DNA of 64,000 bases from an uncultured Clostridia bacterium (GTDB lineage: Bacteria > Bacillota > Clostridia > Oscillospirales > CAG-272). Shown here piece after piece: positions 1 to 64,000 of the stretch. The stretch is taken from the NCBI GenBank assembly GCA_947624995.1, contig CANQMS010000001.1, positions 1 through 64,000 on the forward strand, read 5' to 3'. The notes beneath the pieces were generated by a model, which was not told the DNA's origin, did not search any database, and saw only the letters and a list, made by a program, of their open reading frames with translations. The position numbers and the translations under genes were made by a program. The first letter of the stretch is position 1, and each line of letters begins with the position of its first letter.

Positions 1-77
1 GGTTCTCCTCTTGGCATAAAAATGCACCCCCTTGTTAGACATTATATCACATCGTCTAACTTTTGGGGTGCATTTCA
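1..77 (-). mobile_element. Left end of an IS3-family (IS150-group-like) insertion sequence running off the left edge of the window
   Basis: The reverse strand from 77 reads TGAAATGCACCCCAAAAGTTAGACGATGTGATATAATGTCTAACAAGGGGGTGCATTTTTATGCCAAGAGGAGAACC: a TG-starting terminal repeat of the TGnnnTGCACCCC..GTTAGAC type, a TATAAT, a GGGGGTG ribosome site, then ATG CCA AGA GGA GAA (MPRGE), typical of an IS3-family orfA N-terminus. Confidence 0.7.
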
Positions 78-292
78 TTTTTGGTGCGGTTTTTTCTTAT
101 GCATTTACCGTCAGGCAAAATCGACTCTGTTCCGACCATGACTTCTCCGTCTTTTGAACGGTATAAAGACGAGGTCACCTTTAACGGCAGGTCGGCATCC
201 GTCGGACGCGAGAACGTCAGCCTCAAGAGCGCTTCTTTTTCTATCGCCTCGGACAAAAGGTCTATGAAGAGCGATACGGATGTGCCGGTCAT
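56..292 (-). pseudogene. 5' fragment of a gene (possible class I SAM-dependent methyltransferase N-terminus) truncated by the IS at about position 77
   Basis: The 78-aa ORF overlaps the plsY stop by 4 nt (ATGA). Its last residues (EMHPKS) are encoded by the IS terminal repeat, and its stop TAG lies in the GTTAGAC motif. Confidence 0.6.
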
Positions 293-1023
293 TTCTTTTC
301 GCCGCCGCTCTTTTTACCGAAGACCTTCTTTATGTCGATCTTGGATTCGGTGCGGTTAAACAAGCGCTTCATATTCGGATAGTGGCGCCAAAGCACAAGG
401 ACCGCGAGCATGACGGCAAAAGTCATAGACGGCATCCAGAACCGCCCGAGCATAAAGCCTATGCCCATAGTTGCCCTGTGTGCCAGCGGGTATATCATCG
501 CCGCCATTATCGAGGCGAGCGAGACGTATTTGAATCCGAAGAACACGATCAGGAAAACGGCGAAAATTATAAGGAAAGCAAACGGATTGAGGAGCAGGAT
601 CATCATGCCGGCGCATACTATCCCCTTGCCGCCGTGAAACTTGTAAAACACCGGGAAAATGTGCCCGACGACGCACATGAAGCACGAAAAATACGCGCCC
701 GGTATGCCGAGGATCGCTGTCCCGACAAGGTAAGCGGCGACCGTTTTCCCCGCGTCACCGAGCAGTGTCAGACCGGCGGAGCCCTTCCCGTATGTACGCA
801 GGACATTTGTCATTCCCGCGTTGCCGCTGCCGCTCGACCTTATGTCGGTGCCGTATTTTACCTTTGATATGATGATGGCGGAATTAATGCTGCCCAAAAG
901 ATAGCCCGCGATCATCGAAACGATGAATCCGCCGACATAGAGGATCATGAAGGTCACGGTGTCCGCCCCGCCTATAAGGTAGTGCCCGATAAATCCGTCG
1001 TCAATAAAATCGAAAAAGGTCAT
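289..1023 (-). CDS. plsY: Glycerol-3-phosphate acyltransferase PlsY
   Basis: Polytopic membrane protein with LLGSINSAIIISK, SGSGNAGMTNVLRTYGK, GHIFPVFYKFHGGKG and RHYPNMKRL motifs. Confidence 0.95.
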   Translation of the reverse strand: MTFFDFIDDGFIGHYLIGGADTVTFMILYVGGFIVSMIAGYLLGSINSAIIISKVKYGTDIRSSGSGNAGMTNVLRTYGKGSAGLTLLGDAGKTVAAYLVGTAILGIPGAYFSCFMCVVGHIFPVFYKFHGGKGIVCAGMMILLLNPFAFLIIFAVFLIVFFGFKYVSLASIMAAMIYPLAHRATMGIGFMLGRFWMPSMTFAVMLAVLVLWRHYPNMKRLFNRTESKIDIKKVFGKKSGGEKK

Positions 1024-1043
1024 ATTTTAGCCTCGGTATGTGT

Positions 1044-2375
1044 TCAGTCTTTCTCGTCCCCGCGAGCGCGGATTATAAGTCTGATCGGTGTGCCGCGGAA
1101 CCCGAATGTTTCGCGCAGGTTGTTTTCGATATAGCGCTGATACGAGAAGTGGAAGAGCTCCGCGCGGTTGCAGAATATAACGAACGTCGGCGGCGCGGTG
1201 CTCGCCTGGGTCATATAATATATCTTCAGGCGCTTGCCCTTGTCGGACGGCGGCTGTACCCGCATTGTGATCTCCGAGAGCAGGTCGTTCAGCATTCCGG
1301 TCGTTATTCTCGTATTCGCGTTTGCGTAGACGCTGTTAATCTCCTCGAACAGACCCGTGACGCGCTGCCCTGTTTTGGCTGAGATAAAATGTATCGGCGC
1401 GTAAGTCATGTACGAGAGCGCGGTGCGGATATCGTTTGTGAACGTTTTGACGGTCGAGTTGTCCTTTTCGACCGCGTCCCACTTGTTAACGGCGATTATG
1501 CACGCTTTGCCCGCCTCGTGTGCGATGCCGGCGATCTTTTCGTCCTGCTCCGTTATGCCCTCCGAACCGTCTATCAGAAGGATGCAAACGTCCGCCCGTT
1601 CGACCGCCATTTGCGCGCGCAGCACGCTGTATTTCTCGATCCTGTCGTTGACGCGGCTCTTTTTTCTTATGCCTGCGGTGTCGATGAAGTTGAATTTGCC
1701 GAACTCGTTTTCGACCATCGTATCAATGGCATCCCGCGTGGTTCCGGCGATATCGGATACGATCAGGCGGTCCTCCCCGAGTATTTTGTTTATGAGTGAG
1801 GATTTCCCCGCGTTCGGTTTTCCTATGACGGCGACATTGACCGTATCGTTCTCGTCCTCCTCGCTCTCCTGCTCGGGCAGACAGTCTATAACTGCGTCGA
1901 GCAGGTCCCCGGAGCCGCTGCCGTGCAGCGATGAGACCGCTATCGGTTCACGCTCGAATCCGAGCTCATAGAATTCGTAGAACTGCTCGTCAACGGCGCC
2001 TATGCGGTCAGCCTTGTTGACGCAGATGACGACAGGCTTGCCCGAGCGGCGCAGCATCGTCGCTATATCGCGGTCGTCCGCCACGAGCCCCGTGCGTATG
2101 TCGCACATAAAGATTATCACGTCGGCGGTGTCAATGGCGATCTTTGCCTGCTCGCGCATTTTAGAGAGGATGACATCGTCCGTCTTCGGCTCTATCCCGC
2201 CGGTGTCAACGATGACAAGCTCGCGCCCGCGCCATTCGGCGATGCCGTATATCCTGTCGCGTGTGACGCCCGGCGTGTCCTCGACTATCGCGCGGCGCTC
2301 GCCGATCAGCTTATTGAAAAGAGTGCTTTTGCCGACGTTAGGTCTGCCGACTATCGCTATGATTGGTTTTGACAT
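1044..2375 (-). CDS. der: Ribosome biogenesis GTPase Der (EngA)
   Basis: Two tandem GTPase domains (GRPNVGKSTLFNKL and GKPNAGKSSLINKI) with a C-terminal KH-like domain. Confidence 0.97.
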   Translation of the reverse strand: MSKPIIAIVGRPNVGKSTLFNKLIGERRAIVEDTPGVTRDRIYGIAEWRGRELVIVDTGGIEPKTDDVILSKMREQAKIAIDTADVIIFMCDIRTGLVADDRDIATMLRRSGKPVVICVNKADRIGAVDEQFYEFYELGFEREPIAVSSLHGSGSGDLLDAVIDCLPEQESEEDENDTVNVAVIGKPNAGKSSLINKILGEDRLIVSDIAGTTRDAIDTMVENEFGKFNFIDTAGIRKKSRVNDRIEKYSVLRAQMAVERADVCILLIDGSEGITEQDEKIAGIAHEAGKACIIAVNKWDAVEKDNSTVKTFTNDIRTALSYMTYAPIHFISAKTGQRVTGLFEEINSVYANANTRITTGMLNDLLSEITMRVQPPSDKGKRLKIYYMTQASTAPPTFVIFCNRAELFHFSYQRYIENNLRETFGFRGTPIRLIIRARGDEKD

Positions 2376-2399
2376 CGGTGATCTCCCTTTCCCTTATAT

Positions 2400-3350
2400 T
2401 CAGGGGATGATGACGGCGGAGCCGAGCGAGGCGCGCGGTATTTCGAAAAGAGCATACCCGTCGAGCGTGAATACGAGCTCGATTATAAGCCCGAAGCCGT
2501 CCTCTGTATAATATGCGCCGGGATAAATGTCATATTCGGGTCTGTACTCCGTGAACATATCCTCATAGCTTGTCTCTGTCAGAAGCCCGTCCATACCCTT
2601 TTTGAGGGTGAATTTGCCGTCGAGAAACGCTTTTTTGACCGTGGAAAAATCCTTGAAAAGCTCGCTCGGCTGCAAAACGCGGCATTCGTCGGCGTCAAAA
2701 TTTATTGCGTACGCAAAGATGGTCGGGTGCGCGGACGCGTTCATATAGTAGTGCCCGACGACGACCGCGGAGAAAAACGTCCCGTTAGTATATTTTATAT
2801 CCGTGCTCTCGATAATGTATTCATAAGCGTCCGAAGGAGAGGCGCCGCACATGATCCGGCGCTGCTCGTCCATATAGGACACGATCTCGGCGTTGAGCTC
2901 GCTCTCCCTGTACTTTGAAGAGACGTTCGTTTTTATCTCCGGATAGATCATGACGACGCTGACGTCGCCCTCGCCCTCCGTCTTTGTTACGGTTTCTACT
3001 GTCATCGGCTCATCTTTGTCTTTGCCCCCGGAGGTGCCGGTGTCGGTGCCGGCGGTTTCGGTCGGGCTCTCGGTCGCGGATCCCGTTTCTTTGCCGATAC
3101 CGTTTTCGGTGTCCGAAGGTTTGCCGGTGCCGGGCTCGGTCCCCGATACTGCTCCCGACTCTGTGGGCTTACCTGTGCCGACGGTAACGGTGCCGTCCCC
3201 GCCGGGCGCCCTCCCCTTTGCAAAGAAGAGCGAGAGGAGCACTACGAGCAGCATTATTCCGGCGATCACGAAGAGCGTTATAATGATATATACCCTGTTC
3301 TGGTCCGACAGCTTGCGCTTGTTTTTCAGCGCGGTTTTTCCCTTTGCCAT
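2400..3350 (-). CDS. Membrane-anchored protein with a Thr/Ser/Gly-rich linker and a DUF3298/RsiV-like extracellular domain
   Basis: Single N-terminal TM after a basic cytoplasmic stretch, a low-complexity GTE/TES linker, then a domain with YPEIKTNVSSKYRESELN and LQPSELFKD. Start taken at MAKGKTALKN inside ORF 2400..3392. Confidence 0.6.
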   Translation of the reverse strand: MAKGKTALKNKRKLSDQNRVYIIITLFVIAGIMLLVVLLSLFFAKGRAPGGDGTVTVGTGKPTESGAVSGTEPGTGKPSDTENGIGKETGSATESPTETAGTDTGTSGGKDKDEPMTVETVTKTEGEGDVSVVMIYPEIKTNVSSKYRESELNAEIVSYMDEQRRIMCGASPSDAYEYIIESTDIKYTNGTFFSAVVVGHYYMNASAHPTIFAYAINFDADECRVLQPSELFKDFSTVKKAFLDGKFTLKKGMDGLLTETSYEDMFTEYRPEYDIYPGAYYTEDGFGLIIELVFTLDGYALFEIPRASLGSAVIIP

Positions 3351-3363
3351 ACGAAAACTCCGA

Positions 3364-4707
3364 TCATGATTGATTTGTACACGGCGACTCACTTGCCGGG
3401 TCCGAGCAGCCGATAACGGCGGATATGAATCCGGAAGCGGTCGGTCCCGCTGTCCTTACATGCACTCCGAGCTCCTGCCCGAGCCATTCCGGCGTGTGTC
3501 CGCAGAGGAAGAGATCCCCTTCGGCGCGCAGTGTCGACGGTGGGATGAGAAGCTCGTCCCCGAGGTCCCTGCCGCGAAGCTGCTCCGCCATGTCGATCCC
3601 GGTCAGAAGCCCCGCAACGGTGACCTCGCCACCGAAAAAGTTATTTTTGACAGCATATACTCTGCAATCGAGATTATAACACAACCTGCCGATCTTTTCA
3701 ACAGCCTTCGACATGAATCCGGCAGCAGCCTCCCCTGTCGCTATGGACACTCTCCGCACCTTTTCCGGGTCGAAATCGTACGTGTCGATGAATTCGAGCT
3801 CCTCGTCGATCTCGTCGAGAAACGATGTGATAAGACCGACGCCGTTGTCGAGCTGATCGTAGTCGCCGTAGTAGTCGGCGCCCGGCAGCGGGCGACCGGC
3901 TTTTATATACAGCTCGTCCGCTGCGCGGAAAATACGCGCGCCGTATTTTTCGATGCACATGTTCCCGAAATCGTCGACGAGGTCGATGATCTCCGCCGCT
4001 TCCTCGGGCGTGTATGGGGACAGCGGGAAAAGTCCGTCACGGTGCCCGGTCAGCCCCGCAGGGACGACGGAAACGCTCGTAACTCCGGGATAAAGGTATG
4101 ACAGATCCGTCATCGTGCGGCGAAGGGCTTCCCCGTCGTTTATCCCGCGGCACAGAACGATCTGGCAGTGCAGCTCGCACCCGCCGTCTGCGAGCGTTTT
4201 CATATACGAAAGCACCTCGCCCGCGCGCTTGTTTTTCATCATCCGAACGCGGAGCTCCGGGTCCGTCGTGTGAACGCTGACGTTTATCGGCGTGATGTGC
4301 ATTTTTATTATTCTGTCGATGTCGGACTCATGCAGATTTGTCAGCGTGATGTAATTTCCGTGAATGAACGACAGCCGCGAATCGTCGTCTTTAAAATAGA
4401 TCGTTGACCGCATACCTTTCGGATTCTGGTCAATAAAGCAGAAGATGCAGCCGTTTTCGCAGCGGTGCTTTTTGTCCATCAGCGCCGTTTCGAAATTCAG
4501 CCCGATATCGTCATACGTGTCCTTTTTGATAAAGAGCGAAAGCTGCTTTTCTTTACGCATGATCGAGAGCGAAACTTTTCTCTCCGTCAGATAAAAGCCG
4601 TAGTCGAGCACGTCGTTTATTTCGTGACCGTTTATCGAAAGCAGAACGTCGCCGGCGCGGATGCCCGCGCGCTCTGCCCTGCTGTGCGCGTCAACACTTT
4701 TTATCAA
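3364..4707 (-). CDS. DUF512 family protein (PDZ plus radical-SAM-like Fe-S)
   Basis: N-terminal PDZ-like segment (AERAGIRAGDVLLSINGHEI), CENGCIFCFIDQNPKGMR motif; genomic position upstream of der. Confidence 0.9.
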   Translation of the reverse strand: MIKSVDAHSRAERAGIRAGDVLLSINGHEINDVLDYGFYLTERKVSLSIMRKEKQLSLFIKKDTYDDIGLNFETALMDKKHRCENGCIFCFIDQNPKGMRSTIYFKDDDSRLSFIHGNYITLTNLHESDIDRIIKMHITPINVSVHTTDPELRVRMMKNKRAGEVLSYMKTLADGGCELHCQIVLCRGINDGEALRRTMTDLSYLYPGVTSVSVVPAGLTGHRDGLFPLSPYTPEEAAEIIDLVDDFGNMCIEKYGARIFRAADELYIKAGRPLPGADYYGDYDQLDNGVGLITSFLDEIDEELEFIDTYDFDPEKVRRVSIATGEAAAGFMSKAVEKIGRLCYNLDCRVYAVKNNFFGGEVTVAGLLTGIDMAEQLRGRDLGDELLIPPSTLRAEGDLFLCGHTPEWLGQELGVHVRTAGPTASGFISAVIGCSDPASESPCTNQS

Positions 4708-4781
4708 AACCAGAAGTCATCACCGCCGTACACACTATTCTCCAATATAATTATACATAATACCGGCGTATTTTGTCAATA

Positions 4782-5465
4782 TCAAGTGATGCGTCCGTTG
4801 AGATAATCGCGCATTTCGGAAAGAGCGCTCTTTTCGATCCGTGACACGTATGAGCGAGATATTCCGAGCCTTTCGGCTACCTCGCGCTGGGTTTGGGGGC
4901 GCTCGCCGTAAAGACCGTACCGCAGGATCATTATTTTACGCTCCCTCTCGCTGAGCCTGCCGTTTATGTATTCAAGCGCCTTTTTGCATTTCATCCGAAC
5001 GTCGAGTTCGTCGGCGATATTGTCCTCGGTCGAGATTATGTCGCCGTATGTAAGGGGGTTCCCGTCGCGGTCGGTATCTATAGTCTCGTTTATCGAGACC
5101 TCATAGCTCTGCTTTTTCTGAGAGCGGAAAAACATCAAAATCTCGTTCTGTATGCACTTTGCCGCGTATGTTGCGAAGCGGGCGCCGTTTTTCATATTGA
5201 ACGAGTCGATCGCTTTGATGAGTCCGATCGAACCTATCGACAAAAGATCGTCCTGATTGCGGCTCGAGGAGTAGTATTTGCGCACTATGTGGGAAACGAG
5301 CCTGAGATTGTGCTCTATGAGCATCCGCCTCGCCTCCATGTCTCCGTTGCCGAATTCGGTGAAAAGACGGCGCTCTTCCTCCGGGGACAGCGGCGGTGGA
5401 AAGTTTTGCGCCCCCGAAACGCTCAGAAAAAAGCAGACAAGACACTCAAACAGACCCGAAAACAT
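4782..5465 (-). CDS. sigK: RNA polymerase sporulation sigma factor SigK (uninterrupted)
   Basis: Short hydrophobic N-terminus, PPPLSPEEERRL, IEHNLRLVSHIVRKYYSS, DDLLSIGSIGLIKAI; full-length without a skin-type interruption. Confidence 0.88.
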   Translation of the reverse strand: MFSGLFECLVCFFLSVSGAQNFPPPLSPEEERRLFTEFGNGDMEARRMLIEHNLRLVSHIVRKYYSSSRNQDDLLSIGSIGLIKAIDSFNMKNGARFATYAAKCIQNEILMFFRSQKKQSYEVSINETIDTDRDGNPLTYGDIISTEDNIADELDVRMKCKKALEYINGRLSERERKIMILRYGLYGERPQTQREVAERLGISRSYVSRIEKSALSEMRDYLNGRIT

Positions 5466-5503
5466 TGCACCCGCCCCCTCAAGACAGAAAATGATCCACC
5501 GTC

Positions 5504-5533
5504 ATTATATGTTCCGATCAGTACACTTGATAC
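5504..5533 (-). promoter_or_regulatory. Candidate SigE-type promoter of sigK
   Basis: Reverse strand has CATATAAT (matches SigE -10 CATAnAnT) about 39 nt upstream of the sigK start, with a weaker GTATCAA -35-like element 15 nt upstream. Confidence 0.45.
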
Positions 5534-5663
5534 AAAAACAGTCGGGCTTGCCGTTCATGTGGCAGAATATACCACATTTTTTTCAAATATTCAGTCGCCA
5601 AACTGAGAATATTATAAATAAAGCGTCATACGGCGCTTATACTTCATTACGGAGAATACTGAA

Positions 5664-5879
5664 ATGATAATGGATAAGATCTCGCTTGTGCTCACGATAA
5701 TCGGAGCCATAAACTGGGGAAGCATCGGTCTTTTCAGCTTTGACATAGTCGCATGGATATGCGGCGGTCAGGGCAGCATGATCGCACGCATCATATATAC
5801 GCTCGTCGGTCTTGCGGGACTCTGGTGCATCACGCTCCTCTTCCGTCCGACTGAGTCATACTCAAGCGACAACGGCTGA
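5664..5879 (+). CDS. DUF378 family small membrane protein
   Basis: 71 aa; DKISLVLTIIGAINWGSIGLF...VGLAGLW pattern. Confidence 0.85.
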   Translation: MIMDKISLVLTIIGAINWGSIGLFSFDIVAWICGGQGSMIARIIYTLVGLAGLWCITLLFRPTESYSSDNG

Positions 5880-6022
5880 ATTAAAGGGGGAGGCGGCGCA
5901 TCAGCGGGCGCCTTCCCCATATCTTACATAAGGGAAATTTTTCTGTCTTTGCATGCGTATCAAAAAAGGCGGTGCAGAAAATAATATAGATACAAATATC
6001 TGCTCACGGAGGAAAAAAGAGT

Positions 6023-6205
6023 ATGTCGCAGACAATGATGAAGGTCGCAAAGGGCGTTGCCGCCGGGTTGATGATCGGCAGCGCAATCGGAGCCGTATCC
6101 GTAACAATGGTGAAGCCGAAGAAAAGCAAGTTCAAAAAGAGCGCGAGCCGCGCGCTCGACGCCGTCGGTACCATGATGCAGAACTTCTCCGACTGGGCTT
6201 TTTGA
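6023..6205 (+). CDS. Small hypothetical protein (60 aa) with N-terminal Gly/Ala-rich helix
   Basis: MKVAKGVAAGLMIGSAIGAVSV...; upstream GGAGGAAAA ribosome site, downstream hairpin terminator. Confidence 0.6.
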   Translation: MSQTMMKVAKGVAAGLMIGSAIGAVSVTMVKPKKSKFKKSASRALDAVGTMMQNFSDWAF

Positions 6206-6211
6206 AGCCGG

Positions 6212-6255
6212 ATCGGCGCCGATCGGGAAATACCCCGACCGGCGCCGATTTTTTA
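6212..6255 (+). terminator. Rho-independent terminator
   Basis: ATCGGCGCCGATCGGG-AAATA-CCCCGACCGGCGCCGATTTTTT. Confidence 0.8.
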
Positions 6256-6269
6256 TCGGAAAAATATTT

Positions 6270-6317
6270 TTCGACATCAAAAAGTGACACCTTTTGCACA
6301 TGTGGCGGCGTAGAATT
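6270..6317 (+). promoter_or_regulatory. Candidate spoIIA control region: Spo0A box and sigma-H-like -10
   Basis: TTCGACA (reverse complement of TGTCGAA 0A box) at 6270-6276; GTAGAATTA resembling the sigma-H -10 (RnnGAATww) at 6310; both just upstream of spoIIAA. Confidence 0.45.
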
Positions 6318-6356
6318 ATCTCATATTAAATCCTTTATCACGAAAGGCGATATAAT

Positions 6357-6695
6357 ATGGGGAGCAGGATGAGAAGCAGCAAGGCTGAAGCCGTCACTGC
6401 CGTGGACGGTCACACGATGATCATATCGCTCACGGGCGATATAGATCATCACAGTGCGAAAAGATTACGGGGCGAGATAGATTCTTCCCTTTTTACGCTG
6501 CGTCCGAAGCGTGCCGTTATGGACATGTCCGAGGTCGAATTTATGGACAGCGCCGGGCTTGGGCTCATACTCGGCAGGATCGCTTGCGCGGAAAAAATAG
6601 GATGCAAGCTCACACTGCTGTCTCCTTCCCGGCAAGTGATGAAGATCCTCGACCTCGCCGGCGCGGGAAGACTTATCGAGATCAAGCAAAAATAG
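6357..6695 (+). CDS. spoIIAA: Anti-sigma F factor antagonist SpoIIAA
   Basis: STAS domain with MDMSEVEFMDSAGLGLILGR phosphosite motif, followed by spoIIAB and sigF. Confidence 0.93.
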   Translation: MGSRMRSSKAEAVTAVDGHTMIISLTGDIDHHSAKRLRGEIDSSLFTLRPKRAVMDMSEVEFMDSAGLGLILGRIACAEKIGCKLTLLSPSRQVMKILDLAGAGRLIEIKQK

Positions 6696-6740
6696 TCCGG
6701 CAGGGACCGGCTGATCCTTTGAAGGGAGAAAGGGAGAAAA

Positions 6741-7253
6741 ATGACAACAACAAAAAAGCCGATGACAGAGACGGCAGAAAAAAGAAAATCCGGCAGACCG
6801 CCGGAAAACCTGAAAAACGAGCTGCGCCTCGAGCTGCCGTCAAATTCGATAAACGAAGGTATTGCGCGCTCCATCGTTTCGGTGTTCGTATCGCAGCTCG
6901 ACCCGACGTTTGAAGAGCTGGCGGACATTAAGTGCGCCGTTTCCGAGGCGGTGACGAACTGCATCGTCCACGCCTACCGTGATACGCACGGGACGATATA
7001 CATAACGCTGAAAATTCTCGACGAAAAAACGGTCAGGATCGAGATACGCGACCGAGGATGCGGCATCGAGGACATAAAGACGGCGATGCAGCCTCTCTAT
7101 ACGACAGACAGTGAGGGGGAGCGGAGCGGCATGGGCTTTACCGTTATGGAAAGCTTTATGGACCGACTCTTCGTTGTAAGCAGCCTCGGGCGAGGGACGA
7201 AGATCACAATGGTCAAAACGCTCGGCGACGGGCGCATCCGGGGAATAAAATGA
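6741..7253 (+). CDS. spoIIAB: Anti-sigma F factor SpoIIAB
   Basis: GHKL kinase motifs (EAVTNCIVHAY, IRDRGCGIEDI, SGMGFTVMESFMD). Confidence 0.95.
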   Translation: MTTTKKPMTETAEKRKSGRPPENLKNELRLELPSNSINEGIARSIVSVFVSQLDPTFEELADIKCAVSEAVTNCIVHAYRDTHGTIYITLKILDEKTVRIEIRDRGCGIEDIKTAMQPLYTTDSEGERSGMGFTVMESFMDRLFVVSSLGRGTKITMVKTLGDGRIRGIK

Positions 7254-7290
7254 CCGTTTCGTCCGCCGGCAGAAGGGGCAGGAGGAACAG

Positions 7291-8028
7291 ATGGACTCTT
7301 CCGTGACAAAGAACGCATATCGGGATGACAATCTGGCGCTTCTTCTGCGCGTCCGCGACGGAGACGCGCGGGCGGAGGAGGAGCTCATAACGGCGAACGC
7401 AGGACTCGTGCGCAGCATCGCCGCCCGTTTCGTCGGCAGGGGCGCGGAATACGACGACCTTTATCAGCTCGGAATGATCGGGATGCTGCGAGCTATACGA
7501 AGCTTTGACCCGGAGCGAGGATGCGCCTTCTCGACATATGCGGTCCCGCTCATTATCGGGGAGATAAAGCGCTTTCTGCGCGACGACGGCATAATAAAAG
7601 TGAGCCGGGACAAAAAGCGCCTCGGCTCACGTCTGCTTTCGGAAAAGGAAAAATTCGTCTCGGAGTTCGGGCGCGAGCCACACCTCTCTGAGCTCGCGGA
7701 GCGGGTCGGAACGGACACGGTCACAGCTGCCGAAGCGCTCGAATGTTCTTTCCCGGTGAGGTCTATCTCGGAGCCCGCGTATGACGACGGCGAGGCGACC
7801 ATATCGGACGTTCTCGAGGCGCCGGACACGACCTCCGCATATACGGACTATATCGCGCTCCACGAGGTGACCGATTCTCTCCCGCAGCTCTGGCGAAAGA
7901 TCATTTCTCTGCGGTACTATCACGATATGTCGCAGGAATCGACCGCGAGGGTGCTCGGGCTGTCGCAGGTCAAAATATCGCGCGAGGAAAAGAAGATTTT
8001 CGAATATATGCGCGAAAAACTCAGCTGA
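7291..8028 (+). CDS. sigF: RNA polymerase sporulation sigma factor SigF
   Basis: Sigma-70 regions 2-4 (YDDLYQLGMIGMLRAIRSFDPERG), third gene of the spoIIA operon. Confidence 0.95.
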   Translation: MDSSVTKNAYRDDNLALLLRVRDGDARAEEELITANAGLVRSIAARFVGRGAEYDDLYQLGMIGMLRAIRSFDPERGCAFSTYAVPLIIGEIKRFLRDDGIIKVSRDKKRLGSRLLSEKEKFVSEFGREPHLSELAERVGTDTVTAAEALECSFPVRSISEPAYDDGEATISDVLEAPDTTSAYTDYIALHEVTDSLPQLWRKIISLRYYHDMSQESTARVLGLSQVKISREEKKIFEYMREKLS

Positions 8029-9799
8029 ACTGAGAATTGTAAAGCGACGCGTAAAATCCCCGGACTGCCAGCAGCTCGTCGTGTGTGCCGCGCTCGATTA
8101 TACTGCCGTCACGGACGACGAGGATCATGTCCGCGTCGCGCACGGTCGAAAGCCTGTGCGCGATAACGATCGAGGTCTTCCCCTCCATCAGCTTTGCCAT
8201 TGCGGACTGGATCCTTATCTCCGTCCGCGAATCGACGTTAGAGGTCGCCTCGTCAAGGATCAGGACCGAGCAATCCGGCAGCATTGCGCGCGCTATCGTA
8301 AGAAGCTGCTTCTGCCCCTTAGAGAGATTGATGCCGTCTTCCGTGAGGACGGTGTCGTAACCGTCGGGAAGCCCCTCTATGTAGTCGTCGATCATCGCAG
8401 CCTTTGCGGCGTTGACGATCTCTTCGCGAGTTGCGCCCTCTTTGCCGTACGCTATGTTCTCGGCGATCGTACCGCCGAAAAGCCACGTGTCCTGAAGGAC
8501 CATCGTGTATGCGCGGCAGAGGCTCTCACGCGTTATACCGAGCGTATCAAAGCCGTCTATGCAGATCTTGCCGCTGTCCTGATCGTAAAACCGCATGAGC
8601 AGATTTATGACCGTCGTTTTCCCGCTTCCCGTCGGACCGACGATCGCGATCGTCTTTCCCGCCTTTGCCTCAAAAGAGATGCCGTGGAGGATCTCCCTGT
8701 CCCGAGTATACGAGAAGCGGACGTTTTCCGCCGTGACCTCACCTCTCGGCGAGACGAGGACCATGGCGTCCGGTGCGTCCGCAGGTTCTTCCTCGGTGTC
8801 GAGCAGGCGGAAAACACGCTCCGCTGCCGAAGCTGCGGATTGCAGCTCGCTTATTATGTTTGCCATCTCGTTTATCGGACCGGAGAAGCGGCGTGAGTAA
8901 AGGATGAACGTAGAGATAGCGTCGAGATGTATCATCCCGCCGATATAGAGCACACCGCCGAACATACTTATAAGGGAGAGCGAGAGATTGTTTATGAAGT
9001 TGACAGTCGGACCGATCATGGCGCCCTGATAGTCTGCGTTGTAATACGCATCGATGGATTCGTCGTTCCGCCCGTCGAATCTGTCTATCATCGTCTCTTC
9101 ACGGTGATACGCCTTTATAGTTCTGTGCCCGGACAGAATCTCCTCCGTGTAGCCGTTCAGCTCTCCGAGCTTTGCCGAGCGTTTTCTGAAAAGAGGCTGT
9201 ATTTTTTTCGACTTGTACCGTGTGAAAAGCACCGACATCGGTATAGTCACGACAAAGACGAGAACGAGAAGCGGCGATATCAATATCATCATTACAAGCG
9301 AAACAACGATCGTTATGATGCTCGAACATATCTGGAGCAAGTCGGTCGATATCGAGGCGTTGATCGTGTCTATATCGTACGACATGCGGCTTATGATGTC
9401 GCCGGTTTGATTTTTGTCGAAAAAGCCGACAGGCAGCCGCATCAGCTTGTCGAACACCTGCTGACGCATACGCGCGACAATGCTCCGCGAAAGATGTATC
9501 ATGGTCACGGACAAAAGGTACGACAGCGCGGACGACAGCGCGTAGAACAGCGCCATCAACGCACAGTAAAACAGCACAGTTCCGAAATCGACTTTGCCGA
9601 TCCCGGGCTCGATTGCTTTGATCGCTTTTCCCGACAGATACGGTCCGGCAAGTGCGAACGCGTTTGACGAGAGCATTATTATCACGGCGACCGTGACGAG
9701 GACTTTGTGCTCGAACATATATCCGAAGATGCGGAAGAACATCTTCATTTTATGACGCTTGGCGGCAGTTTCCGCCGGCGTTTTTTTTGCGTCAGTCAA
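8021..9799 (-). CDS. ABC transporter ATP-binding protein/permease (exporter)
   Basis: TM domain followed by GPTGSGKTT, LSKGQKQ and LILDEATSNVD; probable TTG start at 9799, in-frame ORF extends to 9868. Confidence 0.93.
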   Translation of the reverse strand: MTDAKKTPAETAAKRHKMKMFFRIFGYMFEHKVLVTVAVIIMLSSNAFALAGPYLSGKAIKAIEPGIGKVDFGTVLFYCALMALFYALSSALSYLLSVTMIHLSRSIVARMRQQVFDKLMRLPVGFFDKNQTGDIISRMSYDIDTINASISTDLLQICSSIITIVVSLVMMILISPLLVLVFVVTIPMSVLFTRYKSKKIQPLFRKRSAKLGELNGYTEEILSGHRTIKAYHREETMIDRFDGRNDESIDAYYNADYQGAMIGPTVNFINNLSLSLISMFGGVLYIGGMIHLDAISTFILYSRRFSGPINEMANIISELQSAASAAERVFRLLDTEEEPADAPDAMVLVSPRGEVTAENVRFSYTRDREILHGISFEAKAGKTIAIVGPTGSGKTTVINLLMRFYDQDSGKICIDGFDTLGITRESLCRAYTMVLQDTWLFGGTIAENIAYGKEGATREEIVNAAKAAMIDDYIEGLPDGYDTVLTEDGINLSKGQKQLLTIARAMLPDCSVLILDEATSNVDSRTEIRIQSAMAKLMEGKTSIVIAHRLSTVRDADMILVVRDGSIIERGTHDELLAVRGFYASLYNSQFS

Positions 9800-11525
9800 G
9801 GATCGCACCTCCCATCTGCGAGTCGGCGATCTCGCGGTATATGTCGCAGCTCGATCGGAGCTCATCATCCGTCCCGGCGGCTATCACCGATCCGCCGTCC
9901 ATCACAAGGATCAGGTCGGCGGACATGATCGAGCTTATTCTCTGCGCGACGATAATCTTTGTAGTTTTGCCGAAGCCCTTCGCGATCGCGGCGCGGAGGT
10001 TCGCGTCCGTTTTGTAGTCGAGCGCGCTTGAAGAGTCGTCGAGAATGACGATCTCGGGCGTCCCGGCGAGCGCGCGCGATATCAGGAGGCGCTGCTTCTG
10101 ACCGCCGGAAAGGTTTGCGCCCTTTATCGCGAGAGCGAAGTCCGCCCCGCCCTCCTTTTCGGAGATAAATTCGCTCGCCTGAGCGTATACGGTCGCGGTG
10201 TCGATCTCTCCGTCGGAGATATCCCTGCCGAATCGGATGTTTTCACGTATCGTGTCGGCGAAGAGAAAGTCGCTCTGGAGGGCGACGCCGAACTTTTCAT
10301 ACAGCTCGTTCCGCGGCACATATCTTATATCGCGCCCGTCTATCTCTATTTTTCCCGAATCGGGATCGTAAAAGCGAAGCAGAAGCGAGATCAGCGTGGT
10401 TTTGCCGCTTCCTGTCGCACCGATGATGCCGAGCGTCTGCCCGCGGTAGAGGTCAAAGGATACGTTTTTGATGTTGTCCTTTTTGCCGTTATACGAGAAT
10501 GTTACGCTGTCGAACCTGATGTGAGGTGCGCCCTCTACAGCTTCCGTTTCCTCTCCGTCCGGGCTCATCAGCACGGGAAGCTCCGCCTCGGCGGAGAGCA
10601 CCTCCTCTATCCTCCCCATCGACGCCGAGCATCGCGAGTAGGTCGTGAACATTCGCGTCACGGACAGCATGGCGTTGAGAATATACGTAAAGTAGCTCAT
10701 AAACGATATTATCGTTCCGACCTTGGAGAGCCCGGCGTTCACTCTGAATGCTCCGATGACGATCACAACGGTAAGACCGACGTAAAGAAAGAAATTCATG
10801 AGCGGATTCGTCGCAGAAACGACGAGTCCTGCCGTTTCCTCGCGCTTCATGAGCGCGCGGTTCACGCCGTCAAAGCGGCGGCGCTCGTAGTCTGTCTTCG
10901 AGAGCGCCTTGATCACACGGATCCCCTGTATGTTTTCGCGCACTGTGCGGACCATATCGTCCGTCGCGGACTGCTGTTTCCTGTAAAGCGGGACCGTCTT
11001 TTTCGCTATGTAGAATACGGACGCACCGAGGAAAGGCAGCGTCGCTACGAGGACGAGCGTCAGCACCGGGTCGAGTACCATTGTTATAACGAGTCCGCCG
11101 ACAAGAAGGATCGGCGCGCGGACTCCCATCCGCTGCATCATCCCTGTGAATTGATGGACGTTATACGTGTCCGATGTCAGGCGGGACTCGAGGGACGGGA
11201 TCGTGAACCGGTCTGTCTGAGCACAGGAGAGGTACAGCGTCTTTACAAAAAGATCGTGGCGCAGAAGGCGCGTCGATTCGCTCGCGACGCGGGACGCCAT
11301 CCTGTTCGCGATGATATTGCCGACTACGGCGAGCACGGAGCAGACGATCATAATGCCGCCGTAGAAGTAGATCATACGCTCGTCCCCCTTCGGAACGACA
11401 TCGTCGATTATTATTTTCAGCATGACCGGGATGAGAAGATCGAATATCGTCCCGGCAAATTTGATCGCGAGCCCGACCGACATCCGCGGCAAAAACGGCT
11501 TCAGATACTTAAAATACGTTCGCAT
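9792..11525 (-). CDS. ABC transporter ATP-binding protein/permease (exporter, heterodimer partner)
   Basis: TM domain followed by GATGSGKTT, LSGGQKQ and VILDDSSSALD (non-canonical D at the catalytic Glu position, typical of heterodimeric exporters). Confidence 0.93.
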   Translation of the reverse strand: MRTYFKYLKPFLPRMSVGLAIKFAGTIFDLLIPVMLKIIIDDVVPKGDERMIYFYGGIMIVCSVLAVVGNIIANRMASRVASESTRLLRHDLFVKTLYLSCAQTDRFTIPSLESRLTSDTYNVHQFTGMMQRMGVRAPILLVGGLVITMVLDPVLTLVLVATLPFLGASVFYIAKKTVPLYRKQQSATDDMVRTVRENIQGIRVIKALSKTDYERRRFDGVNRALMKREETAGLVVSATNPLMNFFLYVGLTVVIVIGAFRVNAGLSKVGTIISFMSYFTYILNAMLSVTRMFTTYSRCSASMGRIEEVLSAEAELPVLMSPDGEETEAVEGAPHIRFDSVTFSYNGKKDNIKNVSFDLYRGQTLGIIGATGSGKTTLISLLLRFYDPDSGKIEIDGRDIRYVPRNELYEKFGVALQSDFLFADTIRENIRFGRDISDGEIDTATVYAQASEFISEKEGGADFALAIKGANLSGGQKQRLLISRALAGTPEIVILDDSSSALDYKTDANLRAAIAKGFGKTTKIIVAQRISSIMSADLILVMDGGSVIAAGTDDELRSSCDIYREIADSQMGGAILD

Positions 11526-11706
11526 ACTACACTACCGAAAAAAATCATTCCCGTATAATATACCATATTTGAAGCGGAAAATCTACGCCTAAACGCGATG
11601 AAACAAATATTTAATTTTTGGCGCCGAAACGGCGAATTTGTTCACATTTGGTTCATATTTGCCGTGAGCCGCCGCCCGCGGCGCCCAGATATATTCGGAT
11701 ATAAAA

Positions 11707-11740
11707 ACAGTAACGCCCCGGTCTGTCGGGGCGTTACTGT
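11707..11740 (-). terminator. Hairpin terminator downstream of the PL11 gene
   Basis: ACAGTAACGCCCCG-GTCTGT-CGGGGCGTTACTGT, T-tract on the minus strand. Confidence 0.8.
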
Positions 11741-11754
11741 TTATAAAGGATGTT

Positions 11755-13647
11755 TTATTTTGCTTTTGCCATATACACTTCCGGGTAATCCGGCAGAGGA
11801 TAATATGTGTCGAGGAACCACTCCGTATGCGGCGGGATATTGTACGCGACGTTTTCGTTTGCGACGCCGCAGCGGTACATCGTATTGTGCATGAGCGTCG
11901 GCAGCCTGTATTCTGTCTCGGAGTTCGTCATGAATACGCGCAGAGCCGCGCCGTCGGAGGTCGCCATGACGATCTCCTCGCGCCAATCTCCGAGAAGGTC
12001 CGCCGTCAGGCACGGGGTCGCCTTTGATCCGTTGCATGCGACAACGCCGGACAGCGAGGCGACATTCCCGAACTCGTATGAATATACGTTCGTGCCGTCA
12101 AGTCCGCATCGTTCGAGCGCGCCCGAAAAATAGACCGCGAAATTGATCCCGCCGTTCCACGTGCCTCTGTATACGTCTTTTTCACCGACGAAGATCTGAG
12201 AGGTCGTGGCGCACATGAACTCCGCCGAGTCATTGTCCTTGATGAAGTTGTCTGCAAGAGCGCGTCCGACATCGCGGTTGGAGCTGTAGCGGCGAAGTAT
12301 TTTCCCGCTCTCCGCTTCCGCAAGGTACGCACCTTGAGAGCCCTCAAGACAGCCCCAGATCTCAAGTCCGTCCCTGTCGGGCAGGAAGTTGCCGACGTGA
12401 ACCGCGTCACCGTGACCGAGGTTCGTCGACCAAAGCAGCTTGCCGTCATGGTCGATGCAGCACTGCCCGTAAACGATCTCGTCAAATCCGTCACCGTCGA
12501 CGTCTGCAACGCAGAGGTTATGGTTGCCCTGACCTGCCGCACGGGCGCTCATCCCGCCGTCATTCGAATCGAACCGCCAGACTCTTTTGATCTGTTCGCC
12601 GTCAAAATTGTAGGCGACAAGCACAGCGCGCGTATAATAGCCGCGGCACATAATGAAGGAGGGCGTCTTTCCGTCGAGATAGGCGACGGCGGCGAGGAAT
12701 CTGTCACAGCGGTTGCCGTAATCGTCTCCCCACGAGCCGACAGAGCCCCTCGGCGGGTCGTAATCTATCGTGTGGATCGCTTCTCCAGTCTCACCGTTAA
12801 ATACGGTGAGGTATTCGGGACCTGTGAGTATTCTTCCGTTGGCGGCAAGATAGCTGCGGTCCTCGCCTATGAGATTTCCCTTCCCGTCGACGGTTTTGTC
12901 CGCCGTCTTGCAGACGACCTCCGCCTTTCCGTCTCCGTCGAAATCGTAGACGAGGAACTGCGTGTAGTGGGCGCCCGCGCGGATGTTTTCGCCGAGGTCT
13001 ATTCTCCAGAGCTTCGTTCCGTCGAGCTTATATGCATCGAGCAGAACGTTTCCGGTATATCCGTCCTTTGAATTGTCCTGCGCGTTGGAAGGATCCCATT
13101 TTAAAACTATCTCGTATTCGTCGTCCCCGTCAAGGTCTCCGCAGGAGCAGTCGTTCGGAGAATATGTGTATGATCCTCCGTCACGCGTCCTGCCGTTTTT
13201 CGGCTTATCGAGCCTGATGTCAAAATAGTTGGTTTTGAATGGGGTGACTCCGGGCGTTTCTTCGCTGCCCGTCTTCACCGTATATACCGATTCCTCGCTG
13301 CCGCCTTCATCGAAATAGCATGTCGGCATACCCTTTTCACTCGTGTAAATGAGTTCGCCGTCACGAAAGAGCTCATGAACCGTGTCGCGGGATTCGGTCC
13401 CGAGCGAACGCCAGCTCACGAGACATCCGATCTTCTTTTCCGAGTTTCTTGCCCGGATCGCAGTCAGCCCGCGGTCGAGCGCCTCGACACGTCTTCCGTT
13501 TTCGTTCACTTCATCCTCCATAACAGGCGCAGTCGTAACGTCTCCTGCGGTCGTTTCCTCGCCTCCGCCGTCTCTGCACGATGCGGACGATGCGGTGACG
13601 GCAAGCACCGCTATTAAAAGCGCCAGCAGTCTGTAACGTTTTTTCAT
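11755..13647 (-). CDS. PL11-family rhamnogalacturonan lyase, lipoprotein
   Basis: Signal peptide with lipobox ASSASC, FG-GAP-like Asp-rich repeats (DLDGDDEYEIVLKWDPSNAQDNS, DFDGDGKAEVVCKTADKTVDG) typical of YesW/YesX-like lyases. Start taken at MKKRYRLL. Confidence 0.88.
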   Translation of the reverse strand: MKKRYRLLALLIAVLAVTASSASCRDGGGEETTAGDVTTAPVMEDEVNENGRRVEALDRGLTAIRARNSEKKIGCLVSWRSLGTESRDTVHELFRDGELIYTSEKGMPTCYFDEGGSEESVYTVKTGSEETPGVTPFKTNYFDIRLDKPKNGRTRDGGSYTYSPNDCSCGDLDGDDEYEIVLKWDPSNAQDNSKDGYTGNVLLDAYKLDGTKLWRIDLGENIRAGAHYTQFLVYDFDGDGKAEVVCKTADKTVDGKGNLIGEDRSYLAANGRILTGPEYLTVFNGETGEAIHTIDYDPPRGSVGSWGDDYGNRCDRFLAAVAYLDGKTPSFIMCRGYYTRAVLVAYNFDGEQIKRVWRFDSNDGGMSARAAGQGNHNLCVADVDGDGFDEIVYGQCCIDHDGKLLWSTNLGHGDAVHVGNFLPDRDGLEIWGCLEGSQGAYLAEAESGKILRRYSSNRDVGRALADNFIKDNDSAEFMCATTSQIFVGEKDVYRGTWNGGINFAVYFSGALERCGLDGTNVYSYEFGNVASLSGVVACNGSKATPCLTADLLGDWREEIVMATSDGAALRVFMTNSETEYRLPTLMHNTMYRCGVANENVAYNIPPHTEWFLDTYYPLPDYPEVYMAKAK

Positions 13648-13840
13648 TATGTCGCTCCCTTTTTGAACCGATTTCTGCCTTTTAATGTCATTATACATGA
13701 GTTTCGGTATTTTTTCAACATATTTTGAGCTTTTTACCGATATTTTTTTAACAATTCTGTTGTAAAAGTACGTCCGATGTGGTAGTATTTTACTGTATGG
13801 GACAATTGACTGAACGACAAATCAAAAGGAGCGGTACTAT

Positions 13841-14662
13841 ATGCTTCACGAAGTCATTGAACTTTATGATAACGATCCGCGCGTGACGCTTACTGCGTAT
13901 ATCCACGGGGATGCACCGGAGCTCCGTGCGCCCGAAAGACCTGCGCTCATAGTTTTTCCCGGCGGAGGACTGTCCTATTTGTCGGAGCGTGAGGCGGAGC
14001 CCGTCGCGGTCAGGTTTTTCGGCGAGGGCATGAACGTGTTCGTACTACGCTACTCGATAGGCGATCTTGCCCACTTCCCGCTCCCGCTGCTCGACGCATC
14101 TCTTGCCGTGTCGTATGTAAGGCGGTCCGCCGAAAAATACCGTATCGACCCGCACCGCATATTTGCGCTCGGCTTTTCCGCCGGCGGTTATATCGCGGCT
14201 ATGCTCGGCGTTCGATGGCACGAACCGTTCATCCGCGAGGAGCTCGACATCGGATACGGCGAGAACAGACCGGACGGTCTCATCCTTGCTTATCCCGTCA
14301 TAACCGCAAAGGAATTTGCGCACCGCGGTACTATAGAGCTGTCGATCGGAGAGGATGCGGACGAGGCGGAGCTCGAGGAGCACAGCCTTGAGATGCTCGT
14401 CACCGAGAAAACGCCCCCGGCGTTTTTATGGCACACGGCGGAGGACACTGCCGTCCCGGTCGAAAACTCGCTTCTTTTTGCGTTCGCGCTCTCCTCGTAC
14501 GGCGTGCCGTTTGAGCTGCACGTATATCCGAACGGTCCTCACGGGCTTTCACTCGCGACGCGGGAGACATCGTGCGGAAACAGAGGGCTTGAGGACAGTC
14601 ATGTGGCGGATTGGGTCAGGCTCGCCGTCGAGTGGATGAGGACAGCCGTTCCCCGTATATAG
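13841..14662 (+). CDS. Alpha/beta hydrolase (acetyl esterase/xylan esterase-like)
   Basis: VFPGGGLSYLSEREAEPVA, GFSAGGYIAA, HTAEDTAVPVENSL, HGLSL. Confidence 0.85.
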   Translation: MLHEVIELYDNDPRVTLTAYIHGDAPELRAPERPALIVFPGGGLSYLSEREAEPVAVRFFGEGMNVFVLRYSIGDLAHFPLPLLDASLAVSYVRRSAEKYRIDPHRIFALGFSAGGYIAAMLGVRWHEPFIREELDIGYGENRPDGLILAYPVITAKEFAHRGTIELSIGEDADEAELEEHSLEMLVTEKTPPAFLWHTAEDTAVPVENSLLFAFALSSYGVPFELHVYPNGPHGLSLATRETSCGNRGLEDSHVADWVRLAVEWMRTAVPRI

Positions 14663-14672
14663 ATATTCCCCG

Positions 14673-15605
14673 TCAGAAAAGGATCGGAGCCCTGAAAAAC
14701 AGCTCGCGCAGACGCGCGTAGATATTGAAAAAATCATCCGGCGGCAAAGGATTTTTTCCTTTGCCGCACTCTATTGTGAATGAGGGCTTTCCGTATTCGG
14801 CAACAAACCAGTCCGTCAGCCCGCCGTAAGCCGCGCTCCCTTCGGGCTCGGCGAGCCTGTACCCCGTCATATCGGACATTACCCGCCCGATCCTGTGCGA
14901 TATTTTGGGGCATGTTCCGCCGCTCGTATAAAATATCTCCTCGCCCTGTGTGTGCAGTGTGAGGATCATCTCGGGCGAGACGGTGCGTATCAGCCGGCAG
15001 AGCGCCGATGTCTCCGGCTCGGACTCGGGATATTCGCCGCTGTATTTTGTCGGTCCGTTTATGATGCCATCCTCCTTTTCGAGGGCTTTGTATTCGGTAA
15101 ATCCGGCGGCGTAGTTGTGATTCAGGTCGACGCCGCGCTCGTTTGCCTGCCAGTGAGTGAAATCGTCCCCGCCGTTCATCCTCAAAAGCCGTTCATAAAG
15201 CGGACTTTCTTCCGATGCTCCGCGGAGCGACAGCTCGACTCCGTCAGGGTTCAGCATCGGCAGGACATATATACATCTCTCGGAAAAAATATAATCCATG
15301 CCGACGCCGTACATCCGAACCCCCTCTGCCATGCTCTCGCAGTACTCGTTTATGAAGCGCAAAAGCAGGGATGAAGTTATCCGTTCCATTCCGTGATGCG
15401 CTCCGACATAAAGCACAGGCTGCGCGTCAGCCCTGCCGAGGCGGACGCAGTATAGCTCGCGCCCGCGGATAGATTCGCCGACATAGACCTGCTCGAGAAA
15501 GCTGTATCTCGATAAGAGAACGCTTATGTATGCGCCGACGAGATCATGATCGCATTCTCGGTTGAACGGCAGCATCTTCGGGTAGCTTTTTTCATAATTT
15601 TCCAT
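14673..15605 (-). CDS. M14-family zinc carboxypeptidase
   Basis: GAHHGMERITSSLLL, PMLNPDGVELS, RGVDLNHNYAAGF, FTIECGKG. Confidence 0.88.
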   Translation of the reverse strand: MENYEKSYPKMLPFNRECDHDLVGAYISVLLSRYSFLEQVYVGESIRGRELYCVRLGRADAQPVLYVGAHHGMERITSSLLLRFINEYCESMAEGVRMYGVGMDYIFSERCIYVLPMLNPDGVELSLRGASEESPLYERLLRMNGGDDFTHWQANERGVDLNHNYAAGFTEYKALEKEDGIINGPTKYSGEYPESEPETSALCRLIRTVSPEMILTLHTQGEEIFYTSGGTCPKISHRIGRVMSDMTGYRLAEPEGSAAYGGLTDWFVAEYGKPSFTIECGKGKNPLPPDDFFNIYARLRELFFRAPILF

Positions 15606-15746
15606 GTTACTTCGTTGCTTCGCCTTTCATTTCGGTTTTTGTAACAATATATGACAGGTGCCGGCGGGTTAGTCAAAAAAAATCTTTCCTTTCTCCGCGT
15701 AATGTGGTAAAATAGAACGTAGATCGGCTCGGAGGAATGATTTTCC

Positions 15747-16466
15747 ATGAAAGAACAAAGAGAAAATAACACGGCAATTCGGCGCGATCTGACGGTCGGC
15801 GCCCTGATCTCGCTCGGACTCACGCTGACCGCGCGCCTTTTGAACGTCATTTACACAGAGATATCTTCTTCATCCTCCGTTTTCGTCGGTATTCTCGACA
15901 ATGTGGTTTTTGTATTTGACAGCGTGATATTTGCCGCAGGCGCCGCCCTGATCCTGCACTTTATCCTTCGCGGGAACAGGCGCTGTGTCGGGCTCTCGTT
16001 TCTGTTTGTGCTTCTCATCCTCGCTCTTGACTACACCGCATCGTTTGTTATCGACCTCATCACGGGGAATCTGATAGTCGGTCTTGAGCTTGCCTCGGCG
16101 CTTTACCTTCTGCTGAATTTCGCGGCGCGCGCGCTGACGTATTTTCTCTTGTTTTTGTTTGCGCCTTTTATAACGGGTCGGACGGAGATGAGCAATCACC
16201 GTGTTCCCTCGCTTTCCCTGAAGAGACCGGAAGGCAGACTGATCCTTGCGGCGGCGCTTCTTCATATGCTGCCGTACCTTATTTTTGAAATATATTCAAA
16301 CATTTTGGGGATCGTCGAATACGGGCTCCCGGATATGACCGATATCGTGCCGATCCTCTCGGCATACGGCGAGGTCATCCTGATAGACGGCGCGCTGACT
16401 TATTTCGCCGTTTTCCTGATCATGACCGTGCTTTCACTCTCCGTGAAAAAGACGGACGAAACGTGA
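15747..16466 (+). CDS. Hypothetical polytopic membrane protein
   Basis: Complete 239-aa ORF with multiple hydrophobic segments. Confidence 0.65.
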   Translation: MKEQRENNTAIRRDLTVGALISLGLTLTARLLNVIYTEISSSSSVFVGILDNVVFVFDSVIFAAGAALILHFILRGNRRCVGLSFLFVLLILALDYTASFVIDLITGNLIVGLELASALYLLLNFAARALTYFLLFLFAPFITGRTEMSNHRVPSLSLKRPEGRLILAAALLHMLPYLIFEIYSNILGIVEYGLPDMTDIVPILSAYGEVILIDGALTYFAVFLIMTVLSLSVKKTDET

Positions 16467-16480
16467 CGGAAAAAATATTA

Positions 16481-16525
16481 TAAAGCATAAAAGAACGCCG
16501 GTGTTCGGCGTTCTTTTATGCTTTA
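16481..16525. terminator. Bidirectional terminator between convergent genes
   Basis: TAAAGCATAAAAGAACGCCG-GTGTT-CGGCGTTCTTTTATGCTTTA perfect long inverted repeat. Confidence 0.85.
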
Positions 16526-16543
16526 TCGGCTTGATTACGAGGA

Positions 16544-18124
16544 TCAAAGGAATTTATACCGCTCCCTGACGGCGTCGTATATGTCCGAAATGAACTTGAC
16601 GGTCAGCGCGATATACACGATCGCGACGACCATGTCGATCGCTCCCATACTTTCAAACTTTGGGACGTAAATATAATATTTCAGCGTCTCGTCCTCGACG
16701 AGCACCTGCTTGTTGAAGCCGAGGGATATCATATATACGACGGACGCTGCGGCAGAGATGACAGCGAACACGAGCGAACGCACATTCTGTTTCCTAAGCG
16801 TGGCGCGCAGATATTTTGTCCTGTCGTCGAGCTCGCCTATCTCGGACTTATATCCCGTGTGGAAGTTTATGACCGAGGTGAGCTCGCGGAAGACGATCAC
16901 TGCCGCAGCGGCGAACAGGATCTCGCACACCGCGGTAAGCACACAGCAGACGATATATCCCGAAAAAGCCTTATCCGATCCCGCAGTACGCGTGAAATCC
17001 GTAAATTTGTCGATATAGTCGATCAAATACAGCCACTGCGCGACGGAAGCCGCAGCCAACGCGGCGGAAACTATGATGCCTGGGACGTTTATTTTTTCCT
17101 TGCGGGACATTATCACAAAGAACAGGAGGAAAAATACGGCGGCGGCAAAATCGGGGATGTAGTTTATATTGTCGACGAAAAAGTCAAGTGTAAGGACAAC
17201 GCCTATGCCGAGGATCACGAGCGAGAGCATTATTTTGCGGCATACAAACAGATCCGTATGCGTCTTTGCGAATTCCGCGTATTTTTCACGGACTTCCCTG
17301 ATGAACAGCTTGTCGCGCGAAATACCGGCGATATAACGGATCACACGCACCGCCCAGAAAACGGAAACGATCAGCGCCACGATGAATCCGAGAGAAATGA
17401 ACATGAATCTGTAATTTGCTATATTCAGGTCGTTCCCCGATGTGACGTCGCCGCGATTGTCGAACGAAGAAAGAGCCGAGAATTCGGGCAAAACGCACAT
17501 TGCAGTCCGAACGATCGAGAAAATCAGCATGCTGTGCGACAGAGCGGCGATACCGTCCTTGACACGGCGCTTTTTGTTTGCGTCCGCACTGATTTTGGCG
17601 ACGACGGCGCGATAGCGCTCGGTCGCACGGTGGCGGTGCTCCTCGTCTATGTCCTCCGCCGTGCCGCGCTCGTATTTTTCGCGCTCACGGTCAAGTATCG
17701 CGGCGAGCTTTTCCTGCTCGTTGCGCTCGCGGAGCTCGAGCTTTTTCCTCTTTCTGTCGGATGCCGGCGCGTACACGCTTTTTGCGTCGAATTTTGTTCC
17801 GAGATACATTATGCCGTCAAATGTCTTTGTCGCGGCAAGGTACAGCATCGCGCCCTCGGATATGCGGAAAACGAATACGAAGAGCAGCCGCATGGCGCCG
17901 TCGTTTGAAGGAACTATGCCGGCAAGCATCGCGTCCGCCCCGGTCAGAAAAGCGAGCTTCATCCACAGTCTGCGCGCTTCCTCGATCTTCGGGGAGAAGA
18001 CCTCAACATGCGAGGTGGCATACAGAATAAGAAGGCAGCCGAGAAAGTCCGGCAAAAGGTCGAGCACGGATATATACGGATTGGCGAATATCAAAACGGC
18101 GATGACCGCGGCAATGATCGACAT
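16544..18124 (-). CDS. Hypothetical polytopic membrane protein (526 aa)
   Basis: Long ORF with many TM segments and a charged cytoplasmic loop. Confidence 0.7.
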   Translation of the reverse strand: MSIIAAVIAVLIFANPYISVLDLLPDFLGCLLILYATSHVEVFSPKIEEARRLWMKLAFLTGADAMLAGIVPSNDGAMRLLFVFVFRISEGAMLYLAATKTFDGIMYLGTKFDAKSVYAPASDRKRKKLELRERNEQEKLAAILDREREKYERGTAEDIDEEHRHRATERYRAVVAKISADANKKRRVKDGIAALSHSMLIFSIVRTAMCVLPEFSALSSFDNRGDVTSGNDLNIANYRFMFISLGFIVALIVSVFWAVRVIRYIAGISRDKLFIREVREKYAEFAKTHTDLFVCRKIMLSLVILGIGVVLTLDFFVDNINYIPDFAAAVFFLLFFVIMSRKEKINVPGIIVSAALAAASVAQWLYLIDYIDKFTDFTRTAGSDKAFSGYIVCCVLTAVCEILFAAAAVIVFRELTSVINFHTGYKSEIGELDDRTKYLRATLRKQNVRSLVFAVISAAASVVYMISLGFNKQVLVEDETLKYYIYVPKFESMGAIDMVVAIVYIALTVKFISDIYDAVRERYKFL

Positions 18125-18130
18125 GTTTTT

Positions 18131-18838
18131 TCAGTCCTCCTTTTCATTTTCTTTTGCTTTGAGAAGCTTCTTTTTCTTTTTTCCGGGGATCGGTGCGGGC
18201 TCGGGCTCCGAATCCGGCTCTTTTTTCTTCGGCTTCGGCATGAGCTTACCGAAGAAACGGTCGAGCGCGGATTGGCGTGACATATCGTGGTCCCCGGCAA
18301 GGCATATCCACATGTAGCAGCTATATAAATAAACGCAGTTCAGAAGCACCGCGAGTATTCGGAACAGGAAGCCGAAAGCGGTAAATGCGGCAATGAATTC
18401 ATCGAGAAAGTCAAAGTCGAGCGACAGCACGATCATAAATACATAGCTGACGGAAAAGATCCACACGTTCCGGACGCCCTTGTCCGCGAGCTTTTTGTCT
18501 CCGACGGACTCCGAAAGCTGCGAGAGCGAAAGCAGGATCGCCGCCGTCAGGGCATACATTACGGCAAGTCTTACGACCTCGAGAATATTTTCGAATATCT
18601 CAAAGCCTTCAACGATCCCGATATATTTCAGAGTGTAGTATACGCACTGCACCGCCGAAACGCAGAACATCGCATACACGGCAGCCGCGGCGTACCGAAA
18701 GCGCTCTGCATGGCGGCGGAGCTTGCCGACAGCCTCGAAAATCACGAAGCTGCCGATCAGGTCGGTCAGAAAATATGTTGGAGCCAAGGTGAAAACAGAT
18801 GTCAGGACGTATCCGATGAAAAGCACTCCGAGCCCCAT
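18131..18838 (-). CDS. Hypothetical membrane protein with Lys/Glu/Pro-rich tail
   Basis: 235 aa, several TM segments, tail PKPKKKEPDSEPEPAPIPGKKKKKLLKAKENEKED; same operon as 16544..18124. Confidence 0.65.
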   Translation of the reverse strand: MGLGVLFIGYVLTSVFTLAPTYFLTDLIGSFVIFEAVGKLRRHAERFRYAAAAVYAMFCVSAVQCVYYTLKYIGIVEGFEIFENILEVVRLAVMYALTAAILLSLSQLSESVGDKKLADKGVRNVWIFSVSYVFMIVLSLDFDFLDEFIAAFTAFGFLFRILAVLLNCVYLYSCYMWICLAGDHDMSRQSALDRFFGKLMPKPKKKEPDSEPEPAPIPGKKKKKLLKAKENEKED

Positions 18839-18859
18839 ATGATATCTCTCCCTTACGTT

Positions 18860-21643
18860 TTACTGTGCGTTGTCCTTGATGCCCGATCCGCAGCAGTTCT
18901 TGTATTTTTTGCCGGAGCCGCATGGGCACGGATCGTTTCTGCCGATCTTCTCGGTCTTCTTTTTGACGACGGGCTTCTTCTTTTCGCCTGTCGAAATAGG
19001 TCCGTTCGTTCCCGAGATCGTGTTCTTCACGACGACGGTCTGGCGGCGGCGGAGCAGCTCCTCGCGCGGGATGGCGGTGAGCATCGTGCGCGCCGTGTCG
19101 CGGCGTATCTCGTCGGTCATCTGCTCGAATTGGTTCATCCCGGCGATCCTGTACTCGGTGATGGGGTTGCGCTGTGCATACGATTCGAGCCTTATCGCGT
19201 CTCGCAGGTCGTCCATCGCGTCGAGGTGCTCTACCCAGTGCCTGTCGACGCACGTCAGAAGCACGTTGCGCTCGACGTTGCGGACCCATTCCGATCCGTA
19301 CTTCTCTTCCTTTGCCTTGTATATGGACATAGCCCTGTCCGTGAAGAGCTCGCCGATTTTTTCGGGCTTCATGCCGGAGAGCGTTTCCTTTGAAAACTCG
19401 GGATCGGTCGGCGCGAACAGAATACCCTTGTAGTTCTGGATGAGCTCGTCGAGCGTCCATGATGACGGGTCGTCGCCCGCAGTCGCGGAGGTGACGTCCT
19501 CTCCGATCGTGCCGTTTATCATTCCGATTATCTTGTCATGCAGATCGAGTCCTTCGAGCACCTCCGAGCGCTGGCTGTAGATGAGCTTGCGCTGCTGGTT
19601 CATGACGTCGTCGTATTCGAGCGTGTTTTTGCGCCTGTTGAAGTTCTGCCCTTCGATGCGCCTCTGCGCGGTCTCGATCGAGTTTGAAAGGATGGATGCG
19701 TCTATCGGGACATCGTCCGGCAGGCGAAGCCTGTCGACGAGATTATACAGCTTGTCGCCGCCGAACAGGCGCATAAGATCGTCTTCAAGCGAGATATAGA
19801 AGCGCGATTCGCCCGGGTCGCCCTGTCTTCCGGAACGTCCGCGGAGCTGGTTGTCTATTCTTCTGCTCTCGTGCCGCTCCGTGCCGAGGACGAAAAGACC
19901 TCCCGCCTCGCAGACGAGCTTCGCCTCCGGCTCTATATCCTTCTGATATTTTTTGTAAAGCTCCTGATACACCGCGCGTGCCGCGAGCACATCCTCGGGG
20001 ACAGACTGCGAAGAACCTGTCGCGAGCGCGACCATGCGCTCGTCATAGCCGGAGCGCCTCATCTCCGCCTTCGCGAGATATTCGGCGTTTCCGCCGAGAA
20101 GGATATCCGTGCCGCGCCCCGCCATATTCGTTGAGATCGTGACGGCTCCGAGCTTGCCCGCCTGAGCGATTATCTCCGCCTCGCGCTCGTGATACTTTGC
20201 GTTCAGGACCGTGTGCGGGATCCCTGCTCCCTTCAGCCGCTTTGAAAGAGCTTCGGATTTTTCGATAGATACCGTACCGACAAGGACCGGCTGCCCCTTT
20301 TCATGGCAGCGCTTGATCTCTTCGATCACGGCGTCGTACTTTGCTTTTTCGGTCTTATAGACGATGTCGTTGTGATCGACGCGGATCATCGGCTTGTTCG
20401 TCGGCACCTCGACGACGTCGAGATTGTATATTTCGCGGAACTCGTCTTCCTCCGAGAGCGCCGTACCGGTCATTCCCGAGAGCTTACTGTACATTCTGAA
20501 ATAATTCTGGAACGTGATTGTCGCGAGCGTTTGGTTCTCGCGCTGGATTTCGACGCCCTCCTTCGCCTCGATCGCCTGATGCAGACCGTTCGAATACCGC
20601 CTGCCGGGCATCATGCGCCCTGTGAACGAGTCGATGATCATGATGCTTCCGTTGTAGATAACGTAGTCGATATCGCGGTGCATTATGCCGTGAGCCTTGA
20701 GCGCCTGATAAACGTAGTGATTGAGCTCGGAGTTTTCCTCGTCCGCGAAGTTCTCGATGCCGAAAAACTTTTCCGCCTTCGCGACGCCCCGCTCGGTCAG
20801 CGTCGTCGTTTTCTGCTTTTCGTCGACGATGTAATCAGCGTTTACGCCCGCGTTTTTCAGGACGTCTTCAACGTCCTCCTTGGAGTCGAGCTCCTTTATG
20901 ACAAACGGCTTCATGCGGGAGACGAGCTCATCTGCCTTTGCATACATCTCCGTTGATTCTTCGCCCGCGCCGGAAATGATGAGCGGCGTGCGCGCCTCGT
21001 CTATGAATATCGAGTCGACCTCGTCGACGATGGCGAAATTGTGCCCCCTCTGCGTGAGCTGTTCCTTGTATTTGACCATGTTGTCGCGCAGATAGTCGAA
21101 TCCGAACTCATTGTTCGTGCCGTATGTTATATCGCAGTTATACGCTTCCTGCTTCTCCTTCATAGTCTGGTCGTGAACGACAAGACCGGTCGTGAGCCCG
21201 AGAAATTCGTGTACCCTCCCCATTTCCTCACCCTGGCTGCGCGCGAGGTACTCGTTGACCGTGACGACGTGGACGCCCTTTCCCGTCAATGCGTTCAGAT
21301 AAGACGGCATCGTCGCGACGATCGTCTTTCCTTCACCCGTCTTCATCTCAGCGATTCGCCCCTGATGCAGGAGCACGCCGCAGAGAAGCTGGCAGTTGAA
21401 CGGGCGCTTGCCGAGGACGCGGTCGCACGCCTCGCGCACGAGCGCGAACGCCTCCGGCAGGATGTCGTCGAGCGTTTCGCCCTTTGCGAGCCTTTCCTTG
21501 AAGCGGGACGTCTCTGCAAGCATATCCGCGTCGCTCATCGCTTTGTATTTCGGTGCGAGTGATTCTATTTTATCGACCGTCGGCTTTATCTTCTTGATCT
21601 GGCGGTCGCTGTATGTTCCGAAAACCTTGTCAATTATCTTCAC
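18860..21643 (-). CDS. secA: Preprotein translocase ATPase SecA
   Basis: EMKTGEGKTIVATMP, DEVDSIFIDEARTPLIISG, GRGTDILLGGN, C-terminal zinc motif GRNDPCPCGSGKKYKNCCG. Confidence 0.98.
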   Translation of the reverse strand: MKIIDKVFGTYSDRQIKKIKPTVDKIESLAPKYKAMSDADMLAETSRFKERLAKGETLDDILPEAFALVREACDRVLGKRPFNCQLLCGVLLHQGRIAEMKTGEGKTIVATMPSYLNALTGKGVHVVTVNEYLARSQGEEMGRVHEFLGLTTGLVVHDQTMKEKQEAYNCDITYGTNNEFGFDYLRDNMVKYKEQLTQRGHNFAIVDEVDSIFIDEARTPLIISGAGEESTEMYAKADELVSRMKPFVIKELDSKEDVEDVLKNAGVNADYIVDEKQKTTTLTERGVAKAEKFFGIENFADEENSELNHYVYQALKAHGIMHRDIDYVIYNGSIMIIDSFTGRMMPGRRYSNGLHQAIEAKEGVEIQRENQTLATITFQNYFRMYSKLSGMTGTALSEEDEFREIYNLDVVEVPTNKPMIRVDHNDIVYKTEKAKYDAVIEEIKRCHEKGQPVLVGTVSIEKSEALSKRLKGAGIPHTVLNAKYHEREAEIIAQAGKLGAVTISTNMAGRGTDILLGGNAEYLAKAEMRRSGYDERMVALATGSSQSVPEDVLAARAVYQELYKKYQKDIEPEAKLVCEAGGLFVLGTERHESRRIDNQLRGRSGRQGDPGESRFYISLEDDLMRLFGGDKLYNLVDRLRLPDDVPIDASILSNSIETAQRRIEGQNFNRRKNTLEYDDVMNQQRKLIYSQRSEVLEGLDLHDKIIGMINGTIGEDVTSATAGDDPSSWTLDELIQNYKGILFAPTDPEFSKETLSGMKPEKIGELFTDRAMSIYKAKEEKYGSEWVRNVERNVLLTCVDRHWVEHLDAMDDLRDAIRLESYAQRNPITEYRIAGMNQFEQMTDEIRRDTARTMLTAIPREELLRRRQTVVVKNTISGTNGPISTGEKKKPVVKKKTEKIGRNDPCPCGSGKKYKNCCGSGIKDNAQ

Positions 21644-21738
21644 TTCGATAGTCTGTCCTTGAATAAAATTTTCCTTTTCTTTTTATTATACATCAAACAG
21701 CGGCGAATATCAATCCCCCGCGGCGCTTTTTTAACAAA

Positions 21739-21767
21739 ACGGGAGACCCGGACGATGGGTCTCCCGT
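21739..21767. terminator. Hairpin (putative terminator)
   Basis: ACGGGAGACCC-GGACGAT-GGGTCTCCCGT with flanking A/T tract. Confidence 0.55.
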
Positions 21768-21860
21768 GCGGCGCAGGACCGCGTTCGATATAATTTTCCG
21801 CGGCTCCCCTGCCGCCCCGGCTCATTCGAGCCGACGGCATTATGGGAGCACGGCGACCGG

Positions 21861-22337
21861 TCAGCGCTTTTTGATCTTCGGCACCTTCGGTGATGAAGAA
21901 AATTTCGCCCCACCCCGCCTCGACGCGAGAAACGCCCCGAGGATAGAAAGGATGAACCCGCCGAGTCTGACAAGATACGAGTACGGCGCAGGGATCACCC
22001 CGTGCCCGCCCGATATGAGCGACGCGGCGAAAATGAGCAGCATAAGCGCCGTACCGGCGATCAGCCCGGGCAAAAAAGCCCCGCTCTTTTTCGAGGAAAC
22101 AAATCCGGCGACGAACGACGATGCCGCAAGAATAAACAGTGCCGACGGCGTGACGAATCTGTTCGGGTCGCTCGTCGCATAGACGGCGGCGCCGACGATA
22201 AAGATAAGCACGGCAGCCGCAGCGGCGGCTATGCCGACACCGACGGCGGCAGGTATTATTACCTCCGCCGGGGACATTCCCTCTTCGTTTCTGTTTGCTT
22301 TCGCAGTGTTCAAAAAATCATCTCCCGCATATTGCAC
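21861..22337 (-). CDS. Hypothetical membrane protein (158 aa)
   Basis: Four hydrophobic segments, basic C-terminus. Confidence 0.6.
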   Translation of the reverse strand: MQYAGDDFLNTAKANRNEEGMSPAEVIIPAAVGVGIAAAAAAVLIFIVGAAVYATSDPNRFVTPSALFILAASSFVAGFVSSKKSGAFLPGLIAGTALMLLIFAASLISGGHGVIPAPYSYLVRLGGFILSILGAFLASRRGGAKFSSSPKVPKIKKR

Positions 22338-22389
22338 ATTGTCCTGTTATAGAGATATGCGGGGACGGGTCCTTTTTATGACCGAACGG

Positions 22390-22722
22390 TCACTCTTCCG
22401 CGTCTTCAGCCTTGACGTCGACGTTTCGGACTGCGGACTTGAGGATCCTGATCTTCGTTTTTTCCTTGCCCGTCTCGATCATGACCGTTTCTTCCTTTAT
22501 GGAAACGATCTTGCCGATTATACCGCCTATCGTCGTGATCTCGTCGCCGACCTGGAGCGCGTCACGCATGGCGGCGGTCTCCTTCTCCTGCTTCTTCTGA
22601 GGTCTTATCATGAAGAAATAGAAGACGACGAGCAGGATGACGAGCATTATGATCGAATACCACCCGTTTCCTGTATTTGCCGCCTGATTTCCCGCAGCAG
22701 CATCCAAAAAGAGCCTGTACAT
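22390..22722 (-). CDS. yajC: Preprotein translocase subunit YajC
   Basis: Single TM followed by FFMIRPQKKQEKE...LQVGDEITTIGGIIGKIVSI. Start taken at MYRLFLDAA. Confidence 0.93.
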   Translation of the reverse strand: MYRLFLDAAAGNQAANTGNGWYSIIMLVILLVVFYFFMIRPQKKQEKETAAMRDALQVGDEITTIGGIIGKIVSIKEETVMIETGKEKTKIRILKSAVRNVDVKAEDAEE

Positions 22723-22853
22723 TTTGAGTCTTACCGGTCCCGCCCGTACACGCGCGGGACATCCTTTCGTTTTTTCGTATGCCACTATTATATCTTACTT
22801 GGCACCCTTTTGCAAGAGTATTTCTCTCTTGCTCAAAAAAATAAAAATGCCTA

Positions 22854-22909
22854 TTGACATGTGGGTTAGCGTGTGATAATATTATAGTGTACTATTTCGG
22901 TTAGTACAC
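22854..22909 (+). promoter_or_regulatory. Promoter with palindromic operator for the GntR-ABC operon
   Basis: TTGACA (22854-22859), 17-nt spacer, TAATAT; then GTGTACTA-TTTCGGT-TAGTACAC perfect 8-bp dyad at 22887-22909. Confidence 0.7.
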
Positions 22910-22937
22910 ATACGGCGAGAGGATGTGAGAAAGTGAA

Positions 22938-23312
22938 ATGAGTTCTATTTTCGTTGATTTCAAGAGCAGGAAACCCATATACGAGCAGCTTGTCGACAAT
23001 GTCAGCTCTCTCGTACTGCGCGGGATCCTTAAGCCGAACGAAAGTATACCGAGCGTCCGGCAGCTCGCGCAGGAGCTCGGCATCAATCCGAATACGATAC
23101 ACAAGGCGTATGCGGAGCTCGAACGGCGCGGGATAATTTATTCTTCCCCCGGTCGCGGCAGCTTTGTTTCGGACGATGTCGCAACGGCACACGAATCAAA
23201 AAAAGCCGACCTTCGCCGCGCGCTCGCCTCGTCCGCGAAGGATGCGCACGACCTCGGCGTTACGTTCGAGGAGGCGGAGGAGATAATCAGAAAGGAGTGG
23301 AAAAAGGATTGA
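22938..23312 (+). CDS. GntR-family (YtrA-type) transcriptional regulator
   Basis: PIYEQLVDNVSSLVLRGILKPNESIPSVRQLAQELGINPNTIHKAYAELERRGII; short C-terminal region. Confidence 0.93.
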   Translation: MSSIFVDFKSRKPIYEQLVDNVSSLVLRGILKPNESIPSVRQLAQELGINPNTIHKAYAELERRGIIYSSPGRGSFVSDDVATAHESKKADLRRALASSAKDAHDLGVTFEEAEEIIRKEWKKD

Positions 23313-24205
23313 TCAACATCGAGAACATAAAAAAGACTTTTGACGGCGTAACCGCGCTTGACGGCGTGACTGCGACCGTTTCCGACGGGTCGATATTCGG
23401 TCTGATCGGCTCGAACGGCAGCGGAAAATCGACGCTGCTGCGCATAATGTCCGGCATATACAGGGAGGACTCCGGCAGCGTTATATACGACGGCGAGCCG
23501 ATCTTCGAAAATTATTTTATGAAGCAGCGCGTCGTCTATCTTTCCGACGAGCAGTATTTCCTCCCGCACGCGACGCTTGACGAGATGCGTGCCTTTTACC
23601 GCTCCGCATACGATAATTTCGATGACGCGATGTACACAAAGATGACCGATGCGTTCGGACTCGACCGCACGCGCAAGATAAACACCTTCTCCAAAGGAAT
23701 GCAGAAGCAGTCTTCCCTTTTGCTCGGGCTCTCCGTCCGACCGAAATATCTGCTCTGCGACGAGACGTTTGACGGGATAGACCCCGTGATGCGCCAGCTC
23801 GTCCGCCGCATGATCGCGGACGACGTCGCGGAGAACGGGCTGACCGCCGTCATATCGACCCACAATCTGCGCGAGCTTGAAGACTTAACGGACCACATCT
23901 GCCTGCTCCATCGCGGCAGGATCCTGCTCGACCGCGAGCTTGACGATATGAAGCTCTCGATACACAAGGTACAGGCGGTATTTGACAGGGACCCGGCTGA
24001 GGCGATATCGGCGCTCGACGTGATCTCGCACGAGACGCACGGAAAGCTGCACATCATCGTATGCCGCGGGGGTGAAGAGGAGATATCGGCGGCACTGTCG
24101 TCTGCCTCACCGATCTACAGTGAGATAATCCCGTTGACACTTGAGGAGATATTCATTTCGGAAATGGAGGGAATCGGATATGACGCAAAAAATGTCACCG
24201 AATAA
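23297..24205 (+). CDS. ABC transporter ATP-binding protein
   Basis: GSNGSGKSTLLR, FSKGMQKQ; overlaps the GntR gene. Confidence 0.93.
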   Translation: MEKGLINIENIKKTFDGVTALDGVTATVSDGSIFGLIGSNGSGKSTLLRIMSGIYREDSGSVIYDGEPIFENYFMKQRVVYLSDEQYFLPHATLDEMRAFYRSAYDNFDDAMYTKMTDAFGLDRTRKINTFSKGMQKQSSLLLGLSVRPKYLLCDETFDGIDPVMRQLVRRMIADDVAENGLTAVISTHNLRELEDLTDHICLLHRGRILLDRELDDMKLSIHKVQAVFDRDPAEAISALDVISHETHGKLHIIVCRGGEEEISAALSSASPIYSEIIPLTLEEIFISEMEGIGYDAKNVTE

Positions 24206-26519
24206 AAAACGCGCCCCGCTCGTGACGCGGCGATATATGACAGGTATGGCGCGGCGAGGCTGGCCACTGTTCGTGCTGTTCCTGATAATGTTCCTTCTCA
24301 CCTACACCTTGTGGACCGCTATAACCTTGCCGAACTTAACGGAAATATACACTGCCCGGCGGCTTGTATCAAATCTCAAAGCGATATTTCCGATCTTTTC
24401 CGCGCTTGCGGCGATTATTTCCGGCATATATTTTATGCAGTTCATTCAGAGCAAAACGAGCGCGGGCTTTTTCCACAGTCTGCCGGAGCGCCGCTCGGGG
24501 CACTTCATATCGGTGATCTTTTCCTCGTTCGCCGTATATCTTTCCGCTGCCCTTTTGAGCTACATTCTGTCGCTTTTGCTGCTTGCGCTGTCCGGTGCCC
24601 TTTACGCGGAGCTTTTGCCGACGATCCTTTTGATACCGGTGCTCGGCATATTTTACTTCACCGTCTTTCTCTCGGTGACCGTGCTCGCCGGGGTGATTTC
24701 GGGCAACCGCGTGATACACGCTATAATGACGGCGTTTTTGCTGTTTGCCGCCCCGGTTGTCTTTATCACCGCGATGCTCCTGCTCAGGGACGGCGTTCGC
24801 TATTTGAACGTTTCGAGAATGCTCGTTTCGCTCGGCTTTTTGAAATGGCTATCCCCCGTCTTCCGGTTGCAATATGTACTCGACGGCGGCACCGAGCTCC
24901 CCGCGTGGATAATGATTCTTTTTGACGCGGTGCTCGCTTCTATCGGCTTTTTCCTCGCATATTACGCATATGCAAATCGACCGATAGAGCGCTCAGGGAA
25001 TCAGATCGTTTTCCCTGTCCTGCCGGAAATAATAAAGTATATTATAATCGGACCGACAGCGGTGCTTTCGAGCAAATTCTTTGCGCTCTTCGAAGAAGGC
25101 TGGGGGCTGTTCGGGTTCTTCGTCGGACTTATTCTTTCGTTCATGCTCTGCAACACGGTCCTCTACCGCTCCGCGAAGGCGATGTTTTCGCACATCCGCG
25201 GTATGCTCATTTATTCCGGGGCGTTTATCGTCGCCGTACTAATACTGTCGTTCGGCTGCTTCGGAATATTTGACTACACGGTCCCCGTCGCCGATACCAT
25301 CTCGGTAAATTTTTCCTCGAGCTCGTACGGAGGCGAGGGCGCGATCATTTCGAATCCGGATGAGATCGCTGCCGTCAGGCGCGCGGTATCGCAGATGAAC
25401 AGTCAGCTGCGAAACAGGGGAGCTTACGGGGAAGACGTCGTTTCCTACTCCGATTCCGCGCCTTATGAGGCGCTTGAAAGAGTGGAAAGGACCGAATCTC
25501 TGTATATCAATTACATGACTCCGTTCGGATTCGATCTCTCGTACAGTTATTCGGATCTGCCATATGAATATATCGCTCCGCTGACCGAAACAATACTTGA
25601 AGTAAACAGCGGCAACTCAGAATATTTCGACTATCTCAAAAACTGCACCCGGTTTGATCTCAATCTTGAAATGATGCTGTCTTCCTCATCAATTTTAGAC
25701 AATATCGGCATCAACACAGAAGCCGACCCCGACATGCCTGTGCCGGATGACGAAGAAAAAACCGAAGAGTGGGATCGGATCGAAGACAGCTATGCGGGTA
25801 ACATCCCCGGCGATTATACGACAGACAAATACAGGGGCGCCCTCACAAAGGCATACGCGGATGGGGAGCTCTATTGCGGGCGCGGGCAAGCGCTCGAAAA
25901 CGATCCGCTTTCCGAGATCATACTGACGCGCGGGCGGGAATATTTCCAGCATTTCTCCATGGGCTCATTTAATGTCAGAGGATCGCAGCCTGACGAGACG
26001 GGAGAGGTCGTCACATACTATTTGGATGAGGCGGAGCTTCCGCTGTTCCCGTCCTCCCTTTCGAAAATAGGTGATGCGTTTGACCGAACTTTCGTAATAA
26101 ACAAGGAGCTTCACTGCGGCAGCATTCCCTTCTACGTCGGTGACGCGTTCGACGGCGTCTTCTCCCTCAGCGAGGACGAATACTTTGACGCGCTTGCCGA
26201 AACGATCAAAGAGATATATGTATACAATAAAAAGACAGGCACGCTCACGGCATACGAGGGAAATGACGTGCGGCGGATGCTGCCGTCTCTTGCGGCAGTC
26301 AGAGCGGCAGATATCTCGGCTTTCACCGCGACCGACGGTGACTACAACGTGATGGTCGTCTCAAAGAGCCTCGGCGACAGATACGACTGGGGCGGTCATT
26401 ATGTTTATTACGACGACAGCAAATACACCGCGGACACGGATGATGGGGAGGTCGAACTCAATTATATCTACTCTGTCACGTGGTTCCTCGAGGGTCAGGT
26501 ACCTGCCTTCGTAAAATGA
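24180..26519 (+). CDS. Large ABC-2-like permease with extracellular domain (779 aa)
   Basis: About six TM segments followed by TM and a ~400-aa hydrophilic region; start MTQKMSPNKK overlaps the preceding ABC gene. Confidence 0.75.
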   Translation: MTQKMSPNKKRAPLVTRRYMTGMARRGWPLFVLFLIMFLLTYTLWTAITLPNLTEIYTARRLVSNLKAIFPIFSALAAIISGIYFMQFIQSKTSAGFFHSLPERRSGHFISVIFSSFAVYLSAALLSYILSLLLLALSGALYAELLPTILLIPVLGIFYFTVFLSVTVLAGVISGNRVIHAIMTAFLLFAAPVVFITAMLLLRDGVRYLNVSRMLVSLGFLKWLSPVFRLQYVLDGGTELPAWIMILFDAVLASIGFFLAYYAYANRPIERSGNQIVFPVLPEIIKYIIIGPTAVLSSKFFALFEEGWGLFGFFVGLILSFMLCNTVLYRSAKAMFSHIRGMLIYSGAFIVAVLILSFGCFGIFDYTVPVADTISVNFSSSSYGGEGAIISNPDEIAAVRRAVSQMNSQLRNRGAYGEDVVSYSDSAPYEALERVERTESLYINYMTPFGFDLSYSYSDLPYEYIAPLTETILEVNSGNSEYFDYLKNCTRFDLNLEMMLSSSSILDNIGINTEADPDMPVPDDEEKTEEWDRIEDSYAGNIPGDYTTDKYRGALTKAYADGELYCGRGQALENDPLSEIILTRGREYFQHFSMGSFNVRGSQPDETGEVVTYYLDEAELPLFPSSLSKIGDAFDRTFVINKELHCGSIPFYVGDAFDGVFSLSEDEYFDALAETIKEIYVYNKKTGTLTAYEGNDVRRMLPSLAAVRAADISAFTATDGDYNVMVVSKSLGDRYDWGGHYVYYDDSKYTADTDDGEVELNYIYSVTWFLEGQVPAFVK

Positions 26520-26534
26520 CCGAAAGCAAAAAAT

Positions 26535-26566
26535 GAATAATATCCCCCTCTTTTGCGGCACAATAA
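26535..26566 (+). promoter_or_regulatory. Candidate forespore (SigG/SigF-type) promoter upstream of the spoVAF-like gene
   Basis: TGAATAA (-35 like) and CACAATA (-10, one mismatch to CATnhTA) separated by 18-19 nt, ~32 nt before ATG 26598. Confidence 0.45.
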
Positions 26567-26597
26567 ACGTGACGCGCGAAAAAAGAGGGGGATATTT

Positions 26598-28028
26598 ATG
26601 ATAAACATAACCGCGGATTACGGCGCGACCGTCCGGTCGGTCGATGAAACGCTGCTCGTCGACCGAAACTTTGACATGATAAAGCGCGATATAAGCGCGA
26701 ACGGACACAGCGCCGTGCTCTTCTATATAGACGGCTTTATCAAGGGCGGCGAGCTGCAAAAGCTCTTGATGTTTCTTGTCGGGCTCGACGATTTCGGGGA
26801 CGGGCAGCCGGGCGCGGCGTCGCGCTTTGCCGCCGTTCATCTGCCGGACGTCGAGGTCGACGTGACGACGAACGGTGAGGACATCGTCCGCTCCGTCCTC
26901 GGTGGCTGCTGCCTGATGATATCGGACGGATTCGCCGGTGAGGCGATAGTCATAGACCTGCGCTCGTACCCGTCGCGGGACACGCAGGACGCCGAAAATG
27001 ACCGCGTCATGCGCGGCGCGCGCGACGGATTCGTAGAAACGCTGATATTCAACACGGCGCTCATCCGCCGCCGCATACGCGACACACGTCTGACGATGAA
27101 ATACGTCTCTGTCGGAAAAGAATCAAAGACGGACGTCGTCATCTCATATATCGACGGCAAGGCTGACCCGAAGTTTGTTTCCCGCCTCGTCTCGCAGCTC
27201 GAAAGCATCGAGGTTGACGCGCTGCCCCTCGGGCACCAGTCGCTGACAGAGGCGCTCTGCCGCCGCCAGTGGTACAATCCCTTCCCGAAGGTGCGGCTGA
27301 CGGAGCGCCCGGACGCGACGTCCGCACATCTGCTTGAAGGCGGGGTCGCCGTCCTGTGCGACACGTCGCCTGAGGTAATGCTTTTGCCGACGTCGGTATT
27401 TGATTTTTTGCAGGAGACGAACGATTTTTATTTTCCTCCGTTCACGGGGTCGTATTTGCGAATAATACGTATGCTCGTGTTCGCCTCGACCGTGTTCATA
27501 ACGCCGCTCTGGTATCTTCTGATCACGCACAGCGCGTATCTCCCCGAGTGGCTCCGTTTTATCCTTCCGAATGAGCTCGGCTCCCTGCCGATAATCGTAC
27601 AGCTTTTCCTGACGGAATTCGCCCTCGATGTGCTGAAACTCGCCTCGTTGACGACGCCGTCCACGATGTCGAATTCGCTGTCGATAATCGGCGGACTTTT
27701 GCTCGGAGACTTCGCGATAGAGACGGGCTGGCTGATCCCGGAGGTCATATTCTATATGGCGTTCACGGCGATCTCGAATTTTACGCAGTCAAATTACGAG
27801 CTCGGGTACGCGTTCAAGTATTTCCGGCTGATGCTGCTCGCGCTGACAGCACTTTTCGGCGTATGGGGCTTTGCGGCGGGGCTCATCATTATACTAGTGC
27901 TGCTTTTAACGATGCGCGGCATCTGCGGGTGGAGCTATCTTTACCCGCTCATCCCGTGGAACGGGCGCGCGCTCGGCAGGCTGCTTTTGCGGAAGAAAAA
28001 GAGAAAGAAGGAATCGGGGGGCAGCTGA
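26598..28028 (+). CDS. GerA-family spore germination protein (SpoVAF-like)
   Basis: FYIDGFIKGGELQKLLMFL, RLTERPDATSAHLLEGGVAVLCDTSPEVMLLP, FALDVLKLASLTTPSTMSNSLSIIGGLLLGD; no gerB/gerC partners nearby. Start taken at MINITADYG. Confidence 0.9.
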   Translation: MINITADYGATVRSVDETLLVDRNFDMIKRDISANGHSAVLFYIDGFIKGGELQKLLMFLVGLDDFGDGQPGAASRFAAVHLPDVEVDVTTNGEDIVRSVLGGCCLMISDGFAGEAIVIDLRSYPSRDTQDAENDRVMRGARDGFVETLIFNTALIRRRIRDTRLTMKYVSVGKESKTDVVISYIDGKADPKFVSRLVSQLESIEVDALPLGHQSLTEALCRRQWYNPFPKVRLTERPDATSAHLLEGGVAVLCDTSPEVMLLPTSVFDFLQETNDFYFPPFTGSYLRIIRMLVFASTVFITPLWYLLITHSAYLPEWLRFILPNELGSLPIIVQLFLTEFALDVLKLASLTTPSTMSNSLSIIGGLLLGDFAIETGWLIPEVIFYMAFTAISNFTQSNYELGYAFKYFRLMLLALTALFGVWGFAAGLIIILVLLLTMRGICGWSYLYPLIPWNGRALGRLLLRKKKRKKESGGS

Positions 28029-28043
28029 GTCCCCCGACCGTTT

Positions 28044-29201
28044 TTATCGCCTGTCCGTTTTGCCGTTATGATCCGCTCGCGGTGCAGGACGGCGGAAGTA
28101 TTGATAATACCAACACGGGATCATGCCGTTATAAAGCTTCTTTGTCTTGTCCGGTCTCTGCCCGTAAAGCCTCGGGAAATTTTCGTGGGACGAGATGATA
28201 TATATTTGCCAGCTGTCAAGCGTCCTGAAATGCTCTCCCATCCGTCGGTAGAGCTCCTCGGCTTCCCTGACCGTCATCATGCGCTCGCCGTACGGCGGGT
28301 TGCAGACTACGGTGCCTCGCCTGCCGCCCGTCTTTATCCCGAGCGCGTCCTCGCGGAAGACGCGAACGCAGTCATCAACGCCGGCACGCGCGGCGTTTGC
28401 GCGCGCAAGCTCGACCGCGCGCTCGTCGATGTCCGAGGCGTACGCCTCAAACTTTGTTTTCACTACCGAATCTGCCGCCTCTTCCCTTGCGTGCCGCCAC
28501 GTCTCCTTCGGGATGAAACGGAACCGTTCGCCCGCGAAATATCGCTTTGCTCCGGGGGCGATGTTCTTCATCCTCATTGCCGCCTCTATCGGTATCGTCC
28601 CGGAGCCGCACATAGGGTCCCAAAACAGCACGTCCTCACGCGGGCGCGAAATATTAACGAGCTCCGCCGCGAGCGTCTCCCGGAGCGGCGCATCGTTTGA
28701 TTCCGGGCGATATCCGCGCCTGTGCAGCGGTGCGCCCGAGGTGTCGATCATCAGCGTCGCGCGGTCCTTGAAAATAAAGAATTCTATTTGGCACAGCTTG
28801 TCCGTCTCGGGCAGGACAGAGGTGCGGTGCGCAGACATGAGCCTGTCGGCAACTGCCTTGTTTATTATCCTCTGGCAGTCGGGTATCGAGAAAAGCGCGC
28901 TCTTTATGCTGTGCCCCTTTACAGGGAACTTGTCATTCTTCCCTATGCAGCGCTCCCACGGAAGCGATTTTGTCCCGTCGAAAAGCTCGGTGAACGTAAG
29001 CGCCTCGAAGCTGCCGACCTCGATCAGGATGCGCTCTGCATATCTCGTCCATATATTCATCCGCGCTATTGCGTCCTCGCCGCCGGAAAAATAAACCCTG
29101 CCGTCTATCGTTTCGCGCCTTTTATACCCGAGCCTGTCGATCTCCTCGCCGAGCGAATGTTCAAGTCCGAAAAGGCATGTCGCTACAAGATCATATTCCA
29201 T
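28044..29201 (-). CDS. THUMP-domain class I SAM-dependent rRNA methyltransferase (RlmL/YpsC-like)
   Basis: THUMP-like N-terminus, MCGSGTIPIEAAMRMKNIAPG, VVCNPPYGERM motif. Confidence 0.92.
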   Translation of the reverse strand: MEYDLVATCLFGLEHSLGEEIDRLGYKRRETIDGRVYFSGGEDAIARMNIWTRYAERILIEVGSFEALTFTELFDGTKSLPWERCIGKNDKFPVKGHSIKSALFSIPDCQRIINKAVADRLMSAHRTSVLPETDKLCQIEFFIFKDRATLMIDTSGAPLHRRGYRPESNDAPLRETLAAELVNISRPREDVLFWDPMCGSGTIPIEAAMRMKNIAPGAKRYFAGERFRFIPKETWRHAREEAADSVVKTKFEAYASDIDERAVELARANAARAGVDDCVRVFREDALGIKTGGRRGTVVCNPPYGERMMTVREAEELYRRMGEHFRTLDSWQIYIISSHENFPRLYGQRPDKTKKLYNGMIPCWYYQYFRRPAPRADHNGKTDRR

Positions 29202-29257
29202 TGATTTTCCCTCCATTGTAATTTTGTTATATCTATTTCTTTTATTTTACATAGAAG

Positions 29258-29277
29258 TCTATATTGTGCAATATAGA
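29258..29277. repeat. Perfect AT-rich palindrome in an AT-rich intergenic island
   Basis: TCTATATTG-TG-CAATATAGA; a related half-site (CTATATTGT) follows near 29312. Confidence 0.5.
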
Positions 29278-29385
29278 TAACAGTCTGTGGGTATTCTCAT
29301 AGCACCAGACGACTATATTGTATCATAAATGTAAAAATATGTTATTATTTGTCTTTTAGAAATAGTTTCTTTCGTCAAAATTAAA

Positions 29386-29406
29386 GGTGCGGGGGCTTCC
29401 CGCACC
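29386..29406. terminator. Hairpin downstream of DUF4830 gene
   Basis: GGTGCGGG-GGCTT-CCCGCACC type stem-loop. Confidence 0.5.
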
Positions 29407-29508
29407 ATGATTATACAACACCTTTCACTAAATTTCAACTTTGGAAATATCTATTGTTGATTTTTTTCTTAATGTACATTATAATATTGTGGAAATACGG
29501 GATCGCGG

Positions 29509-30075
29509 TTATTCGGCGGTTTCGGGCGTTGTTTTGCCTTCGCTCCTCGCCGTTCCCTTAAGCCCTGCGATGAAACCGTTAACGTCGGACGAGCATATGT
29601 CCGCCGCAACGACTCTGTTTTTGTAGATCAGAAGATTGCAGTAAACGGTGCCGTTGTAATCGGGATAATTTGTTATCCTGTATGTATAGCGCATCATGTC
29701 GCGGTTGCGGTATTTCGAAAGGTCAAAGCCCTGCTGCCGCTGTATGCGGTTGTAGCTCTCCATCACCCTGTCGAATTCTGCGGGGATCGTGACCTTTGCT
29801 TCCTCAGCCGGTGTTTCCTCGACCTCCCAGCCGTAGCTCTTTATGAGCGCGACACGCTCTTCGTTCGTTTTGATCTTGTCAAAATTAACCGTTATCGACG
29901 CTTCCGTCTCCCCTTCTGTCTTATCGGCAGGCGAGACATTGACTGCGGGCGGCGCATCCGACCCCGCCGCTTCTCCCTTCGGGATAAAAGCAATCAGCAG
30001 CGCGAGCGTCACTATCGCGACGCCGATGATCCCGAAGAATTTAATGGTATTTCCGTGTACGGCATATATGAACAT
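29509..30075 (-). CDS. DUF4830 domain membrane-anchored protein
   Basis: N-terminal TM; KTNEERVALIKSYGWEVEETPAEEAKVTIPAEFDRVMESYNRIQRQQGFDLSKYRN. Confidence 0.8.
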   Translation of the reverse strand: MFIYAVHGNTIKFFGIIGVAIVTLALLIAFIPKGEAAGSDAPPAVNVSPADKTEGETEASITVNFDKIKTNEERVALIKSYGWEVEETPAEEAKVTIPAEFDRVMESYNRIQRQQGFDLSKYRNRDMMRYTYRITNYPDYNGTVYCNLLIYKNRVVAADICSSDVNGFIAGLKGTARSEGKTTPETAE

Positions 30076-30172
30076 TCACAAGCTCTCCCTTCATTAATGC
30101 CTTTCGTTTTGTTTTATGTATATTTGTTCTCCCGTCAGCTTATGCATGAGGGACAAGAAGGAGAAGATATAA

Positions 30173-31471
30173 ATGCTTGAAAAAGCGAAAAAGATCGTTT
30201 CCGCCTGTCGGTGCGGCTGTCACCATTCGATCCAAACGTCTGTCCTCGAGGTCGGAGACGGTGCGACGGATCATCTGATCTCATACATAAAAGACAGCTT
30301 CGACTCCGGCACCGCTCTGCTCGTCTGCGACAGCAACACAGCTAAATATGCGGACCGCGTGATCACGTCGCTCGGGTGCCGGCATTTCGTGCTGCCCGGG
30401 AATGCTCACGCAAACGAGACGGAGACGGCGCGTTTATCGGCGCACATGAAGGAGCTCGGAGACATAAGCGTTATGATCGCCTGCGGCTCAGGCTCCGTTC
30501 ATGATATAGTGAGGTATTGCGCCCACGAGAGATCGGTCCCGTTCGTCTCATACCCGACGGCGGCGAGCGTTGACGGCTTTGTATCCGGCGTCGCCGCGAT
30601 GACGATGTACGGGCAGAAGCTGACGTATCCGTCAAGCTCTCCCGTGGCGCTGTTCGCCGAGCCTTCCGTCTTCTGTGATGCGCCGCCCCGCCTTACCGCA
30701 TCCGGCGTCGGCGACATGATCGGCAAATTCACGTCCCTGTTTGACTGGCAGGTATCGAATATAATAACCGGTGAGGCGCTTTGCACAGACATTTTCGGCA
30801 TGACAAAGGAAGCGCTTGACGATATAATTGCCGCGTCGAATCTCATGAGGGGAGACAGCGGAAGCACGCGCGATTTTACGGTTCTCGTAATGAAGGGGCT
30901 TTTGCTCTCAGGGCTCGCAATGCAGTTAGCGGGAAATTCGCGCCCCGCGTCCGGTTCGGAGCATCATATGTCCCACTTCTGGGAGATGCATGTCATAAAC
31001 GAGCCGACAGACGCACTGCACGGCGAAAAAGTCGGCGTCGGCACGTGTTATATGCTGCCGTATATAAAGGCAAACGCCGAAATCGTTGACAAGGAACTTA
31101 TAATAGACGAGTGTAAAACATTTGACAGGCGTGTACTGGACCCTGTTTTCGGCGCCATGACAGACGGTATCATCAAAGAAGGACTGCCCGGAGGCAAAGG
31201 GACATCCGCACTTGCGGGGCTGGGCAGAGATTCGCTCTTGAAAAATGCCGAAAAGCTTCACGCACTGATTGATTCCCTGCCGTCCGCCGAAAGCGTGCGC
31301 AAGGTCCTCGGGCGCGTCGGCGGCTGCACAGAGCTTGAAGACATTGCACTCCCCGGCGACGAACGATTCGCCAGAGAGTCACTTATATATTCCCCGTTCG
31401 TGAGGAACAGGCTCACGTTTTCAAAAATCATTTCCTCGATTTCCGTAACCCAAGGAGGCTTATTAAAATGA
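30173..31471 (+). CDS. sn-Glycerol-1-phosphate dehydrogenase-like protein (AraM/EgsA family)
   Basis: GSGSVHDIVRYCAHERSVPFVSYPTAASVDGFVSGVAAMT, ASGVGDMIGKFTSLFDW, SGSEHHMSHFWEMH. Confidence 0.9.
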   Translation: MLEKAKKIVSACRCGCHHSIQTSVLEVGDGATDHLISYIKDSFDSGTALLVCDSNTAKYADRVITSLGCRHFVLPGNAHANETETARLSAHMKELGDISVMIACGSGSVHDIVRYCAHERSVPFVSYPTAASVDGFVSGVAAMTMYGQKLTYPSSSPVALFAEPSVFCDAPPRLTASGVGDMIGKFTSLFDWQVSNIITGEALCTDIFGMTKEALDDIIAASNLMRGDSGSTRDFTVLVMKGLLLSGLAMQLAGNSRPASGSEHHMSHFWEMHVINEPTDALHGEKVGVGTCYMLPYIKANAEIVDKELIIDECKTFDRRVLDPVFGAMTDGIIKEGLPGGKGTSALAGLGRDSLLKNAEKLHALIDSLPSAESVRKVLGRVGGCTELEDIALPGDERFARESLIYSPFVRNRLTFSKIISSISVTQGGLLK

Positions 31472-32118
31472 TCCGATTCAAGAAACACTATCCGAACATT
31501 CTGTTCGTCAAAAGCGATGACGCAGACATAAGCGAGCTGCGTCACGAATTATCCGGAGCCGGAATTTATATACACACCTCCTCGTTTGCAGATGCAAAAG
31601 ACAGCGTTAAGGATGCGGATATGCTCGTCATCCTCTCCCCCGACTACTCGTCTGATGCAGTATCGCTTATAAATTACGCCGCGGACAACGCCGGCGCGAG
31701 GATGCTCTACATCGGCAGAGATGATGACGTGCCGCAGGACTGCCCCGCCGAGATAACCGTGATCGCTAACGTTCAATCTTCGATCATTTCGGAGATATCC
31801 CGCATTTTCAAAGAGACATTCACTTTTGACCCGATCTGCTCCGAGGACGACGAGATAGTCTGCGAGCTTTCAAAGCCGCCGCAAGTTTTTTACAACGGCA
31901 CGAAGCTCATGCTTTCGAAAAGCGAGTCAAAGATCATACATTTTCTTCTGACGGTCGAGCCGAAGGTCCTCGTCCCGAAGGAAACTATCGGCGAGTATCT
32001 TGCGCTTGCCGCGGGAGCGATCCCCGTGCATATCCACAACATAAACGACAAGTCGATGAAAAGTTATCACGACAAGCTCGTCTTCTCACGCAGCGGCAGA
32101 GGTTATTTCGTTTATTGA
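31468..32118 (+). CDS. Degenerate receiver plus winged-helix (OmpR/PhoB-like C-terminal) protein
   Basis: C-terminal NGTKLMLSKSESKIIHFLL...VHIHNINDKSMKSYHDKLVFSRSGRGYFVY; 4-nt overlap with the araM-like gene. Confidence 0.65.
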   Translation: MIRFKKHYPNILFVKSDDADISELRHELSGAGIYIHTSSFADAKDSVKDADMLVILSPDYSSDAVSLINYAADNAGARMLYIGRDDDVPQDCPAEITVIANVQSSIISEISRIFKETFTFDPICSEDDEIVCELSKPPQVFYNGTKLMLSKSESKIIHFLLTVEPKVLVPKETIGEYLALAAGAIPVHIHNINDKSMKSYHDKLVFSRSGRGYFVY

Positions 32119-32160
32119 TAATAAAAAATCGCGCCCAATCGGGTGCGATTTTTTATTATC
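32117..32160 (+). terminator. Rho-independent terminator
   Basis: GATAATAAAAAATCGCGCCC-AATC-GGGTGCGATTTTTTATTATC. Confidence 0.85.
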
Positions 32161-32200
32161 CGAATGCCGAAAACAGAAGAACAGTCTTATGCATCAGCAG

Positions 32201-33640
32201 TTAAAGACGACCGCATAAGAGCTTTACCGCTTTATAGACAAGTGCAAACGAGCAAAGATCGAGTGCTTCCTTAACTGTATGCTCTCCGAGCGTGCGCGCG
32301 CCTGTCGCGATTATATCCATGTCGTGGACGGCGCGCTTTATAATGCCGCATTCAAGCCCCGCGTGTATTCCCTCGACGGGGATGTCTTTCCCCGAGACTT
32401 CGCGGTATGACTCGATATAGGCGTCGCGTATAGGCGAGGCGGGCATATATTCCCAGCCGTTGTAGCGCGAATCCGTCACCGTTTCAAATCCGAATCCCGC
32501 GGCGAGTTTGCGTATATCGTCTTCAAGCTTTGAAAGCATCTGATCGACCGATGAACGCGATGAAATGTGCAGCTCGAAGCAGCCTTCCGGGTCCGATCTT
32601 ATGATCGCGTAGTTCTGCGACGTTTCTACCATATCAATGCCGGAACACATTGATATGACGCCGCACGGCAGCGCCTTTGTGAATCCTATGATCTTCTCTG
32701 TCAGCGCCTCTTCCGGCACGCTTCCCTTGTATGTCTTCTCCGACACTGTCACGGTCATGTGCTCATCCGCCGCCGTCAGCATTTTGCGGATATTTTTCTC
32801 CTCCGCTCTTATCGCTCTCGTCGCTTTCGCCTTGTCTTTTACCGTTATCGAGAAGGCACAGTGAGACGGTATCGCGTTGTCCTTGCTTCCGCCGTTTATT
32901 TCGATGATCCGGACGGAACTGTCCGCTTCCCTTGCTTTTTCGATAAGCCCGACGGCAAACAGGTTCGCGTTCCCGAGCCCGAGATGGATATCCGCTCCGG
33001 AATGTCCGCCCGCAAGCCCGTCGACAGTTACAGTCAGCGCCTCACCGTCATATTCTTCCTTCCCGAAAACTCCCTTTACTCTCGTCCTCATTCCGCCGGC
33101 GCAGCTTACGATTATGACTTCCCCGCCCGTGTCGAGATTGATCATCCTTTTCGAAGCGAGCTGTCCGTAGTCAAACGACGAGGCGCCGGTGAGCCCCGTT
33201 TCCTCCTCCGTAGTGAAAAGGCATTCGAGCATCGGAGAGCGGAGATCCGCGTCTCCGAGCAGCGTCAGCATTATCGCGACGGCAACGCCGTCGTCCGCGC
33301 CGAGAGTCGTCCCGTCCGCAGTCAGAAGGTCGCCGTCGAGCTTCAGTGTCAGCCCGTCATGAAGAAAATCTATCTTCTTTCCGGATTCCGCTTCACAGAC
33401 CATGTCTATGTGCCCCTGCACCAGGAGCGGCGCATGATCCTCATATCCCGGCGACGCCGGGCGTCGCACGAGAACGTTATTGTTCGCGTCCCTGTATACG
33501 TAGAGCCCAAGCTTTTTTGCCTGAGCGCATATATGGTCGGCGAGCGCCCCCTCGTTCCCGGAGCCGTGCGGTATCGAGCAGATATCTTCAAAATGATTGT
33601 AGAGCGCGTGCGGCTCTCTTCCGTTTATGATATAGTTCAT
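32201..33640 (-). CDS. pepD: Aminoacyl-histidine dipeptidase (PepD)
   Basis: VQGHIDMVCE, LGADDGVAVA, FTTEEETGLTGA, GGHSGADIHLG, CSGIDMVETSQN, ECGI; start taken at MNYIINGREP. Confidence 0.93.
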   Translation of the reverse strand: MNYIINGREPHALYNHFEDICSIPHGSGNEGALADHICAQAKKLGLYVYRDANNNVLVRRPASPGYEDHAPLLVQGHIDMVCEAESGKKIDFLHDGLTLKLDGDLLTADGTTLGADDGVAVAIMLTLLGDADLRSPMLECLFTTEEETGLTGASSFDYGQLASKRMINLDTGGEVIIVSCAGGMRTRVKGVFGKEEYDGEALTVTVDGLAGGHSGADIHLGLGNANLFAVGLIEKAREADSSVRIIEINGGSKDNAIPSHCAFSITVKDKAKATRAIRAEEKNIRKMLTAADEHMTVTVSEKTYKGSVPEEALTEKIIGFTKALPCGVISMCSGIDMVETSQNYAIIRSDPEGCFELHISSRSSVDQMLSKLEDDIRKLAAGFGFETVTDSRYNGWEYMPASPIRDAYIESYREVSGKDIPVEGIHAGLECGIIKRAVHDMDIIATGARTLGEHTVKEALDLCSFALVYKAVKLLCGRL

Positions 33641-33821
33641 AAAAGCTTTTCCTTTCATTTTTTCGGAACTTATTTTACCACTGTTCGGGTCTTTATTCAA
33701 GTTATTCCGCAGAAAAATCTGTTACAGCATAGTGACAAAACCGAGCTTATGTGATATAATCAGGTATGCTGCGCGATATTGCGGCATTTTTCAAAAACGG
33801 ATCCCGAAACGGAGGTTTGCC

Positions 33822-34565
33822 TTGAAGATCGTTTTCAAAAAGTTCGACAGAATACTGAAGGTCAAACGGGCAACCGTATCGGCTGTGATACTTGCGGCAG
33901 GCTCCTCCGTCAGATTCGGAGACGATAAGACGGCGGCATCCGTCGGCGGCAGGACGGTCCTTGAGAGAACGCTTCTCGCCTTCGACGCGTGCCCGCTCAT
34001 AGATGAGATAATACTTGTCCTTCCTAAGGAAGGCTTTGCAAAAGCAAAAAGCGTCGCCTCCCCATTTTTAACCGCGAAAGTGAGGCGAGTCGTCAGGGGC
34101 GGAGATACGCGGCAGCAGTCCGCGATATGCGGGATCGAGGCATCCGATCCGAAAGCAAAGTTCATAGCGATACACGATGCTGCTCGGTGCCTTGTTACTC
34201 CCGAAATGATCGAATCCGTGTGCCGCGCCGCATATGAGCACCGCGCTGCCGCGGCAGCATGCCGCGTCGTTGACACGGTCAAGCTTGCGGACGGAAAAGG
34301 CTTCATAGATCATACGATCGACCGTGAGAACGTCTGGCTCGTATCAACGCCGCAGGTCTTCTTAGCCGATCTCTACCGCGCGGCGGCATATACGGCGAAA
34401 GACGCCGGATTTGAGGCGACGGACGACTGTATGTTAGCGGAAAGACTCGGCTTTAAAGTAAAGCTCGTCGATGTCGGACCCGACAATATTAAAATCACGT
34501 TTAAGGAAGACGTCGCGCGTGCAGAGGACATTCTCAGAAGAAGGAAAACGGAGGGCGCGTTATGA
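33822..34565 (+). CDS. ispD: 2-C-methyl-D-erythritol 4-phosphate cytidylyltransferase (IspD)
   Basis: VILAAGSSVRFGDDK, GGDTRQQSAICGIEA, IHDAARCLVTPEMI; TTG start after GGAGG. Confidence 0.93.
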   Translation: MKIVFKKFDRILKVKRATVSAVILAAGSSVRFGDDKTAASVGGRTVLERTLLAFDACPLIDEIILVLPKEGFAKAKSVASPFLTAKVRRVVRGGDTRQQSAICGIEASDPKAKFIAIHDAARCLVTPEMIESVCRAAYEHRAAAAACRVVDTVKLADGKGFIDHTIDRENVWLVSTPQVFLADLYRAAAYTAKDAGFEATDDCMLAERLGFKVKLVDVGPDNIKITFKEDVARAEDILRRRKTEGAL

Positions 34566-35044
34566 CAAATCTCAGGATCGGACACGGATATGACGTCCAC
34601 CGCTTCGATGAGGCGCGCCCGCTTATTCTCGGCGGAGTCCTTATAAAAAATTCTCCCGGTCTTCTCGGTCATTCGGATGCCGATGTCCTTGCACACGCCG
34701 TCATGGATGCTCTGCTCGGAGCCGCCGGTATGCGCGACATCGGCTTCCAATTTCCCGACAGCGACGAAAAGTACAGCGGCGCCGACAGCATGGAGCTTGC
34801 CGCCGCCGTTGCAAAAATGCTCACGGACAAGGGCTTCCGCGTTGTCAACGTCGACGCGACCGTGATCGCCGAGGCGCCGAAGCTTTCGCCTTATATCGCC
34901 GATATGCGCGCGGCTGTCTCGCGTGCGCTCGGCATTGACATCTCGCAGTTCAACGTCAAAGCCACGACCGAGGAGGGGCTCGGATTTACCGGTGCAAAGC
35001 TCGGTATCGCCGCCCACGCGGTCGCCCTTATCGAATCTATATGA
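34562..35044 (+). CDS. ispF: 2-C-methyl-D-erythritol 2,4-cyclodiphosphate synthase (IspF)
   Basis: RIGHGYDVHRFDEARPLILGG, GLLGHSDADVLAHAVMDALLGAAGMRDIG; 4-nt overlap with ispD. Confidence 0.97.
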   Translation: MTNLRIGHGYDVHRFDEARPLILGGVLIKNSPGLLGHSDADVLAHAVMDALLGAAGMRDIGFQFPDSDEKYSGADSMELAAAVAKMLTDKGFRVVNVDATVIAEAPKLSPYIADMRAAVSRALGIDISQFNVKATTEEGLGFTGAKLGIAAHAVALIESI

Positions 35045-35303
35045 AGCGCGGCGGAAACGCGCTTTGAGGCTTTCACGTCCGATATTTTGTTCTTCCTTGC
35101 CCGCCCCGCCGCGCGTGTTTTATGCGGGAAATCTACTTCCCGTAATATGATATGGCGCCCGCGCGAACATGACAACAGCGCGTGTCCGCGGCACGTTTGC
35201 CCTCGGATGTTATTTTGCAAAGGCTCGTGGCATGTTCGCCCGGAAAAACGCCTTTGCGGACCGAAAAAAATTTATCCCGCCATGCGGAAGTAAAGGAGTG
35301 CAT

Positions 35304-35966
35304 ATGATCTATATTTCCCCGTCTATCCTCGCATCCAACTTTGCAATACTCGGCGAGCAGGTCGCCGCGGCTCAGGCAGGCGGCGCGAACATGATCCACG
35401 TCGACGTCATGGACGGCGTTTTTGTACCCAACATCAGCGTCGGGTTCCCTGTGATCAAGTCGCTGAGCGCTCATTTCAGCATACCTCTCGACGTACATCT
35501 GATGATAGACGATCCGGACAGATATGTGGAGCTCGCATGCACCTCCGGCGCGGATTTTCTGACGGTCCATATAGAACGGCTTTCCGACCCGAAAAAAACG
35601 CTTCAGAAAATCAGATCTTTCGGTGCGCACCCTTCGATCACCGTCAGCCCGAAGACGCCTGTGGAATCCGTTTTTCCGTACATAAACTACGCGGATATGA
35701 TCCTTATAATGACGGTCGAGCCCGGCTTCGGCGGGCAGCACATAATTCCGGAAACGCTTGAAAAGGTCTCACGCCTGCGCAGCGAGACGGACAGACGCGG
35801 GCTTCGCGGATATAAAATAGAGGTGGACGGCGGAATACGCGCCGACAACATCAGGTCGGCAGTCGAAGCAGGCGCAAACGTCATCGTAACAGGAAGCGCC
35901 GTCTTCGGCGAACCGGATATCCCCGGCGCCGTCAAGCGCCTGAGAGAAGCGGCGCAGCAGCCGTAA
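35304..35966 (+). CDS. rpe: Ribulose-phosphate 3-epimerase
   Basis: ISPSILASNFAILGEQV, IHVDVMDGVFVPNISVG, VDGGIRADNI; start M at 35304 with GGAG. Confidence 0.96.
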   Translation: MIYISPSILASNFAILGEQVAAAQAGGANMIHVDVMDGVFVPNISVGFPVIKSLSAHFSIPLDVHLMIDDPDRYVELACTSGADFLTVHIERLSDPKKTLQKIRSFGAHPSITVSPKTPVESVFPYINYADMILIMTVEPGFGGQHIIPETLEKVSRLRSETDRRGLRGYKIEVDGGIRADNIRSAVEAGANVIVTGSAVFGEPDIPGAVKRLREAAQQP

Positions 35967-35971
35967 AATCT

Positions 35972-36014
35972 AAAAAAACGGTCCGGAGGCAAAACCTCCG
36001 GACTGCTTTTTTTG
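35972..36014. terminator. Bidirectional terminator
   Basis: AAAAAAACGGTCCGGAGG-CAAAA-CCTCCGGACTGCTTTTTTTG. Confidence 0.85.
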
Positions 36015-36016
36015 AC

Positions 36017-37522
36017 TCAGTCTGCCGTGAGCGTGAAATGAAATTCGCAGTACTTTCCGTACTCGCTTTTTACGTCTATTGCTTCCCCGTGCGCGTCGAT
36101 TATAGTCTTTGCGATATAAAGCCCGAGCCCCACACCCGTTCTGTCAAGCCCCCTGCTCTTGTCCGTCTTGTAGAACCGATCGAAAACAAAAGGAAGCTCC
36201 TCCGGCGCGATCCCGATCCCTTCGTTGAAAACATAAACGTGGACCTTTCTGCCGCGGTGCTTTATGCGGACCCGGTACCTGCCGCCTTCCCTTGAAAATT
36301 TGACCGCGTTGTCGCAGAGATTATACAGTATCTGATAGACCGCGTCTCTGTCCGCAAGAACAAATATGTTGTCGCTGTCGCAATCGAAATCGACAGAGAG
36401 ATTGTATTCCTCGATGCGCTTTTCAAGCGAGATTATGATCTGGCGCGCCATTTCGCAGATGTCGAACCTCGTCATATTGAATTTGCGTTCGCCGGCTTCG
36501 ATCCTTGTGATATCGAGCAGCGAATTAACGAGGCGTGACAGCCTTTTGATCTCTGAGCTGACTATGCCGAGGTAGTGCTGCTGCTGCTCCGGAGGGATCG
36601 TTCCGTCTATTATACCGTCGACAAAGCCGGAGATGGACGTCATCGGCGTGCGCATGTCGTGCGAAACGTTCGCAAGGAAGGAGCGCCTCGTCTCTTCGAG
36701 GTTCGAAAGCGAGCTCGCCATGTTGTTGAACGCGACGGCGAGCTCAGTCACCTCGTCGTGTCCGGTGACGACGACGCGCGTATCAAAGTTCCCGGCGGCA
36801 AAGCTCTTTGCCGCAACGCTCATGTTTTTTATCGGGCTGCTGACGCGTTCGCTTATAAAATATACGGCGATCAGCGCTGCCAGAAGGATCCACAGGCTCG
36901 ATAAGATCGAGCTGTTGATGAGCGAGTCGAGCAGAATATCCGTATTTGAGTCCGACGAACAGGTGAAAACGGCGCCGACCGTTTCTTCGCCTTTTTTGAT
37001 CGCGGAGCCGTAAACGTAAATGACGTTTGCGAAGATTCCCGTCGTCTCCTCGTTTTCGTCCGAAATAAACGTGTTCTCGCTGCCGGACAGGACAGTCGAC
37101 ATCATCTCTTCGCCGACATTGTATCCCGTGTCGGCATCGACCGCGATCGTCGGGACGTCGTCTCCTATCGTCAAAAGAACGTCCCCCGTCTCGCTTGCAA
37201 TAACGACGGACATGTCGCCGGCGTATGTCATCATCATCTTGAAGGTTCCGATTATAGTCTGGCTGTTTTCGCCGATATACTGTCTGAACGAGAGCGAGCT
37301 CTCGCTGCCGAAATCGTCGTTTATGAATCCGGTGATTGATTCGGACGCGCGCGAAAGGGACATCTCCTTCGATGTATCCGAATAGCTGCCTATCAGAGTG
37401 GAGATGATCGAGATCTGTATTATGAAGCTGATGATTATTATCAGCATGAAAACGGTTATGTATTTTGTAAACAGCGACCTGAACATAAAACTCTCCAAAT
37501 GAAAACGGGGGGACGGCAACAA
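36017..37522 (-). CDS. Sensor histidine kinase (HAMP, HisKA, HATPase)
   Basis: Two TMs, FLANVSHDMRTPMTSISGFVDGI, GVGLGLYIAK. Confidence 0.95.
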   Translation of the reverse strand: MLPSPRFHLESFMFRSLFTKYITVFMLIIIISFIIQISIISTLIGSYSDTSKEMSLSRASESITGFINDDFGSESSLSFRQYIGENSQTIIGTFKMMMTYAGDMSVVIASETGDVLLTIGDDVPTIAVDADTGYNVGEEMMSTVLSGSENTFISDENEETTGIFANVIYVYGSAIKKGEETVGAVFTCSSDSNTDILLDSLINSSILSSLWILLAALIAVYFISERVSSPIKNMSVAAKSFAAGNFDTRVVVTGHDEVTELAVAFNNMASSLSNLEETRRSFLANVSHDMRTPMTSISGFVDGIIDGTIPPEQQQHYLGIVSSEIKRLSRLVNSLLDITRIEAGERKFNMTRFDICEMARQIIISLEKRIEEYNLSVDFDCDSDNIFVLADRDAVYQILYNLCDNAVKFSREGGRYRVRIKHRGRKVHVYVFNEGIGIAPEELPFVFDRFYKTDKSRGLDRTGVGLGLYIAKTIIDAHGEAIDVKSEYGKYCEFHFTLTAD

Positions 37523-37548
37523 AGCTGTCCCCCTTTATTCGGGATCAG

Positions 37549-38259
37549 TCAAAGACATTCAAACTTGTAGCCGACGCTCCACACGGTCTTGAGGCACCAT
37601 TTATCGGACGCTCCGTCGATCTTCTCGCGGAGGCGCTTTATATGGACGTCGACGGTTCTCGAGTCTCCGAGATAATCGAAGCCCCACACCTTGTCGAGAA
37701 GCTGATCGCGCGTGAAAACGTGATTGACGTTCAGCGCAAGGAAGTACAGAAGCTCGAGCTCCTTGCGGGGGATGTCAACATATTTTCCGCACAGCTTCAT
37801 CTCGAACGTTTCAATATTGATCTCGAGATTGTCGAATTTGACGACGGCGCTCTCCGCGGGAGACTCGCTGTGAGCGGTGCGGCGAAGCACCGCCTTGACA
37901 CGCGCAGCAAGCTCCTTCATGTCAAAGGGCTTGACGACAAAGTCGTCGGCTCCGAGCTCAAGACCGAGCACTTTGTCGAAGACCTCGCCCTTTGCGGTTA
38001 TCATGATTACGGGCTTGTTCGACTTTTCGCGTATCTCGCGGCAGACCTGCCAGCCGTCCTTGCGCGGGAGCATTATGTCGAGCAGGACGAGGTCCGGATC
38101 GTATTCGTTAAAGAGCGTTATCCCCTCGTTCCCGTCGTTTGCCGTTTTGACCTCGTAGCCTTCATTTTCAAAATAAAGCCGCAAAAGATCGCATATATTC
38201 ACATCGTCGTCAACCACAAGTATTTTCGTCCCGGTGTCGATATCCGATACGTTATCCAT
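37549..38259 (-). CDS. OmpR-family response regulator
   Basis: VDDDVNICDLL, DLVLLDIMLPRKDGWQVC, winged helix GDSRTVDVHIKRLREKI. Confidence 0.96.
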   Translation of the reverse strand: MDNVSDIDTGTKILVVDDDVNICDLLRLYFENEGYEVKTANDGNEGITLFNEYDPDLVLLDIMLPRKDGWQVCREIREKSNKPVIMITAKGEVFDKVLGLELGADDFVVKPFDMKELAARVKAVLRRTAHSESPAESAVVKFDNLEINIETFEMKLCGKYVDIPRKELELLYFLALNVNHVFTRDQLLDKVWGFDYLGDSRTVDVHIKRLREKIDGASDKWCLKTVWSVGYKFECL

Positions 38260-38544
38260 ATTCTACCTCCGCATATTTCGCTCAGGCGCCGCTGAGATGC
38301 TCCGGCGCCGTTTATACTTACAATATGATTATACCACTTTAAAACGGTTATGTAAACACAAATTTACACGCGGCGCGGTCATTTTCCGCGGCTGTTTCGG
38401 CAAAAAAGCATGACAATTGTTAGATTTATGCCCGAAAAAATATTTTTTTGCCCCGACGCGCATAAAATTCAGCTAAGCGCTTGCCAACTACGCGATTTTT
38501 AAGTATAATAAACAGGACAGTTTCAAGAAATCGGGGTCACATAT

Positions 38545-39639
38545 ATGAAATTAGGAATCGTCGGTCTGCCGAACGTCGGCAAAAGCACACTTTTCAACGC
38601 CCTTACCTCCGCCGGCGCAGAATCCGCAAATTATCCGTTCTGCACGATAGAGCCGAACGTGGGCGTCGTTCCCGTTCCGGACGAGCGGCTTGACTGGCTG
38701 GCGCAGCTTTATGAACCGAAGCTTTACACGCCCGCAACGATCGAATTTGTCGACATCGCCGGGCTTGTCCGCGGCGCGTCCCGCGGAGAAGGGCTCGGGA
38801 ACAAATTCCTCTCGCACATCCGCGAATGTGACGCGATAATACATGTCGTCCGCTGCTTTGTGAATGACGATATTGTCCACGTTGAGGGGTCCGTCGACCC
38901 GGTCCGCGATCTTGAAACGATAAATCTCGAGCTCGTTCTTGCGGATATTGAAACGCTTGATCACCGCCTCGACCGCACGCGCAAGCTCGCGAAGGGCAAC
39001 AAATCTCTCGATGCGGAGCTCGATTTTCTCGAGCGCCTCCGCGCCCATCTCTCGGACGGGAAAACGGCGCGTTCGATGGAAATGAACGACGACGAACGGG
39101 ATATTCTCTCCGACATTTCCCTTCTTACCTCAAAGCCTGTCATATATGCCGCAAATATCGACGAAGCGTCCGTATCGGGCGGTTATCTCGAAAACGACGG
39201 CTACAAAAAGCTCGCCGAAATCGCTGAGGCGGAGCACTCGGAGATCATACCGATCTGCGCCGAGATAGAGGCGGAGATCGCGGGGCTTGACAGCGGTGAC
39301 AGGGAGATGTTTCTTTCCGATCTCGGTATCGAGGAGAGCGGTCTCTCGCGCCTCATAAAGAAGAGCTACGCGCTTCTCGGTCTCATCAGCTTTCTGACGG
39401 CGGGACCGAAGGAGGTTCGCGCGTGGACAATAAAGAAAGGCACAAAAGCGCCCGAAGCCGCCGGGAAAATACACAGTGACTTTGAACGCGGATTTATCCG
39501 TGCCGAAATAGTCGCCTTTGACGCTCTTTGCGAATGCGGGAACATGAACGTCGCGAGAGAGCGCGGACTTATAAGGAGCGAGGGCAAGGATTACGTCATG
39601 CAGGACGGAGACGTTACGCTGTTTCGATTCAATGTATAA
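38545..39639 (+). CDS. ychF: Redox-regulated ATPase YchF
   Basis: GIVGLPNVGKSTLFNALT, NYPFCTIEPNVGVVPVPD, C-terminal TGS-like domain. Confidence 0.97.
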   Translation: MKLGIVGLPNVGKSTLFNALTSAGAESANYPFCTIEPNVGVVPVPDERLDWLAQLYEPKLYTPATIEFVDIAGLVRGASRGEGLGNKFLSHIRECDAIIHVVRCFVNDDIVHVEGSVDPVRDLETINLELVLADIETLDHRLDRTRKLAKGNKSLDAELDFLERLRAHLSDGKTARSMEMNDDERDILSDISLLTSKPVIYAANIDEASVSGGYLENDGYKKLAEIAEAEHSEIIPICAEIEAEIAGLDSGDREMFLSDLGIEESGLSRLIKKSYALLGLISFLTAGPKEVRAWTIKKGTKAPEAAGKIHSDFERGFIRAEIVAFDALCECGNMNVARERGLIRSEGKDYVMQDGDVTLFRFNV

Positions 39640-39643
39640 ACGT

Positions 39644-39687
39644 AAAAAATATGTGGGGCGCCGAAAGGGCGCCCCACATATTTTTAT
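39644..39687. terminator. Bidirectional terminator
   Basis: AAAAAATATGTGGGGCGCC-GAAA-GGGCGCCCCACATATTTTTAT. Confidence 0.9.
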
Positions 39688-40763
39688 CCGAAGATCTCCG
39701 CTTCGAGCTTTTTTTCCGCCTCCGACACACCGGCAAAATTCATGGCGCTTTTGTATATTTCCTCGATTCTGCCGTGCGTCTTCCCTGCGTCTGAAAGCGA
39801 TATCAGCGCTTCGTCAACTAAGCTGTCGGACGCCTTTTCGGAAAATCTGAGTTTTGCGCGGTCCGCACGAAGAGGCTCATTTTTTATGAATCTGCCGCAG
39901 TTGACGCGGATGTCCCCCGCCTCGTATACATCGTCATCGGCGATTTTTACAAGCACGCCGTCGTCGGGATAGTTTATCGCCTCGAAAAACTCGGGCAAGA
40001 GAGCATCCGGTGCCGCCGTCATGCGGATATTCTGCGATGCGGAGATGCCGTACAGCGTCCGCATATAGAGATAGCCGAAGCCGTGCGTACGGCTGACCGT
40101 CACCGTCGTCTTTGCCGTCCGTTCAAACGTTTCGATGCGCACCTTTCCCATGATCGAATGTGCGGTCAAAAACCTCCTGACCGTGGGACCGTTATCGGCA
40201 TGCCTGATGAGCTGCTTTATAAGTCTGCCTGCCGCAGCCTCCATCTTTTCCGACTCAGCCGCCCTTTCGTATGCACGTATGACGTCGCGCGCAGCGATTC
40301 CGGCGGCGGACAGAAGCCTGTATGCGCGTGCGTATGACTCGGCTTTCTCCGAAAAAAGCGTCTCAAGCTCGCCGCGCTCGCGGCGAAGTACGTCTGCGTC
40401 CCAGAATTCGCCGAGATTTATGATCTCGCCGCAGACGCCGGGATAACGAGGGTCCTGCGAATGAGGCGGCGTTCCGTCTATGACGGCGACACCGAGCGAC
40501 CCGATTATTATCCCGTCAAGCGAGGCAGGGTCGGACGAGCAGAGGAGCGCCTCAAATCCTATACCGTCTCGCTCCGCGCGCGCCGCGAGCGAATCGAGAA
40601 GCGTGCTTTTCCCCGTCCCGGGACCGCCCTTCAATATGTACAGTCTTTTATAATCGTCTTCGTTGTATGCCTCTTTGTAAAGTGAGTAAAATCCGTCCGC
40701 AGAGTTTGCGGAAGCGAAAAAGCCGAGAGCGCCGCGGCGCTTTATAGCGTGATGAAGCTCCAT
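39684..40763 (-). CDS. P-loop ATPase, PRK06851-like family
   Basis: YILKGGPGTGKSTLLDSLA Walker A; 359 aa. Confidence 0.75.
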   Translation of the reverse strand: MELHHAIKRRGALGFFASANSADGFYSLYKEAYNEDDYKRLYILKGGPGTGKSTLLDSLAARAERDGIGFEALLCSSDPASLDGIIIGSLGVAVIDGTPPHSQDPRYPGVCGEIINLGEFWDADVLRRERGELETLFSEKAESYARAYRLLSAAGIAARDVIRAYERAAESEKMEAAAGRLIKQLIRHADNGPTVRRFLTAHSIMGKVRIETFERTAKTTVTVSRTHGFGYLYMRTLYGISASQNIRMTAAPDALLPEFFEAINYPDDGVLVKIADDDVYEAGDIRVNCGRFIKNEPLRADRAKLRFSEKASDSLVDEALISLSDAGKTHGRIEEIYKSAMNFAGVSEAEKKLEAEIFG

Positions 40764-40928
40764 TACCGTACCGTACCTTTCCGGGTATCCGTTTTTTCTG
40801 AAGGCGCGGCAATTTTTTGCTTTTTCGTTTCCACCGTTTCTGCCGACCTTCTCTATCAGTCTATGCGGAAAGGCGTCAAAGTGATAATTTTTTTCGGGGC
40901 TTTTTGTCGATTTTTGTGTCCGATACCG

Positions 40929-40964
40929 AAAAAACGCTCCCGGTCGGAGCCGGGAGCGTTTTAT
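40929..40964 (-). terminator. Hairpin terminator
   Basis: AAAAAACGCTCCCG-GTCGGAGC-CGGGAGCGTTTTATT. Confidence 0.8.
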
Positions 40965-40981
40965 TAAATTTCATTACTTTT

Positions 40982-42949
40982 TCAGTCGTCTGTGTCCTTC
41001 TCAAAATCGAGTATAGTCCCCGTCGCCCCGTCGATCTTGTACTCGTATTCGACATTGCCGACTCTGAACTCGACCTCGTATTCTATACGTCCGTGCTCTT
41101 CTTCACGTTCGACCTTGAGATTCAGGGCGTCGTCCTTTTTCACGCCCGCATGAGACAGCGCAGCCGCTGCCGCAGCCTCTGAGCCGATGTCGACGCTGCC
41201 AGTCTCATTCCCTGCCGCAGGAGTGCCGCCGTGCGCTTCTGTACTGTGCTCGAGTATACTTCCGGTCGCCCCGTCGATCTTGTAATCGTACTCGGTCTTG
41301 CCGACATAGAATTCGACCTCGTATTCGAGCCTTCCGTCGTCGTATTCACGCTTGATGGAAAGACCTGTTATGTCTGCTTCTCCGATGTTTGCGTGCGAGA
41401 GAGCCGCCGCCTTTGCGCGCGCTTCTCCGATATCGTTTACCGTGCTTCCGCTGCTGCCGGTCCCGGACGAGGAGTGGGAGACGTGCGTGTCGGTTTCATA
41501 TGAAAGTATTCCGCCCGTCACGCCATCAACAGTGTAATCGTATTCGGTCGTACCGACGTAGAATTCGACCTCATATTCGAGCCTTCCGTGTTCGTAGTCG
41601 CGCTCTACCTTGATCCTTGAGACGTCAGCCTCGGTCACGCCGGCATGTGCGAACGCCGCGCTCTTCGCTCCTGCCTCTCCGATATCGTTGATATCGTTCG
41701 CGTTCGTGCCTCCGGACGGCACGTTATCCTTGCTCGGCTCCTGATAATTTGTATCCCAATCAAGGACCGCTCCCGTATAGATATCGACTTCATATTCGAA
41801 TTCATAACCGCCGACGAAGAACTCGATATCGTATTTGTTGCCGTCGAGCTTGACCTCCGTATACTCTATCTTCCCGCCGGCAAGATCGGGGAACATGCCC
41901 TTCATGTGCGTTTCGGCAGCCGCTTTCGCGTCGCTCTCGGAGATCGTTTTCGCCGGTGCCGGCGCCTTGCCTCCGATGTCGGGCTTGCCGCCTAGGACTG
42001 CCCCGTCGAACGCGCCGATGATATATTCGTACTCGGTGCCGCCGATCCTGAGCTCGACCTCGTAGTGCGCCGGATCGTTGTCAAATTCCGGGTCGGCTTC
42101 GGCATCGACATCGCCGGTGACGCCGGCGTACTGCCTTGCCGCCTCGATCGCGGCTGCCTTGCCGATCGGAATGCGCGTCTCGGCTGACTTTGACAGCTCC
42201 CACAGCTCCTTGACCGTGAGCTCGGAAAGCTTTTCGAACGCATCGTTTCCGAGTCCTTTTTCGGAGATAATACGGTTTATGAGCGCTTCCTTTCCGGATG
42301 AAATGCCGCTGTCATGCGCCGCCGCGGTGTTGTCGGACGGGACGGCGTTCTGGCTGTAAACGGACGTCTTCGGTGACTGCGCTCTCAGCACCTCGTCTAT
42401 CCAAGAGACAAGCTCCTGCCTGATCCGTGCGCTGCGTGCCTCATCCTTATCCTCGACTGAAACGAGGATCGCGGAGGAGATGCCGTCGAAGTATCCGTGG
42501 CGCAGGAGCGCACCGACGAGCGCGTTCACGGCAACGTCGAGCTTTGCGCCTTCGAGATCTTTTCCGCCGTTCATTTCGGAAAGGACGGTCCTTGCGTCCT
42601 CATTCATGCCTTTGCATGAAAGGACGCGCTCGCTCTTGCTGACAGACAGCTCTATGCTCGGGTTCACGTCGATCGAAACGACGCTCGCCACCGCGATATC
42701 TCTCTGCCATATAAAACCTCCGACGCCTCCGATGACGGCAAGCGCAAGGCAGGCGGCAGCTACCATCGTCCATACTCTTTTTCTTTTTACTGCTGCATTT
42801 ACGTTATTTGTCATCAAAATTCCCCTTTCTTCGATGCCCTCATTGCGGTCTTTGCAATCGGAAATCACGCCTTCGAAGTTATCCGGGGCTGCGTTTTCAA
42901 TGGCTTTTTTTAATCTTTTTTTGATGTTTTTGTCAGTCATTTTCATCAT
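40982..42949 (-). CDS. RsgI-like anti-sigma factor with extracytoplasmic PepSY-like repeats
   Basis: Cytoplasmic N-terminus, one TM, RsgI-N-type VVSIDVNPSIELSVSKSERVLSCKGMN, then five ~60-aa PepSY-like modules (HYEVEL..GG.EYEY.I...G.VL). Confidence 0.82.
   Translation of the reverse strand: MMKMTDKNIKKRLKKAIENAAPDNFEGVISDCKDRNEGIEERGILMTNNVNAAVKRKRVWTMVAAACLALAVIGGVGGFIWQRDIAVASVVSIDVNPSIELSVSKSERVLSCKGMNEDARTVLSEMNGGKDLEGAKLDVAVNALVGALLRHGYFDGISSAILVSVEDKDEARSARIRQELVSWIDEVLRAQSPKTSVYSQNAVPSDNTAAAHDSGISSGKEALINRIISEKGLGNDAFEKLSELTVKELWELSKSAETRIPIGKAAAIEAARQYAGVTGDVDAEADPEFDNDPAHYEVELRIGGTEYEYIIGAFDGAVLGGKPDIGGKAPAPAKTISESDAKAAAETHMKGMFPDLAGGKIEYTEVKLDGNKYDIEFFVGGYEFEYEVDIYTGAVLDWDTNYQEPSKDNVPSGGTNANDINDIGEAGAKSAAFAHAGVTEADVSRIKVERDYEHGRLEYEVEFYVGTTEYDYTVDGVTGGILSYETDTHVSHSSSGTGSSGSTVNDIGEARAKAAALSHANIGEADITGLSIKREYDDGRLEYEVEFYVGKTEYDYKIDGATGSILEHSTEAHGGTPAAGNETGSVDIGSEAAAAAALSHAGVKKDDALNLKVEREEEHGRIEYEVEFRVGNVEYEYKIDGATGTILDFEKDTDD
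40994..42121 (-). repeat. Five tandem PepSY-like protein modules, the last three highly similar
   Basis: LEYEVEFYVGTTEYDYTVDGVTGGIL / LEYEVEFYVGKTEYDYKIDGATGSIL / IEYEVEFRVGNVEYEYKIDGATGTIL. Confidence 0.85.
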
Positions 42950-43511
42950 CCCTCCCGAGTGCTCGGCGCAGCTTCCTCATTGCTCTGCTGTATTTCGACA
43001 GTACGGTCGACAGAGGAAGATCAAGCAGTGCCGCTATTTCGCGGTGTTTCAGACCGGATGTTACGTGAAGCATTATAACGCGTCTTTCATCATCCGAGAG
43101 CGAAGCGAGCGCTTCCTCAAGGACGATGCGGTCCTCCGGCGTCACTCTCGGGCTGTCGGCGGGAACGGTGCACCATTCCTCTTCGCCGAGCGTAGTTTCA
43201 CGGGTGCCGCGGCGTATCTCCATCAGCGAAAGATTTCTCGCTATCGTGAGTATCCACGCCATCGGTGAGCCTACCGAGACATACCGCGGGGAGCAGTCCC
43301 AGATGCGAATGAACGTGTCGTGCGTTATATCCTCCGCGCGGTGCGGGTCCTTCAGATACGAGAGCGCCGTGGCGTACACGGCGCCGCGCGAGTGCTCATA
43401 GAGTTCCGCAAATGCTTCTCTGTCCCCTTTTGCGACGCGCTTCAGCGCGTCATCAAGTCCGCGCCTTTCATCTTGTCCGTCTTTTGCTGTTGCCGCAGAT
43501 AAAATCGACAT
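42933..43511 (-). CDS. ECF-type RNA polymerase sigma factor
   Basis: Sigma-70 region 2 (DPHRAEDITHDTFIRIW) and region 4 (LKHREIAALLDLPLSTVLSKYSRAMRKLR); overlaps the RsgI-like gene. Confidence 0.95.
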   Translation of the reverse strand: MSILSAATAKDGQDERRGLDDALKRVAKGDREAFAELYEHSRGAVYATALSYLKDPHRAEDITHDTFIRIWDCSPRYVSVGSPMAWILTIARNLSLMEIRRGTRETTLGEEEWCTVPADSPRVTPEDRIVLEEALASLSDDERRVIMLHVTSGLKHREIAALLDLPLSTVLSKYSRAMRKLRRALGRDDEND

Positions 43512-43586
43512 GCTTTTGATCTCCTGTCAATAAAGAAATGCGCTATCCTGCAATTTTATCGCATCGGTCGGAAAATTTTTTTATTT

Positions 43587-45740
43587 TCAATAGAGCCCGA
43601 ACAGCCGCAGCAGCTTCTGCCAGAAGTTGAGCTCTTCGGTCTTTACCGGTTCGGTGTTCGCAGTCTCCGCCGCGTGGACCCCGTCCGTTTTTATGACGAA
43701 CTGAACGCTCTTCACGTCGGTATTCGATTCCGAGACGAACGAGGTGATCTCCCCGCCCCTGCCTGTGATCGAACCGATCATGTCATTTATTTTGTCGCCC
43801 ACCTTTGATTCGAGTCCGTCCGTTTCGGTCCTCATCGCGGATGTCCCCGCCTTGAGGGCTTCTGCCCCGTCCTTGACCTGCTTTATCGCATCCGAGAGCG
43901 AGCCGACGCCCTTGTCAAGCTCACCGACGCCGCCGTCAAGCTCGTCTATTCCGTCCGCAAGTGTACCGATACCGGACGAAAGCGTATCCGCGCCCTTGAA
44001 TACCGCCTCCGCGCCATCGCTGAGCGCGCTGCTGCCCGATATGAGATCTTTCGTCCCCGCAGAGAGCATCTTAAAGCCCGCCGAAATGGATGCGACGGCG
44101 AAAGTATAGTCGCCGATCCCGGAGTCTATCTTTTCGTACTCGTCCGCAAGAGTGTTGATCGCGGTGGAAAGAAGTCCCATCTTATAAATGAGCGTTTTCA
44201 GCGTTTCAGCCAGCTCGTTTATGGCTTCGTCAAACTGTGCATAGCTATCCGACAGCGTCTTTGTGCCGTTTACTATCATGTCCATGTTCGAAGCGAGAGA
44301 TGTCAGATACGCGTCTGTTCCGTCGATGTTTGAGTTGTTTGCCTCAAGCAGCTTACATACGCCGCCGAGCTCTTCCGCCTGAGCCTCAAGCTCCGACGTA
44401 TCAAGTCCTGCCGCTTTCATCCCGGCGATCCTGTTTTTCATCTCGGAAATCATTTTGTTCAGTTCTTCGATCGCCGCCGTATTGCTGCGCTTCAGCTCGT
44501 CTATGTCAAGCCCGCGCGAGTTCATTGTAGCGCGGTAAGCGTCGGGACCGATCGCGCCGCGAAGCATGGACGCGCCGGACGCAAGCATATTGATCCCGTT
44601 CTTGAGCTTTGACGACGCTGACGTGAGCTCGTTTATCCGATCCGCAGAAAGCGACACCTCGGACAGCGCCGCCTTTATCTCTCCGAGCGCCGATTTGAAC
44701 TCAGCCGAGCCGTCCGTCAGCGTTGAGGAAGATGCGTCAAGCTCATCGACCGCTTCCTCTATTTGGCCGATGCCGTCCGTAAGGTTTTTGATTCCCTTTT
44801 CAAGCGCAGCCGCGCCGTCATTTACGACAGATGCCCCGTTCTTCAGCGACTTCCCGCCGGCAACGATCTCGTCGGCACCGGATTTCAGGGCTGAGGCGCC
44901 GTCCCTGAGCTCGCCGATGCCGTCGGCGAGCGTCTTGTCGACGCCTTCGCTGAGCTGCGCGGAACCGTCGGCGAGCGCTCCCGCGCCTTCGTCTACGGTC
45001 CCGATCGCGTCGAGCAGACGCCTGATCTCGGCATTAAGCTCCGAATCGTCTATATCGACGGAAATATTGAGCGGGATGCCGTTTATGGAAAAGCCGTCCG
45101 TTTCAAAATCCGTGACGTCTGCGGTTATGGTTATGTCGGCGCCTTTGCCGGGGAGGATTATATATGTAAGCTGCTTGTCGGCTCCGACGTTTGCCACAGT
45201 CGCGCCCTCGGCGGAGATGTTTTCGAACTTCTCCCCGTCAAGCGTTATCGACGCCTGAAGCGCATATCCGTCAAAAAAGGTCCCGCCGCAGGATTCATTT
45301 TCCTTGATCTCCGCCCGTATCTCCAGCTTGCCGCTCTTACCCGCAGCATCAGACGGCGCATATTCCACGCCGTCAAGAAAATACTTGATCGAGATGTTCC
45401 ACGGCATGGTGAAATTCTTGAGCTTGCCTTCGTAATACAGCTTTCCGGAAACGCCTTCCGCGCTTATCTTTCCTCCTGAATAGCTCAGCTTATCCGTTGT
45501 CGTCATATTGCGGATCGACTCGTATTCTCCGTAGTCGACGATCCTGCCTGACTCGGGATCGAATATATTCACGACGTTTATGTCGCGGACCGTGCCGTCC
45601 GCTTCAAGGCTGATATAGACGACCTCCTCCTTCGCTGTGTTAGGCTCCTCCGCGGCGTTTGCCGTCGTCGAAAGGAAGAGCGTCATGAGCATTGCGGCAG
45701 TGAGCGCCGCGGAAAAAACTCTAATGACCGATTTTTTCAT
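43587..45740 (-). CDS. Secreted coiled-coil protein related to YhgE/Pip-type repeats (717 aa)
   Basis: Signal peptide; many LADG/LSDG heptad-like repeats (AGALADGSAQLSEGVDKTLADGIGELRDGASALKSGADEI); C-terminal FWQKLLRLFGLY. Confidence 0.75.
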   Translation of the reverse strand: MKKSVIRVFSAALTAAMLMTLFLSTTANAAEEPNTAKEEVVYISLEADGTVRDINVVNIFDPESGRIVDYGEYESIRNMTTTDKLSYSGGKISAEGVSGKLYYEGKLKNFTMPWNISIKYFLDGVEYAPSDAAGKSGKLEIRAEIKENESCGGTFFDGYALQASITLDGEKFENISAEGATVANVGADKQLTYIILPGKGADITITADVTDFETDGFSINGIPLNISVDIDDSELNAEIRRLLDAIGTVDEGAGALADGSAQLSEGVDKTLADGIGELRDGASALKSGADEIVAGGKSLKNGASVVNDGAAALEKGIKNLTDGIGQIEEAVDELDASSSTLTDGSAEFKSALGEIKAALSEVSLSADRINELTSASSKLKNGINMLASGASMLRGAIGPDAYRATMNSRGLDIDELKRSNTAAIEELNKMISEMKNRIAGMKAAGLDTSELEAQAEELGGVCKLLEANNSNIDGTDAYLTSLASNMDMIVNGTKTLSDSYAQFDEAINELAETLKTLIYKMGLLSTAINTLADEYEKIDSGIGDYTFAVASISAGFKMLSAGTKDLISGSSALSDGAEAVFKGADTLSSGIGTLADGIDELDGGVGELDKGVGSLSDAIKQVKDGAEALKAGTSAMRTETDGLESKVGDKINDMIGSITGRGGEITSFVSESNTDVKSVQFVIKTDGVHAAETANTEPVKTEELNFWQKLLRLFGLY

Positions 45741-47827
45741 TTCATTAGGACCTCCGTTTCATTCGATTCAATGCTTTCACTTTTGTCCCCCGGACGTTTA
45801 ACAACGAGCCCGTCGCATAAGCACAAAAGCCCCGGCAGGACAAGGAAGACTATGAGGAGCGAAAAGATCGCGCCCCTGCCTATGAATATACCGAGCTGCG
45901 CCAAAAGCCTGTTCGTCGAAATAAATCCGAGCAGAAGCCCGACGACCGTCAGCGCGCTGCCCGACGTAAGTATAGACACCGTAACGTCCGAGACCGTTTT
46001 TGAGACGGCGTCCCATTTGTCGAGCGTCTGTCTGTTTTCACGGTATCTGTCCGTCATCAGGATAGCATAGTCAACGGTCGAGCCGAGCTGGATCGTACTG
46101 ATTATAAGATACGCGATATAAAATATGCTCTCGCCAGAAAAATACGGCACGGCAAGGTTAATCCATATCGCCGTCTCTATCGAGAGGACGAGTATGACCG
46201 GGAGGACGACCGAACGCATCGTCAGGATCAGTATCACGAACACGGCGGCGATTGCAAGAAGATTTATTTTAAAAAGGTCAGAGGTGACCGTCTCCTTCAG
46301 GTCGAACGTGCTGACGCCCTGACCGGCAAGGTAATATTCTCCGGGATAATACTTCTCCGCGATTGCACGTACCTTTTCAACGAGCGAAAATGTTTCTTCG
46401 CTCTCTGCGGAGAGGTCGGTGGAGATGACCATGCGGCTGTAATTCGGCGAGATGAGCTGCGACAGTGTGTCCGCGTCGAGATACTCTGTCGGGATCTGTG
46501 CGCCGACAGTGTCGACGTACGAAATGATGCCGGTGACATGCGGGAGCGAGTGAAGCTCGCGCGAAAGCGCGGTCTCCGTCGGCATACTTCCGTTCGGAAC
46601 GAGCATGACCATAGTGTCGCTCTGACCGAAGACATCATCCACCGCTATCGCGTCCGCTCCCGCCTGCGTCTTTTCTCCGAGGATGTGCGACGCGCCGTAG
46701 AGGTACGAGTTTGAATTCGATGCGAGGAATGCCGGAACAAGCACGATGGCAAAGATTACCGTCATCGGCAGCGTGACGCGGCGCACGAATTTGCCGACGC
46801 CGTGCAGCCCGGGCGTAAACGGCTTATGAGAGAGCTTATCAGTCAGCGGGATGAGCGCAAGTATAAACGCAGGCGTGAAAACAAACACGGTCACAAGGCT
46901 GATTGCGACGCCCTTTGCAAGTGCGAGACCGAGGTCGGGTCCGATCCGGAACTGCATAAGGACGAGCGCTAAAAAGCCGATGACGGTTGTCAAACCGCTC
47001 GAAAGGATCGAAGACGTTGACCTGCACAGCGCGTCTGTCATTGCGTCGTCCGTGCTGACGTTCTCACGGCGGCACTCGTCGAAGCGGTGCAGAAGGAAGA
47101 CGGAATAATCGAGGGAAACGGCGAGCTGCAAAATCGAACCCGCGGCGTTCGTAACAAATGATATTTCGCCGAAGATGATGTTCGTCCCGCCGTTTATGAC
47201 GATTGCAACGCCGAGACCGCCGAGCACGATCAGCGGATCGAGCCATGAATATGTAGTAAGCACGAGTACGACGAGCACGAACAGCACAGCGAAAGCCGCT
47301 ATCTTTGAAATCTCGGCGACGGTGCCCGTCGTTGTTGCGGCGATCGAGACCGAACTGCCCGTCATAGCGTTACCGTCGCCTATGAGCTCACGTATGGACT
47401 CGGTCGCGGGAATGTAATATTCCTCCTCGATCGTAACGGTGAAAAGCGCCGTGCCGTCACGGTAATACGAACGGACGGTGTCCTCGTCGAGTGTTGACAT
47501 CGGCGCCCTTATGTCTGCCGCGTCGTCGAGCCAGCTTACCGATGTGACGCCCTCGACCTTTTTCAGCTCTTCTTTGATATTGAGCGCTTCGGGGACGGTG
47601 ATGTCGCGGACCATGACGCGAGTGTTCGGGATCCCGCCCTTGAATTCCTCTGTCATTTTCGAGATCGAAACGGTCGAAGGCGTGTCCTTCGGCAGGTAGT
47701 CGTTGATATCGTAATTGACAGATACGAGCCTGCCGAGGATCAGGCAGAGGACAAATATCGGGACAAATACGGCGAGCACGACGTATTTGTTCTTTACGAT
47801 AAACGAATAAAACCTTCTCATCTTCAT
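45737..47827 (-). CDS. MMPL/RND-family membrane transporter
   Basis: About 12 TMs in two halves, LDYSVFLLHRFDECRRE and VDYAILMTDRYRENR. Confidence 0.92.
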   Translation of the reverse strand: MKMRRFYSFIVKNKYVVLAVFVPIFVLCLILGRLVSVNYDINDYLPKDTPSTVSISKMTEEFKGGIPNTRVMVRDITVPEALNIKEELKKVEGVTSVSWLDDAADIRAPMSTLDEDTVRSYYRDGTALFTVTIEEEYYIPATESIRELIGDGNAMTGSSVSIAATTTGTVAEISKIAAFAVLFVLVVLVLTTYSWLDPLIVLGGLGVAIVINGGTNIIFGEISFVTNAAGSILQLAVSLDYSVFLLHRFDECRRENVSTDDAMTDALCRSTSSILSSGLTTVIGFLALVLMQFRIGPDLGLALAKGVAISLVTVFVFTPAFILALIPLTDKLSHKPFTPGLHGVGKFVRRVTLPMTVIFAIVLVPAFLASNSNSYLYGASHILGEKTQAGADAIAVDDVFGQSDTMVMLVPNGSMPTETALSRELHSLPHVTGIISYVDTVGAQIPTEYLDADTLSQLISPNYSRMVISTDLSAESEETFSLVEKVRAIAEKYYPGEYYLAGQGVSTFDLKETVTSDLFKINLLAIAAVFVILILTMRSVVLPVILVLSIETAIWINLAVPYFSGESIFYIAYLIISTIQLGSTVDYAILMTDRYRENRQTLDKWDAVSKTVSDVTVSILTSGSALTVVGLLLGFISTNRLLAQLGIFIGRGAIFSLLIVFLVLPGLLCLCDGLVVKRPGDKSESIESNETEVLMK

Positions 47828-47831
47828 GTCT

Positions 47832-48128
47832 TTATGCCGTTGCTTCTCCTGTCACGGTAAAAGTGTGATTTGCCGCGACAACCTTCAGTTCGACAGACGA
47901 ATCGTTTATCGTCCCCGAAGCCGTGTATTTTACCGTACGCATAAGTGTTACGATGTTTCCGGATATAATACAGTTCCCATCCGCGTCGATGACGCCGTGA
48001 AACGGCTCGCTGTGATCCATGATCTCGAGCTCCCCTGTCACGACGCCGTTTTCGGCATTAACGATGAGGAAACCGTGTTTTTTGCCTATCGGCGTTCTCA
48101 TAGAGATGTCATATCGCTTGCAGTCCAT
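47832..48128 (-). CDS. Small hypothetical protein (98 aa) in the MMPL operon
   Basis: ORF abuts mmpL start; predicted beta-rich sequence. Confidence 0.6.
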   Translation of the reverse strand: MDCKRYDISMRTPIGKKHGFLIVNAENGVVTGELEIMDHSEPFHGVIDADGNCIISGNIVTLMRTVKYTASGTINDSSVELKVVAANHTFTVTGEATA

Positions 48129-48266
48129 ACATTGCCTCCTTTATATTATTTATTTTACACCCACCCGTCCGTGATTTGAACGGACAAATAACGCAAAATG
48201 GGTAATTAACGGACAAAGGGACGTATCTGACGGAGAAATATGCCCCATAAATGTCCGAAATTGCTC

Positions 48267-48294
48267 TTGAATTCTTTCGGATACGGTGTATAAT
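48267..48294 (+). promoter_or_regulatory. Sigma-A-like promoter of the TetR gene
   Basis: TTGAAT-16 nt-TATAAT, about 21 nt upstream of the start codon. Confidence 0.55.
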
Positions 48295-48314
48295 GTTATA
48301 CGGAGGCGAAAGGA

Positions 48315-48905
48315 ATGAAGCACGAAGAGATCTCTCTCTGGACAAAAAAATCGCTCGCTGAGGCACTGAAACGAGCTATGAGCAAAAAGCCGTTTCAAAA
48401 GATCACCGTCAGCGAGCTCATCCTCGACTGCGGCATCAATCGAAAGACCTTTTATTACCATTTTAAAGATATATACGATCTTCTGCGCTGGATGCTCGAG
48501 GAGGAATCCGTCGAGGTCGTGCGCAGCTTTGATCTTTTGCTTGACTTTGACGAGGCGATACAGTTCGTCATGAACTATGTCGAGGAGAACGACCACATAC
48601 TGAGCTGCGCGTACGACGCGCTCGGGCGGGACGGGCTGAGGCGCTTTTTCATGTCCGACTTTATGGACATCTGCCGGACCGTGATCGAAGAGATCGAGGC
48701 GCGCAGGGGCGTTCATCTTGAGGACGGTTACAGGAATTTTCTGTCCGAGTTTTATGCGAGCGCCGTTGCCGGCATTCTCGTTGAGTGGGTCAGGGACCGC
48801 AGCAACCGCGACAGAGACGGCGTGATGCGGTATCTTTCCTCTACCGTGCGCGATTCGATGGCGGGGATATTCGCAAACGACACGTTCATAAAAAAAGATA
48901 TGTGA
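48315..48905 (+). CDS. TetR/AcrR-family transcriptional regulator
   Basis: N-terminal HTH KPFQKITVSELILDCGINRKTFYYHFKDIYDLL; divergent from the MMPL operon. Confidence 0.9.
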   Translation: MKHEEISLWTKKSLAEALKRAMSKKPFQKITVSELILDCGINRKTFYYHFKDIYDLLRWMLEEESVEVVRSFDLLLDFDEAIQFVMNYVEENDHILSCAYDALGRDGLRRFFMSDFMDICRTVIEEIEARRGVHLEDGYRNFLSEFYASAVAGILVEWVRDRSNRDRDGVMRYLSSTVRDSMAGIFANDTFIKKDM

Positions 48906-48921
48906 ATGATTTCACGCAAAG

Positions 48922-48970
48922 AAAAACGGGCTGTCCGCGGCATGTTTGCTACGGACAGCCCGTTTTTTTA
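48922..48970. terminator. Rho-independent terminator
   Basis: AAAAACGGGCTGTCCG-CGGCATGTTTGCTA-CGGACAGCCCGTTTTTTTA. Confidence 0.88.
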
Positions 48971-48985
48971 GAAATCACACCGCAT

Positions 48986-49552
48986 TCATTCGTCGATAAA
49001 GACAGCCCTTCCGCTTTCAATATCGTAGACGGCGCCTACAACGGAAAGCCCGTCCCCGACAAGCTCGGGAAGCGCAGAACGGATGACCGAGACGCCGCGG
49101 AGGACGTTTTTTACGCACAGAGAGTTCTCGTCCTCCTCCGCGCCGGCGGAGGAACAGAGAATTTCATCCGTTATGGATTTTACAAACCCCGCAGTCGGGT
49201 GACCGAGCGCTGCGCCGACAGCGCCGCAGTGCGAGTGCCCGAGGACGACAACGAGGCGGCAGCCGAGATGCTCCGCCGCATATTCAACGCTCCCGAGAGC
49301 GTGGCTGTCGATGACGTTGCCCGCGACGCGGATCACGAACAGTTCTCCGATCCCTGCGGAAAAGATAAACTCGGGGACCACCCTCGAATCGGAGCACGCT
49401 ATAATGACGGCATACGGATGCTGCCCCTCCCTTGCCGTCTTTTTCCTTATTTCCTCGGAAATACTGCCGAGCGGTACGTCGGTGCCGATATAGCGTTCGT
49501 TGCCGTCAATGAGTCGCCTCTTCGCCTCGTTCGGTGAGATTGATCCTTTCAT
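48986..49552 (-). CDS. Beta-class carbonic anhydrase
   Basis: IIACSDSRVVPEFIF, RVAGNVIDSHALGSVEYAAEHLGCRLVVVLGHSHCGAVGAAL. Confidence 0.96.
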   Translation of the reverse strand: MKGSISPNEAKRRLIDGNERYIGTDVPLGSISEEIRKKTAREGQHPYAVIIACSDSRVVPEFIFSAGIGELFVIRVAGNVIDSHALGSVEYAAEHLGCRLVVVLGHSHCGAVGAALGHPTAGFVKSITDEILCSSAGAEEDENSLCVKNVLRGVSVIRSALPELVGDGLSVVGAVYDIESGRAVFIDE

Positions 49553-49579
49553 TTTTATATCCTCCGTTTCCTCCGTTTT

Positions 49580-51583
49580 TCAATATGCTATCATAGGTAT
49601 AAATGACGCGGTATCATGTGTCCTCTCAAGTGTCCCGTCGGCGATCCCGTAGATCCTGCCGGCGCACTTCTTTATCTCCGACATCATCTCCGGGTATGCT
49701 CTCGAACAGATGTCAAAAAGCCCTATATTGTAGTTTTCACCGTCGAAGCGCCCGAGGGTGAACTGATCGTAGCACTGGAAATAGTGGCAGCCGACGCCGT
49801 TCGGATGAGCGGCGACGCTTTCGGCGTACCGCCTGAACGCTGTCCCGCGGTCGCGCTGCGACGCGACGCCCTCTAGCCCTGTCGCCGGGAGCCCCGCGTC
49901 AAGCGCCCCGAAATGGAACTCGCCTATCATAACGGGCAGATCGACTCCGAGACCGACGACGTTCGCGATTGCACCGGTCGGGTCCTCGGAATAACAGTTG
50001 ATCGAGAAAACATCGAAATTTTCCCAGCCTGTCACAATGTCGGGGTCGGAGATCCATGCCCATCTCATCCCGAGGATCATGTGGTTCGGGTCTCTTTCCC
50101 TGCAAGCTCTCGAGGGGACTCCGACATATTCGCGGAGCATCATCCTCGAAAATTCATGCATGTCCGACGACGCAGCCGGGGAAAGCTTTGAAGTATCACG
50201 TCTGCTGCGTTCCAGCGCGTCGAAGCTCTCAATATCCGTATTCCATGCGCGGGAAAGCTTGCCGACATCACCGTATCGCTCCTTCAGGAACGCTATGAGC
50301 CGTTTTTTACATTCGGAAGGCTCCGGATCATATAGGACCTCATCCGCGAGCACGAGCCCGTCGACGAACGCCCACTCCGGCTCGTTGCGGAGAAAATACC
50401 CTATCATGTAGGGATCATTTTTTCTCTCTTCGAGCGCCGCGGCACATTCGGCGGCGGAAATACGGTATTCATCGCTGAAAACGTCCGGAAAATCGCGGAA
50501 AATTCGCTTTTTTGTCTGCGGGAAGCGATAGAGCGAGGTCACATACGGGATGCCGGTCGTTCCGAGGAGATCCCCGTCGCTCCAGTTGCCGAGCGTATTC
50601 ATGCCGTGGCACTTGAGCTGACCTATGATCATCTGCTTCCACCTGTCGTACCAACCGTCGCCGAAGGCTCGGTACAGGTTTGCCCGGAAAAATGAAAAAT
50701 TCCTTATCCTGCGCCTCCCTCCCCTGCCCCGCGGTTCGGCAAACATTTTTCCGAAAACGCCGTCGTCCCGTTCGGGGAGCCAATCGAGCCATTTTTCAAC
50801 GCCGTCTATGCGGCAGTCACCGCCCGATCCGACGCAGTCGGGTCCCATGCTGAAGAATGCGTACCCGTCCGGGTCTGTCAGCCACCATCTGCCCCCGCTT
50901 TTGCACTTTGAAAAGAATCCTGTACCGGGCGTGAGCTTTTTGTTTTTCCATCCGCCGTATTCGGTCATAAATTCGAACGGATAGCCGCCAGCCGCCTCCG
51001 AAACCTGTTTTTCGAGCGCTTCTTTGAGCTCGGCTTCGCTCTCCGTCTTCCCGCGCCAGCTCTTCCACTTGCTCTGACCGAATCTGTCAACGAGCTTGAC
51101 GTCTGGCAGGACTATATCCTCGGGATATTCGTCGCAAAGCTTAATTTCGCCGAGCGTCAGGCTTATGTCATGGAATGACGGGAGCGAGGTGAGGACAACG
51201 CGGTCGATCTCCTCCCTGTATACGCGCCTTCCGTGACAGACAATCTTGAGCGTTCCCGGAAGCGCCTCAGGGAACAGCTTTCCAGCGTCCATCCAGTCAA
51301 GACAGATAGAGACGGCGGCTCGCACGCGCGGCAGAAGTCCGAATCGGACAGTGAAAGCCGGGTCCTTTTGCCCGTGAACGTATACGAGAAAATGCATCGG
51401 TACGGAATGATCCTCGTTTACCGTCACGTAAAAAGTGAGGTAGTGCTCCTTACATTCCGCGATACCGGGCAGGAGCATGCCGCCGCCGCGTTTCAACATG
51501 CGCAGAGTACATTCTTTTGCCGATTCAGATATGATCTCGGCGCCATCATCCAAGAGCATGCGCTCCGGCTTTATTTCACGCAT
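49580..51583 (-). CDS. GH-A clan glycoside hydrolase, GH50/agarase-like
   Basis: VDRFGQSKWKSWRGKTESEAELKEAL, FMTEYGGWKNKKLTPGTGFFSKCKSGGRWWLTDPDGYAFFSMGPDCV, IGYFLRNEPEWA, VMIGEFHFGALD. Family rank uncertain. Confidence 0.6.
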   Translation of the reverse strand: MREIKPERMLLDDGAEIISESAKECTLRMLKRGGGMLLPGIAECKEHYLTFYVTVNEDHSVPMHFLVYVHGQKDPAFTVRFGLLPRVRAAVSICLDWMDAGKLFPEALPGTLKIVCHGRRVYREEIDRVVLTSLPSFHDISLTLGEIKLCDEYPEDIVLPDVKLVDRFGQSKWKSWRGKTESEAELKEALEKQVSEAAGGYPFEFMTEYGGWKNKKLTPGTGFFSKCKSGGRWWLTDPDGYAFFSMGPDCVGSGGDCRIDGVEKWLDWLPERDDGVFGKMFAEPRGRGGRRRIRNFSFFRANLYRAFGDGWYDRWKQMIIGQLKCHGMNTLGNWSDGDLLGTTGIPYVTSLYRFPQTKKRIFRDFPDVFSDEYRISAAECAAALEERKNDPYMIGYFLRNEPEWAFVDGLVLADEVLYDPEPSECKKRLIAFLKERYGDVGKLSRAWNTDIESFDALERSRRDTSKLSPAASSDMHEFSRMMLREYVGVPSRACRERDPNHMILGMRWAWISDPDIVTGWENFDVFSINCYSEDPTGAIANVVGLGVDLPVMIGEFHFGALDAGLPATGLEGVASQRDRGTAFRRYAESVAAHPNGVGCHYFQCYDQFTLGRFDGENYNIGLFDICSRAYPEMMSEIKKCAGRIYGIADGTLERTHDTASFIPMIAY

Positions 51584-51618
51584 GATATATGATCCTCCAT
51601 CCGGGGAGATGTACGTTC

Positions 51619-51651
51619 AAAGGGCGTTCACACAAGGTGAACGCCCTTTTT
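51619..51651. terminator. Hairpin terminator
   Basis: AAAGGGCGTTCAC-ACAAG-GTGAACGCCCTTTTTAG. Confidence 0.75.
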
Positions 51652-51659
51652 AGCGCGGT

Positions 51660-54600
51660 TTATCTGTGATAACGCTTCTTTGTACGGACGGTCGCAGCCG
51701 TTCCGACTGCGGCGAGCACCAGTGCCGTACCGAGGCCGACAAACACGTTCATGTCTCCCGTTTGCGGAGGCACGGCGCCGATCTCTGTCTCGGCGTTCGC
51801 GAGAACGTATACGGACAGATGGTCAACGGTGAAGGTGACGTATGCTCCGTCCGCGCTGACTGTCGCCTTGATCTTTTCTGTTTTTGTGCCGTCAACGTGG
51901 AATACGAGCGTTTTTTCGGCTTTCCAGCCTGCCGGGACAGGTATGCTGATTGTGAGCGTGCCCTTCGGCTGAACTTCCTTGCCTTCTGTCAGATTAAAGA
52001 GCGAGATGTCGAACGGGACGAAATCCTTATACATGTTGCCGACGGTGTTCTTCGCGCTTGTGTAGTCTGTGTCTTCAGCATCGAGCCTGTCGACAACGAG
52101 TTCGATATCCGCATAGTAGTCGGCATTGTCCTCGGAGTACGTGCCGACAACGCTGTTTACGCTGTCAACAAGCATCTTCGGCGGTTCTTTGTATGACGGG
52201 TCGACGGCACCGCATACGGCGCAAATGCCCTTATAGAACGAGTGCTCGCCATAGCTTTCAACGGCGCCGCAGCTGCATGTCTTCCAGTGATGTGCAGCGT
52301 CTGTGATCCATTCACCGAACGAGTGTGTATGCTCCTCGGGAAGCACGTCGATATCTGTGCCCGCCTCAAGAAGCGCGCCGCAGCCGAGACAGTAAGTGTC
52401 ACCCGTGTAGCCCTTCTCGGTCGTGGTCGGATCCTTGTGATTCCTGATCTCTGTCCCGCCGGTGTGAACGTTCGGGTTTCTCAAAAGATATTCATAGTCG
52501 CAGATCTCGCAGTGACCGCCGCTCTCGCAGGAGGAAACACCGCCGGAGTGGCTGATGACCGCAGTCGTCTGTTCGCAGCCTGCGTTCGTGCATGCAACGG
52601 TATGACCCTCGGCGGTACCGACGGCGCGTCCCGAGAAATTATGCTCTTTCGCAGCAGCAGGGACGACAACCGCGCCGCAGTCAACGCAGTCGATGCTCTT
52701 CGTGCAGTCGTGCGGGTCGGCTCCGTGCTCGTGGCGCTCGCTGTCGGTATATCCGCAGGCTTTGCATTCGCGTGAATGTGTCGCCTCGTCGGTGTACTTC
52801 CACGGTCCGTAGTCATGGACGGCGACGCTGTCTTCTTTTATCGCTCCGCAGGAGCATTCGTACCAGTGGTACTCACCGTCTTTGGCAAGGATGCTGTAGT
52901 CATGCTTGTGACTCGACGGGAGTTTGTCTATCTTCTCGCCGGTGCTGAGCAGCGCGTTGCAGCTCGAACAGTATGTGTCGCCCGTGTAGCCCTCTTCCTC
53001 TTCGGTCGCGGGCTTCTGTCCCTTTATGACGGTTGCACCGACATGATTTTCGGGATTGACGCTGCCGAACTCGGTGTGACAATCTGCGCATTCCGCTCTG
53101 TCCTTGCACGTCGCGGCAATTCCCGCCTTGTGTGGAGCCTCGGACGTCTTTGTGCAGCCGTCATTCGAGCAGACGAGCTTATGATGCGTGTCGGTGTGCC
53201 CGTCCTTGGCGACGGTCCATGAATGGCTCGCACCGCCCTTTACAACTTCATATCCGCAATCGGGGCAAACGTCCGGAGTCGTGCAGTCCCCGTCGCTCTT
53301 TGCGGTATGCGTGATCTGCTCGCGGGACGTGCATCCGGGATTGGTGCAGATGCGGTAGTGGAACTCAGAATCGAACTCCCACTGACCCGAATATGAGTGC
53401 GTGGATGCAGCCTTGACCTCGTGACCGCAGACCGTGCAGTTGACAGCCTTCGTGCAGTCGCCGTCGTAGGGGCCCGTGTCTGTTTTGTCATGGGACGAGA
53501 CCATCGTTTTACCGCCGCAGAGCTTGCACGTCTGCCAATGGAAATTGCCGTCCGACTTCCATTCGCCGTCGGGGACGTGTACACGACCGTCAACGTGATC
53601 ACAGACGGTGCATTTCCCGTCGACATAAGTGTGCGGCATCTTTTCTCCGACGGTGCCGTTGCAGCCGGCGTGCTTGCAGAGCTCTATGTGGTAGAGGTCC
53701 TCTTCATCGGGACATTCCTTGAATGTTCCGCTCTTTATATGGATGGAACCGGATTTTATTTCTCTTTTGCAGAGCGTGCAAATTACGGGTGTTGTGCAGT
53801 CTGCGTCGTCCTCGCCCGAGCATTTTTCGGTCTCTGTCACTTTGCAGTTCGGGTTCTGGCACGTCTTTCTGTGGGAATACTCTGTCAGGTGCTGCGGAGC
53901 GGGCACCTGAGAATATTTGAAATTGTGGCTTTCGCTTGCCGCCGTTACGACGAGCGAGCAAACCTTGCAGTGGACCGGAGTCGTGCAGTCGCCGTCGTCA
54001 TCTTCGGGCGTATGCTCGCCTACCGGAGGAGTCTGATGAACTGTACCGAGCTCACCGCAAACGGCGCATTTTTCACGGTACTCACCTGTCGTTCCGCATG
54101 TAGCTGCAACTGTGTCCTCACGTGCTGTCCACTCATGCTTGCCGGTCGGCGGTACGGGTGTACCTACGAGCTCCATAAGACCGCACTTCGTGCAGCGGCG
54201 GAATGTGTAGCCCTCCTTTGCGCAGGTAGGTGCAACAGTTTCGTTTTCGCTCCATGTATGACCGACGGGTTCACCGGATTCGAGATCCTCCGACTTGCCG
54301 CAGCGGGCGCAAACATGGTACGGCTTCTGATCGCAGAGGGAGGGTTCCTTATCTATCCATTGGTGACCGAGTGCGGGAACTTCTTCCTCTTTGCTGAGCT
54401 CGAGGTCGCAATAGATGCAGACGTCGTGCTTAATTCCGCCTTTATCGCAAGTCGGCTCTACTATGTACCTCGTTCCTTTGATATGAGACGTCTTCGGTAT
54501 CGGACGCGTGGTAGAATAGCCGCATCTGCCGCATTCGAACGTTGATACGCCATCCTCACTGCAGGATGAGTTCTTCGTTGTCAGCCAGTTGCCGCTGTGC

Positions 54601-55271
54601 CCTCTGGGACCGTTGTCGACACAGGAGAGTACAAGACTGCATTCCGTGCATTTTGTTATCGTAACGGAATCGGTCGAGCAGTTTTTTTTGGCTATTGTTT
54701 CGGGCGCTCCCGCTTTGTGCTTTGATAATTCGATTGAAGCGTCAGCGCCGTTCACCTTCACTTCGACAAAGCCGCAGACAGAGCACGTACTGACTTGGTA
54801 TTTGACGCTGTCGCACTTGCTCGTGAGTTCTTCGGTTTTGTCGAATTTGTGCCCCTCGGCTTTTTCACCGGGAACGATCACGGTGAACCATTTGCTGCAA
54901 TATTTGCATGCGCGTCTTGACGCTCCGCCGCCGTTTGTTGTGCAGGATTGTCCGAACACACGGATATCCGCTTCGCCGCGCACAAGACGCGTACCGTCCT
55001 CGCTCGCTACGATATCAAAAGATGTCGCAAGAACGTGTTTACCGTTCGGCGCACCCTTCGCTTCGCAGGAGAGATTTTCTATATCCTCTTCGGTGCCGGA
55101 CGTTATATCCGCCTGTGCGTCGGGCTGCGGTTCAGCCTCGGACGCCTCGTGCGTATGCGCCTCTTCGGCGCTGTCGTACACGTGGTCTTCTGCGCCGACA
55201 AACAGTGCGCCCGGTATGATCATCATGGCGCAGAGAAGCAGGCACAAAAGAGTTTTGACTCTTTGCTTCAT
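51660..55271 (-). CDS. Large Cys-rich repeat surface protein with C-terminal PQTG sorting-type signal
   Basis: Signal peptide (MKQRVKTLLCLLLCAMMIIPGALFVGAE), more than 20 CxxC pairs in tandem modules, C-terminus PPQTGD-hydrophobic-RTKKRYHR. In-frame ORF extends to 55322. Confidence 0.85.
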   Translation of the reverse strand: MKQRVKTLLCLLLCAMMIIPGALFVGAEDHVYDSAEEAHTHEASEAEPQPDAQADITSGTEEDIENLSCEAKGAPNGKHVLATSFDIVASEDGTRLVRGEADIRVFGQSCTTNGGGASRRACKYCSKWFTVIVPGEKAEGHKFDKTEELTSKCDSVKYQVSTCSVCGFVEVKVNGADASIELSKHKAGAPETIAKKNCSTDSVTITKCTECSLVLSCVDNGPRGHSGNWLTTKNSSCSEDGVSTFECGRCGYSTTRPIPKTSHIKGTRYIVEPTCDKGGIKHDVCIYCDLELSKEEEVPALGHQWIDKEPSLCDQKPYHVCARCGKSEDLESGEPVGHTWSENETVAPTCAKEGYTFRRCTKCGLMELVGTPVPPTGKHEWTAREDTVAATCGTTGEYREKCAVCGELGTVHQTPPVGEHTPEDDDGDCTTPVHCKVCSLVVTAASESHNFKYSQVPAPQHLTEYSHRKTCQNPNCKVTETEKCSGEDDADCTTPVICTLCKREIKSGSIHIKSGTFKECPDEEDLYHIELCKHAGCNGTVGEKMPHTYVDGKCTVCDHVDGRVHVPDGEWKSDGNFHWQTCKLCGGKTMVSSHDKTDTGPYDGDCTKAVNCTVCGHEVKAASTHSYSGQWEFDSEFHYRICTNPGCTSREQITHTAKSDGDCTTPDVCPDCGYEVVKGGASHSWTVAKDGHTDTHHKLVCSNDGCTKTSEAPHKAGIAATCKDRAECADCHTEFGSVNPENHVGATVIKGQKPATEEEEGYTGDTYCSSCNALLSTGEKIDKLPSSHKHDYSILAKDGEYHWYECSCGAIKEDSVAVHDYGPWKYTDEATHSRECKACGYTDSERHEHGADPHDCTKSIDCVDCGAVVVPAAAKEHNFSGRAVGTAEGHTVACTNAGCEQTTAVISHSGGVSSCESGGHCEICDYEYLLRNPNVHTGGTEIRNHKDPTTTEKGYTGDTYCLGCGALLEAGTDIDVLPEEHTHSFGEWITDAAHHWKTCSCGAVESYGEHSFYKGICAVCGAVDPSYKEPPKMLVDSVNSVVGTYSEDNADYYADIELVVDRLDAEDTDYTSAKNTVGNMYKDFVPFDISLFNLTEGKEVQPKGTLTISIPVPAGWKAEKTLVFHVDGTKTEKIKATVSADGAYVTFTVDHLSVYVLANAETEIGAVPPQTGDMNVFVGLGTALVLAAVGTAATVRTKKRYHR
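52205..54912 (-). repeat. Tandem CxxC zinc-ribbon-like modules within the surface protein
   Basis: Repeated DGDCTTPVHCKVC / DADCTTPVICTLC / DGDCTKAVNCTVC / DGDCTTPDVCPDC and EEGYTGDTYCSSCNALL / EKGYTGDTYCLGCGALL. Confidence 0.85.
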
Positions 55272-55493
55272 AAAAATGACCTCTTTTCCCTTCGTGTCAC
55301 GGTCTTTGCTGCCGCGGCACAAAAAGACGTTTTCGGGGGCGACGGACGCGTTTTTCCGGGTGCGTGTTCCGTCTTCCCATACACTGCAATTATAGCAGAT
55401 TTAATATACTGTTGTCAATATAGAATATATGGTGCTGTATAAAAAATATGTAATTAAATTTTTAAATCGAACTCCGTGACAGCCCGTAAAGAT

Positions 55494-55530
55494 GCCGTAC
55501 GGTCACGGAATTTTTACGTGACCGTACGGC
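55494..55530. terminator. Hairpin downstream of the GH78 gene
   Basis: GCCGTACGGTCACG-GAATTTTTA-CGTGACCGTACGGC, 14-bp perfect stem; weak T-tract. Confidence 0.6.
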
Positions 55531-55560
55531 TGCACACTATATTACACTGTTAGAAACGAA

Positions 55561-58500
55561 TCAGTCTGAGGACGCTTCGAATACGTATGTGCCCGAGCCG
55601 ATCTGCGAGGAAATAAGGACATATCCGCCATCGACGTGATCCGTCCCGACCGTCTCGCCGTCAAGCGTTACCGTCATGCCGTCGCCGAGGGACGGGATGT
55701 ATACATTTGCAGAGACTCCGACGGGCAGCGTCACTGTGAGCGTGAACGTACCGGACTCAGCGTCATACTTCCAAGACGATCCGACATTTCCGTGGACCGT
55801 GTCGACCGTACCGGCTGCCTCTGTAAGTCCGCCGACGACGCTCGGCTTTATGTTCACAGCATCGTACCCGATCTCTGCCGATTCGACGCCGACGATGTAT
55901 TTCGTGAACCATTCCTTCACGTGACCCATCATCGCGTGATTTCTCGAACGGGCGAGCCCGTACCAGAGCTCTTCGAAATTCCAGTATTCGGGAAGCGTGG
56001 TCAGTCCCTTGTCGAGGAAATACTTGTAGCTCGGCATAGTATCGTTCGTGACCATTTTATAAACTACGTCTCCTCTGCCGGCTTCTGCAAGCGACGAGAA
56101 AACCTGACGCAGCCCGACCTCGCCCGAGGTCAGATGATAATCAGTTTTTTCTATCGCCTTAACAAGTCTTTCAACTGTCTCTTCCCTGTTTTCGTCGAGG
56201 ACGATCCCGCTGTAGAGCACACAGCCGTACCCGGACTGCGTTCCGTTTCCGTAGAGGAACTGCTCGTTATAGCATTCTTTATTGTTGTGAAACGCCTCCC
56301 TGATCGCCTCGGCGAGCTCTCTGTAGTGCTCCTCGCCGTCGGCGTCGCCGCGGACCGTTGCGATCTTCTCCATGATCACCGCCATGCGGTAATATGCGGT
56401 CGTCTCGACAAGTACGGTCGGCGTCGTACCGTACGCGGTCATCTCGCCCCATTCACCCATCTGCCCGGTGGTTATGAGGTTGCCCTTCGCGACGTATTTT
56501 TCGAGGTAGTCCATATAGTTCTTCATCGCGCCGTAATTTTCGTCCGAGAATATCGACTCGACGCCGTACGTCTCATAATACTGCCAAGCGGTATAGATCA
56601 GTGAGCCGTTCCAGTTGAGGTCATCGTAAAGACCGTTTATCCTGAAATACTCCGGTGCGATGGCGGCTATATGCCCGTTTTCGTACTGTGCGTCCGTCAT
56701 ATCGCGGAGGATCTTCGGAATCCATGAGCTTATGTCATACGTCTGCGCCATCGAGTCGAACATGAGACCGGGCGTTTCGAGCCAGCCGAGCTTTTCGATC
56801 TGCGGGCAGTCCGTGAACGTGCTGTACATGTTGCTCTCGATCGAGCGCTCGGTAAGCGTGTTTATCATGTTCAGTATCTCGTCTGAGCAAGTGAACGAGC
56901 CGTTTTTGCCGTTGTCGGTCCTCAGTATATAGCCCTTGAAGCTTTCGCTGTCGAGCTTTATTTCCGACGGGACCGTGACCTCGAGGTACCTGTAACCATG
57001 GTAGCAGAACGTGGGGTGCCAGCTTTCGCTGCCTGTTCCCTTCGTGATGTATGTGTCATATATGAGGTCGCCGTTGTTGCTCGCGCTCTGCGTGCAGGAT
57101 GCCTGATTTATGTGTCCCGCATATCCGTTGAATGTGTCGACCTCCGCCGGATAAATGCGTACCGTCTGCCCCGCCTTATCCGTATCGACCGTTATCTCCG
57201 GAAACCCCGCGCCGTTTCGCCCCATGTCTACAAGATATGTCGTGTACCCGTCTTTTTCGGACTTCACCTTGACTGTGATCTTGTCGGGTCCGATCGTGTC
57301 GTCCTCCTGTATCGCTATCGGCTCGAATTCCCTGCCGATAAGCTCGCCCGACGGTATCTCGCTATCCGGGACAAGCTGAGCATTTCCCCACTCTGAGCGC
57401 GGGATCTCGGGGGAAATGCCGTCCCACCCGGGGATCTCGAGCCGCGCGTCGTAGTCTTCTCCGCCGTACCAGCTGTTCTCCGTTATCGGGCTTTCGACAT
57501 ACGCCCAGCTTTCATCCGTACCGACGGTGTCGCGGTCGCCGTCCGTATAATTGATCACGACCTGCGCTATTCCCTTCGGCGTGCCGAACATGCCGGCGAC
57601 CTCGCCCGAGCCTCTCGCGTCATCCGTCTTATAATACCGTCCGAATTGGCGGTGGATCCGGTAGTTCGCGTACTGCCCGTTCCCGAGCAGGAATGAAACG
57701 GCGTTCGTGCCGGTTTCAAGAAGATCGGTTATGTCGTATGTGCAGTAATATACCGTATCTCTCGCGTCCGATTCGCCGGGGTTGAAGAAGGTCCCCTCTC
57801 CGAGCGTCTTCCCGTTGAAGTGCGCCTCGAACAGCCCGAGCCCGCTTATATAAAGTCTCGCGGATGCGATCTCTTTGTCCTCCGGAACGGTGAATTCCTT
57901 TGAGAGTATCGGCGCGTTCGTCACCCCGCCGCTGCCGCCCGAGACCGTCGGTGCCGTCCGGACGGATATCTCCTTGCCGAGCGGCGAATATGCCGAGCCG
58001 TCACTTGAGATCTCGTAGCAGTATTTTTTCGGATAATTCGGACACACGTCGCCGTCTGTCGAGGCGGTATCCGTGCGGCACACGAGCCTTATTTCGTCAT
58101 ATTTGATCTCTTCGCCGAAATCGAGCGTCACGGTGACGGGGGAGCTGTACACCGGTTCTGCCGCCGTGTTCGACGTGTACCCGTCATTTATGCTCCCGTC
58201 GATGAGCTTGTCCTTCCCCCATTGGCTGCCGTATGTGAATGTGTTCGGAGCCGTGACGGTCGTCCCGCCCGGCAGTTCTGCTTTTTTTCCGTTAAGGTAG
58301 AGCTCGAGCTCCATTATCTGTACGCGGTAAATAACGCCGCGGAGTCCGCCGTCATTGTATTCCCCGAGAGCCGCAGGACCTGATTCGGACACCTTTATCC
58401 GCAAATATCTGCCCGACGTCTCGCCGACAGAGTCGCAGAGGATATATCCGGCGGAAGATGTGTCCGAAACTTTATCGGGCATGAGCCGTGAGAGCACGCT

Positions 58501-59028
58501 CTCCTCGCCCGCGCATATCCACTTTGCACTCCAATCGCTCTTTTCAAACAGACCCGTTTCAAAATACGCAGCGTCTGTACACCTGCATTCTTTTCCGTCC
58601 TTGTCCCATACCGTGACGTTCCAATAAACGCCCTGCATCGAGCCGAGCGTTTTTCCGCCGTATTCGATGCCGAAGCTGTCGTCGGACTCGACCTTTCCCG
58701 AGTCCCAGATGTCATATTCGCCTTCCGAAAGCTTTTTCGCCGAGGACGACGCGGTGATCCGGTATGCTGTCTGCTTCTGACCGCGCTCGTCGGACGCAAG
58801 CTTCCAGCTGAAGACGGGGACCGTCGACTGTATTCCGAGGGGAGAGGTCAGGCTTTGTGTACGCAGATCGTATACAGTCATATTCCCGCTTGCCTCCGTC
58901 CCGTTTCCGTCCGTTGTTGTTTCGTCCTGTTTTTCGCCGTTATTGCCGCTGCATCCTATCATGCCGAAAATGATCGGCAGCAGCAGCAAACATGCGACCG
59001 TTCTTTTGATAAGATCCCGTTTTTTCAT
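55561..59028 (-). CDS. GH78 alpha-L-rhamnosidase, lipoprotein
   Basis: Lipobox MIGC; FSWKLASDERGQKQTAYRI, YDARLEIPGWDG, TDCPQIEKLGWLETPGLMF, TTLPEYWNFEELWYGLARSRNHAMMGHVKEWF. Start taken at MKKRDLIKR. Confidence 0.93.
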   Translation of the reverse strand: MKKRDLIKRTVACLLLLPIIFGMIGCSGNNGEKQDETTTDGNGTEASGNMTVYDLRTQSLTSPLGIQSTVPVFSWKLASDERGQKQTAYRITASSSAKKLSEGEYDIWDSGKVESDDSFGIEYGGKTLGSMQGVYWNVTVWDKDGKECRCTDAAYFETGLFEKSDWSAKWICAGEESVLSRLMPDKVSDTSSAGYILCDSVGETSGRYLRIKVSESGPAALGEYNDGGLRGVIYRVQIMELELYLNGKKAELPGGTTVTAPNTFTYGSQWGKDKLIDGSINDGYTSNTAAEPVYSSPVTVTLDFGEEIKYDEIRLVCRTDTASTDGDVCPNYPKKYCYEISSDGSAYSPLGKEISVRTAPTVSGGSGGVTNAPILSKEFTVPEDKEIASARLYISGLGLFEAHFNGKTLGEGTFFNPGESDARDTVYYCTYDITDLLETGTNAVSFLLGNGQYANYRIHRQFGRYYKTDDARGSGEVAGMFGTPKGIAQVVINYTDGDRDTVGTDESWAYVESPITENSWYGGEDYDARLEIPGWDGISPEIPRSEWGNAQLVPDSEIPSGELIGREFEPIAIQEDDTIGPDKITVKVKSEKDGYTTYLVDMGRNGAGFPEITVDTDKAGQTVRIYPAEVDTFNGYAGHINQASCTQSASNNGDLIYDTYITKGTGSESWHPTFCYHGYRYLEVTVPSEIKLDSESFKGYILRTDNGKNGSFTCSDEILNMINTLTERSIESNMYSTFTDCPQIEKLGWLETPGLMFDSMAQTYDISSWIPKILRDMTDAQYENGHIAAIAPEYFRINGLYDDLNWNGSLIYTAWQYYETYGVESIFSDENYGAMKNYMDYLEKYVAKGNLITTGQMGEWGEMTAYGTTPTVLVETTAYYRMAVIMEKIATVRGDADGEEHYRELAEAIREAFHNNKECYNEQFLYGNGTQSGYGCVLYSGIVLDENREETVERLVKAIEKTDYHLTSGEVGLRQVFSSLAEAGRGDVVYKMVTNDTMPSYKYFLDKGLTTLPEYWNFEELWYGLARSRNHAMMGHVKEWFTKYIVGVESAEIGYDAVNIKPSVVGGLTEAAGTVDTVHGNVGSSWKYDAESGTFTLTVTLPVGVSANVYIPSLGDGMTVTLDGETVGTDHVDGGYVLISSQIGSGTYVFEASSD

Positions 59029-59145
59029 CGAGTGCCTCCGATATAGCATCGAACTTGACCGTTAATAATATATCACACCGGTCTTTACGCTGTCACTGTT
59101 TAAAACGGATCGTTTTTTTGGCTTTATATGACCTTTTAATCTATG

Positions 59146-60222
59146 CTACATGATCTCGTTCAGCGCGCGGAACTGCGCGGGCGTCATTCGGTAGCGGTCG
59201 CGGAAATTACGGTAAAATCTGCTTATATCCGAGTAGCCGACGGCGTGAGCGATCTCCTCGATCGAAAAATCGGAGTTGTTCAGCATGACGGCAGCATGGC
59301 TCATTCGCATCCGCCTGAGCAGGACGTTAAACGGTTCGCCCGTTTCCCTGCGAATATATCTGCTGAGATATCCTTCGCTGAAGTGGAAATGCGCCGCAAG
59401 CTCCGGCAGCGTGACCGAATCAAAACGGCTGCTCATATATCGCACGATCTCCTTTATGCGGCTGTCGTCGCCTTTCCCGCCGGCGGACGGGTCGTCCTCC
59501 GGCGCATAATGTCTGAGCATATTGCCGAAGAGCAGCATCAGATAGCTTTTCAGCATTATATTGCTCGCCGACGCGCCGAGGGAAAGCTCCCGGTAAAGCT
59601 GAAGGATCAGCCCCGTGAGATCCTCCTCCCCCTTTTTGCGGAAGAAGAGCACATAATCCCCGTTTTTTCTGTACAGCATCCGCAAAAAATAGTCGGAGAG
59701 CGGCGACGATTCGGTCAGCAGGCTCGAAAAGCTGCGCTCGAACGTGCTGCGCTTTACGATCACGTTTATGACAATGTCTCCGTCGCTGTGCGAGAATGTC
59801 GCGTTCCTGACTCCGGGCGGGACGAGGCAGAGCTCGCCCTCCCTCATGACAGTCACCGAGTCATTGACAAAAAACTCGGCGCTGCCCTTGGCGATATACA
59901 CTATTTTTATGAATTCGAGCCTGTGCCAAAACGGCGGGCAGTAGCGGTCGTTTCTGACGATCGAAACGTCGAGTCTTTTTTCCGGGAAGAAGTCGTTTTC
60001 CGAAAGCCACGGCGCAATGGGAGACGGCGCGGCATCCGGGACTTTCCCGCGATAGCCGCCCTCGCGCATCCGTCGGGCGAATTCCTCCCAGCTCGATATC
60101 GGAGTTATGAATGCATCGGAGCAGCCGATATAGTATTCCTTATAGACTGTCTCTGCGGGGATAAATTCTCCGAAAGTGTACGTCAGCTCCGCGCGGTCGG
60201 TACTGTCTGCCATGCTTCTCAC
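59146..60222 (-). CDS. AraC-family transcriptional regulator
   Basis: N-terminal cupin-like region; C-terminal HTH (FSEGYLSRYIRRETGEPFNVLLRRMRM...IEEIAHAVGYSDISRFYRNFRDRYRMTPAQFR). Confidence 0.93.
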   Translation of the reverse strand: MRSMADSTDRAELTYTFGEFIPAETVYKEYYIGCSDAFITPISSWEEFARRMREGGYRGKVPDAAPSPIAPWLSENDFFPEKRLDVSIVRNDRYCPPFWHRLEFIKIVYIAKGSAEFFVNDSVTVMREGELCLVPPGVRNATFSHSDGDIVINVIVKRSTFERSFSSLLTESSPLSDYFLRMLYRKNGDYVLFFRKKGEEDLTGLILQLYRELSLGASASNIMLKSYLMLLFGNMLRHYAPEDDPSAGGKGDDSRIKEIVRYMSSRFDSVTLPELAAHFHFSEGYLSRYIRRETGEPFNVLLRRMRMSHAAVMLNNSDFSIEEIAHAVGYSDISRFYRNFRDRYRMTPAQFRALNEIM

Positions 60223-60326
60223 CTCACTTTATTTCTATTTTATCCGCAAAAAGCCCGCGCTGTCAAGTGCTGCCGCACGCAAAAAAATCGCCCAGGAAAA
60301 TGTCTTCCCGGGCGGATCTTTTGCCG

Positions 60327-62807
60327 TTATTCGTATTTGGATGCGAGCTTTGCCGGAGGCTGACGCAGAAGTGAGATCAGCGGGAGCACCGACACGAAGA
60401 GATAGCAAACGACTATTCCGAGCACGGACGCTGTCACCGCGTACCACGGCAGGATCAGCGGGACCGCGATCGACGTCCACTTCTGAAGCACCGCCACAGT
60501 CGCCCACGTTATAAGCGCCGCGGGAATGACGGCTGTCAGCGCAGATATCGCTCCTTCAAGCATGAAGATGGCGTACAGCTTGCGCCCGGGTATGCCGAGG
60601 AGCCTGTATACAGCCACAAGACCGAGCCTCTCCCTCGCCTGCGTCCGGCACAGAAGATACAGCATCACGACGCAAAGGATCAGGACGCTCAGCGTGATTA
60701 TGCTGCGCGCATCCATTTTGATGCTCGCCGCCTCCTCAAATTCGCGCTGCTGGATCGCGTATCTGTCGGTGACGTTCGGAGCGATCGACTTGTCATCGTA
60801 TTTCTCGATGAAGTCGTTGATGAATGCCTTCATCTCGTCCTTGTCTTCGCAGTAGATCTCATAGCTGTCCTGAAGCAGACTGAGGAAGCGGTGCTCGATC
60901 GCCTCATCGGAAATGATTATCGCAACGTGCGCGTCGTCGAAGCTGACCGTTTTCTTGACGGTATATCCGATACCGCCGCCCGGGGAGTAAACAAAGTCTA
61001 TTCTGTCGTCCCAAACGTGTCCGACCGTACTTGTGTTCAGTATGCACTCGGACGCCTCGAGCGTAACATCGTCATACTGCCCGGGGAACCGCTTCTTCAG
61101 TTCATCGAGCGACATTATCTTTGCGCTGCTGTTGCAGAGCGCGATCATTGCATCCTTTGACAGATAGAATGTGCGCGCACCGCTGTCGGATATGCCGCAT
61201 ATGAAAAGAGGATAATCGCGCTTAATGACCTCGATCTCGGTATCAAGGAAGAAGCCTATGCCGCGTATGCTGTTCAGAACGATGTTGTCTCCGTCGAGCA
61301 TCGCCTCGAGGACCTGCCTGTCGACGACGACCTCGTAGGGCTTCTCGGGCATACGTCCGTAAATGAGCGTTGACGGATCGAGCCGCTCCACGGGAGCGTA
61401 CCCCATTGTCATCGGGAACATCGCGGACAACTCCCCAACCTGATAAAACGTCGACACCGTATATTCGAATCTCGCGTTTACGGGCGGTATGAAATCATAC
61501 TCCAGCCCCGCTGCTTTTGCCGCATTTCCGAGCGCCTCGGAAAATTTATACTGAGCGGGTCTTGTGACATCCGAGAAATCCGAGATTTCCGATCCGTGTT
61601 CGATATTGATCGAAAGCACGTGCGGATTTGAGGTCAAAAAGTCCTCGGGATCGACATTGGAGAGATTTATAAAGTCGCCGACGACGAGCAGCACAAGCGC
61701 TGTCAGGAGCGCGAGGAACGCCCAGATCCCCGCCTTGCGCATCTTTTTGCCGTGGCGCAGGTTCCATGCCTCGCGCGCCATCATCGGCAGCGTCAGCCCT
61801 TTCCCGGGCGACGCCGGCGGCGCGCTCTCGCCGCCGAAGAGCTCGGTCGAGGCGGCGTCTTCGCTGTTGTCTATATCCGCTATATCGAGCTTAGGTCTTT
61901 CCCCCTCGACTATAAGCGGCATATCCTCCGGGGCGCCGACGGAGACGGTGCGCTTGTCTTCGAGCTTCAGGACGATTCGGTCTCCGAGAACGGCGACGGT
62001 GATCTCGGCGGGCGCGGCTCCGGGCGCCTCAAACAGGCGCAGCGTCACCTTGCCGTCACCGAGCTCCTTTCCTTCGAGCTCGCCCGTGTATATAGTATTG
62101 TCGGAGGTCGCGGTGAGTCCGCCTCTCTCCCAGCTCTCGCTGTCGGACGTTATGCGTCCGTCGGAGAGCGTGATTATCCTGTCCGCAAAGAAGCGGGCGA
62201 TGCTCTCCTCATGCGTTACCATGACGACGAGGCTGTCCTTCGACGCGCGGCGAAGCAGCGAGCAGACCGCGCGCGTGTTCTCCTCATCGAGGTTCCCCGT
62301 CGGCTCGTCGGCGAATATGACGCGCGGACGCCTTGCGAGCGCTCTCGCTATCGCCACTCTCTGCTGCTGACCGCCGGACAGCTCCTCCACGCGCCGGTGT
62401 ATATACCGCTCCATATCGACTGAGCGGAGGGCGAGCTTCACGCGCTTCACCTTTTCAGCATGCGTGAGTCCAAGGCTGTGCAGACCGAGGTAGACGTTAT
62501 AGGCTACGCTGTGCTCGCTCAAAAGGTAATAGTTCTGGAAAATATATCCGAAATTTCTGTCTCTCGCGAGCTCGAACGCGCGCGTCCCGTACCTTGTAAC
62601 TGTCAGCTCGTCAACGGTCAGTTTGCCGTTGTCAAACGTGTCAAGTCCGCCGATAGCGTTCAGAAGACTTGTCTTGCCGCAGCCTGAAGGACCGAGTATG
62701 CAGACGAAGCCGCGATCCGGCAGCGTTACGGTCACGTCGTGCAGGACAGTGTTTGCCGCACGCGTGCGCCTGTCGTATGTTTTATTTAAGCTTTTTACTT
62801 CTATCAT
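60327..62807 (-). CDS. MacB-like ABC transporter: ATPase fused to FtsX-type permease
   Basis: GPSGCGKTSLLNAIGGLD, ELSGGQQQRVAIARALARRPRVIFADEPTGNLDEENT, then TM, large extracytoplasmic domain, three C-terminal TMs. Confidence 0.92.
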   Translation of the reverse strand: MIEVKSLNKTYDRRTRAANTVLHDVTVTLPDRGFVCILGPSGCGKTSLLNAIGGLDTFDNGKLTVDELTVTRYGTRAFELARDRNFGYIFQNYYLLSEHSVAYNVYLGLHSLGLTHAEKVKRVKLALRSVDMERYIHRRVEELSGGQQQRVAIARALARRPRVIFADEPTGNLDEENTRAVCSLLRRASKDSLVVMVTHEESIARFFADRIITLSDGRITSDSESWERGGLTATSDNTIYTGELEGKELGDGKVTLRLFEAPGAAPAEITVAVLGDRIVLKLEDKRTVSVGAPEDMPLIVEGERPKLDIADIDNSEDAASTELFGGESAPPASPGKGLTLPMMAREAWNLRHGKKMRKAGIWAFLALLTALVLLVVGDFINLSNVDPEDFLTSNPHVLSINIEHGSEISDFSDVTRPAQYKFSEALGNAAKAAGLEYDFIPPVNARFEYTVSTFYQVGELSAMFPMTMGYAPVERLDPSTLIYGRMPEKPYEVVVDRQVLEAMLDGDNIVLNSIRGIGFFLDTEIEVIKRDYPLFICGISDSGARTFYLSKDAMIALCNSSAKIMSLDELKKRFPGQYDDVTLEASECILNTSTVGHVWDDRIDFVYSPGGGIGYTVKKTVSFDDAHVAIIISDEAIEHRFLSLLQDSYEIYCEDKDEMKAFINDFIEKYDDKSIAPNVTDRYAIQQREFEEAASIKMDARSIITLSVLILCVVMLYLLCRTQARERLGLVAVYRLLGIPGRKLYAIFMLEGAISALTAVIPAALITWATVAVLQKWTSIAVPLILPWYAVTASVLGIVVCYLFVSVLPLISLLRQPPAKLASKYE

Positions 62808-64000
62808 GATGCAGCCTCCTCTCCGTCATCAAGCTCTATATCGTGCTTTACCGATCCGAGCGGGTATACCTGCCGCCCGAGCGCCCTCACTATCCATACC
62901 GCAGCCACGACGGACAGAAGGATGTGCGCCGCGACAAGGACGGCAAGATACTGTGCGGGCAGATATTTGACCATATCGACTATTCTCTTGACACCGCAGA
63001 CGTTACATACATATATGCCCGCGGCGCCTATGAGCTCTCCGATAATCGTAAAGAGCAGGACCTGGATCCAGACGGAGCGCTTTGCCTTGCGTCCCGTAAG
63101 ACCGATATTCCCGAGGAGCTTATAGCTTTCGTTTTCAAGTGAAAACATCGCCCTGAGAACAACGACCTGGAGCGCCGCCGCGATAACGAACGCCAAAATG
63201 CATATTCGCAGCGTCTGCACGCGCTCATCCGCAAGCTCGGGGTCGACCTCCGTCGCGCCCTGACGGTAAACGGAGATCGCGGAATAACCCATTTCGCGCA
63301 GTGCTCCGAGCACCCTGTCCGTGTAGGCGTAGTCGCTTATAGTGATCCCTGCCTCGTCCCTTTCGCGCCAGCACAGCGTATCGAACGACGCGTAGTCGAC
63401 GAGCAGCGTTTTCGAGCCTAAATAGTCCGTGTCCCGGAACTTCATAATGCCGTTTTCTTCGTCGTACTCGCCGGTCGGCAACAGCTCGAGCTCCCTATAG
63501 CTGCCGTTTTCATCCATGTCGTCGCATCTGAATTTTAACGGCTTCAGATCTTCCTCGGTCTTGGCAAAGATCTGTTCCGCAATCAGCGAGTTGAAGGAAT
63601 ACCAGCTCCCGACAAAGTGACCGTCGGCAACTTGCGGCGATGGAAAGTGCGAGATATCCGGGTCATCCTCGCTGACATCATTCAAAAGCTCGTTGTTCGG
63701 GACATATATAAAGCCGTGGTCCTTCTCCGTCACGTTCGACACCGCATATGTCTGACGGAGAAAACGTCCGACGTCGTCGTGGAAGAACAGTCCGTCGCCG
63801 TAATCCGTCAGTCCGACGACTTTGTACTTCGATCTGAAGTACCGCGTCCCGCGCCCGTTCATCGTCTTGTCGTCGATAAGATAGATCGTGATAACGTCGC
63901 CGATCTTCAGATTTTTGTCGCCCGACACTACCTCATACATGTTTTCCGGCAGGCGCCCGTCCGTCAGAAATTGTACGCCTTCACGCAGGATGGGAACCGT
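62804..64000 (-). CDS. FtsX/MacB-type ABC permease, 5' end cut by the window edge
   Basis: ORF 62804..63940 stays open to base 64000 (TVPILREGVQFLTDGRLPENMYEVVSGDKN...); 4-nt overlap with the downstream ABC gene; C-terminal TMs. Confidence 0.85.
   Translation of the reverse strand, partial: TVPILREGVQFLTDGRLPENMYEVVSGDKNLKIGDVITIYLIDDKTMNGRGTRYFRSKYKVVGLTDYGDGLFFHDDVGRFLRQTYAVSNVTEKDHGFIYVPNNELLNDVSEDDPDISHFPSPQVADGHFVGSWYSFNSLIAEQIFAKTEEDLKPLKFRCDDMDENGSYRELELLPTGEYDEENGIMKFRDTDYLGSKTLLVDYASFDTLCWRERDEAGITISDYAYTDRVLGALREMGYSAISVYRQGATEVDPELADERVQTLRICILAFVIAAALQVVVLRAMFSLENESYKLLGNIGLTGRKAKRSVWIQVLLFTIIGELIGAAGIYVCNVCGVKRIVDMVKYLPAQYLAVLVAAHILLSVVAAVWIVRALGRQVYPLGSVKHDIELDDGEEAAS

Follow-up and report, generated by a model that had tools for sequence, protein, structure and literature searches.

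How a strict anaerobe could make use of many cysteines in a protein that it exports is the question raised by one gene in the window (the whole stretch of 64,000 nucleotides of Clostridia DNA that was analysed), whose product of 1,203 residues contains 77 Cys, 75 of them in the mature chain, and 60 His. A preliminary description of this locus proposed that the Cys pairs could bind metal or form a disulfide-rich stalk. The analysis described here makes it probable that the protein is a sortase-anchored, zinc-clasped rod in which a metal is shared at each bead junction.

The gene and the predicted anchoring of its product

The open reading frame occupies positions 51660-55271 of the minus strand (ATG at 55271, stop codon ending at 51660). 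It is preceded by a predicted sigma-70 promoter of the extended -10 type (55389-55418, minus strand; TTGACA-18-TATAAT, with TG before the -10 element), identified by consensus match only (12 of 12 positions), and by an SD-like AGAGG, and is followed past the stop codon by a perfect, terminator-like stem-loop without a T run (51619-51649, minus strand). Orthologues are present in five other genomes of the same genus, two orthologues come from rabbit-gut Clostridia MAGs (“Lapin”), and dN/dS values of 0.16-0.25 were obtained against three orthologues. These observations indicate that it is a real gene coding for a surface protein with predicted zinc modules. The adjoining genes encode a GH42-like protein (49580-51583), which also adjoins the closest orthologue, and an alpha-L-rhamnosidase of the GH78 type (55561-59049), which carries a lipobox-like signal (GMIGCSG) and is probably a surface lipoprotein.

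The sequence features of a sortase-anchored surface protein were recognized by inspection, namely a signal peptide (residues 1-28, MKQRVKTLLCLLLCAMMIIPGALFVGA; 55188-55271, minus strand) and a C-terminal (S/P)PXTG-type signal consisting of the motif PPQTGD, a hydrophobic segment and a basic tail, KKRYHR (residues 1168-1203; 51663-51770, minus strand). The preliminary picture of an exported and anchored Cys-rich protein of 1,200 residues, with more than 20 CxxC pairs between a signal peptide and a PPQTGD-TM-basic tail, was thus accurate in each of these elements. Likewise, the class-matching sortase whose search it had advised was found twice in the host genome (2.34 Mb in 77 contigs, 97.6% complete), the two enzymes being class B by TIGR03064 with scores of 170.4, above the cut-off of 153.75, and 150.2, just below it. 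The (S/P)PXTG motif class is cleaved by SrtB of C. difficile (PMC4155245), whose substrates resemble the 1,203-aa protein in their sorting signal and class B sortase, whereas their ectodomains differ. Based on these sequence features, the protein is predicted to be exported and attached to the wall by a sortase. In the orthologue L037 (9400-9588) the sorting signal is degenerate, with DIPNTDYMS in place of PPQTGD, and anchoring may differ in that species.

The sorting signal is preceded by a Cys-free domain (residues 1032-1165; 51777-52178, minus strand) predicted to adopt a ZU5-like fold (pLDDT 91-98). Its best Foldseek rows against ankyrin ZU5 have probabilities of 0.93-1.00 and E-values of 2.6e-3 to 1.5e-2, among them 6m3q_E (probability 1.00, E 6.9e-3), and no Pfam family matched this domain. 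The same domain is shared, in this genome and in relatives, with an LRR surface protein that has a PPETSD tail (L002:1504-1896).

Cys/His modules and the conservation of their predicted ligands

The remainder of the mature chain is mostly an array of short modules. An N-terminal cap, C69...H79 (55035-55067, minus strand), whose two residues are invariant in five full-length sequences and would supply the first CxxC (122/125) with its other two ligands, is followed by eight type I modules with the pattern C-x7..11-CxxC-x13..18-H (residues 110-421; 54009-54944, minus strand), with AlphaFold pLDDT values of 90-97 over residues ~225-385. The module parse placed twenty further modules in residues 422-1023 (52203-54008, minus strand), with the patterns C-x5-CxxC, H-x3-C-x1/2/4-C and YTGDTYCxxC...HxH; this region contains two copies of a superunit of ~174 aa (655-810 and 830-1003) and ends in a lone CxxC (1017/1020). 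Array length differs between proteins by whole superunits, four being present in L036.

The protein has 21 CxxC motifs, against a mean of 4.7 and a maximum of 14 in 2,000 composition shuffles. The Cys-pair count given in the preliminary description was correct for these motifs and missed seven further knuckles of the forms C-x4-C or C-x-C, each with a His four residues ahead (H-x3), which bring the total to 28. The three alternating module types that it distinguished are instead variants of one beta-module family, namely C-x9-CxxC-x~13-H, C-x5-CxxC-x~10-H, H-x3-C(x1/2/4)C-x~8-H and YTGDxYCxxC with HxH. A profile built from related proteins reads approximately G-E-W-x(7)-T-C-T-x2-G-x(5)-C-T-x-C-G-x(10)-G-H, with the three Cys at 0.87, 1.0 and 0.98 and the His at 0.99 of aligned residues. 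Among 584 distinct knuckles from 53 proteins, 377 have an upstream Cys and a downstream His and 70 have, without an upstream Cys, a His at -4 and a downstream His; both Cys and His occur upstream in only 7, and therefore a single upstream ligand, either Cys or His, appears to be used.

Parsed in this way, the Cys and His of the 1,203-aa protein form 28 predicted four-ligand sites, always CCCH (17) or CCHH (11), which take up 73 of the 75 mature Cys and 39 His, that is, 112 ligands; only the conserved C217 and the unconserved C520 lie outside all of them. Conservation was examined in five full-length sequences (this protein and four orthologues, 48-81% identical), using a site list compiled with the conservation table already known and by the rule applied earlier to the knuckle counts: 73 of 73 ligand Cys and 39 of 39 ligand His are invariant, compared with 6 of 20 other His (p = 3e-9) and 308 of 1,002 other residues. 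By residue type, all mature Cys but C520, which fits no site, are invariant (74 of 75), as are 11 of 14 Trp, 45 of 59 His and 60 of 100 Gly, all else ranging from 0 to 46%. The outcome that the preliminary description had named as its refutation, modules predicted to be disordered with Cys pairs that are not conserved, was not obtained, the type I modules being predicted with high confidence and the Cys being conserved.

The nature and position of the predicted metal sites

Whether the Cys are engaged in disulfides or in metal sites can be judged from the residues that replace them. In modules that lack the hairpin-tip Cys, the trailing His forms part of a pair (HxH or CxH) in 22 of 31 cases, against 14 of 370 modules that keep it (p = 6e-20), and the effect persists when orthologues are left out (5 of 10 vs 5 of 216, p = 1e-5). 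A His can stand in for a Cys in a metal site and not in a disulfide; the compensation of a lost tip Cys by a paired His thus fits the former and not the latter. The high Cys density of an exported protein is what a disulfide stalk, with its Cys paired after export, would lead one to expect, and non-enzymatic oxidation or an unrecognized oxidase is conceivable. Nevertheless, His is as invariant as Cys at the predicted sites, and the even, mutually paired Cys pattern of EGF-like disulfide modules was not found, each site having three Cys and one His or two Cys and two His. Disulfides are further disfavoured because members of the DsbA, DsbB, VKOR and Thioredoxin_4 families were absent from the 97.6%-complete genome in searches whose controls were positive; 17 module-bearing relatives likewise had no DsbA and no VKOR above the cut-off. 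In addition, obligate anaerobes tend to keep Cys out of exported proteins (PMC12453122), and the structures or models of the IgA protease (IgAse) of Thomasclavelia ramosa are without disulfides among 24 Cys (PMC12237041). The disulfide stalk was accordingly rejected and we regard it as very improbable; of the two possibilities raised in the preliminary description, metal binding is the one that agrees with the odd Cys counts, the conserved His as fourth ligand, the Cys-to-His replacements and the lack of recognizable oxidases.

A composition of CCCH or CCHH is typical of Zn(II) rather than of rubredoxin Cys4 or most Fe-S sites, and for this reason zinc would be the likeliest metal. That the metal is iron, or that the array serves to store, scavenge or sense zinc and is not a stalk, is quite unlikely: 28 predicted sites per chain would provide a large capacity, and no catalytic domain was found beside the array in the 1,203-aa protein, whereas the ligand composition points to Zn(II) and the modules are joined in relatives to LRR, Big_2, SLH-like, dockerin-like or sortase-type parts (SLH and dockerin types being recognized by visual inspection), as would befit a generic scaffold.

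The position of the sites relative to the modules was addressed at the ends of the arrays. Among the arrays of 53 module proteins, 38 of 60 terminal CxxC are without both partner ligands, compared with 1 of 411 internal modules (p = 3e-39) and 1 of 56 first modules; 14 of the 60 last modules retain both ligands. First modules mostly have a His ahead, often as [C/H]xH, a cap found in 18 of 49 such modules vs 13 of 231 others when orthologues are left out (p = 5e-8), the strict cap being present in only 18 of 56 first modules. In the AlphaFold model most type I modules have three strands (pLDDT 90-97), with pairing read from DSSP strings. In five of these modules the tip Cys is placed midway, or almost so, between strands 1 and 2 (register from DSSP), while the CxxC is at the opposite end, separated from the tip Cys by a strand of 7 residues; the His of the previous module is at the start of strand 1, facing the CxxC, as judged from strand positions. 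In the H-x3-C modules a single strand is either flanked by the His and the Cys or contains both. The distance from H to C1 tracks that from C1 to C2 plus about two residues (rho 0.52), as in a hairpin, a covariation that is mostly between module types and is not significant within long-arm modules (rho 0.10, p = 0.09). With a pTM of 0.49, the bead-to-bead geometry of the model is uncertain.

In the first reading of the array, each site was a CCCH set within one module, formed by C1, C2, C3 and the next His, so that the beads would hang on a string without sharing metals. An internal module by itself does hold four ligands, 377 of the 584 knuckles having an upstream Cys and a downstream His, and a protein at G020:C18 contains single-knuckle units, H...C...CxxC...LPSC. 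In the latter, the final module of 12 of the 14 arrays retains the tip Cys with no further CxxC, LPSC following in 9 of the 12, and these array ends fit sites within modules better than sites between them. In this arrangement, however, neither the N-terminal cap nor, in most arrays, the terminal CxxC would have partners, ligands would be needed on both sides of the 7-residue strand, and too few sites would result for the ZBD1 domain of IgAse in comparison with the published model (PMC12237041). It was set aside and we consider it unlikely. The array-end rule, the compensation for the tip Cys and the AlphaFold strand positions favour sites between modules, and when the Cys and His of each module (n) are paired with the CxxC of the next one (n+1), there are exactly 28 pairs for 28 knuckles in the 1,203-aa protein, in a series that begins at C69/H79 and finishes at C1017/C1020. 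As parsed from the sequence, the four predicted Cys/His ligands of each site lie at module interfaces.

The G020:C18 protein (L087, G020:C18:53421-64000, minus strand), in which domains of ~110 aa alternate with short arrays (one to four modules) before a terminal dockerin-like segment, is a natural length series, and its array ends (C...CxxC...LPSC) depart from the between-module rule. An open frame of 27,536 aa at G020:C18 was discarded as an artefact of masked N stretches.

In the model that we propose for the 1,203-aa protein, ~28 beads, probably three-stranded beta meanders, would be arranged in series, and every junction would hold a metal, most likely Zn(II). To site n, bead n would contribute its hairpin-tip Cys, or a His in its place, together with the His at its end, and bead n+1 its CxxC (CxC, Cx4C). 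Neighbouring beads would thereby share a metal in an open-ended chain of interleaved sites, starting with the two-ligand cap and finishing with the lone CxxC. In a strict anaerobe, the metals could give a long stalk its stiffness in place of disulfides, and the ZU5-like domain and the class B sortase signal would fix the rod to the wall. The protein would be rod-shaped, with a length of up to ~100 nm if the spacing of about 37 A per bead in the IgAse ZBD1 model applies, and may serve as a surface spacer or adhesive filament, or as an adhesin or zinc store. Where oxygen is absent, zinc clasping would likely take the place of disulfide bonds, which suggests how strict anaerobes without disulfide machinery build long Cys-containing surface proteins. 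If this is correct, zinc availability in the gut would influence how stable the surface structures of commensals are.

Distribution and comparison with known systems

A match to the 1,203-aa protein was found in 39 of 58 related genomes, and the module profile matched 11 of 300 genomes of a phylum-wide sample (E <= 1e-10). Phage records gave no match and plasmid records gave one, from Monoglobus. Under a ligand rule that can be tested, the Cys-rich “hypothetical proteins” of the 39 genomes become a family. We lean towards the view that this is a widespread, unclassified family of extracellular repeats in anaerobic gut Firmicutes, in which beta-beads share zinc in an unlimited cross-braced series as a general disulfide substitute in surface stalks, and of which the 1,203-aa protein, with its 28 predicted sites, is an extreme example. 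The genome that carries the 1,203-aa protein also encodes a paralogue with at least 14 CxxC that runs off the contig end (L047, G000:C16:53000-57855), hence a second long module protein. In two proteins from rumen MAGs (L040, L041) the N-terminal ~350 residues form another kind of dense Cys array (CxxCGxC..., acidic, with few His) upstream of the Cys/His modules, representing a second Cys-rich repeat type.

Searches against curated families did not place the modules. On the whole protein, Pfam and NCBIfam returned no family at E <= 1 except an unrelated PAS_3 match below the cut-off, curated zinc-ribbon and rubredoxin-like families gave no score above their curated cut-offs, and phmmer found nothing. 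Among 48 module segments compared with Pfam and NCBIfam, scattered matches to many different zinc families were obtained, none of them on the segment of the 1,203-aa protein. Foldseek of the type I array against the PDB gave no match at E <= 1e-3, a search that is uninformative for extended arrays of tiny beads, and nothing relevant was found in the literature on Cys-rich sortase, SLH or dockerin repeats.

In the interleaving of its ligand pairs, one pair lying inside the span of the neighbouring site, the predicted arrangement would resemble the cross-brace zinc domains RING, PHD and MYND; these bind two zincs in a closed domain of different fold and location, in contrast to the open-ended series predicted here. 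The staphylococcal Aap/SasG B-repeats (G5-E) share with the 1,203-aa protein the design of a long, repeat-built, sortase-anchored and zinc-linked surface rod (zinc and rod being predictions for the latter), and no sequence relation was found between the B-repeats and the Cys/His modules. In Aap, zinc links molecules on opposing cells (PMC9802226), whereas in the 1,203-aa protein it would bridge consecutive beads of one chain via Cys and His.

The closest known relative is the IgAse of T. ramosa. Against the PDB, profile A1 matched 9qa6_A at E 1.7e-9 (chain residues 854-982, more weakly 1075-1142) and profile A2 at E 4.9e-7, an entry that single-sequence phmmer with the 1,203-aa protein did not reach and that was identified with IgAse from sequence features and PMC12237041. 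For this protease, AlphaFold3 modelling published in 2025 described elongated three-stranded subdomains with tetrahedral predicted Cys/His zinc sites at subdomain interfaces, the ZBD sites being predictions “pending experimental validation” (PMC12237041). The statement in the preliminary description that the function of the modules is not established must therefore be qualified, given that related domains have been modelled as zinc-binding. Applied to the printed IgAse sequence, in which the ZBD2 segment has four Cys, the between-module rule gives 3 + 2 sites, the published numbers for ZBD1 and ZBD2, which constitutes independent support for the interface-zinc model proposed for that enzyme. 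There is one mismatch, as the rule puts a CCCH site in ZBD1 while the publication puts the only CCCH site in ZBD2, both totalling 11 ligand Cys (PMC12237041). Previous knowledge of the bead type is confined to two short, predicted zinc domains of a single gut IgA protease, and no curated family contains it. The likeness between both proteins comprises significant profile similarity, three-stranded subdomains, an HxH cap, C...CxxC...H and H-x3-C...C patterns, a partnerless final CxxC, predicted interface Cys/His sites and, in IgAse, an SPQTG sorting motif. They differ in scale and setting: the 3 + 2 predicted sites of IgAse are appendages of a protease, whereas in the 1,203-aa protein 28 predicted sites, without a catalytic domain, make up nearly the whole ectodomain.
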